Below, one piece after another: positions 1-64,000 of a stretch of DNA of 64,000 bases. Each line of letters starts with the position of its first letter. Within the stretch, counting starts at the first letter, position 1. Origin of the DNA: Phycomyces blakesleeanus NRRL 1555(-). Taxonomy: Eukaryota; Mucoromycota; Mucoromycetes; Mucorales; Phycomycetaceae. The stretch lies in assembly GCF_001638985.1 (NCBI RefSeq), contig NW_017265153.1:493776-557775 (forward strand), read 5' to 3'. The position numbers and the translations under genes were made by a program. Below the pieces are notes generated by a model. The model worked only from the letters and a program-made list of their open reading frames with translations. It made no database searches and had not been told where the DNA came from.

Positions 1-1156
1 AGATGCACACCACAATGGCACAAAAGATGACCCATGGACAGGCATCTTCGTGGCCCGATGTTGAAGAGCTCACCCTCCTGCGTTCGCTTGGCCAAGTATT
101 TTCGACTTCTGATCTGACACATCCTATTGCTTCCCCAGCCATGCTCTTTATGTCCCAGGCACTTGAGCAGTGCCGTGTTCAGAGTGAGGTTGACCTTGGA
201 CGTGGATTGTTCTTGACATTATTGCTCTCCGAGGTAAATATATATATATATATATATGTCAAAAAAAATGGGGGCAAATAGGAAATGATTATTTACCATG
301 TTTTGTTATTGCTACTATTAGTACCAATCCGTATCAAAGCGTCTGTTACCCGAGGCTTTGAACTTCTTGCATCGTTCTCTTGTGATGCTTGCACCCAAGG
401 ACATGTTCCTCAAGGATGGCGTCCCTGGCACATTCCCTCTGTCCGACAATGCCAAGCTTAATATTCAGGACAGCACTGGTGGAGAGATTGAGAGTATTGG
501 ATCGCTTGATCTTGGCCGACTTGGTGATGAGAATGTGGAGAATGAAGAGGGCAGCAACGAGATGCGCCTCACACTGTTGCGGTCTACAGTTTTGATGATT
601 GAGCGATTATTGCAGTTGTATGCTTCCACATCTGCTCTTGTTGAGCTTTTCCAACAGACACTTGATATTGTTCGGATTTTAGAGACAGTATCATGGCACA
701 GCGAGATTGAGGTAAGATAATTATGGACTTTAATTAATTGAACGTTTGATTAATTTGAATTTTTAGAGTGTGTTGGGTGAACTGTCGAATAGATTAGAAC
801 GCCAGATCAAGTTCTGCAAGGACAAGCGAGTCAAGACACCCCTCCGAATGCAGATGCATCGTCCCATACCCATTGCTCAGCACCTTCCCAAGTTTGAAAA
901 GGGCTACTCTATGGATCGCCACTATGATCCTGATCATGAGCGTGCACAGGCCAACAAGCTTGCAGCCCAGCACAAGAAGGAGAAGAAGGGAGCCCTGCGT
1001 GAGTTGCGCAAGGATAACATGTTCTTGGCCAGAGAAAAGGCCAAGGTCAGAAAGCAAAAGGACGAAGATTACAACAAGATGATCAAGGGAGTCATGACTG
1101 TACTAGAAGGCGAACAAGGCGAACAGAATCGTCTGGATCGCGAAAACAAGAAATAA
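1..1156 (+). CDS. NOP14: NOP14, C-terminal part (5' end outside window)
   Basis: Nop14 is a nucleolar component of the small-subunit processome needed for 18S rRNA maturation. Three exons are visible: 1-233 (open at the left edge), 322-711 and 767-1156, joined in frame by two GT-AG introns (234-321 and 712-766). The last exon ends in a lysine/arginine-rich tail containing KKGALRELRKDNMFLAREK, which matches the conserved Nop14 C-terminus. The stop is TAA at 1154-1156. Only about 335 residues are seen; full-length Nop14 is usually 800 residues or more, so the N-terminal half lies upstream of the window. A truncated LINE copy sits 16 bp after the stop, so the native 3' UTR is interrupted. Identification rests on the C-terminal motif and general composition. 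Confidence 0.88.
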
Positions 1157-1182
1157 ATATAATTATCTATAAATCTATGTAA

Positions 1183-1602
1183 ACTTTTTTTTTGTATTTA
1201 TTGGTACTGCCGACGCACACAGTGCGCGGCCTTTTAAAATAAAATTGGAGAAAGATAGTTACAGAAGGGGAAAGAAAGAGATAAATATGCTAGCTAAGGG
1301 AAGGTGAGGTCATGGGATTTATGTATGGCAGTCACTGCCTTAGCTGCAACTACATTGGGGAGGAAGGGGGAGTTGTCAAAGACAAATGCCCAGTGCGCAC
1401 GCCAGATGGTGTGAACCATGATGGAGGCAATCGCAATCTGGAGAGAGGAGGATACGGAGGGAGAAAGCCGAGTACGAGTGAGAAGCCAGGCAACGTCAGA
1501 AATGGACCAGGACGGACACATTTGCCGCAGTACCAATGTCCACACGGGAAACTTGCGGGGGCAGGAGAAGACGAAATGTTGGAGCGAGTCCACCGCAGAG
1601 AG
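1183..1602 (-). mobile_element. 5'-truncated LINE copy, antisense, flanked by TSD
   Basis: On the minus strand the frame running from about 1602 to a stop at 1294 encodes a peptide resembling the C-terminal end of LINE ORF2. It contains HFVFSCP and WRAHWAF, comparable with HFLLSCP and WDHHWAL in the full-length element next door. After about 100 bp of 3' UTR comes a poly-A tail, seen as nine T at 1185-1193. The 10-bp direct repeat ATCTATGTAA at 1173-1182 and 1603-1612 flanks the copy and is its target-site duplication. The protein similarity is only moderate, so this is a different LINE subfamily from its neighbour. It is 5'-truncated and inactive. Confidence 0.82.
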
Positions 1603-1710
1603 ATCTATGTAATCTATGTATCTATTTATTTACAAATGACAATGACAATGACAATGAAAATCGCAACTTTCACACCACACCACACCACATCACATCACAT
1701 CACATCGCAC

Positions 1711-3066
1711 ATGGCTCTTTCCACTAACACTCCGGAACCACCAGGGGTCAAAAACCCCTCCACCACTGGCTCATCTCCACCATTGGCAACCTCATTCACA
1801 CCAATCTCACCTACTCTGACACCACTATACTCACAAGTAGCTACACAGAATGCACCTCCACTCACCGAAAAGCAACCACATGTTATCTTTAGCTCTACAA
1901 ATAACACAACCCCACGTACCTGGCGTGTAGGGTCCTCTAAGTTCTCTGTATTCTTTACCGCCCCACCAAAAACGTCACCCAACTTCGACCCTTTCTGGAG
2001 AGCCCTTCTCGCAGCTTACCCTCGCGAAGTTAACATGGGAATCACTCTTGGATCTCGCTATTCCCCTGATACATGCGAGCTCCACCTGGCTACCAGTGCT
2101 GACTGTGAGAGAGCGTGCTCTCATCCTTTGGTAGTCGGCGTTTCATCTTTTCCCGCTCAACCGGCTGTTCCCATTGGCACAATTGTTCGCCGTGTTTTCC
2201 TGACCAAGCTTCCTCGTGTCCCCTATCCGGAACTTGCTACACAGCTCACGAAATGTATGTCTCCTTTTGGTAAAGTGCGTGAGATTGCCGTTCACGAAAC
2301 GTATGGGTTTTTTGACGGCTCTGGATATGTTGTCCTTGCCAACACCCCCACTGACGAGGTGCCATCCGATTCCCTGACGTACCAAATAGCATACGACGCT
2401 ACGCAAAAGATACTCGGTAAGTGGCCTTCGATGGGCTCCCACTGCACTTATTGCAAGGAAATGGGACACGAAGTCACCCAGTGCACTAAGCGCCCAGCCG
2501 AAACCCGAACGTGCTTTGGATGCAACAAGATCGGCCACCTGCAAGCCAATTGCCCGCACTCCTCCGATCCATCCAAGACTTCTAAGACCTCAAACAAGCG
2601 ATCCCGTCACCCCCACCGCAACGTTAAGCTCGATCGACCTATCCGCGAGCCTAAGCCTCTGATTCCGACTGCACTCTCGCTCACCTACGGAGGATCCGAG
2701 GCTTCCAAGCACAATCCGCACAAACCTGCTTTGCTTGAGTCTGCAAAACTAACCCTACCGGCAACCCTCCCTGCCATCACGACAATATCTGCGACAACCA
2801 CGTCCTCCGGCCCTCGTCCCCGAAGTCGTTCTGTTGACACTCCTGTGAAGGGCTGGGACGATGAGATAGACGACGACATGATCACTGACTTCACGGATAG
2901 AGTCGAGGCTCGGACTCTCCGTCTTCAGAATGCCTCTCGCCTCTCTCATCTCCGGTTTTCTCGGACAGTACGTCCAATAGGCCGCAACACATCCCTCTCA
3001 CCTCCTCGCTTCACTCCCCCACATAGCAAGAAAGCCCTCGACGCAGAGGCCAAGATTAACCAATGA
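1711..3066 (+). CDS. LINE ORF1 protein, zinc-knuckle nucleic-acid-binding
   Basis: This 451-residue protein is the presumed RNA-binding/chaperone component of the LINE ribonucleoprotein. The N-terminal third is rich in Pro, Ser and Thr. A middle region resembling an RNA-binding fold is followed by two CCHC zinc knuckles, CTYCKEMGHEVTQC and CFGCNKIGHLQANC, then a basic, low-complexity C-terminus. I start it at ATG 1711 because the longer open frame back to 1312 runs through the antisense truncated LINE and cannot be original coding sequence. The stop TGA overlaps the ATG of ORF2 (ATGA at 3063-3066), which suggests ORF2 is translated by termination-reinitiation. Confidence 0.85.
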   Translation: MALSTNTPEPPGVKNPSTTGSSPPLATSFTPISPTLTPLYSQVATQNAPPLTEKQPHVIFSSTNNTTPRTWRVGSSKFSVFFTAPPKTSPNFDPFWRALLAAYPREVNMGITLGSRYSPDTCELHLATSADCERACSHPLVVGVSSFPAQPAVPIGTIVRRVFLTKLPRVPYPELATQLTKCMSPFGKVREIAVHETYGFFDGSGYVVLANTPTDEVPSDSLTYQIAYDATQKILGKWPSMGSHCTYCKEMGHEVTQCTKRPAETRTCFGCNKIGHLQANCPHSSDPSKTSKTSNKRSRHPHRNVKLDRPIREPKPLIPTALSLTYGGSEASKHNPHKPALLESAKLTLPATLPAITTISATTTSSGPRPRSRSVDTPVKGWDDEIDDDMITDFTDRVEARTLRLQNASRLSHLRFSRTVRPIGRNTSLSPPRFTPPHSKKALDAEAKINQ

Positions 3067-6000
3067 TAAAAATAGGCACAATGAACTGTAGGGGTCTACC
3101 CAAAGTTGGACACCCTGAATCACGCTCCTTTTTTATACGCCACCTACGCTCTCAGGGAATTGATATACTAGCCCTGCAAGAAACCCATGCCTCCTCTTCT
3201 ATGCTTCAAGACACTTTTGACCAACAATTTCGGTCATCTTCATCTTTATGGTCGCCACACTGTGGTGTTGTATGCCTCTCCCCCCATATTATTCTCACAG
3301 ACCCTTTATTTAGTCCTTGCGGCAGGTGCATCATTACAACTGTCACTCATACTGACAATAAATTTTCCCCATTCAAGATGGGTGTCATCTATGCTCCCGC
3401 CTCTCGAACTCCCCGCTATGATTTTCTTTCTTCCTTACTGTCGACACCTGACCTCATTCCATCCAATCCTTCCAACTTCATTTTATTAGGTGATTTTAAC
3501 CATGCCATTCACTCTAACTACGCTCTCGGACGTCGTGCCCCACTAGCGTGGCTCCAGTTTCTGGACAACCATATGATTGACTGTGTCACTCCTCCTGGCC
3601 AGAACCCACAACCCACCTTTCATCGCGCCTTGTCTTCCACTACAATCGACTATATTCTTGCCTCTCCTGATCTTCACCCTCGCACTACTGACTCCCAGGT
3701 GAGATATATTCACCAAAACTGGTCCGATCATTGCCTGTTGACCGTCCGCTTGGCTCTCCCTTCCACCCAATCCTCTGGTAAGGGACTTTGGCGTGCTAAC
3801 CCCCGACTTGCCAGGTTGACATCTTTCTGCACCGACCTCAACACTCTTCTATCCACCCTCATCCCTGCCCTTCCCGCAAACCTCTCTCCTCAAGCACGAT
3901 GGGACTCGATAAAGAGCGAAGTCATACGCTTTATCAAGTGTTTCTCTCGCCACCTCCGACCCTCTCTCACCGACCTGGAAGCAAGCCTGCAACAACGGAG
4001 AGACAGACTAATACACCGTTTTCGACACCAGCCTGCACAGAATTTTCAGCTGCCTATTGTTGAGCGGCTTCTGCAGCAAGTCCAACTTGAACGAGTGGAG
4101 ATCATGTCCCTTAGGGCTGGGAAACACTGGCGGGAACAAGGTGAGACCTCTGCTGGATATCTCAAGCGCACCATCGCCACTCGTCAGTCACGCAAGTCAA
4201 TTGCCAGCCTTTGCCACCCTGCAACAAACGAAATATGTTCCACCCCCGAAAAGATGACCGAAGCAGCTGCCGCCTTTTATGAAGGCTTGTATACCCCGGA
4301 CCCTATCGACCAATCTGCTCTGGACGACCTGCTCTCTCACCTGCCTTCTGACCTTGGTCTGTCAGAAAGTCGGCAGACTGCCCTCACTCGTCCTCTGTCA
4401 TTGTCTACTATTCGCTCTGGTGCGTCGCGCACTCCAACCTCTAGCAGTCCCGGTCCCGATGGCTTACCCTACGAGATCCTTCGCTTGATACTAGACCACC
4501 CAGTCTGTGGTGATCTGGTTTCGGAAGTCTACAACGACGCCCTATCAAAAGGCATTTTTCCGGAATCCTGGCAATCCACCTGCGTTTGCCTGCTCCCAAA
4601 AAAGGGCGATCTCACCTCTTTGAAGAACTGGCGCCCAATTGCCTTGATCAACACCGATGCCAAGGTATTTACCCGATTGCTGAATGCTCGCATGATTACC
4701 ACGGTCACTTCACTTGTCTCTCCTTACCAGACAGGGTTCGTTCAGGGTCGCTTCATCGCCGATAATGGAATGCTGACCAGGCTGGTCATGGCACAAGCCG
4801 CCAAGGAGGGATCAGCTGGTGTTGGACTTCTCCTCGATCAGGAGAAAGCATATGATAGAGTACATCCGGAATATTTTCGCCAAGTACTGACACACTTTCG
4901 ATTTCCCTCCTCTCTTGTCACCTCGATCTCTAACCTCTTCTTTTCTACTAAATTGCAAATAAATGTGAATGGCTTCCTCTCGCGCCCTTTGCCTCAATCT
5001 CGGGGACTACGCCAAGGGGACCCTCTCTCCCCTATACTGTTCAATCTAGTTTTTGAGCCTCTACTACGACGAGTGATCCATGACCAGTCCTTCTCGGGCT
5101 TTCAACCATCTGTTCCTGCTGGTCTTTCTCCTCTGTCACCGATCAAACTCCTTGCGTACGCTGATGATTTACTTGTTTTTCTTTCTGACACAGGGCAGTT
5201 GTCTCGCCTCCACACCCACCTCAACACCTATGCTGCGGCTTCCAACGCCCGCGTAAATCTTCACAAGACGCAGGCATTTTCACTTTCGGGCTCACCCCTG
5301 CCAGACTGGTCCTCACATCTACGGACCCACAATATTACGGATTGGCATGACCGGACCTCCTCCTCTTCTCTTCGCTATCTGGGATATCCAATTTTCTCCT
5401 CCATTGCCCAACGAGACTCATTTGGCCAGGCCCTTCTTTCTAAGATTGAGAATAGCTGTATTCTACACGGCTCACGCACCCTGTCCTTCCGCGGCCGTGC
5501 CACTGTCATGAACTCTCTCATTCTCGCCCAACTTTGGCATGTCTTGCGCGTAGTATCCTTCCCCGTCTCTTTTCTCGAAAAAATACGCACTCTGATGCGC
5601 CGTTTCTTCCGCTTCCGTTCGTTCCCCCCCATTGCTTTGGACACCCTCTGCCTTCCTCGCTTTCAAGGTGGTCTTGGCATCCTCGACCCGATTACACAGC
5701 AATGCGCTCTTCAGCTTCGTTGGCTCAAGCCAATAATCCAGAACCCATTGGGTCCCCGTGGTTTGGTCCCCAAATGGATGGCTTCTCTCCTTCGCACTGA
5801 GAATACGGATTGTGATCCCCTTCTACTTTGGATCTTCCCAGACTCTAGACCTCGCACCCATCGCTCACTGGATTCGCCTCTTCATCTTGTCCTGAAGGCC
5901 ATGGACCACCTCCCGCACAAGTTTGACGACGTCCTCACGAATCTATCCACGTGCCTTATGTTGCCCTTGTCCTCCATGGTTAATAGCCCTCCCTCTCATC

Positions 6001-6863
6001 CGCCCTACCGACAATCTTGGCGAGACCTGAAGGTTAACCACCTATACCAGATTGATCATAATTTGGACGTCCTGATGCCCATTGCCCCTGCTAGACCTCT
6101 TCCTCGATTTATCACTCTTAATCGTATCCTGCAAAGACTTCTCGACCGTTCACTTGTGGCTCACCCTATCCTTTTCAGAGCTTGTATTCCTACATTCATC
6201 CTAGAATCGCGACATTTGGATATGCCTCCTCGAGATGGGTCCCCCTTTGACTTTGATCCCTTCATCTCTGCTCTGGTCCTCGGCAAACCTTGGTCACGCT
6301 TGTCCACGCGCTCTTACCGGCTGACCTGTTCTCATCATCATGCTAATGCTCAACCACTTAGCCCCCATCTTAGCCCTCGCCAACTGCACTCTTTCTGGTC
6401 TTTCGCACTTCCTCACCGGGCCCGTAATGTTTGGTTTCGCGGCTTACACAACAAACTATCGTGCCGAGCTCTTCTGCACCACATTATGCCCTTCACTGTT
6501 TCTTCACCTCTCTGCAATATCTGCCAGATGTCAATCGAGACGCAAGAGCATTTTCTTCTTTCTTGTCCTTTGAAATCTGCGGTGTGGTTAGGCATTTGGT
6601 TAGAATTTTTCGGCACCGTCCCACCACCTTCTGCACTTTCCTCGGCATTCACATCCTTTCTCTTCCCTCCCACGCTGAACCCCAGTATTCCAGCCGCCTC
6701 GGTTTTCGGACTGACCATCCTTGCTATCTGGGACCACCATTGGGCACTCCACTTTAACTCTGCTCCCTTTTTACCTTCCTTGGTTCTTGCCACTGCTAGG
6801 AAATCAATCTCCCGCATCTGCTCAGAGCTCGAGCTTGACTCCGCTGACTCTTCCCTCGCATAA
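3063..6863 (+). CDS. LINE ORF2: APE endonuclease - reverse transcriptase
   Basis: This 1266-residue polyprotein nicks target DNA and reverse-transcribes the element RNA (target-primed reverse transcription). The N-terminal 230 residues are an APE-type endonuclease: MNCRG, LQETH, LLGDFN, TIDYI and SDH are all present. The reverse transcriptase domain follows, with WRPIALIN, DQEKAYDR (motif A aspartate), RGLRQGDPLSP and the catalytic YADD box. Near the C-terminus a CCHC-like finger, CNICQMSIETQEHFLLSC, precedes a Trp-rich tail. No frameshift or internal stop was seen and all key residues are present. No RNase H domain was recognised. The reading frame starts inside the ORF1 stop codon. Confidence 0.93.
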   Translation: MIKIGTMNCRGLPKVGHPESRSFFIRHLRSQGIDILALQETHASSSMLQDTFDQQFRSSSSLWSPHCGVVCLSPHIILTDPLFSPCGRCIITTVTHTDNKFSPFKMGVIYAPASRTPRYDFLSSLLSTPDLIPSNPSNFILLGDFNHAIHSNYALGRRAPLAWLQFLDNHMIDCVTPPGQNPQPTFHRALSSTTIDYILASPDLHPRTTDSQVRYIHQNWSDHCLLTVRLALPSTQSSGKGLWRANPRLARLTSFCTDLNTLLSTLIPALPANLSPQARWDSIKSEVIRFIKCFSRHLRPSLTDLEASLQQRRDRLIHRFRHQPAQNFQLPIVERLLQQVQLERVEIMSLRAGKHWREQGETSAGYLKRTIATRQSRKSIASLCHPATNEICSTPEKMTEAAAAFYEGLYTPDPIDQSALDDLLSHLPSDLGLSESRQTALTRPLSLSTIRSGASRTPTSSSPGPDGLPYEILRLILDHPVCGDLVSEVYNDALSKGIFPESWQSTCVCLLPKKGDLTSLKNWRPIALINTDAKVFTRLLNARMITTVTSLVSPYQTGFVQGRFIADNGMLTRLVMAQAAKEGSAGVGLLLDQEKAYDRVHPEYFRQVLTHFRFPSSLVTSISNLFFSTKLQINVNGFLSRPLPQSRGLRQGDPLSPILFNLVFEPLLRRVIHDQSFSGFQPSVPAGLSPLSPIKLLAYADDLLVFLSDTGQLSRLHTHLNTYAAASNARVNLHKTQAFSLSGSPLPDWSSHLRTHNITDWHDRTSSSSLRYLGYPIFSSIAQRDSFGQALLSKIENSCILHGSRTLSFRGRATVMNSLILAQLWHVLRVVSFPVSFLEKIRTLMRRFFRFRSFPPIALDTLCLPRFQGGLGILDPITQQCALQLRWLKPIIQNPLGPRGLVPKWMASLLRTENTDCDPLLLWIFPDSRPRTHRSLDSPLHLVLKAMDHLPHKFDDVLTNLSTCLMLPLSSMVNSPPSHPPYRQSWRDLKVNHLYQIDHNLDVLMPIAPARPLPRFITLNRILQRLLDRSLVAHPILFRACIPTFILESRHLDMPPRDGSPFDFDPFISALVLGKPWSRLSTRSYRLTCSHHHANAQPLSPHLSPRQLHSFWSFALPHRARNVWFRGLHNKLSCRALLHHIMPFTVSSPLCNICQMSIETQEHFLLSCPLKSAVWLGIWLEFFGTVPPPSALSSAFTSFLFPPTLNPSIPAASVFGLTILAIWDHHWALHFNSAPFLPSLVLATARKSISRICSELELDSADSSLA

Positions 6864-6899
6864 CACCACATTAACCTTTTAACAAAAAAAAAAAAAAAA

Positions 6900-7430
6900 G
6901 TTTAAATCACACAAAAACAAGTCAAAAACCAAAAAGCCAAAAACATCAAATAACCCCCATAAACCCTCAAAACAAATGTTGTAATTTTCTCTTTTGCCCT
7001 ACTCATTCAGAGAACTTTAATAAATCTGAGCCTGTCACAGCTCCATACAAACAAATCACATCACATCGCAACATAACACAACACAACTATACATCACAAC
7101 TATACATCAAAACTATACACCAAAACACGACACGTGACGTCATATCGCAACTACACAACACAACATATCACAACATTTGCAACTACACTCATCTGTCTGT
7201 GATATATATCAAATGTTTGTAGTGCTAAAAATAAAATAAAATAAAAAAAATATTATTATTACTATAATAATAATAGTATATTAATTATTATATATTGTAC
7301 TATTTGTACTATTTGTTCTTTTGTTCTATTATCTTTTTTTTTCTCTTTCTTTCTTGCTCTCTTATTGTTCTTTTGGTGTTCTTTTGGTATTCTTTAGAAA
7401 CTTATACGACGTTATAGATCCGTTACACAA
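6900..7430. other. Intergenic, CA-rich and simple repeats
   Basis: No gene seen. The stretch starts as A/C-rich sequence downstream of the LINE poly-A and contains a short tandem array around 7079-7127 built on an AACTATACATCA-like unit. CACGTG directly overlaps TGACGTCA (a CRE palindrome, 7135-7142). The rest is AT-rich with T/C tracts. Confidence 0.5.
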
Positions 7431-8174
7431 TGGGGGTACTCAGCCAGATTGATCGATCAAATTCTTGTGTGAATTTTGGCCAATGGTATCAATTTGTAGT
7501 TGAGGACACCAAAAGACAAAAGTACAAAATTCGTACAAAATTCATAGATTTTTATAGCATTTATAGAATAATCTTTGCACATTCTGATTTCTTCTTTGAA
7601 CCTGTAGGCATCTAGACTCTCGAAGAAATCAAGTGCTCTTTCCTTTGACTCAAGATCTGGCAATACATTGTCAACCTTGTGTATGTATTTATTGGCTTTA
7701 AGTGTTTGTTTAAGCTCCTTCGCGGCAGTCATCTGCTCCAACTTTATATTAACTTCCTTTTTGATTACTTCTAAAATATCTTAAATAAGTTCGTCTGCAC
7801 TTGCTGATAAAGACTCTACCAGTGTTTTTTTTCACGATAAATTCCCTGATTTTATGCGATTTCTTCAAGGCATCAATTGCTTGTTGCTTTGTACTATATT
7901 TTGGCATGTAAGATGGAGAGAAAGAAGTATTATATAACTGTTGGCAATAAATTCTATGATTTATTAAGGAGAAAGATAAAAACAGTATCGTATTGCATAT
8001 AAAAAGTAAGGATTAGGTTAATCAGAGAGCCGTACGTTTTTCGATCAAAATTTGATCGAAATTTGATCTTTCAAAAAGACGATCAAATTTTTATCGTCGC
8101 TATTACAACTGTAGTCCAATAATATGGCGTTCTGAATTCAAAATTTGATCGATCAATCTGGCTGAGTACCCCCA
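7431..8174. mobile_element. Decayed DNA transposon with 33-bp terminal inverted repeats
   Basis: The 33 bases at 7431-7463, beginning TGGGGGTACTCAGCCAGATT, are perfectly repeated in inverted orientation at 8142-8174. If the repeat proper begins at GGGGG, the flanks read AAT on both sides, giving a possible 3-bp target-site duplication; if not, no duplication is evident. A 3-bp duplication plus the RFKEE-type peptide inside suggest the PIF/Harbinger superfamily, but this is inference. The 744-bp element keeps only the first part of a transposase-like reading frame, so it is non-autonomous. Secondary GATCAAATTT inverted motifs occur near 8040-8095. Confidence 0.8.
7457..7905 (-). pseudogene. 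Transposase-like N-terminal fragment, broken
   Basis: On the minus strand a start codon at 7905 opens with MPKYSTKQQAIDALKK. The frame shifts at an A-run near 7830 and meets one stop near 7780. It then continues as an open frame that includes LDFFESLDAYRFKEEIRM before running into the left inverted repeat. The RFKEE-R-M pattern resembles the segment just before the DDE domain of HARBI1-like transposases in zygomycete fungi. The catalytic domain is absent. Family assignment is tentative. Confidence 0.5.
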
Positions 8175-8266
8175 ATATATATTTATATTAATCAATAGAA
8201 GAATTGTAAAGAATTGTATTTAATACATCTATTTTATTGTATTGTATTGTATAATATTATATAATA

Positions 8267-8267
<1 letters not shown>

Positions 8268-8297
<30 letters not shown>

Positions 8298-8300
8298 AAA
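8268..8300. repeat. (AAG)n microsatellite
   Basis: Eleven tandem AAG units lie between the TIR element and the MITE. Confidence 0.9.
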
Positions 8301-8549
8301 TATCAATTAGTATGATGTGTATCGAATAAATTGATTTGGGTTCGATAGTACACAGTGTGGAATGGGCATAATGCGTGTAATCCGTATGTGTGCTGTGTGT
8401 CTGTTGCGTGTTTTGTGTACGGTGTAATACACAAGGTTATATTTTCTATTCCTATCAACATGTTCTTTATAGCTTCTAGATTATATATTTATTTATTTAT
8501 TTATTTATTATGTATGACTTCACCGTCTAATTATTTATTTAGTTATTTA

Positions 8550-8733
8550 GGGCCTTCTCAAGCACTCGCCAAAGACCTAAAAGTTGGCGTTGAAATCCAA
8601 ATAAGTATTAGCGAAGATTTCCTAATTTAGCCAATTTTGTTGGCGAAGGTTACTAATTTAAGAAACTCTCGCCAGTCCGTATATGGAAATCACCGCCAAC
8701 ATTTAGGACCTTGGCGGGTGCTTGAGAAGCCCC
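8550..8733. mobile_element. 184-bp MITE, Tourist-like (PIF/Harbinger type)
   Basis: The ends are about 40-bp imperfect inverted repeats: GGGCCTTCTCAAGCACTCGC on the left, and on the right the complement of GGGGCTTCTCAAGCACCCGC. Similarity continues through a CCAA-GACCTAAA-GTTGGCG core. The trinucleotide TTA occurs directly outside both ends (8547-8549 and 8734-8736), the 3-bp duplication typical of PIF/Harbinger elements. There is no coding capacity. Its inverted repeats differ from those of the element at 7431, so it needs another transposase source. Confidence 0.85.
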
Positions 8734-8736
8734 TTA

Positions 8737-9580
8737 GTTAGTTATTTATTGGTACTGCTAACTATATGACTTTTAGGCTATCAAGATAATGATAATAATA
8801 ATGATAATGATAAAAGATTATATATGTGGTGTATATATCTTTACTTGGTAGCGCCGTTCTAATTAGTAGTGAGCGCGGGTAAAGTGGAGATAGAGGGGAA
8901 GAGGGGGAGATTTGTAAAATGACCAGAATTGATTGATCAATTCTAATTTTTTATTTTTATTCTTATTTTTATTTTCACTTTTGAATTTGAAAGAAAGAAA
9001 GAAAAAAAAAGAAGTAATGTTCTAGACATAATGGTTTCTGTTTCTATTTCTTTAATGACAAGAAACAGATCAAAATAAAGAGATAGATATAATACTGATA
9101 AGGAGGTATCTTGATTGAAACCAGACCAATTGAAGTATAAAATCAACAATTCAATTAGCGGCAATAGTCCCTTATATATATATATATTTAGAATATAAAG
9201 AATGGTAATGATAAGAGCGAAGAGACAAAGGATAGTTAGTATTGTATATATATATATAAGTAAAGTAAAGTAAAGGGTAATGTAGTGACGATAGGAAGTT
9301 AAAGAAGACCAAGTTAAAGAAGTAAAAGAAAAAAGAAGGTTTAACCCAGTAAATAATAACCCACAGTGGAATTGTCAAGCAAGTCTATTTTGAGTGTCAG
9401 TTTTTCAGGGTAAGGGGTCACAGACAACATACACAAAACAAATAAAGGTACAAGACGTCATTGAACTCTGTTTTTTTCTCTATAATTGCTATTATAATAA
9501 TAAGAATAATTACGATTACAATAGTAAGAAGGAGTTCTATTTACTTGGTTTTGATATATAGTATACCTATCAATCACACG
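8737..9580. other. Gene-free AT-rich stretch
   Basis: No gene recognised. It consists of AT-rich simple sequence with short TA and GATAAT tracts. The motif TATTTATTGGTACTGC at about 8743 also occurs at the 3' end of the truncated LINE (about 1196-1211), a weak hint of another LINE tail remnant. Confidence 0.4.
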
Positions 9581-10010
9581 GTTCAAGCCAGTGCGTTCAC
9601 AAAGTTTATCAGCGTTCAAATCAACAAAATTGCCCACCCCTCAGAGTAATCTGCACCAGTTACATTATAACTCTATATATTTGCGACAGATTTAATGTAA
9701 ATTACAAAACGCCTCAATGGTCTGTAGCGGTTAGATTTCAGTTAAAAGCACCAACTGAGGCTGTCAAAGAAATCAGTTGGTCAACAAGTAACCTAGAGTC
9801 TGCAAGATAAGCCCACCTGTCACATGTTCTGAGCCGCATTGGAACCAATTTGACGGACGATCCGTATCAGCCAGTGATTATCCTTTACCCCTCCTATGAT
9901 CTACAGAACAAGGAAAGCTGGGGGTGTAGCGGTATGTCATACATGAGATTGATGTCAAGGTTTCTTCAGATTACTACAATAAAAGCGACAATCCCTTGCT
10001 ATCAATTCTA
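9581..10010 (+). pseudogene. Degenerate coding-like relic, family unknown
   Basis: The base composition is less AT-rich than the surroundings, and plus-strand frames read like protein. A first block (9581-9646) ends at TAA. A second block (about 9683-10008) contains TPQWSVAVRFQLKAPTEAV and, after one in-frame TAA, IGTNLTDDPYQPVIILYPSY. I do not recognise the family. An old gene or transposon fragment is the simplest explanation. Confidence 0.35.
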
Positions 10011-10269
10011 AACTTTTCTCCACAGAAGAAGCTCAAGATAATATGAGTCCAATATCCCTAATGGAAAGATCTGGTTGAATTTATGTATAAAGGCTCTTTT
10101 CTTTTCAAAAATGTGCTTTATTAATATTATGCTTACTATTTATCAAGAAAGAGTGTAGAATAAGCGTAAAGCGTGTCTATCTTCATTCAGTGTAAAGAAA
10201 GGAAGTTCAGGGCTGGCAACCAAAAAAGACATGGGTTATATAAATGATTGTGTCTTTATAGATATATCT

Positions 10270-10700
10270 GGTTTTAATGTAAACACATGAATCGCCCCGT
10301 AGGTTGGGCCAAACAAAAGGAAAGTAAAGTTAAAGGATCCGCTACGCCTGTGCAAAATTAAGGGAGGGGAAATATTGTCACAAATCATCGGTTTAACTTT
10401 GTGGCTGTAGCCTTGGATGTAATTGACAGGTATCAGTATATTGCTACAGATAATACCTACCCTATTCATACTCATCATGATATTCAGAGATACATGGGAG
10501 CAAAGAGGGTGATATGGTATGGTATGGTATGGTTGAATTTGTCTTATTTTATTTTATTCAAGTTCTCCTGGGCTTGGTCTCCATTGAGCAGCTCAGTTAG
10601 TATGCAAGAGTAAACTGGGAAAATAATGATAATGTTGAGGCCGTGCTGAAAGAATTCTGTGTGAGAACTTTCTTTCAACTGTATACACAACTCTGAGAAT
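10270..10700 (+). pseudogene. Tc1/mariner-type transposase relic
   Basis: One plus-strand frame (about 10290-10535, with one stop) contains NHRFNFVAVALDVIDRY and TDNTYPIHTHHDIQRYMGAK. This aligns with the second catalytic segment of the transposase at 60373-61735, where the intact reading has VVDNAPIH and ISRYISSRGY. In a shifted frame, 10562-10625 resembles the following YSPELNPIE-type segment. Stops and frameshifts make it inactive. The relic includes a (TATGG)n slippage tract at 10513-10532. Ends and inverted repeats were not found. Confidence 0.55.
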
Positions 10701-11115
10701 ATTTTTTGTGTGTGTGTATTCATTTGTCTAGTGTGTAGCAATTGTGGTGTGAGCGAGTGTTTAGCCAATCAAAATATTTTATTTTTAATAATAATAATAA
10801 TAAATAAATAAATAAATATGTTACATATATTGAAAGGGATAAAATAATGATAGCAGTAGCGATGATTGCATTCTACCCTACTATATTGTATTGTATTTAG
10901 GCTGTAATGCCACAAGTAAGCCTATAATATAAGCCGAAGGAAGAAAATGAAAATCGATAGGGAGCGGGGAGGGAGAGGAGTAAGGGTAAAAGGTAAAGGG
11001 TAAGAATAAGGGTAAGTAAGGGTTGGGGAATGGAGTGGAGTGGAGTGGAGTGGAGTTTTTAATATGTATATCTTAGCGTTTCAATTGTATATATATATAT
11101 ATTATAATTATTTTT

Positions 11116-11146
11116 GAATTGAATTGAATTGAATTGAATTGAATTG
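11116..11146. repeat. (GAATT)n microsatellite
   Basis: About six tandem GAATT units. Confidence 0.85.
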
Positions 11147-13311
11147 CAAATTCATGAAATGCAAATGTTGGGACAAATAAATAAAAAATACAGAATCTTG
11201 TAATACATTTGCGTTAATAAATGTACAAAATGTATAAAATATATAAAATATACAAAATATACAGAATATACTTTTGTGTTCTTTGTGTTCTTTGTGATAT
11301 GTGTGTTATATGATCGGTTCGCAGCCGAATCGAAATTATCCACACAAGAAAACGATGGCGATGGCGATGGCGATGCGGATTGCGGATGGTGGATACGGGT
11401 GTGAATTTGCGGTAATAAATTCTGGGTAAAAAACATATTTCGTTGATCTTCATTATTTATATATCTTCTGTATTATAAAAGTAAAAAAGGAAGTGAAAAA
11501 CACTGAATTTGTTATTTAAAGAAAAATCGAAAAACTATTATAATAATAAAAAATAATAATAAAAATATTTTTTGGTTCTTTCTTTTGTACTCAAATTGAA
11601 TGCCCAAAATGGAATAATAATAAAATAAGAAAGAATGGGAAATAGGAAATGTATTATATTACAAAGTACCTAAAATAAATAAAATGGTTAGCTAGTTGGC
11701 TGAATAGAATTGATTCTTGGTTTTAATTTTGATTTTGATTTTGATTTTGATTCTGATTTTCTATGACTCTATTTTGTATTTTCTCTCTTTCTTTCTTTCT
11801 ATGAATATCTATAGAAAAATAGAAATATCAAAAGAAACATTTGGAATAAAATTGTTACTGTTATGTGTTTTCTTTTGCTTTATTTTACGCAACTTTGTTC
11901 CTATTGATTAAACAAAATCACAACTATCATTTTTTTTGTAGACTACTTTTAACAATATATATAGCATTATATTAGAGATTAGCCAAGAAAGCTACATAGA
12001 GAGAGAAAGAAGAACTAGTATATTGAAAATGTCGATAGAATATCAATAGAATAATTATAAATATATTTTATTATAAATATAAATATATAAACCAAACCAA
12101 ATTAAGTCTAAAACTAAACAGCAAAACACTGTAAAGTTCTTTCATATTATTCATTCATATACAGTATGTAGATATAGCAAAGGACTCTTTTTGAGCTTTG
12201 ATGTTGCTATTATATCTGAGCCTACTCATACTTGAATACTCACATTCAAAAGTACAAGTACAATTGTTGGTGTATAGGCTTAAAGGTAGTTTACACAAAA
12301 AAAAAGACATTTCAGTAGGAGCTATTAATCAACCAATATATATATATATTTGACAAGAGTACACAACCCGCAATCGAGATTAGCAAGTGTTACTACCTTC
12401 AATATTTTACATCCAATCGAACCCTCACGATTTTCTTGACAGTTTTTATAATTGTAATCTAAACAATTGAATATAAATAAAAAAAAAGGATCATCATCAT
12501 CGCCAAAAAAAAGTCAAAAAACACAAGAACAACAACTCTATATTACATTACATTCTATATATCATTTTTTTTAGTCTTACTAAGTTATAATGACTCTTGT
12601 ATGTGTATATATTTTTAACTAGTATAAAAATACAATACAATACAATACAATACAAAGCAAAGCAGTTGAAGAATAATAGAAACAATAGTTAGTACTATTA
12701 GAATTATTATTATTATTATTATTAATCATTTCAAGCATTTAATATTCTCAATCATGATAATATTGTTTTATTTTGTTTATATATATATATATAAAAGTTG
12801 CGTCAAGTATTTTTCGTAAAAATGAAATAAATTCTATAAAAAAAAGGAACGAGCGCAATTCTTGAATAATGCGACGATTAATTATGGTATGAAAACACTG
12901 AAAGTAGATATAATGTGATGTATTATATTTTTAAGCTTACATGTATATATAATTATTAGTATTATTATTATGTTGGAGTGTGTAACTGATCCTAACTAAT
13001 TTTGTATTTCAATGCCCATTTCCTGGTTTATCTGATTCTTATTATGGAAGGTTCAACCCAGTTTACGGGTTCAAGTCGCAAAACATGGTTTTCTACCTTT
13101 CCTTAAATTGCAAAAAATACCACATTATTATTACTATTATTATTATAATAATAATGGGAATAATGGGAATAAGAATAACGAGATGGTACTTGTGTCTGTC
13201 TATCTGTCTATCTATCTATCTACCTAGCTTTCCATTTTTCCATTTATATAAGAAGCCAAGAGTGCAAAAGTATTTTTATATACTTTATTATAATAAATAT
13301 ATAATAAATAT

Positions 13312-13348
13312 ATAATATAATATAATATAATATAATATAATATAATAT
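13312..13348. repeat. (ATAAT)n microsatellite
   Basis: About seven tandem ATAAT units follow two AATATATAATAA copies. Confidence 0.8.
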
Positions 13349-14456
13349 ATATAAAATGGACTCTATTCATTATTACCATGTTGTATATAAAGATCCAGAA
13401 GTCTATTGATTAGAGTCTAGTTTGTATCTTAAAGGTCTTTTTTTTCTCTCTCTTTCTTTCTTTTTTTACTATTGAAGCAATAGAATAGCATATAATTAAT
13501 TGATTCTTTCACTGTAAAATACACTTTTTATTGGTTCTTGAAAATGCCTCAAAAGTATGTGGATTGTATGAGGTTTATTTAATGGATAATATACGAGTCA
13601 AGTTGTTTAAAGAAAAAGGTATATCTTGAATGAATGAATCAAATATGATTTCTGCACCCTAATTTGCATGATTTATTTTGTTCTGTTCTGTTCTGTTTAG
13701 CTCATTTCTTGTTAAATAAAAATCGTGATAAAATAATATAGGTCTTTTTCTATTCTACCGTATGTATCCTATACCTAAAATGATAGTAAAAATTATAGCA
13801 AACTAACTCTAGTAATTACTTCTTTCTCTATTTTTGTATTGATGTCTATATTCTTGTTTCTTTTTTGATGTTAGATTCCTGGGTTAAAAATTATATTGCC
13901 TTTGTATTCATTTTATTTATATATAAGATTTTGAAACTTGACTTCTTTTGGTGTAGATTGAACCACCACCATTCTCACCCGTCCACTCAAAAACAATTAT
14001 ATATACACATCTTATTTTGATGATATCATAAATTAAATATAAAACAGACAAATCCATCAAGGTAGCGCTTGTGGCTCCGATATTTCACATGACATCATTG
14101 ATAAAATATATATGTATATAAAAAAAATCGAGCCAGAGTATAGTAACCCTGCATTAATACAAGAAACCAAAACACAAAAAAAAAGAAAAAAAAAAAAAGA
14201 AAAGAATACAAGAAAAAAGGTTAAATGATCGCCGCTAAATTTTCATATTTTTTTTTTGAAAACAAAAATACGAGGGAAAAAATTCCTTTATAAAGAACCC
14301 ATTTAAAATCTTTCATCTTTAAATATTTATTATTTCCTTTTCTCTTTATACCAAGAAAGCAAACTTCTTCTTCTTCTTCTCTTATACTTCTTCTACTTTC
14401 TATATATAAAAAAACCTTATCAACAACGATAATCTCAAGTTCACTAACAAGAAGCA

Positions 14457-15970
14457 ATGCAAGCAATTCTTAACGAAGGTAAATATTAACAGTGATATCA
14501 ATACCAAATATCAGTTATTAATATCATCTTCATGTAGAACACAATCATGCTTTGTCCACTCCCACTCGCTTCTTACTCGAATGTGGCGAATGGAACTTTA
14601 CTCCAGGAATTTCAGGAATGACAACCGAATTGAATCCTTTTGATTATCATTTCCAAGGCCAGGCCATCCAAAAGCCCCCGCCTCACTCTCAGGCTCACTC
14701 TCAGGCTCAGGCTCAGTCCCAGTCCCAGGCTCAGTCTCAGTCTCGCCGCTCTCAAAAATCAGATGAAATCTCTCCCTCTTCAGCTTCAGTATCATCCTGG
14801 CCCACAAGCCCAATATTGGACAACTCTTCTCAGGCCAGCAGCCCCACTCCTTCGTTTTCGAGATCGCACAGACTTTCATCTCCACGTATCTTGTCTCTCA
14901 GCCCACCACAGACCAATCACCAATTGCCTAATCAGTCTGAAGAACAGCAACAGTCGTCTTCATTCAATCAGGAATCGTCCTCAGACACCACCCAATTGGT
15001 ATTCAAGCAAGAAAACGGTCTCCCAAAGAAGAGCACCCGTTCTCGTACCTCCAAGCGTGCCACAAAGATTAGCTATAAACAGGAAGATTCGGATGATGAC
15101 AGCAACAGCAGTGACACAAGCTCGACCAGATACATGCAGACCATTGTCTCGAGTGGCCGCAAGAGACGGATCGTATTCGAAGGCGACGATGCCGAAGAAC
15201 AGCGCAAGAAGTTCTTGGAACGCAACCGGGTAGCTGCCTTCAAGTGCCGTCAGAAGAAGAAGAAGTGGATGCAAAACCTCGAGACACACGCCGAACAGGT
15301 GTCCAATCAGAACAAAGATTTGCACACAATGGTCGCCCAATTGAGAGAAGAAAGCATATTCCTTCGAAACCAGCTCCTTGCACACGGAAACTGCGACTGT
15401 CCTGCTGTCCAGTCATATCTTCGCCAGTCCTCAGCCCAGCTGGAATCGAACAACCGTCTTCACTATGGCCCAATCCCATCCCTTACCGCATCCAACACCA
15501 ACACCAACATTAACAACATCAACATTGGACTCACAATCACACCTAGCTCTTCGACTTCTACTCCAACAAACCAAAACACAACTCCCATGGCATCCTCAGC
15601 ATCTTCATCAGTATCAGCATCAGCATCAGCATCAGCATCTTCTCCGGCTACAATAAGCATGGGTGCTTCCCACTCTCCGATCAAAGGAACCGAATCCCAC
15701 AACGTGTACTCTGGATCGCCAGTCTCTCTGACCCAGCAAAATGTTTCGGTTTCTTCTGGTTTTGACGGCCGCTATTATGCACCCCACATGTCTGTGCTTC
15801 CTCCAATGACTGCTTCTATTGGGGACTGTCACCCGCACCAATCCCATCATGCACATGCACATGCACATGGACACCCTCATGCACGGACTGGCTTGACACC
15901 TTATCTGAACACTGTAAATAACAGACCTCAGATAACCGATTACTTTTCACAGAAGCACACTGTGGAGTAA
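14457..15970 (+). CDS. ATF/CREB-family bZIP transcription factor
   Basis: This is a predicted nuclear, DNA-binding stress-type regulator of 484 residues. I place the start at ATG 14457 in a 22-nt first exon (14457-14478). A 59-nt GT-AG intron (14479-14537) joins it in frame to the main exon (14538-15970). The N-terminus holds FTPGISGMTTELNPFDYHF, like the activation motif of fungal Atf1 proteins, then Gln/Ser repeats. The bZIP lies at about residues 225-290: basic region ERNRVAAFKCRQKKK, then a leucine zipper, then HGNCDCPAVQSYL, which is typical of ATF2/Atf1 relatives. The C-terminus is Ser/Thr- and His-rich low complexity. Family members usually bind TGACGTCA sites and are controlled by stress MAP kinases; that is inferred from the family. 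The gene is isolated in a gene-poor region, with more than 5 kb upstream and 10 kb downstream. Confidence 0.88.
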
Positions 15971-18900
15971 AAGAAAGCCTCCCAAAAGTCCAATTCGTTT
16001 CTTTCTTTCTTTCCTTCTTTCCTTCCTTTTTTCTTTTTTGTATTTTTTTGATTTATTTTGATTTTAATTTTCTTTTTTTTTTAAAGAAGAAATGCTAACT
16101 TTGCTTCAATTATATAAATATAAATATGTATATTCTTCCTCTTCTATACTTCTTTACTTTACTTCTTTACTTTTATTCATAAAATCTCTTTTCCCCCATT
16201 AACAATTCCTTTACTTCTTTACTTCTATATATTATATGCTTTATCCCTAAAAAAAAATCCCCCCGAAATCATCGAGTCCCTCATTTCTTTCATTCTCTTA
16301 TCATTATTATTGTTATTATACAATCGTTTATCTTGCTTTCCTCTTCTTCTTCTTTCATTCTTTCATTCTTTCATTCTTTCATTCTTTCATTCTTTAACGT
16401 TTATTATATTTTGCTGTGAATATTTTATTTTTCTCATAAAAAACTTGTTGATAATGACAATAATAATAATAATAATAATAATAATTATACATACACTTTT
16501 TTTTTATGTATCAAAATTCAGACGTGTTTTTTTTTTCTTTTATGACTCTTACTGGTTAAAATTACCCTTTCTTTTTTGATTAACAATAATTGATATATAC
16601 TGTATGATGTACATAAACAAAAATCACAGTCACACACAAATATTATTTATTTTTTTCATTTACATATAAATAAATCAATAAATCAATAAAATATATGGTA
16701 CGTTTATTTTGTACGTATATATATATATATATATATATATTTCTCTTGTGTGTGTTGTGTGTGTAAGTCTGAATGAATGAATGACAAAGAAGGGATAAAA
16801 GGAATGCGGAACACACATGTGATAGTGAAACGGAACACTGACCAAGTCGGTGATCAATGAATTAATAATAAATCATATAAAATTTTATCCATCTTATTTT
16901 TATTTTTTTATTTTTTTTTAGGCTTTCCGACAAACCGAAATTGGCTCTTGAAAATTTTAGGTGTGATTGACGCACATATATACTATATTAATATTAATGG
17001 CATGTCCGGTATCCATGTCAATATTTATGTTTTTATGTTTTTTACCTCTAAAATTCCCCTTTAATACTATTATGTTAGTCTTTTATACATAAATATTTTA
17101 TAATACTCAATCAATTAATTAATTAATCTAACCTAAAATAATCTATATACATAATTTATATAATATAGTAAGATTAGTTTTAAAGAGACATGAGCATGAA
17201 CATTAGACATTGACATGAAAATAGGTATATAAAAAGGTACATATTTAGTAATACAGAAAGTCTCGGCCAATCTGATTTGAAAGAAAGAAAAAAAACAGAT
17301 AGATAGATAATCTAGTTCGTCATTGCAAAGGGTACATACTACACAATACACAACATATAGTACTACACGAAATATGGCGTGAGAGCAAAGGAAAACTCTC
17401 CTTTCTATTTAATAGCTGCTATTGAGATTAAGAATATTCAATAAAAAGAATAGAAGAGAGAAAAGCAAAAGATTCATATTTAATTATCGGTAAATCATTA
17501 TTACTATTATCCTAATATTTTATACGTACATATCATAGCATAGAATATATCAACTCATTAACAACACACATACGCAATGGATATCGATGTATATTACATG
17601 TTCTTTTTATACACGCGTGTGTCAAGTGCGTGTTTTTGTGATGCTGTGTAATTTGCTCTAGTGTTCTTTATTCTAATCCAATTTACTCTAATTCATTGTA
17701 CGCCAATCTTCACCTTCTTTTCTTCTTCTTATTTTAGTATAGTGTAGTAGCCAAATTTTGTGCAAAATGACCTCTTCCACTCTCTTTTCTACTCTTCTAC
17801 TCTTTTTACTTTACCAACCATAAGACATATAATTCTTTCTTCTTCCTTTTGCTGCCTTATTAAAGTAACGCTGCTGGTCACAAGTAAATATACTACTAAA
17901 ATAACAAACCACCTTTTACTACCAAAACTTTAAAATCTTTACTTTTTTTTTTATATATATCTTTCTTATGTTCCTATCGTTTGAGTAGTAACGAAAGAAA
18001 TCCAGTGCTGATTGGCCAGAAGGAAAGGCGCCAAATCCAGAGGCTTTTTACACAATTTAGGAACCAAACTCTTCTTCCCCCCCTCTTTTTTTTTAATATA
18101 TATATATATATCATTTATATCAGTATATACAGCAATAAATAGCATGGTGTGCACCAGTACTAGTGCCAGATTCAGTACTAGTTCCGGTACTAGTGAATAA
18201 ATAATAATACAATAGTAAGCATGAAGAACAAAAATCATTAGTATTATTAGTATTATTAGTACTATTAGTACTATTAGTATTGGGTATCTTGATAGCATAA
18301 ATATGAATGCAATTGATTTTATTTTACTAAAAAAAGAAAATATAGTGTGGGGAAAGCGTCTTTTCGTTCTTTACCAATTTTATTTTCGATAGATAAAATA
18401 TCTTACTATAGAAAAAAAATATAGTATATATATAATATATGTTTCAAAAGTATCTTTATTGTTTCAATAATATCTTATTATTTATGCACATTTTGAACTA
18501 TAGTTTACAAGAAAGGAACAAATAAAATAATATAAAATAATATAAATCAGCTATAAAATAATCGGTTATTTTCAAGTGAATTATGGTGTAATGTGATGTA
18601 CCTATATATATATACATATAATATCCCTATCATACTATGGTTTGTTTTGCCCCTACATTACTCCATCTATACTAACCGCATACACTTACACTGATAGTAG
18701 TACTTATACTCTCATCAGTAACAGACATAGTTACAGTTACAGTTACAGTTACAATGTCATGGTAACTAATGGCTAGACTATATTATTAATTTTGGTTTTT
18801 GGTTTTTTGGTTTAGCTTGACTTTGACTACTTCTATCGACCACTATTACAGACCTAACAAATAAATAAAAAAGGATTATTAGATGTGATCGCTTACTGCA

Positions 18901-19476
18901 CTTTAGGACTATAATGACTACACCCTACCCCATATCCTCCACTATTCTAATATTTCTTCCTTTATCTCAACCAAAGAAACCAATGTAATTGGTTCGAATT
19001 GTTTATTTTACCATATCAGTATATCATACTCGTCACTCTCTTTATTTCTTTATCTTTTGTGCGCGCATATATAGATATATAAGCGATTGACTAATGACAA
19101 CAGAAATCCAAAAAGAAAAGAAACAGCAAGGGTCGGAATCGTGTCCGTGTGTTTCCAAGATCACCTGATGCACGGTCCTTGTTACACTAGTGTGAAGTTT
19201 CTTTCTTTCTTTCTTTCTTTTCGGCGTTACATTCCGTCACCGATCGTGTGTCCTGGTTAGTAAAATAAGAGAAGAAGAAGAAGAGAGAGAGAGAGAGAGA
19301 GAGAGAAACCTGATGTTTTTTTTGGATTTTTTTTAAGGTTTACATATGGGAAATAAAACAGAAGGAAAAGAGACAAGAAAAGACAAGAGGAAATGCTTAT
19401 GTGGCAGTAATTTGTCAGTCCTCGCAAAAAGAGAGATCAAATGCAGTAGAATCGTATTACAGCGTCTTATATAAAG

Positions 19477-19514
<38 letters not shown>

Positions 19515-19701
19515 TAACATTCTGTCTTATATTTGCAATATTTGTCCCAATATCCAAACAAAGACTACCTGCTTTTGAGTGGTTTTTATTTTATTTTATT
19601 TTAGCCAGGAAATTCGATTTTGCTATACCGAAAAACAAACGGCAGAAAAACCAGAAAAAAAATACAGACTTTTACAAGATTTGGGAAACTAAAAAACTGA
19701 A
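15971..19701. other. Gene-free AT-rich stretch
   Basis: No gene recognised. Simple repeats include (TTTCA)n at 16353-16393, (AAT)n near 16465, (TA)n at 16718-16740, (TTAGTA)n near 18240, GA repeats near 19285 and (TA)n at 19480-19510. ORFs here are low-complexity and do not look coding. Confidence 0.5.
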
Positions 19702-21009
19702 GCGAGACAGAAAAAAAAAGAAGAAGAAGAGTATGTAATTCAGCAGAAGAATGAAAAGTTTTCTGGGATCAGTGATATTGGTAAAGTAGAATCTTGTTTC
19801 CGGACAGAACCACGCGATATCTTGAAAAAGAAATATAGAGTAACCATCTCTCAAGACAGTATCAGTACCTAGCATACGTGACATGAACAGCATCGCAGAT
19901 CTGTTTTCGCATATTAAAGAAATTTATCTGCTTGAAGAATTTGCGCCAGAAGATCCATTAAAGAAAAGATTCATTGACAAAGACAAGCGGAAAGGCTATT
20001 CTCAATTCCTTTAAAGAGATTCCATAAGGCCTTGATGAAATACTTGCAGAAAGTACGTTAAATTCATAGGTGAAATTAAAAAAAAATGTTGTAAAAAAAA
20101 TGTCTGTCTGTCTGGAAAAAGAAACAATGACTTTAAAAAAAAAGATAAAAGAAAAGGTATATGTCAGAGAAGGCTATATTGAGAAAAGAGAAAACAGAAT
20201 TAGCTACAAAGAGAACTTCAGGAGGTAACCTTGTTAATATGGACCGCTACAATAAAACACTTCGCCCAAATAGAATCAACGTGTTCTATATGGGCTCTGT
20301 ATTTGAGTTTCTTTGATACTCTGTTCTGTCTCACGTTGACCAATCGATTCTTTACCAGGCCAAAGATAATTACAGGTTTGACAAAGTCCTGATAAGAACC
20401 TTTGGGTGGTACCGTTTAAATACTGGAAATGACCGTGATCTCACTTCCTACACTGCGAGAGAGCGCATGTGGAGTAACACGGTAGGTAGCAAAAGCCAAA
20501 AAAAAAAGTATAGGTAGACTGTAACAAGGCTTTAGAGACTCTAGTTTCAAACTTATAAAGCAAGGCGAGATCGTTTTGTAAAATTCAAGACATGTGCGTT
20601 TACAGGTTCTGCTCAAGGTGTTCAACAAAGTATTCAGGTTATTTGAGGAGCAAAATGCCATTATTCTACTACAGCTACTCGCTTTCGGGAGTTTTGGTTA
20701 AGCCAAGAGATTATTCAGAGTCCGTAAGAATGTGTAGACAAAAGATTTTCAAAGGCTTATTATTAAAGACATGGTAGAAGCATCAGAAGAAACCTCATCA
20801 GTCCTGAAAAATTGCTATCATCTATTTTCGTTTCGAATATAAATAATATAATCCAGAACAGCGACAATGAAAAGGAATCCTTTCCATATGTTTTTAACTT
20901 TACAAACACAATGTACGTACTCCACAGAAAGATAAAGCATACCCCCTTCAATAGGTATCCATTTCTACGCAATCTCAAATATGTCTTTCAAAGGGACAAT
21001 CTGAACTGA
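19702..21009 (+). pseudogene. Broken gene of unknown family
   Basis: Several plus-strand blocks read as protein but are separated by stops and frameshifts. Block 19702-19870 contains ISDIGKVESCFRTEPRDIL. Block 19883-20013 contains LEEFAPEDPLKKRFIDKDKR. Block 20161-20517 is 119 codons with one internal TGA at 20314-20316 and includes KTLRPNRINVFYMGSVFEFL and FDKVLIRTFGWYRLNTGN. Blocks at about 20605-20700 and 20700-20845 contain FRLFEEQNAIILLQLLAFGS and further reading with stops. A last block (20812-21009) ends in RNLKYVFQRDNLN. Some breaks could be unrecognised introns, but at least the TGA within a long continuous frame points to decay. I do not recognise the family; a lineage-specific or transposon-borne gene is possible. 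Confidence 0.45.
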
Positions 21010-24000
21010 CAAACTTTAAAAATACTGACAACAGACAAAAGAAATAACATCTTTACTTATAAAATACATTGAATATAGTGATTTTCTATAAGAAACAGTA
21101 ATTTAATATAAGAAATAAAAGTAATCAAATTTCAAACAGCATAATAGAAGTAAAAAAAATTAAACCATTGTTCTAATCATAAAGATTTGTACCCTTCAGA
21201 ATTTGTTACAAGCCTCTTGATAAAATTGTCTTCTTTAGCAATTAATGTTCCTCTCATTTCTTATTGGCACTAATGCTTTCTTCAAGAAAATAAATGTTAT
21301 ATGAAATAAGTGCAGTCTTCAGAATGTACATCCAAACTATCTTTCTTGAAAACATGATAAAAAAAATTTTTTTTAATTCTATAGCTCATACTTTCACGGC
21401 TCTTTCGCAGTTATCTCACTTTTGTTGAGAAATATATTGCGAAGAGTTGGTCAATATGTAGTGACATTATATGCTCTTACCCATACTCTCTCATTGCGAT
21501 GGTACAGACCATGGTAACAATAATATGCTAACGCCCTTCTCCTGCCGAAACTTAGTTATTACACCAGTCTTGGAAATGTCCACACCCTTCCTTCCCTCTC
21601 AGTCAATCTCTACTATCTCTCTTCTCGTTTTCTCTGTACTCTAGAATGCGTCATCTCTTTGGGAAGACATGGCTATGGGATGTGCTTTCATGAGCTCTCG
21701 CAATTTCTCACTTGAGAAAATACAGGATTCTCAAGAATATCCTATAAAAAATAAAATTCAAAACAAACCCAGCGGTTGCCTCTTTTTCTGCAAAGCAAAA
21801 GAGGCCCGCCAACTCTCTTGATCACAAAACTCCCTACAAGCAAAAAATATATAGCTTGTAATTTTAAAAATGCTCATGATGCAAGTAGACTTGAAAAATG
21901 AAAAAAAAGGATATGTATTCATTAGCTAATATATATATATATATATGTGTGTGTGACATTAAATAGATACCATTGAAAATATAAAACACAGAAGCTACCA
22001 TATGTAAATATTAAAGACTTTTTTTTATGGAGTTTGATTTCAAGTCCAAAGAAGACGCTGAGAAAAAAGTTTATTTCAGCCATTTAGTACGCCTATGAAA
22101 TTACGGATACTCAAAAGATAAAAGGATATATCAGTAACAAATAATTGGCAGACGATTTTGAAGTAATTATTATATTTACAAATATCATATTATAAATACA
22201 AAGATTTTAGCGATAATATTTGGATATTAAACAGCATAATTCTTGATGGTTGCTAGTTAAGTACCCAACATCAGATCAACAAAAACTCAATACTGAAAAT
22301 AAAAGCAGATATCGGTGAAAAACAGAAAAAGGTTTTTTAATGATAAAATTGATTGATATTTAAGATTAGACTAAATAAAATATATATATATCTTGGTAGA
22401 GGCAAAAGGATTCTCTAAAAGTTATATAATTCATATTTACTACAAAAGTAAGTAATACAAAATTGAAGAATGTCTATTTCATAAATAAGTAAATTCTACA
22501 TTTAGATCGAGCATATAAACAAAAAATTGCAGATCTTTAGATTACCAAAAGAATTGTAACAATAATGACTTGTTTTTTATAGATTGCTGACACATATATA
22601 AATATTACTATTGACTTTATGTAAAGTAACTTACATACTGATAGTATTTTATTTATTTTTATATTGAAGAAGTATCAAACAAAAAAGTCATTAAGTTGAG
22701 AATTTAAAGACGTAAATTTATCTTATGAGAAAGTGTAATGAAATTTGTGCAAGCGTATAGTGGCAAAACCAAGTCTAGTAACTTTTTAGTTGACTATTTC
22801 ATTGGATTTATTCACAAGAGAAAAAGGCTTGATATCTCTCACATTAAACTAGGCAAGGCTATCACTACTGTAAAAGATAAATATAGCTAATACAAAATCA
22901 TAGAGGTGTTAGAGGCAAAATTATAAAAATAGAAATAAATAGGGAAAAGATCTATCTCACTGATATGACTTGCAATAGAGTAATACTATAAAAATTATAT
23001 GATTTTACTTTGAGAGTCTTTGGTTGGATTTAAGAAACAAATTAATAATATTTCAACTTTTCAGAGCTTTTAACTTTTACTGCCAATAATTCTATTAAGC
23101 TAATTTCATTTCATATAATACAGTCTATGTCTTTGATCATTTACTTTGCCCCGTGTCATTGACCTCTGAATTTGTATAGAGCAAACTGGTAATTCAAGAT
23201 TAACTCCTCAAGTCTCAAGGAGCAGTATAACTTTTGTTGACTACTTAATCTTCCTCAGTTTGTCTCTACAATGGCATCTTTACAAACGATACGTCAGCAT
23301 TGCCTTGTATACATGTGGAACTGCAGTTGAATGAGTTTCTGATCTTCTAAGAATACGCTGGTATCTGTCCTCTGTTTCTTTTCGCACAGATGGTTGATCA
23401 GTGCATTTATTCTTATAGTTGCACTCGGTGTTTTATTTATTCTTGTTGGAATAAATCCAACACAAGTCTCTGTCATTGTAGTAGAAATATGTTTTACTTC
23501 TTCCACAAGCAATAAAAAAATAACTTTTTGTTTTGTCAATAATTAAAATATACTTTTATTTTAGCAGGTTAAACTAGATAGAAATAAAATAGAGAGCAAG
23601 TCATATAAATTAGATATATAAAGTAGCTATAGAGATTCACTATCATCTTAAAAAATAACTTTAAGATAATATTCATTTACAATGAAAGAGAAAAATAAAT
23701 GCAAAGTAAAAATTTGAGCAAAATAAAATATAAAAAAATCAATTTAAATCTCGCACTTTTGGTAAATTAGTAGAAAAGATAGTTGGTTTGCCACATTGAT
23801 TAGTGGTGTTAGCAAAATATAACAATCTTGACAATGAGATAAAAAAAGTTTTATGATTTCAAATAAAAAATAAATAAATCAAATTATTATACTCTCTATA
23901 TGATATATATGTAAAAAAAAAAACGTTTCTATTATGTTATTTCGCTCTTAAATACAACTTTATCTTTTTCACTTTTTTTTAATATTTTTACCAAACTCTA

Positions 24001-24157
24001 GAACCAATTTGATTGGTTAATTAAAATAAATTAGTAGCATATCTATTATTATTAGTGGCAGCCACATCAATTTCATTCATAGTATATATTTAATATCATA
24101 CTGATAATATCTATGAAATTATATAGAAATATCTACTTTAAATTAAATATTTGCTAT
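21010..24157. other. Gene-free AT-rich stretch with short coding-like remnants
   Basis: No intact gene. Remnants that read like protein are a 50-codon ORF at 22738-22890 (+), listed separately, and an 81-codon minus-strand ORF at 23294-23539 containing HISTTMTETCVGFIP. A less AT-rich island lies at about 21380-21780, with no sustained frame. These may be fragments of the same kind of decayed gene as at 19702-21009. Confidence 0.35.
22738..22890 (+). pseudogene. 50-codon coding-like remnant, unknown
   Basis: The frame ATG to TAA starts MKFVQAYSGKTKSSNFLVDY and ends TTVKDKYS. Amino-acid usage is balanced, unlike the low-complexity ORFs nearby, but there is no recognisable family or obvious continuation. 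It is either a very small gene or, more likely, a fragment. Confidence 0.25.
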
Positions 24158-24690
24158 TGTTGTAAATGAGTATTGACTACTGCTGTAATTGAGAATAAGT
24201 CTGAAGGAAATAATATAAGGCCTCAGCTATTCCAGTCAAAGGTGTCTATTGATTACTTTATTATTTAACACACAGATTTAGCATGCATAATAGTGATTAT
24301 ATTTCATATGATGATATCACCAGAATATGGAATACATCAGTGGATTATTATAAGCATAATTATAACTCATAAACACATTTACTTTCGATGTTAATACTTC
24401 ATTGGGACTACACACATTTATATAATTAATCATACATTAATTATCCCAAGATCACGTTGCTCTGATTAAGGCTCAGATAGGATCGATTACCTGACCCCAG
24501 TCATATAATTTTCCTGATCCAAAATAATATAAAGAGCAGTAGTAGTTCAGTGTAGGAACCTGGTCAAACTTTGATACCAAATCTTTTCTCAATAAACAAA
24601 ACCTACACAAGTTCTCACAAATCTTCGTTCCTCATCTCAAATCTTTAATTCTTCTTCTTAAAAACTTCTTCAACTTCAACCACCACAACA
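24158..24690. mobile_element. Solo LTR (probably Ty3/gypsy-type)
   Basis: The 533-bp unit begins TGTTGT and ends ACAACA, a perfect 6-bp inverted terminus of the TG...CA type. It is flanked by GCTAT on the left (24153-24157) and TCTAT on the right (24691-24695), a 5-bp duplication with one mismatch. A TATA-like AATATAAAG occurs near 24523 and an AATAAA polyadenylation signal near 24591, followed by a CT-rich R/U5-like tail. No primer-binding site or internal retroelement sequence follows, so it appears to be left over from LTR-LTR recombination. The Ty3/gypsy assignment rests only on the 5-bp duplication and termini. Confidence 0.65.
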
Positions 24691-24889
24691 TCTATAAATG
24701 TGTAGTATATAATATAAAAAGTGCTCAATGAAACATGACGCGTGTTGAGTTATGGTGTGTGGTGCAACTGGTCAGAAATATAATATATATTATATGTATA
24801 GTTATATTCTTGTGATTTCGCTCAGGACAATCCAACAAGAAGGAATTTAGACAATGAATGGGACTTGAAATAGATGTAAACAGATATAT

Positions 24890-25032
24890 GGACAACAGAC
24901 AGATAGACAAACGGACAAACGGACAAACGGACAAACGGACAAACGGACAAACAGACAACGGACAAACGGACAACGGACAAGCAGACAAACGGGCAAATGG
25001 ACAAACGAACAAGCAGACAAGCAGACAAACGG
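24890..25032. repeat. Minisatellite based on ACAAACGG
   Basis: An 8-bp unit, ACAAACGG, is repeated about five times exactly and then diverges (ACAACGG, ACAAGCAG, ACAAACGA variants). Cys/Val/Leu-rich ORFs on the opposite strand are produced by the repeat and are not genes. Confidence 0.9.
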
Positions 25033-25679
25033 TGAGACAGTACTTGTAGATCCTAACAGTGTGCAACTTAGTATTTCCCGCAGGACAATAGCTCAAGCTC
25101 AGTGACGATGTTCAAAAGAAATATAGAGGAAAACTGAATGAATTTTATTGGGATAAAAACGTCTCTCTTATATACTAATTGACAACTGCGTCCAAGGTGA
25201 CAATCTAGATACATCTTATGCTAAATTATGATTATTTAGAAGAGTGTACAGGTCTTCGGGCATAATCACAAAAGGAAATAATCAAAAATAATAAAAAAAA
25301 TAAAAATAATCAAACTACTAAAAAATATGAACTCTCGGGAAGCATACTAAAGAAGTAATATCAAGAAGTGTAAAGGAACAAGTGCAATGCAAAGGGAAGC
25401 AAGCTAAAAAGGAAATAAAAACCAAGGAAAAAATAGAAAAAAAGAGAAAAGTATTTAAAGTCCAGCGGGAATTTAAATGTCGATAGCAAGAAAAAAGGAA
25501 AAAGAGGGAGAGAGAAAATAAATCCAAGAAATCGGATTTTGTCGTGTCCGGAGATGGAGTCACGACTTTGCACTGTCCATAACTTAATAGTCTGTCCATA
25601 AGCTGACGTCACATCAAACAAATATACATTTTTAATTAATGTTGAAAAATTTTATAGCACTTGTGTCAAACATCAAGAA
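25033..25679. other. AT-rich spacer upstream of tRNA
   Basis: No gene recognised. A TGACGTCA palindrome occurs at 25604-25611, about 70 bp upstream of the tRNA gene. The ORFs here are low-complexity Phe/Leu/Ser-rich and not convincing. Confidence 0.4.
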
Positions 25680-25753
25680 GCCCGCTTAGCTCAGTTGGTT
25701 AGAGCGTGGTGCTAATAACGCCAAGGCCACAGGTTCGACCCCTGTAGTGGGCA
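25680..25753 (+). tRNA. tRNA-Ile (anticodon AAT)
   Basis: The 74-nt cloverleaf folds fully. The acceptor GCCCGCT pairs with AGTGGGC, the D arm is GCTC-AGTTGGTTA-GAGC, and the anticodon stem TGGTG/CGCCA encloses the loop CTAATAA with anticodon AAT. The T arm is ACAGG-TTCGACC-CCTGT, with discriminator base A. There is no intron. AAT (read as IAU after inosine modification) decodes Ile AUU/AUC/AUA. The internal A and B box sequences are intact, so RNA polymerase III transcription is expected. Confidence 0.95.
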
Positions 25754-26864
25754 TTTGATTTCTCGTCTAGAAGAGATTGGTTCTATTTTATAATTTGTTT
25801 TACTTGTCGTTCCCGATCTGGGTGTGTCTTTCTATTATTTTAACTTGTATAAGTTTTTATAATAGATCACCACCAACTAGGACGTTGTGAATAAATAGGA
25901 ACAGATAGGAATATAGAGACTTGAATGCTTTTTTATTGATATAAATCTTGAAATATTTATACAGATTTCGTAAAAGTGAAACTATCTAATCTAATTATTT
26001 TACCCAAGACATTGGTTTTATATTTATGTAAAGCGACATAATATGTCTTGGTTAACAAAAAGAGGAACAAATCGGTATAACATTGAGGACATATTTTAAA
26101 AGATAATCACCGAGTGAATATTTGATTAAACAACTGTTAGCTACAATATCAACTCTGAGACATTATCTTGACAAAATAGTAAAGCTTAAAGGTGGTTAAC
26201 CACAGTGTACTGAATCCTTTAATCTTTTTAACGCATTATACATTAACTGCTGGGGAAAATTCGTAATATGTGTTTGGAGAATTGTAAAAGACAAGTCAAT
26301 CTATAGCAATAAAATAAAAGTTTTTTTATTATTTCTTTGCTTTTATATATATTCCTTGGTCCGTAGTAGATTTGTAGTTTTGGCTTTTTTATAGTAAAAT
26401 GAATACTAACGCAGATTAGAAATGTCACGTATTGAAGATGTTATTTTAATGATCGAGCCTCAACCAGGTTATTTCTTTTTATTTCTTTATAAATTTTGTA
26501 ATATCGAAAGCAAAAGTGTCTTTATAATGCTTTCAAGTCCTTATAATATTTATACAATTTACTCATGTTCAGTTTTGCAAAAAGTATAAATGTACTAGGC
26601 GAATACAGAATATCGCTTTTTCATATATTCTGTCCAGAAATAAATAAGCTATCTGCCTTGTGTGAATTTATATAAAAAGAATATAAAGCTAGAATACACA
26701 CACACATACACACACGGATGTATCGTATTTTATAAAGGAATAAAGGTATTTGGCAATAGATACAACTTATCAATGTGGCTTATAACGTATATACATTCAA
26801 GTAGAAATAAATAATAATAAAGTTTGAAACAATTTTGGGCACCTACAAAGTCGATTTGTGCTAT
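25754..26864. other. Gene-free AT-rich spacer
   Basis: Nothing recognisable in this 1.1 kb; a short (ACAC)n tract lies near 26695. Confidence 0.4.
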
Positions 26865-29248
26865 TTAAACAGCTGGCGAGAATTTCATCTCTATAGATTT
26901 AGAACTGTCACCATTACTTTGACCATTATTAATATGCGATGTCACAGAAAGACCAGGAATACTACCAGATCCCGAGGATGACGCTGAAGAATAGTCTGGA
27001 AATGTGCCCTGGCGCTTGATTTTCTCCATAAACCCAATAACACGAGCAAGATCCAGATCAGGAGGGTCACTCTCGATTGCTTGTGTCAAAGGCTTTACGA
27101 GCTCGTCAATCTTATCAATAGATAGATTACAGCAAGCCGCAATCAGCCGTTTACAATGCATTTCTTTATCAGCGGCCTGTGTCCGCAAGCTCTGGATATC
27201 TGACTCTAGATCTTTGTCATTCCGTTTGTAAGCTTCAATTCTCGCTTGTAACATCTGAACCTGCAGTTGAAGCTGATTTGGGTCTTCGGTATCAGTAACA
27301 GGAACATCAAATAAAGCATCGATGTCTTCGTTTTCATCAAACGAATCAATCATATCTGGATGAGGCATATCCCCCCGGTTTTGAAGTATTTCCTCTAGTT
27401 CTGCCCACCCAGTCTGAAGTGCCCCTTCAAGATCACGAATCGTTTGATACGTTTCTGAAAGTTGCTGGGATTGGGCTTGTCGTTCTTCCAAAGTCTTTCG
27501 TGTCTCATCCAATTGCTTTGTTACCCTTTCAAATTCTTCTTGCGTCTGCTGAAGTTCTTGGTCTCTTTCAGTCAGCTGACCACTGTACTCTTCATCTAAT
27601 GCGTCGACAATTCTCTGAACGGCTATCGATATTTTTTTGGGAACATTTACAAATTAGAGATTATATATAAAGACTGAAATCCAAGTATTTGGTAAGCCTT
27701 ACTGGACACAATTTCACGTCCTCTTTGGCTAGGACCATAAGAACGTTTAGCATACATTGACGTTGCTGTAAAAGATTTATCTGTTTTTGAGGACGAAGAT
27801 TCGGTTATATTTGTTCGGTCCTAATTAAAATTAAAATTATCATTAGGATTGTTTTTTTTTTAAAAAAGTATATTAACACAGATATACAATACTACTTTTC
27901 CCCTTATTTTTTTAACAGAAAGCATTTGCACTTACATCCTTTGATTGATAGTCTTCGAGTACTAGGCCAATCTTATTTTCGGTCTTACTATTGGCACCTG
28001 CTTGTATCAGCAACTCGATCATCTCCGAGCAATCAAGTCTTGCGGCGATTGTAAGTGCAGTATCTCCCATATTATCTTGTACATCAATCGCTGGCTTAAT
28101 AAGACCTTGAGTAGTAAGTACACGAATAATATTTCGAGTATAAAATAAAGCTGCATTCATTCGGGTATGAACTCCTGCCGTAAGTGCTGAATGGTGAAGT
28201 ACTGTCCGATTCTTTTGATCTGTTATCCGTACAGAGTCTTCTAATATAGCAAGGATAGAAGGAAAAGATTCGTTGTCGTAACTATTGGTTACCATGACAG
28301 CACGCATAAGTGGGGTTTCTCCCGCATAGTTCTGACGGCAGATATCAGCGCCCTTTGATACTAATAGTTCAACAGTTTTTATACGTGCTAATGCTGCTGC
28401 CCAGTGTAATGCCGTGTGACCTTGATCGTCAATCACAAGATCGATATTGAAAATAGATGAGGCGTTACCGTCTTTTAAAAGTTCAGGAATGTGGTCAGAG
28501 TTATCCGAAAGAAATATGGCCATGAGAATGCGGCGATGACGTTCACTTGTAGATTCTTCTGGTGATTTTGTAATATTCGGAACAGAAGTGGCTGCAATCT
28601 TTGCCTTTTTACGTCCTCTTGTTTCTTCATGAACAACAGGTGTAGAATGCTGTTGCTTTTGAGTTTGTGCATGACTGTGTCGTGTGGACGATAAGTTGGA
28701 TGACCGATTACCAGTTGATGGTTTTCCAGGGGATCCATTTGTTGCATTTGATGTTGAAGGTTGTGTAGTAGATTGTCGTGGCTCAACATACTGTTTCCGT
28801 CTCTGAGCAGCTATAGCCTGCTCTTTTGTGGGAAGTTGTTCTTCCTCATTCTCATTCGTTAGGGTAGAAATATCGAAATCGAAAAGAGGTGCAAGTAGTG
28901 TCATGACATTATATCGTTCTGCTAGCTCTCTGCCTTTCGCACAAGGAATCCTACATTTTTTTTGAAAGTTAAAAAGGAATGAGTTGTGGAGTATAAAACA
29001 AACTAGAAAACATACCAAGTTCCCTGGTACTTTCCATAGCCACCTTGGACTTTCTCATGCTCTCCAGAGAGGACCTCTCTTTCAAGAATCTTTGTGCGTT
29101 TGCCTTTCTCAATGCCTGCAACCTTTAGAATCTGAGTGGCATTCATATAAGAGTCTGCTCTTCTACGCATAACTGCAACACCCTGCACGACCATCTCGAA
29201 CACGGGTACACCTGAGTAGACGGCAGAGTATATTCTGCTAAATGACAT
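26865..29248 (-). CDS. MBP1/Res-like APSES (KilA-N) - ankyrin transcription factor
   Basis: This is the DNA-binding subunit type of the MBF/SBF complex that drives G1/S genes in fungi. There are four exons on the minus strand (29016-29248, 27936-28950, 27703-27820, 26865-27622), all GT-AG and frame-consistent, giving 707 residues. Residues 1-100 are the APSES domain: [18 protein letters not shown] and, across the first intron, [21 protein letters not shown] low-complexity linker follows, then ankyrin repeats at about 240-410 ([35 protein letters not shown]). The C-terminus is a coiled coil ([16 protein letters not shown] and [20 protein letters not shown]), typical of the Swi6-binding region. 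The promoter carries an ACGCGT box about 104 bp before the ATG. Mbp1, Swi4 and Res1/2 cannot be separated by eye. Confidence 0.9.
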
Positions 29249-29351
29249 TGATTCAATAAAGAAACGTATGTAAATTAAAGTAGCAGTAGTGCTGTTTCAA
29301 GCGTAATCTGTTACACACGATATAAAGCACAAAAATGAAGGGAAAGAAAAA

Positions 29352-29357
29352 ACGCGT
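29352..29357. promoter_or_regulatory. MluI cell-cycle box (ACGCGT) upstream of the APSES factor
   Basis: ACGCGT, the core site bound by Mbp1-type APSES domains, lies in the 203-bp gap between the ARP10 stop and the APSES-factor ATG. It suggests autoregulation or G1/S control. At this base composition several ACGCGT are expected by chance in 64 kb (others occur near 17614, 24737 and 58646), so position is the main argument. Confidence 0.45.
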
Positions 29358-29451
29358 CGGGCAAACTTGGCTGTGGCCGCGTTACTTCTCACTGACTCCT
29401 GTGGCTGGTTTTAACAGGCCGCATAAGAATTCTCAAGTCACCGATCAGCCC

Positions 29452-31033
29452 CTATAGCATTGGCCTAGTCCAGTCGGGGACACTTCCATCAAACTGCTCT
29501 CGATTAACTGCTTGTCCCGATAATTGGAGGGCACCTACAAGTGATCCACCCACCCAAGCCCGACTGTTTCTCGGGAACACTTGTCCTGATTTGGAAGAAA
29601 TATCAAAGAAGTTTATCGACGGCAGGAGGCCACAGATCTTGGAATATTTAGCCAATTTTATCTTGCCCACTAAGTTATTGTGCAGTCGTGTTTGGAATCC
29701 TGCCATCATACTGCTTCCACCAATTAAGAGTATAGAAGATATAAGCTCACGTCTTAGGTCTCTTGGGACCTATGTTTATATTCATGGTTACTAAAGGCTC
29801 AATTGTAATTCGCGTGGCTTCATTTGTTGATATACCTTTAGTACAGCGTCTAGTACACATTCTCCAATACTACAAAGCTCTTCATCGATGGGGCTGAAGA
29901 GAATCTCAGCTGCATGTTCTCTCACCCACCCAGGGATTACTAAGATACCATCTTTTCCCTTCAGACGATAATAGACATCGTTTGCATGACTATTTTTGTT
30001 ATCACTATCACCGATATCTTCAGTCATCCCATCTGCTCCTGTAGGAGAAACAAAGAGGCATTGGAGCTGTATGTCTTGAATTAACTCTGATGTTAAGCTG
30101 CTATCTAGCACTTGACGGTGAGGATAAACTGAAATGGAGGAATGAGAGCTGGCATCAATTATACTGGCATGGTTTTTGAGAAGCTCTTTCAATCTTGATG
30201 CAACGGCTCTTCCGGCCAAAGGAGTTGTCTTCAATGCATTGGATAAAGGTATCGCAAAACTAATCTAATAATATAAATTTGAGTAAAATAACTAATATGC
30301 TTTTTATATTTATGTTTGTATTTACTGGTAATACGATTGTTTCCAAATGTCCACAATCAATAACAAGGCCAGTCATTTTTCCTGTAGTCAATAGGGCCAG
30401 AAGATGATTTGGAAGAAATGAAATGGTCGGGATGTGGAAACGATGAAAGAGAATGCTTGCAATAATCTCTTTAACCTTGATGGGTATCATGGGTGATTCA
30501 CAAATAATAACCTTGTGCTGACTTGGATCAGCCAATAGGTATCTGTACACACATACATATTTACATATGTATGTATATGCATACGCACATATATACAATT
30601 AGGGTTTGTGAAAACAACATTGATATGCTATACCTGAAATAAACATCCTGAAGAGCGCCACCCAGCATAAATTCAACTCTTTCCATGGCATTATTTTCTC
30701 TCATTAAATCTTGATTATACAGTTCCACAAGCTAATAATATGTTTATAAATTATAGCACTGTATATCAAGCTTCTATAAACAATAACCTGCTGATCACTT
30801 GGAGTTTGTCTATCTTGGTGTAGAAACTCTCGAAAAGATATAATGTGTCTGGGTCGGGGTTCTCCTCCAAATCCTACTTTTATGTACAGCGAGCCGATAT
30901 CCAATACAATCCGATCTTCGGTTCCAAAGGTTGGTGGTCTCTGTAGTAAATGGGATAGACTTGCGGTTGTGGCCGATCTTAAGGATGCCGTTCCTAATCG
31001 TGAGAGTGATGAGTATGGGAATGTTGAGGTCAT
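29452..31033 (-). CDS. ARP10: Actin-related protein 10/11 (dynactin pointed-end Arp)
   Basis: Arp10/Arp11 caps the pointed end of the dynactin Arp1 filament and helps dynein-driven movement. There are five exons (30788-31033, 30634-30731, 30326-30542, 29836-30264, 29452-29769) with GT-AG introns, all in phase, giving 435 residues, close to the usual 400-420. Actin-fold landmarks are the N-terminal phosphate loop RIVLDIGSLYIKVGFGGEPR, then KVIICESPMIP, TGLVIDCGHLETIVLP, and near the C-terminus SSILLIGGSSMMAGFQTRL and RAWVGGSLVGALQL. Divergence from conventional actin, the position of the motifs and the size favour Arp10 over actin or Arp1. It lies 203 bp upstream of the APSES factor and 270 bp downstream of the stress-protein gene, all on the minus strand. 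Confidence 0.8.
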
Positions 31034-31221
31034 TATCTGAAGAATAACATTGACTAGAGAAAACTGTGGTCTGAGTTGATATCACTTTCTTTTTGCCTCA
31101 TCTTTTACTCAAGTAACACATGATCAAGTGACGCACATTTTGGTTAAAGCTCGAGAACTCTTCTCTAATATATATGTCTTCTTTATTGTTTAATTTTATG
31201 GATCATTATGAACCAGGAAAA

Positions 31222-31258
<37 letters not shown>

Positions 31259-31302
31259 CTAATGCTTAAGTTCAAATGTACTTTATTTTATTTGTTTAAT
31301 CC

Positions 31303-31770
31303 TTATTGATCGTCGATAGTAGTATTGCGTACTACAAGAACAGGACAAGGGCATTCATGTAGACAGTGTTCGGACACAGAGCCCAGAAATACGGTCTGTA
31401 AGGTAGTGAGTCCACGCGATCCCACAATCAGAAGATCTATTTTTTCTCTTGCAGTATACTGAGGAATTAGCTCTTTAGGATCACCAAACATGACGTGTTG
31501 CTCAATTGTTACGCCTAGTTTTGTTATGCGTTCCTCCAATTTTTGCAGTGATGGATCATGATGCGCATCCAAATATTCTGAATCCTTTCCATCCTCAGAT
31601 TTATGACGATATTTTGCTTCACGTTGTGGTTTGACCGTAAGACACACGATATGATCTGATTCAGGTCTTATGATGTTCTCGATCGCCCATTTGAATAGTC
31701 TATTAGCATCATCAGTACCGTCGTAGGCAATCGCAACTCGTCTTTTATCTACAATTGACATTGATTGCAT
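31303..31770 (-). CDS. Universal stress protein (UspA) family
   Basis: A single-exon 155-residue protein with one UspA domain, an alpha/beta ATP-binding fold. It opens with VAIAYDGTDDANRLFKWAI, the usual first strand and helix. The nucleotide-binding signature G-x2-G-x9-G-S is seen in GSRGLTTLQTVFLGSVSEHC, followed by CPVLVVR as the last strand. ATP binding is likely, while its cellular role in fungi is not defined. Met1 and Met4 are both possible starts. An (AAAT)n tract (31228-31257) lies just downstream of the stop. Confidence 0.9.
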   Translation of the reverse strand: MQSMSIVDKRRVAIAYDGTDDANRLFKWAIENIIRPESDHIVCLTVKPQREAKYRHKSEDGKDSEYLDAHHDPSLQKLEERITKLGVTIEQHVMFGDPKELIPQYTAREKIDLLIVGSRGLTTLQTVFLGSVSEHCLHECPCPVLVVRNTTIDDQ

Positions 31771-32329
31771 GCTATTTTTAACGATAGTAAAAATAAGAGT
31801 GAGAGTAATAGAAGAATGATAGAAATAATTTAATATAAGCTTTTACTTATATATTTTTGTCAAAGTTATAATAATCTAAAATATATCAATATTTGACGCG
31901 GGATTTTATGTCTCACCGATCTCAAAGAACGAGATAAATAAAATAAAAGGCCTATCATCATATTAGGTCAATACAGTCATCAGCTTAACTATTGTTATTT
32001 TTTCTTATATATCAAGAGAATATGGCTTGAAATCTATATATCATATGGCTTCCAAAATACTAAATAAAATAACGACATTAATAATAATAAAAAATCCCGA
32101 GGAATCATAAAAGGCCAAAAAAAACAAGCCAATTAAAGAGAAAGAAGTGTGCCGAACATTAGTAATATAAACCATATCTTTCCACTATGAAGCTATAAAA
32201 TGAAACATAATCTCCAAACATCTTGAACAAAAATAGAGTAAAAATTTAAAATTTATTCACTTCTTAATAGAAGGTAAGAAAAAAAAAGGAAAAACAAAAG
32301 AATAATCTTGAAAATTCAGAAAGTACCAT
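31771..32329. other. AT-rich spacer
   Basis: No gene recognised; it probably includes the promoter of the universal stress protein gene. Confidence 0.4.
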
Positions 32330-33185
32330 CTCGACATGTATCAATTCGCGATGTCCCTATCTTTCGTCATTCATCGGTTGACTTTATCATCATATTTTTT
32401 TCAAGTTTATTTTTTTGCGGTTTATGTGCGTTTAGATCACGCAGTCTTTGGTATAGACATTGTCCGCACTCTGTGTTAGAGCCAGTATTCTAGGCTAAAA
32501 TTTACTATTAAATAAAAAAATAAGACTGCTTTACTTTGAAATTAAAAATAGAAGGTATTTTAAACTAAAATGTCTAATTATGGATATTTCTCTAATCTGA
32601 TACTTTAAAAAATACAAGTTCGTTCAAATTATTGGATATTATAGTGTTTATACTTGAAATTGAGACGATGTTAGTTTTTTTTTGGACGAATGAAAATTAA
32701 TTTTTAGACAATTCTCTTACCTTTTTTGGACAAAAAAAAAAAGAAGAGACATGAAAGAATAAAATTTGGGATAGAAGGGGATTTAGTTGAGACAAGGTAA
32801 AAATGACTAGAATGTTCTTTACCTGTAAGCATCTTTAAGTTGTCTTAAACTAATATTAAATGGGTAGGTCTGTTGTTGGCATTTCGGAAATATCCTAGGT
32901 TTTTGGTATTACAGGAGTTGAAAACCTACACAATCAATATTGAATATAAAGAATAAAACTTCAAAGAAAAAGTGCATAAGTACTTTTGACGTGTTAAGTT
33001 CATTGATGTCCAGAAGGTACAATTCTCCGATCTCCTGCTTTACAAGAAGATGCTTGGAAATTCTCTCGAATACTCCATGTCGTAAACTGCGAAATCTAAC
33101 ACTTACCTTGTTTGTAAGCATATCTCCAAAGAAAATTAAAGGCAGTTTAGAAACGTCTCCAGTTCTAAAAACACATTGATGAGAG
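32330..33185 (-). pseudogene. Fanzor/TnpB-like nuclease relic (C-terminal region)
   Basis: Three minus-strand blocks can be read. Block 1 (about 33185-32986) contains KLPLIFFGDMLTNKVSVRF, RSLRHGVFERISKHLL and LGELY-type text ending in LYLLDINELNTSK; the E-x2-T-S-K pattern matches the Fanzor/TnpB segment just before the zinc ribbon. A plausible GT-AG intron leads to block 2 (from about 32917), FNSCNTKNLGYFRNANNRP, resembling the first zinc-ribbon half with one Cys lost, ending at a stop. Block 3 (about 32490-32330) contains ECGQCLYQRLRDLNAHKP, which resembles the second CxxC and the RD-x-NA RuvC-III motif. Stops, shifts and lost cysteines show decay, and the N-terminal half was not found. Assignment is by motif memory, not by search. 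Confidence 0.5.
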
Positions 33186-34064
33186 TTTCTGTGATATTTT
33201 AAATTATTATAAGTAAAATAGGATACAAGCAATACATAATTGTTTTTTTTTGTATAATCACCAAAAAAGAAGCCAAGCTTAGTTGACTGCGATTTTATAA
33301 TCAATTAATCACTCTGCTAGTACATTTTAGTAAACTTTCATTCTTTTGTGTGCTACGAATATTAGGGATAGTAAGATCAGAGTAACGGAGGTTTGAGTTG
33401 AAATAATGGTAGACTATAGTCTTTTAATGTGATCAAACTTCTTGTACTGAATGGAACAAGGGGCCTGTGCTAGGTAAATGATTGCCAAAACTTAGAGAAA
33501 GAGATTATTACTAACTCAATCATTGAAATAAAATGTCTCAATAGTAGTTTTTATGATACACACAGAAGGAATAGAAGAGGGAAGAATGGATATAAAAGGA
33601 GCTGACATATATGCAAGTCTTGTAAGGGCATTTTCTTCTGACAATCACCTAAGCCTCATGTCATTTTGTTTTAATATTAGTAAAAATAAATTAATTAGAG
33701 TCAATTAGAAATAAAATGACAGTTAGAATTTTTGGTAATTTATTGAAAGACAAGAAAAAAGAGAAACAAATATATTTAATATTGATTTAAAGTAAAACGT
33801 AGAAGTTGACGATACACTGTGTATTTGGTGTATTTCTTAGGGTACACAGCAACTGCTTTCTCAATTGACAGAGTAAAATTTATTTATTTTCTGGATTAGC
33901 AAATTCATAATGTGATATTTTATAAAAAAAAATTAAATCCATTATTAGTAGATATGCTTTATCCATATAGGCGAAAATTTATTTACAAATGTGTGAAAAA
34001 CTTATTCGTAATTTGTGAATAATTAGTGAAAATACAGTATATTTATTTGCAAATGTCTCAATAA
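33186..34064. other. AT-rich spacer
   Basis: No gene recognised. The N-terminal part of the nuclease relic would be expected here on the minus strand, but no coding-like frame is visible. Confidence 0.4.
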
Positions 34065-36349
34065 TCATTCTTTGTCACTAGAAGAGTCGTTGGTATTCAC
34101 ATCTTCCAGACGTGTACTATAGTCAGGCATCTTTCCCTTTTTTTGCTTGTTTGAAGAAGAAGTCTCCAAAGGCTCGTCAGAGAGTGTAGATGCTGAAGAT
34201 GTAGGAGTGGTAGATGTGTTTGGCGATAGAGAGCTGGATTGTCCAGTGGGTTGGGATGTTGATGTGAATGCATTAGAAGTTTCGCTTTGTGATGCAGATC
34301 GCATATCATTAGTAGGAACGACACTAAGCGCTTCTGCAAGAATTTGCATACTATGAAATATTTGACTTTGAACACCTTCTAGCAAACGTAATCTTTGAAC
34401 CATAGATTCACGCGTGGTCTCCGCCAACGTCTGTAGCTGTTCTTCATTCAGAGACTCAGGAAGTGTTACAGAAGTAACCTGGCCAGGTGCATTTGAATGC
34501 AAGATCCCAGAGTTTTGTCCCAAGAGAGGTATTAAGGGAATCATTCCTGGAATTTGGGATTGAAGAGGGGTGTGTATTGTATGCTGTGTATGAAGCGTGC
34601 CTCCCTCATGAGATGAATCCATTCTGGTAGAAAAATGAGGAACTTGATTCATTGTGTGCGAACTATGAAATCCATTGAAATGATTGTGTTGATTGTTCTC
34701 AGAGTGCTGCCGTGTTTGATCTTGTGGGTGGAATAATGGGTGGTCATTTGTATGGTTGTTATTTTGGCCAGCTTCAACAGGAGGTTCCTGAGCTTGTGCT
34801 GGCGGCGCTTGTGCTTGCTCTGGAGGCGTCGGCTGAGATGCTAACAAAAAACAAAGAAGCAACATTATTCAATATTAACATGTATATTGATAATACAATT
34901 ACTTTTAAATCCATACCATTCGAAAGTACCGATCGACGGCTGTTATTCATAAGGGTAGTAAGAAATTAGTATTGGTTTCTTATCAATGTTAATGTAATAC
35001 TGGTAACTAACCAGGTTGGGCAGCTTTGTTGTCTTTCCAGCCAGCTTCGCAGGCAGTAAAAGTGAAATATATGACCACATGGTAGCTTTTTTGGTTGATC
35101 TAAATTTTGATCAATATCTCCCGGAGCATCCGCATGTCCATTGTTATCCACTACTATAGCATGCATCTCTTCTCTACAAATAATACATGTACTGTCACTT
35201 GTACGAAGTAAATCTTCTGCACTAGCGTCTGGATAAAGTTCGTTCATGTTACGGGTCGCTCTCCGGTAGCGGTACAAATCACGGCATTTCTGGATGAAAG
35301 ATCTAAAGGTGACATATACATCACGGACAATATGTAAAGGAAGCTGGTAGAAGAAACAAAGGAAAATGAAAAACACGATGTAGGTAATAAGCTTGAAGAA
35401 ATCTAAGGTGTTTGTATAAGTATTTGTAGTTTAATTAGCTTATTTGTTGCGCTTACCTGTGACAAGATCCAAGTAAAACACATACATGGATTTCCCTTCC
35501 CATGGTTCTTGTGAGCGCATATCAACGACATTAAGTATGTATTTTCCAATAATTGAAGTCATGATACAAATCAATATGGTATACTAATAAATTATATAGT
35601 TAGCTATTTAACCTTTTTTTTATTATGAAATGAATGTGGATGGACAAATATAACTTATAAGCTTACCTCAAATCCAAACATTATCATCATATTGGGACCT
35701 TTAGTGATGGTAACATTAATAGCGTGGCATGCCAGTAGAATATCGATGAGTAAAAGAAGTGCCATAAGGTTCACCATACGGACATGAAATGTCATACGAT
35801 GAGACGGAGATTGTTCCATCTAGAAGAGTATCAATACACAACCTAAAAATATCCTTTATTTATTCTGTACTCACAAATTCAACTCTGTCTTGACAAAGCC
35901 AATGAAATATCTTTAGGAAGAGTAAGGTCGCAAACACAAGTACAAACTGAAGATCGAATTCCTCGCGAAATATGGTCATTGCGAGACAGGTTTCTGTTAC
36001 AGCATACCACGAACGTTCATACAGATGCTGTTTCTAAAAAAGTTAGATCGACTTACTCGCGAGCTTTAATATCCGTACCTCTACTTCAATCGCTCGAAGT
36101 TGGCCAAAGAAAATGGATTGCAAAGTCTTGCCCATAATAATAGAGAAGAGTAATCCCAGGTTCAAAAGTACCTGTTTCACATACGTTGAGTTTAGTCGCC
36201 TATAGCTAATCAAAGCTTACCATCACACATGAGCTAGATTTTGAAAGGTAGACGCATGCTGCATAGAAGTTCGAGTTTTGATGTAATGCTGACAGAACAA
36301 CGCCTAGCGCGAGCATAAAAGACGCTCCACCATAAACAGCGAGTCTCAT
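34065..36349 (-). CDS. HRD1: HRD1/synoviolin-type ERAD E3 ubiquitin ligase
   Basis: A membrane-embedded RING ligase that ubiquitinates misfolded ER proteins (ERAD-L/M). There are eight exons (36221-36349, 36079-36171, 35875-36033, 35667-35819, 35457-35583, 35012-35402, 34917-34939, 34065-34840); every junction keeps frame, giving 616 residues. About six hydrophobic segments occupy the first 290 residues. The RING-H2 follows at about 315-360: CIICREEM, then LPCGHIFHFYCLRSWLERQQ and SCPTC, with the last Cys codon split by intron 6. Exon 7 is a 23-nt micro-exon that supplies the RRSVLSN segment just after the RING. The C-terminus is Pro/Gln- and Ser/Thr-rich and presumably cytosolic. It is divergently arranged with MPH1. 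Confidence 0.92.
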
Positions 36350-37117
36350 TATTCGTCTTTAGGGAATGTAATGGTAAGCAGGACTACTAAAAAAGGAGCA
36401 GGAGAACCTAGGCGTTTTTATTTTTCGCTCAACAAAGAAATTTCTGATAGACTTTGTTGGCTGGTTAAGCAAAGTACGAGAACTACTCCTGCAATAAGCG
36501 TTGAGACTCACGTGGCTAGGCTGAGAGTTTGCACACGATTGCATCGTTCATTCGTCAGGTTGAGGTGCATTTAGCTATAATGCTATTTGCACCAATATGG
36601 GAGTTAAACAGAAAAAAGTAATTTAATAGGTTTTGGAAATATTTCTTAGACAAACATGATTTAATTTGATTTATGATAGGCAAGAACACATGAATAATGA
36701 GAACCTTTAATAAAAGAGGACAACTTCAATGAAAATGATAAAACGTTAAGAAATAAATCAAGTTTAAATAGAATATGATTCGAAAAGACTGCATCATTAT
36801 TGTTATATGAATGTCTTATTTGAGAATTTAATAAAAATGATAAGCCTGAGTTTGTTTAATGGAAAACAGCTTTATGTTCAAGTCAATATTCAAGATTGTA
36901 CATTAAGTAGCAACTTAATGTATATAGAAATATATATGCTGATTCGAATTTCTTTAAGCTAACACCAGTTGTCTCACAAAATGCTCTTTCCACTTCATTT
37001 TATGTACAATCAATTCTAAATCTTGTAACTATTTATATAAACGACTAAGAAATCGTAATTTTATAAAGCGCAGGTTCTTAATAAAAAAGGTGTACAACGA
37101 TTTAATGCCAACAAACA
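36350..37117. promoter_or_regulatory. Shared divergent intergenic region HRD1-MPH1
   Basis: This 768-bp gap between two divergent start codons must hold both promoters. AT-rich; no clear binding site or gene recognised. Confidence 0.5.
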
Positions 37118-40100
37118 ATGTCTGACTTTGACGATTTCGACGATGACCTTGACCTCACACCCGAATTCCTAGAAGAGCTTGACAGAGTAGAAGCAGCAAA
37201 TAATGAGCCACCTTTAAATGCAGCTCAAGATTCAGATTCGTTTAGTGAATTCGATGATTTTGATCCAGAAGCTTTAATAAGATTAGCAGACACTGCTGAA
37301 ATAAGCAATTCTTCAGACACATTTCAGCAAAGCAATACTTTAGATGTCCATAATCACTCTGTAAAAAACATTCCACAAAGTCAATTAACTTCATTCTTTG
37401 GCTCGCCTATAATCACACACAGACGATCATCCGCAGCAGTAATCTCCCCAATCCGGCAAACAAGATCTCCAGCACAACAAAGCACCAATAGAAGCAGTCT
37501 AGTATATGGCGAAATATCACATTTGGAAGAAGATCAGGAACCTCCCCAGCCTCCATCGCCAGAAGCACAAACATTTCATCCATTTGATCGAGATGCACTT
37601 CCCACTTGGGTTTATCCTACAAATTATCCAATTAGATCCTACCAATACAGCATCATAAAAAAAGCCATATTCACAAACACTCTCGTAGCACTTCCTACTG
37701 GTCTGGGAAAAACATTTATTGCTGCAGTGGTTATGTATAATTATTACCGTTGGTTTCCAAGCGCAAAAATTATATTTATGGCACCAACACGGCCTTTGGT
37801 AACACAACAAATTGAGGCATGCTTTAATGTTTGTGGACTTCCACAAAAAGACACTGTTGACATGACAGGAGGAATGAATCCCCCAAAACGTAAAGAAATG
37901 TGGAGAACAAAGCGAGTATTTTTCCTGACGCCACAGGTGCTACAAAACGACCTTAAATCTCGAATATGCCCTGCCGACCAAATAGTTTGTATTGTGGTTG
38001 ATGAAGCCCACAAAGCTACTGGAAATTACGCTTACACCGAGACTGTTAAGTTGATTTTAAAGACACATGATCAGTTCCGAGTACTCGCCTTGACTGCCAC
38101 TCCTGGAACGAACATTGAAAAAGTTCAGGTTGTACTAGACAATCTCCGGATAGCTAATGTGGAGATACGAACAGAGGACTCAATGGATATCCGAGAGTAT
38201 TCTTTTGGAAAAAGCATTCGTACAATCATCGTAAGACTAGACGAGGGAGAAGGAATTGTACAAAACGCTATTAGAACTTTCAGAAATGAGGTGTTCACTC
38301 CTTTATTACGGCGCCTTACCAAATTTCAAGCAATATATGACGAAGCACCTGAAAGAAATACACCATTCCAGTTAATGATGGCTCGAAAGGAGTTTTCAAT
38401 GAATGCCAAGAATTTCTCACCTGCTGTCAAGTCCATGGTACAAACAGACTTCTCAATCGGGGATGGTTTAAGTCGTGCTTATGACATGCTTTGTCAACAT
38501 GGAGTCGGGCCTTTTTTAACTAGTATCGACCAGACACTACAAGATATTCAGACGGTCATTGATTCTGGAAAGCATGTACCAAAAGAAAAAGCAAAGTTAT
38601 TGAGTGACTTTAAACTCAAAAACCTTTTGAGAAATCTAAGAAACAACTACGACCGACCCGATTTTGTTGGTCATCCAAAGATCAATAGTCTTATTCATTC
38701 TATAAAACACCATTTTGAGAACAACCAAACCAGTAGTATAGGACATACAAACACGAAAGTAATAGTGTTTTCATCCTATCGTAGTTCCGTAGAAGAAATC
38801 GTGAAGGTGTTATCAAAGCACCAACCACTTATCAGATGCTGTAGTTTTATTGGCCAAGCAAGTGGAAAAAATGGCACAAAAGGTTTAAATCAAAAAGAAC
38901 AACAAGAGGTAATTATCTTTATGAAAACGAAACGACCAAATTACCGTCCCTAATATGTTTATATAAAGGTCGTTTCTAAATTCAAACAAGGAGAAATCAA
39001 TGTAATCGTTGCAACCTCAATCGGAGAAGAAGGCTTGGACATCGGAGAAGTCGACCTGATAGTGTGCTATGACTCGCAAAGTTCTCCAATTCGAATGGTA
39101 CAAAAGACTAATATATAATTACCAAAAGGCATTCTAATACCTGTTTAAACTATAGCTTCAGCGTATTGGTCGAACAGGGCGAAAACGCCAAGGGCAATGC
39201 ATACTTCTTATGACTGAGCAGGAAGAAAGAAAATATCAAAAAGCAAAGGACTCTTACAATAGTGTACAAAGAGCAATCGCACAAAAGAATTTGCTGACTT
39301 ATTTCAAAAAGAATCCTTACATTCTCCCTGAAAACTACAAGCCTGTTTGTTGCAAGAAGAAGCTAAATATCGGTAGCTATATCAAGACGATATCAAAAAA
39401 AGGAAAAAATGGAGGTCTCCAAAATTCAACGTCCAATCCGGATGGAACCCTACGGCCAGAAATCTTATCTGATTTCATAAAAAAGTTTCAGACAGGCGTG
39501 TATAACTTCGAATCTCTGGACAGTATCAGGACGAGATACTGGCCATTAGCTAATCCATTAGAAGGGTCTTCAAAGTACACAATTTCTGACGTTTACCCAA
39601 ATCCACACAAATTCGTCGGCCACTCATATCGTACAAATCAGTTCATTAATATAATCAACAACATACATTATCGCAAACGTCACCCAGGAGAATCAGAGCG
39701 AGTAAACATCGACAAAGAAATGGTTCCTCAAGGTGTATTATACCAAAAAAGTTTATTTAAAGAAAACAAACTCTTCTTACCATCACGCCAACCTATCATA
39801 AGAAATGATTTGTCCATAGGACCAAAAGTTTATTCGACAGCAGGCGATATAAAACCAGCAGCTACGAATGATAAGGATGATAACGAGAAGTTTCTACAGT
39901 CTTTGGGTCCTTTCGCCACACGGGGTATTCTTAATGCTTCCGACGATGAGATAGACCAACCATGGGATATGTTTTTAGAAGACTCATTTGAAGGTCTTGT
40001 CACAAAAAACAAAGGGAAACAAAGAGAACTCCCGAGAATTCAAACATCCAAAAAAATACCAGTAGATAATTCAGAAAAGGACTTTCATGTAAACTCTTAC

Positions 40101-41849
40101 AATGTTACCTTCACCAGTGCTGATTACAAGGAATACGAACAAAAACAAGAGGCGTACTGCCATTCCGACATGATCTTGGATTACGAACCAATATTACCCG
40201 ATACTCAGGAGATGCCCATCACGCATTCACCAGAAATACATCAATTCAAGCATGTGACAGAGCCTGAACACCAAAATAAACCAAGGGAACCCGATACTGT
40301 AAAACGATTGAACATAATTGACACCAAATTGACCAAATCAAACTCTGATAATTACACGAAACCATCCCCAAAGTCTAATGAGCTAAATTCTCTGGTAAAC
40401 CCAGAAAAAGCCAAAAGCGAATCTTTTGATTTTAACGATTGGCTACCAAAAATTCGCAAACAAAATACCAACACAGATCCAAAAAAGAGCTTAACTACTT
40501 CAAACGAATTCGCCTGGAATATAAGTTTTCCAATACTAAGTACACAGGGAATAGAAATTTCGGAAAAAAGAAGGGTGCATTATAAGATCCTTGTTGCCAA
40601 TGCACTTCAAATCAATAGCATTACCCAAATCAATACCTATCATGGAAAAGACAATTTATTTCCACAAGAGATAGATAGCCCGATAGAAAAAATTGATGAA
40701 AGTTTACTTGGCCAGGATCTTCTAGATCAGTTATTCAATTCACCCATACGTTTATCACCAAGTAAATCACCAATATCAGCATTATATGTACAGACAAATT
40801 GCAGTCAATTGGGAAACAAAGACAACGACGAGCTCGATGATTTTGAGTTTTCGATCGACGAATCAGATTTGAAATATTTTGTAGATCACCCAAACGATAT
40901 TGACCATGTAATTGAATCAAATGTGGAGACCAGAAACAACAACGAATATATCGAAAAGCCTATTTTAATCAGAAGCCAAAGTATATTAACAGAAGAGTTA
41001 GAAGAAGCTTGCCAGGACTTTGAAGAAGGGCACCACGAGAAGAAAAAACCTGTATTTACGAGAGGAAATTTAGCAGATGATTACGTGGACTATAATGCCC
41101 TTGATGAAGATGTTCATATAATCAATGAGACCGAAACAACACCAGAACCCGAAATCTACTCTGATATCCTGCCTCCATCACCCCCTTTGGGTTTATATCC
41201 TACAAGTGTCTCGCCATCGGTGCACCCAGAAAATTATTTTCCGCCCGAAGCTTCCACCCCTTTATTCAAAACACCTATTAGAATGGAATATAGCGAGGCT
41301 TCCGAAGAGTCCCCCCTTCGATTAAAAATAAGATCACGCGGTTTAAAGCGACCATATAGTCTAGATAGTCCAAACCAACCAAGCGGCACTATAAAGCGAC
41401 GTGGACCGGTTACAATAATTTTGGACGAGAACGAAGAGGAGACAACACGCTCTGATCTTCCAGAACCCCGGAAACTTAAACGACTCAAACGAGCATCAGA
41501 CAACACTAAAGTTATCCAAAGCAATATCAAGAAATCAAAGAAAAATGGATCAGAGAATGGACGCAAAAAAGAAACTATTGTGCTCGAAGAAGATAACCCA
41601 TTTTTGGATGTTGAAGCAGAACGTAGTAGCGATGAGTTCAGTACTGATGACGGTGAAAATGAAGAAGCTAATGAAGACGAGTCCATGTTAAATTCTTTTA
41701 TTAATGATGGTAGTTCAGCTATTTCCTACCAGTCTTCACAAGGGCGAGGAGGATCTGTAAATTATGGCCAGGATCCTATGGCAATGTATCGAGCTAGTCT
41801 ATTCAGTCCTGAAACTTTAAAATTAAGAAAAGAGATGGGATTTCGTTGA
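37118..41849 (+). CDS. MPH1: FANCM/MPH1-family DNA helicase-translocase
   Basis: An SF2 3'-to-5' DNA helicase that remodels stalled forks and D-loops and limits crossovers. There are three exons (37118-38908, 38969-39097, 39156-41849), 1537 residues. An acidic N-terminus precedes helicase domain 1 from about residue 165: Q-like [12 protein letters not shown], Walker [15 protein letters not shown] box [10 protein letters not shown] and motif III TATPGT. Helicase domain 2 spans the two introns: [35 protein letters not shown], and motif VI, split by intron 2, giving [16 protein letters not shown]. The 850-residue tail is Ser/Asn/Glu-rich, with basic clusters near the end, and is probably disordered. 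The FANCM-type insert between the lobes and these motifs make the family call firm. Confidence 0.93.
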
Positions 41850-43497
41850 ATTGAACTTACTACTGTATTGTATATATAAAGAAAGAAAGAAAGAAAGAGA
41901 GCCGGGATGCACAAATGTATATGTATTTAGACAAATTTTATATTAATAAACCATAATTAGGTTTCTGGTTTTTCATTTTTGGATTTTTCCAACAAAATTT
42001 CTAGGGCCTTTATCATTGACTAGATGTTTTAATGTGGGTCTGAAAATAACAATATTATTATGAGAGCTATATTAAAAAGAATACGATCGATACATTTTCA
42101 TTTTTTGATAAGTCTAACTATTGTTTTTAAATGTCTTTATTACGGATCTTTGTAAGAATTTCCTCCAAAATAAAATAATTTAGATAGCTATATACTAATA
42201 TCGGGAGTAAGCTGTTACACCCATACAAAAACAGCTGTATAATTGTATTGCTCGAAAACTGTTGGTTAAAGAATACATAATAATATTCTTAATTATACTC
42301 TCCTTTACATGTCTTTTATTATGATCAAAACATAAATATGCTTCTTTTGGTATCAATTCGAGTACTATAGTGTGCTTTTGAGAGGAAAATATTTTCTTTC
42401 ATCAACCTTTTTACTGTTACCAATTAAAAGCTCTCCCAAGCATAGATATTAAATTCTATAAAAAGACCGGGACTCAAACACCTTTATTGAGCTATGCAAT
42501 CCTAAGATAAGCACACAAAGTTTCGCATTCAAAAAAGAGAAAATCAAAACTTTTTTTTTTGAGGTCACAGGTTAAATTCGAAAATGCCCTCTTACAAACG
42601 TTACACTTTTTTTCTTTTCTTTTACACAGCCGCAAAGTAGAGAGCAGATTCAACCATTTAGCTTATTATTGTTTGTTTCTCTTTTCATTCTTTGTACTTG
42701 GGATACCATATGATCTTTAGATCTACAACACTATACATTTAATAAAACATAATCTGTAACCTGTGCGCTTGTAAGCAAATAATTCGCCAAAGGATTTACT
42801 TTTTAGACTCTGTACTACTTGACAAAAACAAACAAACACTTGAGTTCATACATGAGTAATATTTTAGTAATATGCTAAGTGTCTTGTTAACTTTATGTAC
42901 ATTTGGTATCCAAAAGCTTTATTCAGAAACATATGTATGTACGATTTTATGCCCATAAATTATATATCTGACAAAATATAATAATTTTAAGAAAAAGAGC
43001 CTACCTGTTATTATGCAAGTCCTATCGTAGACTAATATGGTCTGTTATTGTATTTTCAGATATGCATGTAAAAGAGCTTTCAATATGGTAGCTTCATTAT
43101 CTGATTAAGTGCAAAAGAAGAAGAAAAAAACATTCTGTAATTAGCTTATGTCCAACAGTATAGAGCACGTATATACATTTACACCTGACTGTAAATAAAA
43201 ATGCATATTATTATTATATAGGTATTAAATTATAAATAAATTCATATAAACATCAAACGGAAAGCGGGAACCAGTCTGAATAGTGTGAAAAAGTACCAGT
43301 TTGCATCGTTTCAAAAATCTATTTGACTTTAGGTTAAGATTTTTGCCTGAATGGAAGAATTATATGTCCGACAGAAGCCTCTTTAGCTGATTAAAGTCTG
43401 GGTAGAAAAAATATAAAGTTCATTGGTTGAGACTGGGCTATGCTCATTTTCAAACGCTGATAAAGAGGTTGTTGGGGTGGCCATTTTTTTTACCACA
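41850..43497. other. Intergenic, MPH1 3' end and CCH1 promoter
   Basis: No gene recognised. A (GAAA)n tract follows the MPH1 stop. The frame of CCH1 stays open back to about 43420 but contains no upstream ATG. Confidence 0.5.
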
Positions 43498-46400
43498 ATG
43501 CCTGATTCTGGAATAATTCCAACCGAATCTGAGCCGAAGTCTAACCGTGCCTCACCACAGACACCTTTAAGTGACGCCTCCTCCGTGAATGTCCCTCAGA
43601 TCACTTTGACAACAGCACAGGCAGAAGACGTTATTGAGTTTATTCACCATTCTCCTAATCAACAACAGCCTTCATCGCATCTATCAACACCATTACCACT
43701 TACTAGAGATCTGCTTCGTCGAAAAAACAAAATAGATAAGCTACTACATCACAATCCACACAATCTATCGACGCCGAATACATATGTTGTGGATGAGCGT
43801 GTCACTGCAGGCCTTGGTATTGCCACTCCACATGATAACTTGGTTTTGGGCGGAACTGGCTTGAGGTCACGCCGTAATTCTAACCGAATCACTAGCTCTA
43901 CCGATGACGAGAAGCTTTGGTATAAAAGCCAACCGTCTTCGCCTCGAGTGAGTGATTACTCTCACTTTCAGTGGACTTCTACATTAGATCGATTTAAAGA
44001 CAGCCCAAACGCAAACTCTTCTTGTAAAGATAACAAATTATCAGGCACATCTTCTGTGACATCAATGAGTGATAATGCTTCTATGAAAGCATACAACGCA
44101 GAAGCTCATCGTTATATGGAATATTCATACGACCAGTCCAGAAAACTCCGCCATATTAACCATCATCATTACCACCACCACCACCATAACCACCCTGTCC
44201 GGAAAAGACGAAGTCAAATGCAGCAGTATCTGGATCTGATATACGAGGCCGCTGCCAGAGTAATTAACTCGCGTTCACCCGAAAATAAAAAAAAGAAATA
44301 TACCATAGAGCCCTGGAAAGAAACATATTTATCCCCACCATCATCCCCACCACAGCATCAACCACCATCAACAACGGCACCTGCGCCAGTAACAGTAACA
44401 GCAACAGCAGCAGCAAGAGAAGCTTTTGACGAAAAAAATACAAGCGATATTCAACGACCCCTTGATTTAAATGATCCAATCGACAACTTACCAAAAGAGT
44501 CAAAAGAAAATCAACTTCAAGGTTATTCACTTAACCTATTCTCCCCTACAAACACTATACGATTGTGGTTGTGGAAGCTAGTGAAATCAAAGTGAGTACC
44601 TAATTTCCATTGAGTATTATTGATCCCAAGTGTCTTGTACGTATGCTTTTTTTAATAGGAATATTGAGGTGCTTCTATTACTTCTTCTATTACTTCATTG
44701 GTTCTTGATGGCATGTGTCCCAATAAAAAATAACGATGAGAAATCAATATTTGGAAAGCAATGGACTCATTATCCTATTCTTTGCATTCAATCAATATAC
44801 AGGTAAAATAATATATATACATATACATGTATAATTTTGCTTGTGCCGGCTAATAATTCTTCGGCTAATAGCCTGGAAGCAATCGCTAAAATAATCGTGT
44901 ATGGTTTCTGGATACCACCTACCCGAGAAAAGAGCCGACTATCTATGATATTTACGCCTATATCGAATTGTATCCGTCGTCTGCGTGGACTTAGTCGAAA
45001 CTTGCATGATAATGACCAAAAAGAAGAGGAAGACAAAATTGAGCTCGAACATAAAGCATACCTCAATAAGTTTGGAAACATTCTCGATCTGACATCAATT
45101 GTATGCTATTGGATCGATTTTGGATTTATGCTTCATGGATATCGCTATTTTACCTTATTCAAGACCTTGGGTGCCACACGACCTCTGCGTCTCTTGCTAA
45201 TATTCCCTGGTACTGCAGTAAGTGGCATTATCGACGGAATTTACATTGCATCATGAATTTAAACGCTATATATTTAGATGATTGTAAGATCTCTTGAAGA
45301 AAGCCTCGGTCTTTTGCTGGTTGTCCTGGGGTTCTTGTTCTTTTTTCTACTCCTGTGGGCCTTAATTGGTCTTATATCATTCCAAGGCGTGTTCTCAAGA
45401 AGGTGTTATGTGCTTGACTCTGCGGGTGTATGTAAGTAAAAATAATAATAATACCAGACTTAACTATATTTAATTCTTAATATATGTTTATTGTAAATAT
45501 GTTCCATATGATGGTTTATAGCCACATATGTAGAGCCCCCTGCTTACTGTTCAGGATTCTACAATGGCACTGAACTAATTGGACCATACAACGTTATCCG
45601 AGAAACGTATGGCTTCCCAGGACCACAAGGGAATATTTGCAAAAGTGGCCAAATTTGTATTGAAGATCCTATAAACAATCCAAATTTTGGATTTGTAAAT
45701 TACGATACCATATTTTATTCTTTCCTGAGCATTTACACAGTCCAAACCCTTGAAGGATGGACCCCGATGATGTATCAGAATCAAGATGGCGACTCTAATG
45801 CAGTCGCGGTATATTACTGCATATGTGTCTATGTTCTAAGCTTCTTAGTCACATTTTTGGTGTTCGGTAAGTCGTATTCTTACACTGTAGTTTATTTTGG
45901 CTAAACTAAAATCTATCGTTTCTGATTTTAGCTGTAATCACATCAACCTTTACCCAAATCCGTGCCAATAATTATGGGAGTGGATTCAAAGCAAAAAAAA
46001 AGTCATATCCATTACTCAGACTAGCAGACTCACACGAGAACTCTACACATGAAGATATTCCATGGATGTTTGAAGATGCCCACAAAGATTCTGGTATCGG
46101 AGTGACCCGTATATGGTTTAAACGAAATGTGGTCAATATGGTAAAGAGCCCAAAGTTCTTTTACTTTGGAGGATTATTGGTATTTTTAGACCTTGTATTC
46201 ATGTGCATGCGATCATTTTATGCGACCGAAAAAACGCTAGAGATTATTGGTATGTTTATAATTGTTATAAGAAAACATCAATAATAACCTATTGCATGAT
46301 CTGTAGATAATGCTGAGACTACATTTACTTTCATATTTGTCATCGAAATTGTCCTTCGATTCGTTGGAGCACCAAACTGGATACAATTCTGGTCTTCGGG

Positions 46401-49400
46401 GAGAAATCGATTTGACTTGTTCTTGGTGATCAGTACATGTGTCATACAGCTTCCAATGATCCAGGACTCAGAGGCATACAAATACTTGACAATATTTCAA
46501 GTACTGCGCCTCTATCGTCTGCTTATTTGCTTTCCACGCGTCCGAAGAATCATTGTAGGCACCTAAAAAATTCATGGAGTATAGCTGACATATTTTAAAA
46601 TATCTTAGTATGCCTCTCTTGGTAATGGCGAAAGTATTACCAACATTGTTATTTTCTTGGTACTGGCCACATCTCTTTGTAGCCCAATTTTTATGCAAAT
46701 GTTAGGAGGAGACTTTGTAGACTTTATGGACGCAGACTCTACGGAACTACGCTTTGATGCTTTTTGGCAAAGTTTTATGACTCTGATAATGGTAAGCTTG
46801 AAAAACATAACTATTTAAATCTAACATTAACTTACTTTCTATTGTTTGTTGTCTAGTTGTACACAAGTGAGACCTGGACGGTATGTATTTACTTACAACG
46901 ACCTACTAGTATTATTAAGCTCACCGTGTCTTTTATTTATCTTTAAAAAGCAACTTTTATATAACGCCATGGAAAGTCAGAATGGACTTGGATCTATTTA
47001 TGCGGCTATATTTACATGTATTTATTTTGCCTTTGCAAGATGTAAGCTATTTTTTTATATAGAAAAATCAGATACACATGGGTAGCTATATCTTATGATG
47101 TTTTTAATCAGTCATTCTGGCTGGTTTATATATTGCTGTTATTTTGGAGAACTTTGAACTAGAGGAGGAGTATATAAAACAATACCAAATCAAACGCTTT
47201 ATTCGACAGCATACCCACAAAGATATACACAAGGCAGAAACTATTTTGAACAAGTAGGTGTAAAACAACACGAGAAAAGCAATTGACCTTTTTTTTTCTT
47301 ATCAACCAATTAGACTTTTCGGATCCCTCTATAAAAGAAGCGAAAATAGAAGTGTTCAGATACCAAGGATGCCTACTAGTCTTACAGTACCCGTATCAAA
47401 ATCTTCTTTGGCAGAACTACTTGTTGATCATGATGACCCAGATCTTAAGGAAGGTGAAGCAGCTGTCTTGGCCGAAGAAGCCAAAACCGCGGAAAAAGAT
47501 GAGCACGCGAAAAAAAAATCGGGCCACGGGTAAAACTTAGGCTTCTACTTCAACTAGAGCAATTACTGATCGATATATTATCCATAGACACGTATACACT
47601 AGCACTGCCTTTGCTGACATTACAATAGAAGATGCAACAGATGATTACGAATTAATTGTAGCCGAAGAAAACCGACGTGCACTACAAAGCAATATACACG
47701 AGAGAAAATCCCTCTTTATTTTCTCTCAGCGAAGCAAAACTAGATATTTTTGCAAAAGACTAGTCGGTAACAACAATGACGGAAAGTCTGAGCGTAAGAA
47801 TCTATTCAACTGGTTCATCATGGCGTGTGTCGCTTTGAGCATCATGATGGTTATTCTCGACGAACCTTCAACAAGAAAATTACGCGAAGACTCAATGGCT
47901 CAGTCAGCATTTTATATAATCGACTACATCTTATCATTGATATTTGTGATCGAGATTATTATTCGTGTTATTGCAGACGGCTTATTCTTAGCACCTAGAT
48001 CCTATTTGCGCAATGCGTGGAATACTCTCGACTTTACAGTTGTTATATTTAACATAATAACTATTTTTCTTGGATCGGAACGGTCTCCACGTGCTTTGAG
48101 TACTGTACGTAGTCTACGTATTCTTCGTGTGATCCGTTACTTTAAAGGTGTTCGAGATATATTTGTGGACTTGTTCCACGCATTTCCTTTAATGTTAGAT
48201 GCTCTGGTGCTTACATTTTTGGTATTGGTACCTTACTCGGTTTACGGAATCAACATATTCGGCGGTAGATTTTGGCTGTGTAATGACGACGGCATGGAAA
48301 ATATAGCAGAATGTCTAGGAGAGTTTGCCAACAATATCAGTGGAGATGATGTTGTCGATGCCAATATTCTTATTCCACGAGTGTGGCAGAACCCAGAAAC
48401 AAATAGCTATTCTTTTGACAATTTTCCACAGGCGTTCAACCATCTACTAGGATTAACTTCTACCGAAGGCTGGGTAACGTAGATCTATATGTAAAAAGTG
48501 AAATATATTTATTATATTGCTGCTTTTTTTTATTACTATGTTTGCTTATACGAGGCTTATTATTTGTTTAGGTTGATTCATTGTTTAGCGCAATGAGTAC
48601 ACCGTCTGAGGAAGGCCAGCAGCCTTCGTTTAGTTGGGACTCTCCTATGATATATCATTCAATTTACTATATCACATTTATGATCATATCTCATGGCACA
48701 GTCCAGCTGTTTGTTGGTGTATGTATTTAGTGAAGATGATCTCTTACACTGATTTCCACATTGCTCATTTGTGCTTAATAGGTTATTATCGAAAAATTTA
48801 AACAACGGTCAGGAATAACAACACTTACACTTAAGCAGCGACAATACCTCGACCTAAGGCGCCAAATGGCTGAAATAAAACCTACCATCAAAGCGTACAG
48901 GCCTGATTCAGTCATCCGAGGATGGTGCTATGACATTGTTGCCAACAAGCGTGGAATTTTCAATAGAATCACAATGGGTGTTGTTATAACCAACATAGGT
49001 GAGTCTTTTCTACTGCTTGTAACTACTTTCTTACCTTTTGACAGCAATTATATGTACTGAATACCAGAATGCCCCCACCTGGCTCGAACAGCTTCAAGGT
49101 ATATTGGTTTTTGACACCTTGATGATCATATGTATATATTTATATTTATATAATTTTTATCCTTATAAAAAGAATACGCTTATACTGCATGTATTATTAT
49201 ATATGCTCTCGAGGTTCTTGTTAAATTTCTAGGAATGGGACGAAAAAAGGTAGTGGATTTTTTAGGAATCGAAAAAAAAATTAAAGAAGATCTAACACTT
49301 ATTTATTAGTGGGCAGCCACAAAATGGAATTGGTATGATGGATTTATTGCTATTAGTGCAGTATTACTTTTGATTTTGCGTTTTGCGGTTCCAGATGTAA

Positions 49401-51589
49401 GTATTGTAAATATATAGATAAAGCAATTTTTTGTTAATTGCTGAATTGGTATATTTAGCTATGGACATTGCGTGTAGAACGTTATTTTCTGGTATTCGCA
49501 GCATTTCGCTTAGGTGAAGGTATAGATGTCCTTCAAAAACTATATCACACAGTTGCGTAAGTTTATCTTATTTTTCTTTACTTTCTTTAAAAGAAAAAAA
49601 AATTGTATTATCTATGTATGTTTCGCTACTAAATCCACAGATTTAATATAGCAATTCAATGCCGAGTATAATCCATGTTTCTGTTGTATTCTTAATTGTC
49701 ATGTGCTTGTTCGCAATGTTATTTATGGAGCTGTTTGGCTTAACACGCTATGGACCAAATGGAGATGAGCATGGCAATTTTAGGACATACGGAAATGCCC
49801 TTCTATTACTAGTTCGTATGACAACTGGCGAAGGATGGGTAGGTACGCAAGGCTTGATTATATTATGGTGCTTATAATATATCCACTTTGTAGAATTATG
49901 TAATGATGGATTATACAGTCCAGTACCCAAATTGTGTAAACTTTGCTGACTATCTCGAGACGGATTGTGGGTCTCCTGGCTGGAGCTTCTTTTTATTCAA
50001 CTTCTTTTATATTGTCTGTACTCATATCTTCCTAAACTTGTTTACTGCTGTGAGTTCGTTATTTAAAGCTTTGGTTAATTATTACAAACAGACCATTTCT
50101 TAATTTCTCTTGTAATAATTCATAGGTTATCATCAGTAACTTTGAGCATACTTATGAGACTCGGTCCCGGTTTACGGGAATTAGCAAGAATGATCTTCGA
50201 ACGTAAGTATGTATTTAATTCATTTGAATCTGGCTCATCCATAATATTAGGTTTAAACATGCGTGGGCTGAAATCGATCCTACTGGAACAGGTTATATTC
50301 AGAAAAAAGACGTTACAAAGCTATTACATGTAAGTGATAATATTTAATATACTTTGCATTTAGCATATAATTCTCACCTGTATTTATCTTACTAACAATA
50401 ATCGTATTATGTGTTAACAGCATATTCGTGGTCATTTACAGCTTGGGATCTATGATGATGCTTACAGCATCAAAAACTTGAAAAAGCTTAGCAATATTCA
50501 AGTAAATGAAGATGAACAACACGTACTCGATGACAAAATAGACAAGCCCGGGACCCCATCATACATCCCTGGTCGAGTTACACATGGATACAATTACAAC
50601 GAGGTCAACAACTGCCTATCAAAAATCAATCCACAAGAATTGCAAGCGCGAAGAAAACAATACAATCTTTATTATAGAGTAATACAAAAAACACACACAC
50701 AGAAATCATAAATATATATATAGAGACTAATTATCTGTATAGGAAATAATAGAAGCCGAAAGATCCAAGGGCATTTCGTTTGCAGATGTATTGACTATAA
50801 TTACATACCGTTTTATTGATGTTGAAGAATCACTGACGTAAGAGATTAATTTATGTTTTGCGCGCTTATACTCTTGCCTTTAACGTGTGTGTATGTGTAT
50901 ATAGACTGGAGCCTTTAATAGCACGTCTAGAAAAGCTAGAACGGCTAGAGAAAGCCTATGCAGTTGAGAAAGCAAGTGGTGTGTTTATGACTCTGATTCA
51001 AAGGAAGCGATATCTTCATCAGATCTGGCTAAAGAGAAACGAAGAGGAGATAAAGAAGTTGGGTGTGGCAAGTGCGGGTAGCCTTCACCTGGATACCAGC
51101 GTGGCTAGTTTGAGTACACCTGGGACGAGGGATGTACGCCAACACTCCCCGGTTCCTAGAATTATCGTGGAGAATGTGCATTTGTCAAGTCCGGTAAATC
51201 ATCAGTCTACACCTATTTCTCCAATGTCAAACTTTTCGATGGATACACAGCAAGGATCACCGTTCGCGGGACTGGATTCCCCAGGAACCATAAGCGGAGC
51301 ACCATCGCCAAGTCCATATGATGAAGAAAGTTCATTTTTTGGTACACCTTCACCTGGACTCTCTCCTCACCCCAATCTCAGTCCATACGCACGTCATGGT
51401 TGGTTAATGATGGATGGTAATAATTCTATGTCTGAGGAACAGGCCGGGCGTTTAATGGAATCTTTTTATAATAATACTTGGTCTGGTAAGTCAGGTCTTT
51501 CTGTTATTATTATTATTTTAAGAAAAAGACACACGACGCGCATAGTTAATCCTTTTCTGCTAGATATGCTTGATGCGGCCGAAGAATAA
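43498..51589 (+). CDS. CCH1: Cch1-type voltage-gated calcium channel alpha subunit
   Basis: Plasma-membrane high-affinity Ca2+ channel, usually paired with Mid1. The 27 frame-consistent exons are 43498-44591, 44659-44802, 44872-45217, 45278-45431, 45522-45866, 45932-46249, 46307-46554, 46609-46791, 46857-46880, 46951-47041, 47112-47253, 47314-47529, 47588-48473, 48572-48718, 48782-48998, 49045-49098, 49173-49249, 49310-49396, 49459-49556, 49652-49838, 49894-50049, 50126-50202, 50251-50329, 50421-50678, 50743-50837, 50905-51485 and 51564-51589, giving 2109 residues. Four six-helix domains follow a 370-residue cytosolic N-terminus. Pore loops read TLEGW, TSETW, TEGW and TGEGW, so all four selectivity positions are Glu. 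S4 arginines are clear in domains II (FQVLRLYRLLICFPRVRRII) and III (RSLRILRVIRYFKGVRDI). An EF-hand-like segment (HAWAEIDPTGTGYIQKKDV) follows domain IV. The least certain junction is 47529/47588. Confidence 0.92.
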
Positions 51590-53279
51590 GATCCAATAAG
51601 TATAATGTATTTCTTTATAAGAAAAAAAATACACAAAAGTCTAGAGCAGATATAATATTCTTATTTAATTAATAAAACGGCGTGTTTTTACAAAACATTG
51701 ATAAAGTATATATATATTTCAGCAATTGAACTGGAAAAGCTGTTGTTTGGAAGTTGATGATCGCATTGGCTCAAAGACATTATTTAAAGTACAAGTTTAT
51801 TGATTAAGGTCGATTATTGCAACCCGTAGTCAAGAGATTAGTGTGCCATTTGACAGACGCTAATCGCAGTACTCCCAAAAGAAAGAAACAAAGGAATAAA
51901 GTCTATTTAATCAGTGCTTAAATAAGATCGCTCCTTTGATATGAAGGAGAATTTACAGCTGTTCAACCTTATTCTAGAATTGGTTATATTAGAAAGTTTG
52001 CTATCTAATCCGTTAAACCATCGGCGTAGGCGTGGGCTAAGCGAATTCCCAAATTTGTGAGAAAATTGTAACTTCGATGCTTCATTTCCCTTTAAAGCTA
52101 CCCGTTGAAGATTTAACGGCTATCTAAGCCTCTAAAGCTGAACCTTATCCTCTGGATTCTTGAAGACATATCTACATGATATTTTTCAAATGATATAGCA
52201 TAAACTATATAAGGAGGCTCTTGGCTAACGTGTATCACAATGGCAATCATAAATATAAGTTAGCTCTTTGCAAAACTCATTATATGGGACATGATATCAA
52301 TTATTAACATAACACATTAAAGATTTTAGTGTAAATAAGAACATCTGTCTTTCGCATTCTTGCTAAATTTCTTCTATTTCGTATACTCCACTTTTATATA
52401 CAAGCTAGTATGATCTTCATCACTCTCAAAAACACTCTCATAATTAGTAAAAGGAAGTTAATCTTCAAAAGTTCCACTTCCCCATATGAAAGAGACAAGT
52501 AATCAACTGCGAGAAGGTTGCATGGTATAACATTAAAGCCAAAGAAAGAATATAAAAAGTAAACTACCGGAAATAAGCTTGCTCTAATACAAGAGTATCC
52601 GGACCTCTACACGAATGCTTGGACAGATTATCTGTCCTAAAGGATTGGGATACAATTATCAAAAGGGTAAACTCGTGTGTTAAGCTGTGTCTGTTATTTG
52701 GCTATATAATTTAATATGTTTTCCATACCTATACAAACTCTTACTTATGTCGAAGCTTACGTATATGTTTTCTTAAGCGTATTATTGAAGTGGTAAACAT
52801 ATTAGGTTGTTCTTTGGATGTGCTTGTTTTAATAAAATAAGCTCAAATACAAGTAAATATAGCGTAAATTTTCTTTTATAACAGTAAAACCTTGGAAACA
52901 AAACAGAATATATATAGAAAATATTAACATAGATATTGTATTGGCCAATTATTTGTAAAAATGTATGTTAACAAGGTCATTATATTTGTTTTCTCTCTCA
53001 TCACAACCATCGTATCCCTATTCTAAGTCGATGCATAATTTAAGCACAGATAATAGAAGACTGCTACTTTTTGTATAAATCATTTAAAGTCAGATAGAAA
53101 GCTCTCTAATAAAATGCTTATTACAAACAAAAAAAATTCAAACCACGAAACTTTAGCAGAAAACATGAGTACGAAAATTGCATTTTATTTTCCGAACACG
53201 ACTGCCTATTTTTATGTCACAAATTTCAAATTTAAAAAAAAAGTATAAAAGAACTCCAATTTCACAACCTGAACAACTC
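51590..53279. other. Intergenic, no gene seen
   Basis: AT-rich sequence of 1.7 kb between CCH1 and the U1 gene. No protein frame or RNA fold was recognised, although 51990-52060 is less AT-rich than its surroundings. Confidence 0.4.
53244..53251 (+). promoter_or_regulatory. TATA-like box of U1 snRNA gene
   Basis: TATAAAAG lies about 30 bp before the predicted U1 5' end, the usual spacing for a polymerase II TATA element. Inferred from position only. Confidence 0.5.
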
Positions 53280-53443
53280 ATACTTACCTGGGTCGTGTGT
53301 CTGGTGATCAAGAAGACTGGACGCACAGCGGGGCTGACTGTCATTGCACAGCGATGGTTGGCACTGCTGCGAACGCCCTTCGGGGTGTCTCGAGACCACA
53401 ATTTTTGCTTAAGGGAGTAATAGCTTGCTATTGACTCCCTGCC
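53280..53443 (+). ncRNA. U1 spliceosomal snRNA
   Basis: U1 recognises 5' splice sites in the major spliceosome. The RNA begins ATACTTACCTGG, whose ACTTACCTG is complementary to the consensus donor CAG/GTAAGT. Stem-loop I carries GATCAAGAAG, the U1-70K loop (consensus GATCANGAAG). Stem-loop II carries CATTGCACAGCG with the U1A-binding ATTGCAC. A further hairpin (CGCCCTTCGGGGTG) is followed by the Sm site AATTTTTG at 53400-53407. The 3' stem-loop AGGGAGTAATAG / CTATTGACTCCCT lies at 53412-53440. Length is about 163 nt, close to the animal and plant U1 size and much shorter than yeast U1. ORFs overlapping it on both strands are not genes. The 3' end is approximate. Confidence 0.94.
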
Positions 53444-53774
53444 CAATTATCAAATAAACGAAAATAAAAAAATTTCATCAAATTAGGATATAATGATTAT
53501 TTATGTTTATTAATTATTTATTTTTCTAACTTTTTATTATTTTTGTGACTTGCTTGTATTTCTTATATATTGTTTAATATTTTCACTATATTAAAACAGA
53601 ATATCTATTTCGCTCATTTATACTTTGATTTTTATTTAAAGTCAGAAATATCCATATACTTGGCAAGCTTAATAACCCAAAAACTTGACATTTTGTATTT
53701 TCTCACGACCACGTGAAAATTGTTATAACTTGAATCTGTCTAATGTAACCCATGCCTTCTTTAACCGTTCCAAT

Positions 53775-54956
53775 ATGTTGGCTATCAAGAACCAGGCTTT
53801 AAGATCATCGTTTAAGGGCACGGTAAATACAATAGTATAAATAAGTCTAAGAAAACTAAAAGCAACTTTAGTCGTATCGTGCCCTGAGTACCTCTCCCGT
53901 TTCAAAGGTATAATGTACAAAGTGTTCTTTCCTTTCTAAAAAAAATAAAGAGAAAAAAACAACAACAACAAATAAACAATCCTAACATTTTGGGATAATT
54001 TACATAATAGACCGCCAATCCCATTAAATGTGTGGGCGTAATTGGATCTGGCCAGATGGGTTTGGGTATTGCCTATGTTACAGCCAATGTTACCAAGCTG
54101 CCAGTTGTTTTGATGGATATCAATAAAGAACAGACCGAGAAAGGACTTAAATTTATTGGTAAGAGTAAATTAAGTATGCAAATCGAAAATTTCGCTTTTT
54201 GTATCTCACAATATATATATATACACATACATATATATTTAAGACCGATTATTATTAAAGGATGTGGCAAAGCAAAAAATCACTCAGGAGCATGCAGAAG
54301 AGACACGCGCTCGATTTTCTACCACAAACACACTGGAATCTTTGTCAGATGCCGACTTTTTGATTGAGGCAGCATCTGAGAATCTCAACATCAAATCTGC
54401 AATCTTTAGAAATCTCGATACAATTTGTAAACCAGAGGCTATCCTGGCTACAAACACAAGTAGTATTAGCATCACGAAAATCGCTGCCGCTACAAAGCGC
54501 CCTGAGAAGGTTATTGGTATGCATTTCATGAACCCTGTACCAGTCATGAAGCTAGTAGAAATCATTCCCGGACTAGCAACGTGCCCTGAGGTATTGGAGA
54601 CAACACGTACCTTGGCTACTTCTATGGGAAAGACATGCACTGTGGTCAAAGATATTCCTGGCTTTGTGGCCAACCGCCTTTTGATGCCTTATATTAACGA
54701 AGCAGTGATGTTATTGGAATGCGAATTTGCAAGCGCAGAGGATATTGATATTACTATGAAACTGGGTACCAACATGCCTATGGGTCCATTGACACTCGCC
54801 GACTTTATTGGTCTTGATACGTGTCTAGCTATTATGAAAGTGCTTCATGAAAACACTGGAGACTCTAAATACCGGCCCGCAGTATTGCTCCAGAAATATG
54901 TTGATGCTGGCTGGATGGGCAAGAAGTCTGGGCGTGGAATCTACAATTACAAATAA
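53775..54956 (+). CDS. HADH: 3-hydroxyacyl-CoA (3-hydroxybutyryl-CoA) dehydrogenase, mitochondrial
   Basis: Oxidises L-3-hydroxyacyl-CoA to 3-ketoacyl-CoA with NAD+, the third step of mitochondrial beta-oxidation. I build four exons: 53775-53822, 53872-53907, 54011-54158 and 54244-54956, 314 residues. The first two small exons give MLAIKNQALRSSFKGT and SYRALSTSPVSK, a typical basic, Ser-rich mitochondrial presequence. The NAD-binding motif GVIGSGQMGLGIA follows, then ATNTSSISIT, and the catalytic His/Glu pair in GMHFMNPVPVMKLVEI. The C-terminal dimerisation domain ends SGRGIYNYK. Acceptor 54243 was chosen because it restores FIDRLLLKDVAKQ, the conserved reading; the alternative at 54260 breaks frame. 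The first two exons rest on splice phase and plausibility only. Confidence 0.9.
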
Positions 54957-55168
54957 ATAAAGAATATATATCTAAATGACTCTATATATGTATGTGTGTG
55001 AGTACCTCTATTTTCATATTCCATGACTGTCTGTGTGCTCTAGTCTATCTTGTCTGTCGTTCATTCTGTCTGTTTTGGCAACCCCCTCCTTACCCCCCTT
55101 ATTTGGCCTTTTTCTTTCTTGTATTGGATTGTTTTTTTTTGCTTATTCGTTACGACGAACTAAGCTCA

Positions 55169-58166
55169 ATGAAGGAAGTTGGTGGCTCTCTTCGTCATGC
55201 TATAGGCAATACGTATGCTCCATCAAGGCAAGCGATTTCTTTTCATATTAACATGTATTTATTGAACTGACATGTCAATGGCATTGTAGGGATCTGAGTG
55301 TGGTACTTGAGGAATGTGAATCAACTCAAAATCAATACCTCGAATCAACATTCATTAGCTCAGCAAGTTATTCTACTCCACTTCGACGCGCCCGTGCTGA
55401 TACCATGCCTTCTATTCTACCTGAGCAAAGTCATACAACACATGTTTATAATACCAACAATAGTGGAAGGCATCGGTCTGGGTCACTTCATTTGCCAACC
55501 CTATTTGACCCTCCTGTTTTTGGCCAATCATGGATACAGCCACTCAAGCACGATATCCTTGGAACTGACAGCGAATCATCTATTGCATGTACATTACGCT
55601 CTATTGGGCTCGAGGACAACGAGGGAGAGAGTACACAACAGCAGCAGCAACAACAGCCGCAACAACAGAGGCCAGCGGAACATCGAAGTCGGTCTTATTC
55701 TGTTAATGCAGCTGGTTACCAAGAAAATCGAGTAACCGTGCCAACCACAACCTTTATTGACCGCCTTGTTGGAAATCAACCACGTCAGAGGGCAGCATCT
55801 ATGGGACCGATGGACTATAGTCCAGTATGGCAATGGACACCCCTTCCAGACAATCCCAAAGACGCTGCTCTTTCACTCGGGGATTCGGAGCTTTTGGCCA
55901 ACATGTTTCAAGACACAACAGATCAGCAGGAAGTGTATGCAGGAGAGGTAAGGGATATATTCATACGCACACAAACATATACGAGCTATCTATATAAGAG
56001 AAAGAGAACAACAATGGCAGCATGTTTTATTATTTTCTTTGTGTACTCCAACCCACCCCTTACCTTTTGTTTACTACATGATAGCAATCTCTCCAAGACC
56101 CACCGACGCCACAGATACCATCAAGGTCTTTGTGGATTGGAAACATCGATAGGTCTATTACAACAGAATATCTAACCCACACATTTATTGCGTATGGACC
56201 TATCGAAAGTGTGAGACTATTGATGGAAAAAGAATGTGCGTTCGTAAATTTCTTTGAGACCGAGGATGCTATTCATGCCAAAGATGAAGTCTTGGGGCGA
56301 TTAAATGGAAAAATTGGTCAATGTACAGTCAGAATAGGCTATGGTAGAGCAGATGCTGTATCGTCTGAAGCCAATGTATCACGGCCTACTCGTGCCTTGT
56401 GTAGGTTTAATTTCTATTCATAAGTTTTCCTTGAGATATACTAACCTCTCTATATGTGCATAGGGCTAGGAAATCTACCACCAGACACAACATCCGGAAG
56501 TCTTGAGCAGCTGTTTTCAACTTTCGGATTTGTTGAATCAGTACGCGTGCTATCATATAAAAATTGTGCTTTTATTAATTTCGAGAAAATTGACAATGCA
56601 GTGGCAGCCAAAGAAGCGCTATTAAGCAACGACATATTATTACAGCGTTTACTAGGCACACGCATTGGGTTTGCCAAAGTACCACCTGCAAAGCCTCAAC
56701 AAACGGTGGATAGTCTTGCGATCCCATCAAAATCGTCCAAAAAATCAAATGAAACTACCAACACCACATCAACCGCCACAAAAAACTCGGCACCCAATAC
56801 CACTAGCAACGTTACTAAATCGACAACTGCTTGGATTATGGGAATTGAGCGTATGTTAAAGGAGTGCGACGCAGAGAGTATTCCAACGACCATAAAAGGT
56901 ATACTATATTCTAAAACACTCCTTTGAACATACAGTAATTAACATGAGTCCATATGCCAATAAATAGGTTTAAAAGGATCAACGAGCTATTTTGAATCCA
57001 TTCCACCTGTCCCAGGATTTAGCCAAACTCGAAAACACGATGCAGGGAGGTTAAGAGAAGTTCGAAGACGTCTCGATAGCATTGTCAAGTCAGAAGAAGC
57101 TGACGGAATAGCTCAAAATTACATGGATGATATGGCAGAGCTCAGTAGTGGTGTGTATTACAAAATATATACCCATATCACCTCTCCTTTCAGTATGAAT
57201 CAAAGCTGACTTGTGAAATAGACTATATTGGTAATACAGTCGTTCAACGGTTATTCGAGAAGTGCAGTGAGAAAACCAAAACGATCATGTTGGAGAAAGT
57301 GGCACCGCATTTGGCAGCCATCAGCGTCCATAAAAATGGCACTTGGGCTGCTCAGAAAATTATCGAAACCGTGCGCTCCCCAACCCATGTAAGAGTTTAG
57401 CAAACAGATTTATATTTACTCTGAAATTAATTATCCTTTTATCCCTATAGATACAGTTGGTCTGTCAGCATCTTAAGCCATATATTCCTCCACTTCTTCT
57501 AGATCCATTTGGAAATTATGCAGTTCAGTGCTGTATACGACTTGGCCCAGAGCATAATCAATTTGTTTTCTTTGCAATGGCTCAAAAGATTGTTATGATT
57601 GCTCAAGGTAGATTTGGAGCCAGAGCTACCCGGGGAATCCTTGAGAGCTCATTCGTTACTCTGCCGCAGCAGGTGAAGTACAATATTAGGAGCACCATAT
57701 GTATACCAAGTATTAATTTGTTTTATAACAGCAACTCATCGCAGCTGCCCTTCTTTATCATGTCGCTCCTTTGTCAGTGCACTCTAATGGTGCACTCTTA
57801 CTTTCTTGGCTTATGGACTCATCGCTCATGGAGCAGCGCACAGAGTTAATGGCTAATCTATTTGCTCCACACTTGTCCCTTATATGTACACACAAACTAG
57901 GCTCCCAAATGATCCTCAAAATCATTAATCAAACAACGTGTCTAACCGCTCAACAGATCATTGTAAATCGTCTTCTTGAGCCCACCGTCCTTGATACCAT
58001 CTTAACTGATTCAATTCGAGGAGTTTCGTTTGTTCAAAAGGCCTGTAAAAGCTCTCATTTGGCACCAGACGAGCAAAAAAAGCTCATCGATCGGGTCACT
58101 ATTATCCTAGCTGAACACCAAGGACCTACTTACACAAAACTATTGCAAGAAATTTCCCTCGGATAA
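55169..58166 (+). CDS. RRM-Pumilio (PUF) RNA-binding protein, Jsn1/Puf2-like
   Basis: A predicted cytoplasmic mRNA-binding regulator. Exons: 55169-55212, 55290-55947, 56085-56400, 56464-56898, 56968-57150, 57222-57388, 57451-57672 and 57732-58166, 819 residues. A Ser/Gln-rich N-terminus precedes two RRMs: SLWIGNIDRSITTEYLTHTF with ECAFVNFFETEDAIHA, and WLGNLPPDTTSGSLEQLF with NCAFINFEKIDNAVAA. PUF repeats fill the C-terminal 330 residues (YIGNTVVQRLFEKC, HKNGTWAAQKIIE, DPFGNYAVQCCIRLG, GRFGARATRGILES, HKLGSQMILKII), ending DSIRGVSFVQKAC. RRM plus PUF in this order is the fungal Jsn1/Puf2 architecture. The start and first intron are uncertain: either a GT donor at 55213 or a GC donor (AAG/GCAAGC) about 16 nt later keeps phase. 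The gene converges on the pinin gene. Confidence 0.87.
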
Positions 58167-58308
58167 GAAGTCCTCTTTCTATGATATTCTTTTCTTTCTT
58201 TCTTTCGCTTCCGTATAAGTTGGAATGCACGTTATTAATAGAAAAAAGAAGATTAATAATAACGATATTAACAAAGAAGATGATCCTATTTCTCTCCTCC
58301 ATTTGTGT

Positions 58309-59219
58309 TTACTCGTCAATGGCTTCTGAAGGTGCCACAGACGGCGAGGGAACTTCGGATGTGTCCTTTTGTACCAGAGTGCTATCCTTGATATCATCTT
58401 GAGTGCGTGCTTGTTGACGTCCTTCAAATTCTTCTTGCGCTACTTTTGCTAGATTACTCTGTTTTTCTAAAATAGCTATATCTTTCTCGGTAAGGGTTGC
58501 TGGTAGGTAGCACAGCGAAGGACTCGTTTTCGTCATCAAGAAGTGTGCCTGGTTTTTATGTTGCCGCAACACTACGCTTTCCTATTAAAGAAGTATAAGC
58601 GTTTTTAATATTCTATCTACATTCTCTGACAGCATACTATTCCCACGCGTTTACTATTTTCTTTAGAAATTCCAATTTTTACTTACTCTCTTCTCTTCCA
58701 ATGCACGTTGGGCTTGCCTCTTCCGCGCTTCTATTGCCTGCTGTTTTTGTTCTCGCTCTGCTTGTATTTCTTCTCCAATTTCTTTTTTCTCATTCGCTAG
58801 TTTTTCTTGTAACTTGCTTTCAATCGCCAATCGTTTCTTTTCCTATGTGCACCAATTGATCTAATCAATCTAACAATCTACGCAAATAATATCACAAAAA
58901 AACAAATAAATAAAAAAGAAAGTATATGCTTACCGCATCACTTTTATTCTCGCTATCATCTTTAAACTTGTTAAGTGTTCCGAGAAGAACTCCAAATAAT
59001 CGCTGATTGCGTTGATTTCCGTCTGTATTAAGTTGAAGGCGTGGTCGTTTTGGCTAAAAGTCCATTTAGTCATTACTTTACGATTCTGTGTATTCAATGA
59101 ACCTTTTCTTCAAAATATACCTCTGCTGGAATTTCAGCTCCTTGGCTGTCTTGAGGCAGTCTTTTACGAGAAATACCACCTGTTGCCTGAGGTGGGACGA
59201 CAATACTCGATTTGACCAT
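58309..59219 (-). CDS. Pinin/SDK/memA-family splicing-associated protein
   Basis: Pinin is a nuclear-speckle protein associated with the exon-junction complex and splicing. Four exons on the minus strand (59121-59219, 58934-59053, 58687-58842, 58309-58581), all phase 0 and GT-AG, give 215 residues. The conserved pinin region is clear: NQRLFGVLLGTLNKFKDD, then a Glu/Lys/Arg-rich helix (EKLANEKKEIGEEIQAEREQ, RKRQAQRALEEKR) and HKNQAHFLMTKTSPSLCYLP, which corresponds to the W-x2-H...TK-x-P-x-I-Y-P motif. It is much shorter than animal pinin because the RS-rich tail is missing, as is common in fungi. The stop lies 143 bp from that of the convergent RRM-PUF gene. Confidence 0.87.
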
Positions 59220-59902
59220 GACTAAAGAAAAAGTATGAGAAAAAATGATAGGAAGAAGGATTTGAAGCTGCTGAATTTCATTTGTCTTCTTCTCCACCTA
59301 CCGTCACATGTGACGCTTTCCCTTTCGCTTCATTTAAATTGTATTGTATTTTACACAGCCTTTCAGCAAAAAATAAAACATTTAATTTAATTTGATATGC
59401 AAGTAAGAATAGCGCCTGCAAGTATTTATCTCTTACTTGATAAAGCACGTCGGTCAACCCATTATTGAGAATTATAAACCTCAACGTCGTCGAAGTTTTT
59501 GATGACGAACCCAAATAAGTTATATTATTATTTACAATATTAATAACAGGTAGCAAATCGAGGGTAAACTGAACCAGATTTGCCATATAGGTTAACATAG
59601 CTCAGCTAGACAACATAATCGCAAAAAAATTATAATAATAAAGTAATTGAAACGAGAACAATCGAGTTAAACTAAGAAAACTCTTACTTAGAGATATCTA
59701 TTACAGGTATTACAAATACTACCAAAACTGTCAAGAGCACAAATTCAATAAAAAGGAAACTATATGAGTTTACACTAATAAAAAGAGCTGGTATTTATAA
59801 GATGAATATTGTATTCAAATAATTACACTATATTTTCAACCCGTAACTGCTTCTCGGGGATACACTATAGTGTCTTTAAACTAGTGTATAATAATTATAC
59901 TG
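59220..59902. other. Intergenic, no secure gene
   Basis: A 106-codon minus-strand ORF (59278-59598) lies just upstream of the pinin start. It is not low-complexity, but I recognise no family and it probably overlaps the pinin promoter, so I do not call it. The palindrome ACACTATAGTGT is at 59862-59873. Confidence 0.4.
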
Positions 59903-61783
59903 AAAACAATACGTACTATTATATTATCGAGTTTTTTAATTAACAAGAAATGAACATCAATTTTTATATTTCACACAAATCACAAAGTTGATACCTAAAA
60001 TCTTCACACCTCTGAAAAATTGGATATTGGTACTTCATTACTTATGATCCAGCGTTCACAAGATATACTCAATAGTGTCCAAGTATTAACTTTAATCAAA
60101 TTACTGTTCTTGGCTTTTAATTTCCTACCAAACTCTCTAAACCCCTTTTTTTCTCAGCCATATTATTGGAGTATTGGCTCCCAGTATTCTTACTATCATA
60201 TATTTGTGAAATAGAGAGAGGTAGTATATGCCAAGTTATCCATGTATTTCTAATGATCTCTCTCTCTTTTTTTAAGCTATAGATAATTTTTTTTCCAAGA
60301 TTGTTACCTTGCAGTGAAAAACACTATACAAGGCGCACAATTGAGTGCTTATGTTATGTAAAAAATGAGAAATCACAAAGGTTCTTTATTTTCATATTTG
60401 GTGAACTGGTTCACAGAATGCTGGACAATGTTGCGGTAGTCTTCATCACTTAAACTACGCCATCCATCCTTGATCCTGGTGAGAATGGTCTCATTGTCTT
60501 TCAAGCTTTTCCTTCTCACTCTGTCCTTCGCCACTTTCCAGAACATCTCGATAGGGTTCAGTTCCGGAGAGTATACCGGAAGGTAAACCGAATTGTATCC
60601 TCTAGAGGAGATATAACGACTGATATCTGCACTCTGGTGGATGGGTGCATTATCCACCACTAGGAAGTTGCCTTTCATATTGGCATACTTGTCAATCTCA
60701 CCAAGGACAGCTTTCACGAACATAAAGAAATGCCCGGTCACTGTACCATTTGAACCGGACTCACCAGAAGAGGACTGCTTGCAGAACTTAGGATTCCTCA
60801 AGCTGACGTAAATAAGGCCTTTGGCCGATATAGCCCCAAGAATGGTAAGAGGGTGGGACCTGGTGGTTGGGGTGGTGGTGACTCCCTTCTTTCCCTTCTC
60901 GGACCATCCTCTTCCGTGCCGCATGTTGATATCGAAGGCAGACTCGTCCAAGAAAACACAGTTGGTCATGTAGTTGGCACTTGTTTTCTTCATCTGCAGA
61001 ATCCAGTTATATCTTGCCTCAATATTCTCCTCACTGTTCTTCGCTACAGGCTGCTTATAGACCTTTTTGAATGTGAGGTTGCATTCGTTGGCCATAAACC
61101 TCCTGACAGTCTCTTTCGACACGTTGATCTCGCCAAACACCGAGACGAGATGGTCCATCACGTCTTTAACGTAGACAGATGCATCTTCGGCAACGAATTC
61201 TTTAATGCACTTCTTGTGCTCGTCGGTCAGTCCTTTTTCCCGCCCTTCTTGCCACGGTTGAACAAGTTTTCCGGGTCTTCATCGTACTTCTTCACCCAAC
61301 GTTGTGCCACTCTGGCGCTTATGTTCAATTGCTTTGCTGCAGCCTTAGCACTAAGCAATTTCTCATCCTTCAGCTTGAAAAACTTGATGATGTCCTCATC
61401 AGTGTAAGTATTACGCTGACGAGTAGTCTTGCTTTTTTTCATTGGGGGATGATTGGACTTCCTGTTTGGTCCTCTGCCTGGTCACTCTAATATGGATATA
61501 TATTTAAATACGCTTTTAATTATCACTTTTTTTTTAAAAAAATAAATAAATAAATACCTCTGAGGCTTTTGAAATTCTATCTCTATTTCTTGATTCAAGA
61601 AATTGGGAATGTGTTGCTATGGTCTCAAGGCCATGACTATCCTCATCAACTATATGACCCAAAGCTTGAGAACCGCCTTTATTAACGCTCTTTCCTTGAC
61701 CGTCTTTATACACGAATTTAACGGAGGAAAATTTTGGTATAGTAAAAACTTAGATAATTGAGAAAGGAGGTACGTATTGTTTT
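59903..61783. mobile_element. Tc1/mariner-like element, candidate limits
   Basis: A perfect 14-bp inverted repeat, AAAACAATACGTAC at 59903-59916 and its complement at 61770-61783, brackets the transposase reading frames. The size (1.88 kb) suits a Tc1-type element. The repeat is AT-rich and short, and no TA duplication is obvious, so these limits are tentative, whereas the transposase itself is certain. Confidence 0.35.
60373..61735 (-). pseudogene. Tc1-like DD34E transposase, frameshifted
   Basis: The catalytic frame (60373 to about 61231) holds all three acidic residues: NCVFLDESAFD, FLVVDNAPIHQ and SPELNPIEMFW, with 34 residues between the second Asp and the Glu (DD34E). The HTH domain (61227-61442, KLLSAKAAAKQLNISARVAQ) is in another frame and meets TGA at 61227; one base lost near 61230 would explain this. 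Farther upstream, 61558-61735 reads PKFSSVKFVYKDGQGKSVNK and so on, and joins across a GT-AG intron (61487-61557) to a frame that stops just before the HTH ATG at 61442, as if one C were lost from a C-run. Otherwise it is well preserved, so inactivation seems recent. It is related to the older relic at 10270-10700. Confidence 0.85.
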
Positions 61784-62434
61784 TTTAAGTAAAAGTAAAG
61801 TTTTATACGGGCAGGTTCTTTTTGTGAAATCCATTCATAAGAGTTAAAGAGTTAATAGTTAGTCACAAGGTATTGTATTAAGTCACATGATATACACTGA
61901 AACTAAGGTTTTTGGTTTTATAGCTTCTTGTTTCCCCTAACATTTTGAAAAAGTCTTTTTATTTCTTAGATGTCCTATATACGAAGGGAACTTGATGTAC
62001 TTGTTACATGATTTTCTACAAGAAAAATAAATTAAGATCTTAAAAGTGAGCCTTACACAAATGTTTTACTGTGTTTATAGGCCTAGTCTTGCTGATTTAA
62101 TGTACATAATGACCCTAAACTTAAAATTTTCATCTTTCTTGTAAATTCCCTAACTGGTTTCTTTTATGCAAATACCTTAGTGTTAAATCTGACGTGAAAT
62201 TCTCATAAGTCTAAGCACTCTCTAAGCAGCTCTATTTATTTAATTTTAAGAAAAAGCAAATTCCCTCTTTTTAAAGCTTTCGTCTGAGGATGAAATAGTC
62301 TTTCGCGTTGGTTTTTAGCTTTGAGGTACAGCTATTTGTGTCGACAAACTCAGTCAAATACCTTTACTCAACTCAATTTAACAAAATTCAATTAGAAACA
62401 GAAATAAATATAAAAATAAGCAAGTGCAGTATAG
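61784..62434. other. Intergenic, PIG-B promoter side
   Basis: AT-rich; no gene recognised. Confidence 0.4.
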
Positions 62435-64000
62435 ATGCGATCTACCAAAATCTTTATAATCTGTGTCATATTTCGACTTGTGAATGCCATATTTACTCGT
62501 ACTTACGACAATCCCGATGAATACTGGCAATCACAAGAAGTAGCTCATCAAATGGTGTTTGGATATCCTTTTTCAAATTGTATATATAAATCATCTATAC
62601 ATTAATCAAATGCAAAATCATACTTCCTTGACGACTTCACACATATGGCTATGTGACCTGGGAGTGGCACGAAAGGATTCGTAGCTATACTCATCCCCTT
62701 GTATTCGCCACACTTTATAAATGTATTCAACTACTTGGCCTAGAAGAGACTGATGCCTTGGTATGTATACAATAAGTATAGATCCATTAATATTAAGAAA
62801 TACAAACTTGAATGTCTTTAAATAACTAAAAAAAATAGATCGTTTCTCCTCGCCTACTACAAGGGTTTTTCTCAGCAGTTGCTGACTATGGAACATATAC
62901 ACTTGCTATTCGCATATTTGGTATCACAATCGAGCCTTATATCGTAAAGTATTATGAGTATTCTCGAGCATTGCTTGCCAAAAAAAAACTTATATTCTTT
63001 TTTTTTGGTAGTTATTTATGACATTATGCTCATGGTACAACTTCTTTATGGCCGGAAGAACTCTTTCAAATTGCATGGAGATGGTTCTTACTATTCTGGC
63101 TCTCAATTATTGGCCACTACAAAATTGCCCAGATCAAAACTGGAGAAAACACCTGAGATTTAGTCTTGGCCTCGCTTCTTTGGCATGCTTGATGCGACCC
63201 ACAAATGGAATCGTGTGGCTTTTTCTTGGTCTCCATTTACTAGCTAATAGACCTCGTTACAGATGGGAAATCGCGTTTGAAGCGGCCACGATTGTGTAAA
63301 TATTATATACATCTTCTACGTTAGCCTTACTTATATACGTGTAATTTTTAGATCAATTGCTGTGATCATAAACACATTGTTGGACACACATATATACACT
63401 GGATCATGGTATAATGTCTTCCACGAACCCGTAATTGCTCCATTGACTTTCTTTCGTTTAAACGTATTGGCTTCAGTATCTCTGTTTTATGGTGTTCATC
63501 CATGGCATTGGTACATATCCCAAGGATTACCAGTGATGACAACCACACTTTTACCACTTGTGGTGTACGGGGTTTGGCGTATACAAAAGTCATTCAATAA
63601 CAACACCAGCATCAGGGCGCTTCCATTTTTAAAGCTTGTACTCTGGGTAGTTAGTGTCTATAGCTTGCTATCTCACAAGGAATTTCGTTTCTTGTTTCCC
63701 ATATTTCCACTTCTACTGATATTTGCAGCATTCGGCTTGGAACAGGTGCCATCCAAAAAATGGCGTAGATGGATAGTAATAGGCTTAGTAGGTACACAAT
63801 TGCCACTGTCTATTTATTTATCGTTATGGCATCAAAGAGGCGTCATGGATACCATGTTGTGGTTACGTCAAGAAGCTCGGAATTCACCTATATCGATACA
63901 TGTATTGATGCCTTGCCACTCCACACCCTATCAATCTATTTTACACTCCAAATCTACCCCCATAAAATTCTTAACATGCGAGCCGCCACTTGTAGGTCAG
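62435..64000 (+). CDS. GPI10: GPI mannosyltransferase 3 (PIG-B/Gpi10), 5' part
   Basis: An ER-membrane GT22-family enzyme that adds the third mannose to GPI precursors. Exons: 62435-62562, 62643-62760, 62839-62943, 63012-63295 and 63352-64000 (still open at the window end). The luminal catalytic motif NPDEYWQSQEVAHQMVFGYG appears when intron 1 is removed, followed by VTWEWHERIRSYTHPLVF. Further family text includes MRPTNGIVWLFLGLHLL, GSWYNVFHEPVIAPLTFF, GVHPWHWYISQGLPVM, HKEFRFLFPIFPLLLIF and LMPCHSTPY. Multiple hydrophobic segments fit a polytopic protein. Intron 1 is not GT-AG: it has AT-AC ends and perfect U12-type signals (see next feature). About 425 residues are visible; the family has about 500-600. 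Confidence 0.93.
62563..62642 (+). other. U12-type AT-AC intron in PIG-B/GPI10
   Basis: The 80-nt intron begins ATATCCTTT, identical to the U12 5' splice-site consensus. It contains TTCCTTGAC at 62624-62632, identical to the branch-site consensus TTCCTTRAY, and ends ...CTTCACAC. The branch A at 62631 is 11 nt from the last intron base, the usual U12 distance. Its removal joins GG to ATATGGC and restores the conserved VFGYGYVTWEW. No AG occurs between 62543 and about 62662, so no GT-AG intron can do this. Confidence 0.88.

Follow-up and report, generated by a model that had tools for sequence, protein, structure and literature searches.

The PIG-B locus and its surroundings

The window, i.e. 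the whole stretch of 64,000 nucleotides analysed here, ends within a gene extending from position 62435 onward, and sequence similarity supports its assignment to PIG-B, the third GPI mannosyltransferase. With the window extended by 249 bases along contig C20, the reconstructed gene gives a spliced protein of 510 residues after removal of one AT-AC intron and three GT-AG introns (78, 68 and 56 nt; Table 1). Residues 6-410 match the Alg9-like mannosyltransferase domain of Pfam (PF03901, Glyco_transf_22; 8.9e-100), and several fungal relatives of the protein carry the name 'GPI mannosyltransferase 3', which bears out the gene identity proposed in a first-pass annotation of the stretch. The best named relative, from Phycomyces nitens (P0002), shares 83% identity with the spliced protein over its full length, followed by Spinellus (59%) and Radiomyces (56%). 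Going by the identity to P. nitens, the genome probably belongs to another Phycomyces species, most likely P. blakesleeanus. When a 401-base stretch was searched against the genome (53.5 Mb in 60 contigs), a single place was matched.

Upstream of PIG-B, a DDE_3-type transposase (2.7e-26), which we take to be Tc1/mariner-like, lies on the minus strand at 60373-61481. It is split over two overlapping frames, an 84-aa helix-turn-helix (HTH) part and a 301-aa catalytic part. One AT-rich pair was the only inverted repeat of at least 14 nt reported around it in a scan of 60000-62000.

Table 1 Predicted features; positions refer to the window unless a contig (C) or locus (L) is given
Feature	Position	Strand	Remarks
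PIG-B exon 1	62435..62562	+	MRSTKIF start, NPDEYWQ motif, ...MVFG end (2 bases of Gly codon); open frame; P. nitens P0002 aligned from residue 1
PIG-B AT-AC U12-type (minor) intron	62563..62642	+	80 nt, phase 2
U12-type 5' splice site ATATCCTTT	62563..62571	+	predicted to pair with the 5' end of U11 and with U6atac from this genome
U12-type branch site TTCCTTGAC	62624..62632	+	branch A = 62631
AC 3' splice site	62641..62642	+	11 nt past branch A
PIG-B exon 2 (YGYVTWEWHERIRSYTHP...)	62643..62760	+	
Ordinary GT-AG intron (GTATGTATAC...AAATAG)	62761..62838	+	78 nt
PIG-B exon 3	62839..62943	+	
Ordinary GT-AG intron	62944..63011	+	68 nt
PIG-B exon 4	63012..63295	+	
Ordinary GT-AG intron	63296..63351	+	56 nt
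PIG-B exon 5	63352..64000	+	continues beyond window; stop ends at 64249, counted from window start, with extension along contig C20
False GT-AG intron of public model P0001	62540-62675	+	one-base slide gives identical protein
Prefoldin 3 intron L081	C18:871805-871874	-	U12-type donor and branch motif, AG 28 nt past branch A
U12 snRNA	L002 1501-1698 = C1:273513-273710	-	41 extra letters in third hairpin of Rfam model
U11 snRNA	L011 1501-1796 = C5:1047381-1047676	-	long CT/AG-rich hairpin expansion, 161 letters vs 2 in model

Splice signals and minor spliceosome components

The putative first intron of PIG-B reads ATATCCTTTTTC...TACTTCCTTGACGACTTCACAC over 80 nt and is free of AG. Its donor ATATCCTTT conforms to the U12-type 5' splice site RTATCCTT, and TTCCTTGAC to the U12-type branch site TTCCTTRAY. 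The last base lies 11 nt from the branch A at 62631, the optimum of this distance in U12-type introns being given as 11-13 nt (PMC3584512). For the donor, eight pairs are predicted with U11 and eight with U6atac. The exons join in phase 2 (GG^A TAT GGC), giving the spliced product MVFGYGYVTWEW, while retention of the intron would shift the frame, since 80 is no multiple of 3, with a stop met 14 codons on. An AT-AC U12-type intron at exactly these coordinates had been proposed in the first-pass annotation, and donor, branch site, spacing and lack of AG were all confirmed. Throughout the genome (both strands, 53.5 Mb), the pattern TATCCTTN{25,55}TTCCTTRAY occurs at 17 places, or about 1.6e-7 per position, compared with 6 in the reversed control. 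The position of the PIG-B site is fixed beforehand by the gap in the protein.

Genome searches with Rfam models returned U6atac (58.1 bits, cut-off 33) and U11 (56.3 bits, cut-off 39). U12 was matched over the full model length with 46 bits (E 1.5e-6), below its cut-off of 53. Its branch-pairing stretch is kept save one base, and the letters of its 3' hairpin are mostly kept (GCCUUCUUUGCGG vs GCCUACUUUGCGG in the Rfam model); by these functional letters, the U12 snRNA is taken as present despite its score. Among 14 control genomes, matches below cut-off were obtained in three for U12, in eight for U6atac and in one for U11. The PDCD7 (U11/U12-59K) domain was found at one place (33.5 bits vs cut-off 27, E 8.2e-7), covering the final 54 positions of a 306-position model, and in none of the 14 control genomes.

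For U4atac, Rfam gave no match in the genome at E up to 1. Allowing one mismatch, the complement of U6atac was found at 20 places, namely U6atac itself, near-identical repeat copies and two others whose downstream letters are unlike U4atac. A stem/loop pattern of U4atac gave two places in the genome, which are unconvincing as judged from the matched letters alone. The snRNA search suggested in the first-pass annotation was successful for U11 and U6atac, gave U12 below cut-off and did not yield U4atac. The same annotation had held that absence of all minor spliceosome components would refute the intron; the genome, however, does contain U11, U6atac, a U12 scoring below cut-off and the 59K domain. 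Besides these, nineteen equal-scoring U6atac-like matches of 93 nt (e.g. L004-L010; 22.3 bits, below cut-off) were observed, which probably form one dispersed repeat family and possibly are U6-like copies.

Judged from the motifs, the frame, the protein continuity described below and these sequences, positions 62563-62642 almost certainly represent a U12-type AT-AC spliceosomal intron in PIG-B. The host would be a mucoralean fungus resembling Phycomyces, and its own genome would encode the minor spliceosome that removes the intron. U11 would be replaced by U6atac at the donor, the A at 62631 would attack the ATATCC end of the intron, and the AC 11 nt downstream would be joined, so that the joined exons give back the conserved N-terminal stretch NPDEYWQ...VFGYGYVTWEW. 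This order of events, as well as splicing of the intron in the cell, is what established knowledge of minor splicing would predict. Alternatively, the AT-AC intron might be taken out by the major (U2) spliceosome, its U12 look being ancestral and out of use. C. elegans offers a precedent, as it has AT-AC introns though seemingly lacking U11, U12 and U4atac, and these introns are taken as probably U2-processed (PMC3033335); the failure of Rfam and two pattern scans to find U4atac points in the same direction. However, the intron has a U12-type donor, branch site and spacing and lacks an internal AG acceptor, sequences of U11, U12, U6atac and 59K are present in the genome, and motifs so strict would be unlikely to persist unused. 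Removal by the major spliceosome is hence considered very improbable.

Protein continuity and gene models

The case for a U12-type intron in PIG-B rests on the continuity of the protein; the signals by themselves are not clearly enriched, since an AT-AC pattern with the first branch base left free gave 17 rows (16 places) compared with 10 in the reversed control, and a GT-AG U12-type pattern gave 2 places compared with 4. Removal of the intron restores VFG/YGYVTWEW. Scoring of 8000 candidates gave 1071 relatives, of which 120 were listed. Of these 120, 24 have no sequence across the junction, and it is uninterrupted in 93 of the 96 that cover it, the three with inserts being P0035, P0041 and P0056. 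The nearby columns (VFG, TWEW) are almost invariant among the listed relatives. The exact intron ends cannot be placed by the protein, because intron and downstream exon both start with ATAT: five sliding placements of the 80-nt gap yield the identical protein, and solely 62563-62642 has recognised ends (AT-AC). Hence, the exact restoration of the PIG-B motif claimed in the first-pass annotation holds for the continuity of the protein, but the protein alone allows five placements.

A scan of alternative joins started from 27,010 donor/acceptor choices, of which 4,766 gave stop-free in-frame joins that were aligned to the P. nitens and Spinellus proteins. The 80-nt gap won with a score of 679, while the best GT/GC-AG join reached 520 and loses conserved residues; none of the GT-AG joins among the choices tested restores the conserved PIG-B stretch. 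These scores bear on a rival reading in which the site falls within an ordinary GT-AG intron and P0001, which is listed as a product of this very stretch and has the standing of a public model, or a similar annotation is correct. P0001 begins at the ATG at 62484 in a frame different from that of PIG-B exon 1, loses the true residues 1-54 and agrees with the spliced PIG-B protein from residue 55 onward only. With such losses and the lower score, an ordinary intron at this site can practically be dismissed. The lack of AG in the interval had been taken to exclude a normal intron from the outset; the interval is indeed AG-free, but a GT-AG intron could end further downstream, as that of P0001 does. 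A GT-AG intron is disfavoured because conserved residues would be lost, and not by the missing AG alone. The expectation that standard gene callers would break the gene proved right, given the wrong-frame start and the false GT-AG intron of P0001. In this way, overlooking an AT-AC intron has deprived a GPI-anchor enzyme of its conserved N-terminus in the public set of proteins. A decayed gene copy or an 80-nt assembly error, which would make splicing unnecessary and to which the frame difference between exons 1 and 2 in the raw sequence might point, is scarcely credible in view of an intact 510-aa spliced protein 83% identical to that of P. nitens, the single genomic place of the 401-base stretch and a complete U12 signal set on the insert.

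In some relatives, gene models are disturbed in a similar way, at this residue or beyond it. Thirteen of the 60 first-listed relatives (P0001 included) start only after residue 44 and one ends before residue 450; late starts can also have causes besides a missed intron. At the junction residue, Y-P is read in P0029, P0032 (Umbelopsis), P0035, P0056 (Rhizophagus) and P0041 (Phlyctochytrium), which would fit translation running into GG^RTATCC. At the level of protein models, this suggests an old intron shared with some relatives at the PIG-B junction position and misread by gene models. In the Rhizophagus models, the Lys after Y-P would disrupt the TT of a standard donor; P0049, also from Rhizophagus and of the same species, is cleanly spliced at the junction, as are many Mucorales PIG-B models. 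The far ends of the P0035 and P0041 inserts disagree with simple full retention.

Further U12-type introns and the U12 snRNA

Minor splicing has been lost repeatedly across the fungal kingdom. In P. blakesleeanus, 9 AT-AC and 8 GT-AG introns of U12 type were reported from ESTs by the Burge method (PMC2846911, Table 2), and about 20 minor introns are cited for Phycomyces (PMC10639083). Minor splicing in Phycomyces, of which the first-pass annotation mentioned reported remnants, is thus already published, and the PIG-B intron adds to a known kind, being like the introns of PMC2846911 in probable genus and motif kind; AT-AC and GT-AG subtypes occur there as well as in the present genome. In the literature searched, supplements lying outside the search, no published link was found between PIGB and U12-type introns, minor introns or the minor spliceosome; the intron may already be listed in the supplement of PMC2846911. 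It makes a clear case of fungal minor splicing that can readily be checked. For Rhizophagus irregularis, 205 predicted minor introns and all four minor snRNAs are given, far more introns than reported for Phycomyces (PMC10639083); its likeness to the present case is a PIG-B model (P0035) disturbed at the same residue. In Lichtheimia and other Mucorales, U12 likewise deviates from the standard in its middle and 3' part, and in Lichtheimia U4atac, too, was undetected (PMC4133162). While the mucoralean U12 described there has an extended stem II and lacks stem III, the Phycomyces U12 instead carries its 41 additional letters in hairpin three of the Rfam model. According to the same source, U4atac is present as a single copy in the other basal fungi, in contrast to the Phycomyces genome, where none was found. 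In Apophysomyces assemblies, U6atac was reported, and neither U12 nor U4atac (PMC5604411).

Within the present genome, a coding test (open joined frame) was run on pattern matches, with those of the reversed control left out. Matches to the TTCCTTRAY pattern with a fitting start base and an open joined frame were the PIG-B intron and candidate L014 only. From the 16 AT-AC places, seven (PIG-B and six others) were taken on after the open-frame check; a pattern fixing A at the first branch base gave 15 places, compared with 7 in the reversed control. For four more U12-type introns, support comes from protein similarity that spans the junction. Among the AT-AC introns, that of DCP2 (contig C27) has its junction after residue 63 within a Pfam match over 13-88 (2.8e-32; solved DCP2 structure 4e-55), and that of Npa1 (C13) after residue 46 within a Pfam match over 10-108 (7.2e-16). 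The CDK5-like one (C25) has its junction after residue 23 in a match to solved CDK5 over 5-51 (3.1e-15), with no Pfam match. The fourth, a GT-AG intron of prefoldin 3 (C18), has its junction after residue 54, spanned by solved prefoldin 3 over 4-68 (2.5e-18) and by Pfam over 3-62 (1.1e-13); its branch-to-AG distance of 28 nt is unusually long.

The intron at L033, the product of which is presumably TRAPPC11-like, is weakly supported, with a Foie-gras_1 match below cut-off (E 0.017) and unconvincing matches to solved structures. The L032 intron is unsupported, having no Pfam or other match, and so is that of L039. The same was found for L077, L082 and L085, which were inspected from the pattern fixing A. 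Open joins also occur at L030, L041 and L043 (one repeat family) and at L037 and L042 with the AT-AC pattern, as well as at L074 with the pattern fixing A. A looser U12-like pattern gave two more matches in the window, at 54745 and 22129 on the minus strand.

In the Rfam alignment, the U12 snRNA has GAGUAAGGAUAAU in place of the family consensus GAGUAAGGAAAAU, an A-to-U change giving GGAU for GGAA. From the pairing register, we take the changed base to face the first base of the branch motif (for U12/branch-site pairing in general, see PMC3584512). This first base is T in PIG-B, A in DCP2, Npa1, CDK5-like, prefoldin 3 and L032, and G in L033. Duplex prediction, in which the branch A was left out to mimic its bulge, gave stronger duplexes with the genome's own U12 than with consensus U12 for six of seven branch sites, and a weaker one for PIG-B. 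Prefoldin 3 is not independent here, because its search pattern fixed A; without it, five of six branch sites fit the U12 change, two of these five belonging to weak or unsupported introns. Possibly, though on balance doubtfully, the minor spliceosome of this lineage has been retuned, with U12 carrying GUAAGGAU for GUAAGGAA, the first base of branch motifs changing from T to A or G in compensation, often to give TTATCCTTRAC, and PIG-B with TTCCTTGAC being a laggard that keeps the older motif. Drawn from a small set of introns in one genome, this is a lead; as far as titles and the beginnings of abstracts tell, none of the papers found on compensatory branch-point change in minor introns and U12 snRNA deals with such a change. 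Should both the altered U12 and the branch sites that match it be borne out, Phycomyces would represent a natural instance in which a minor snRNA has co-evolved with its few introns.
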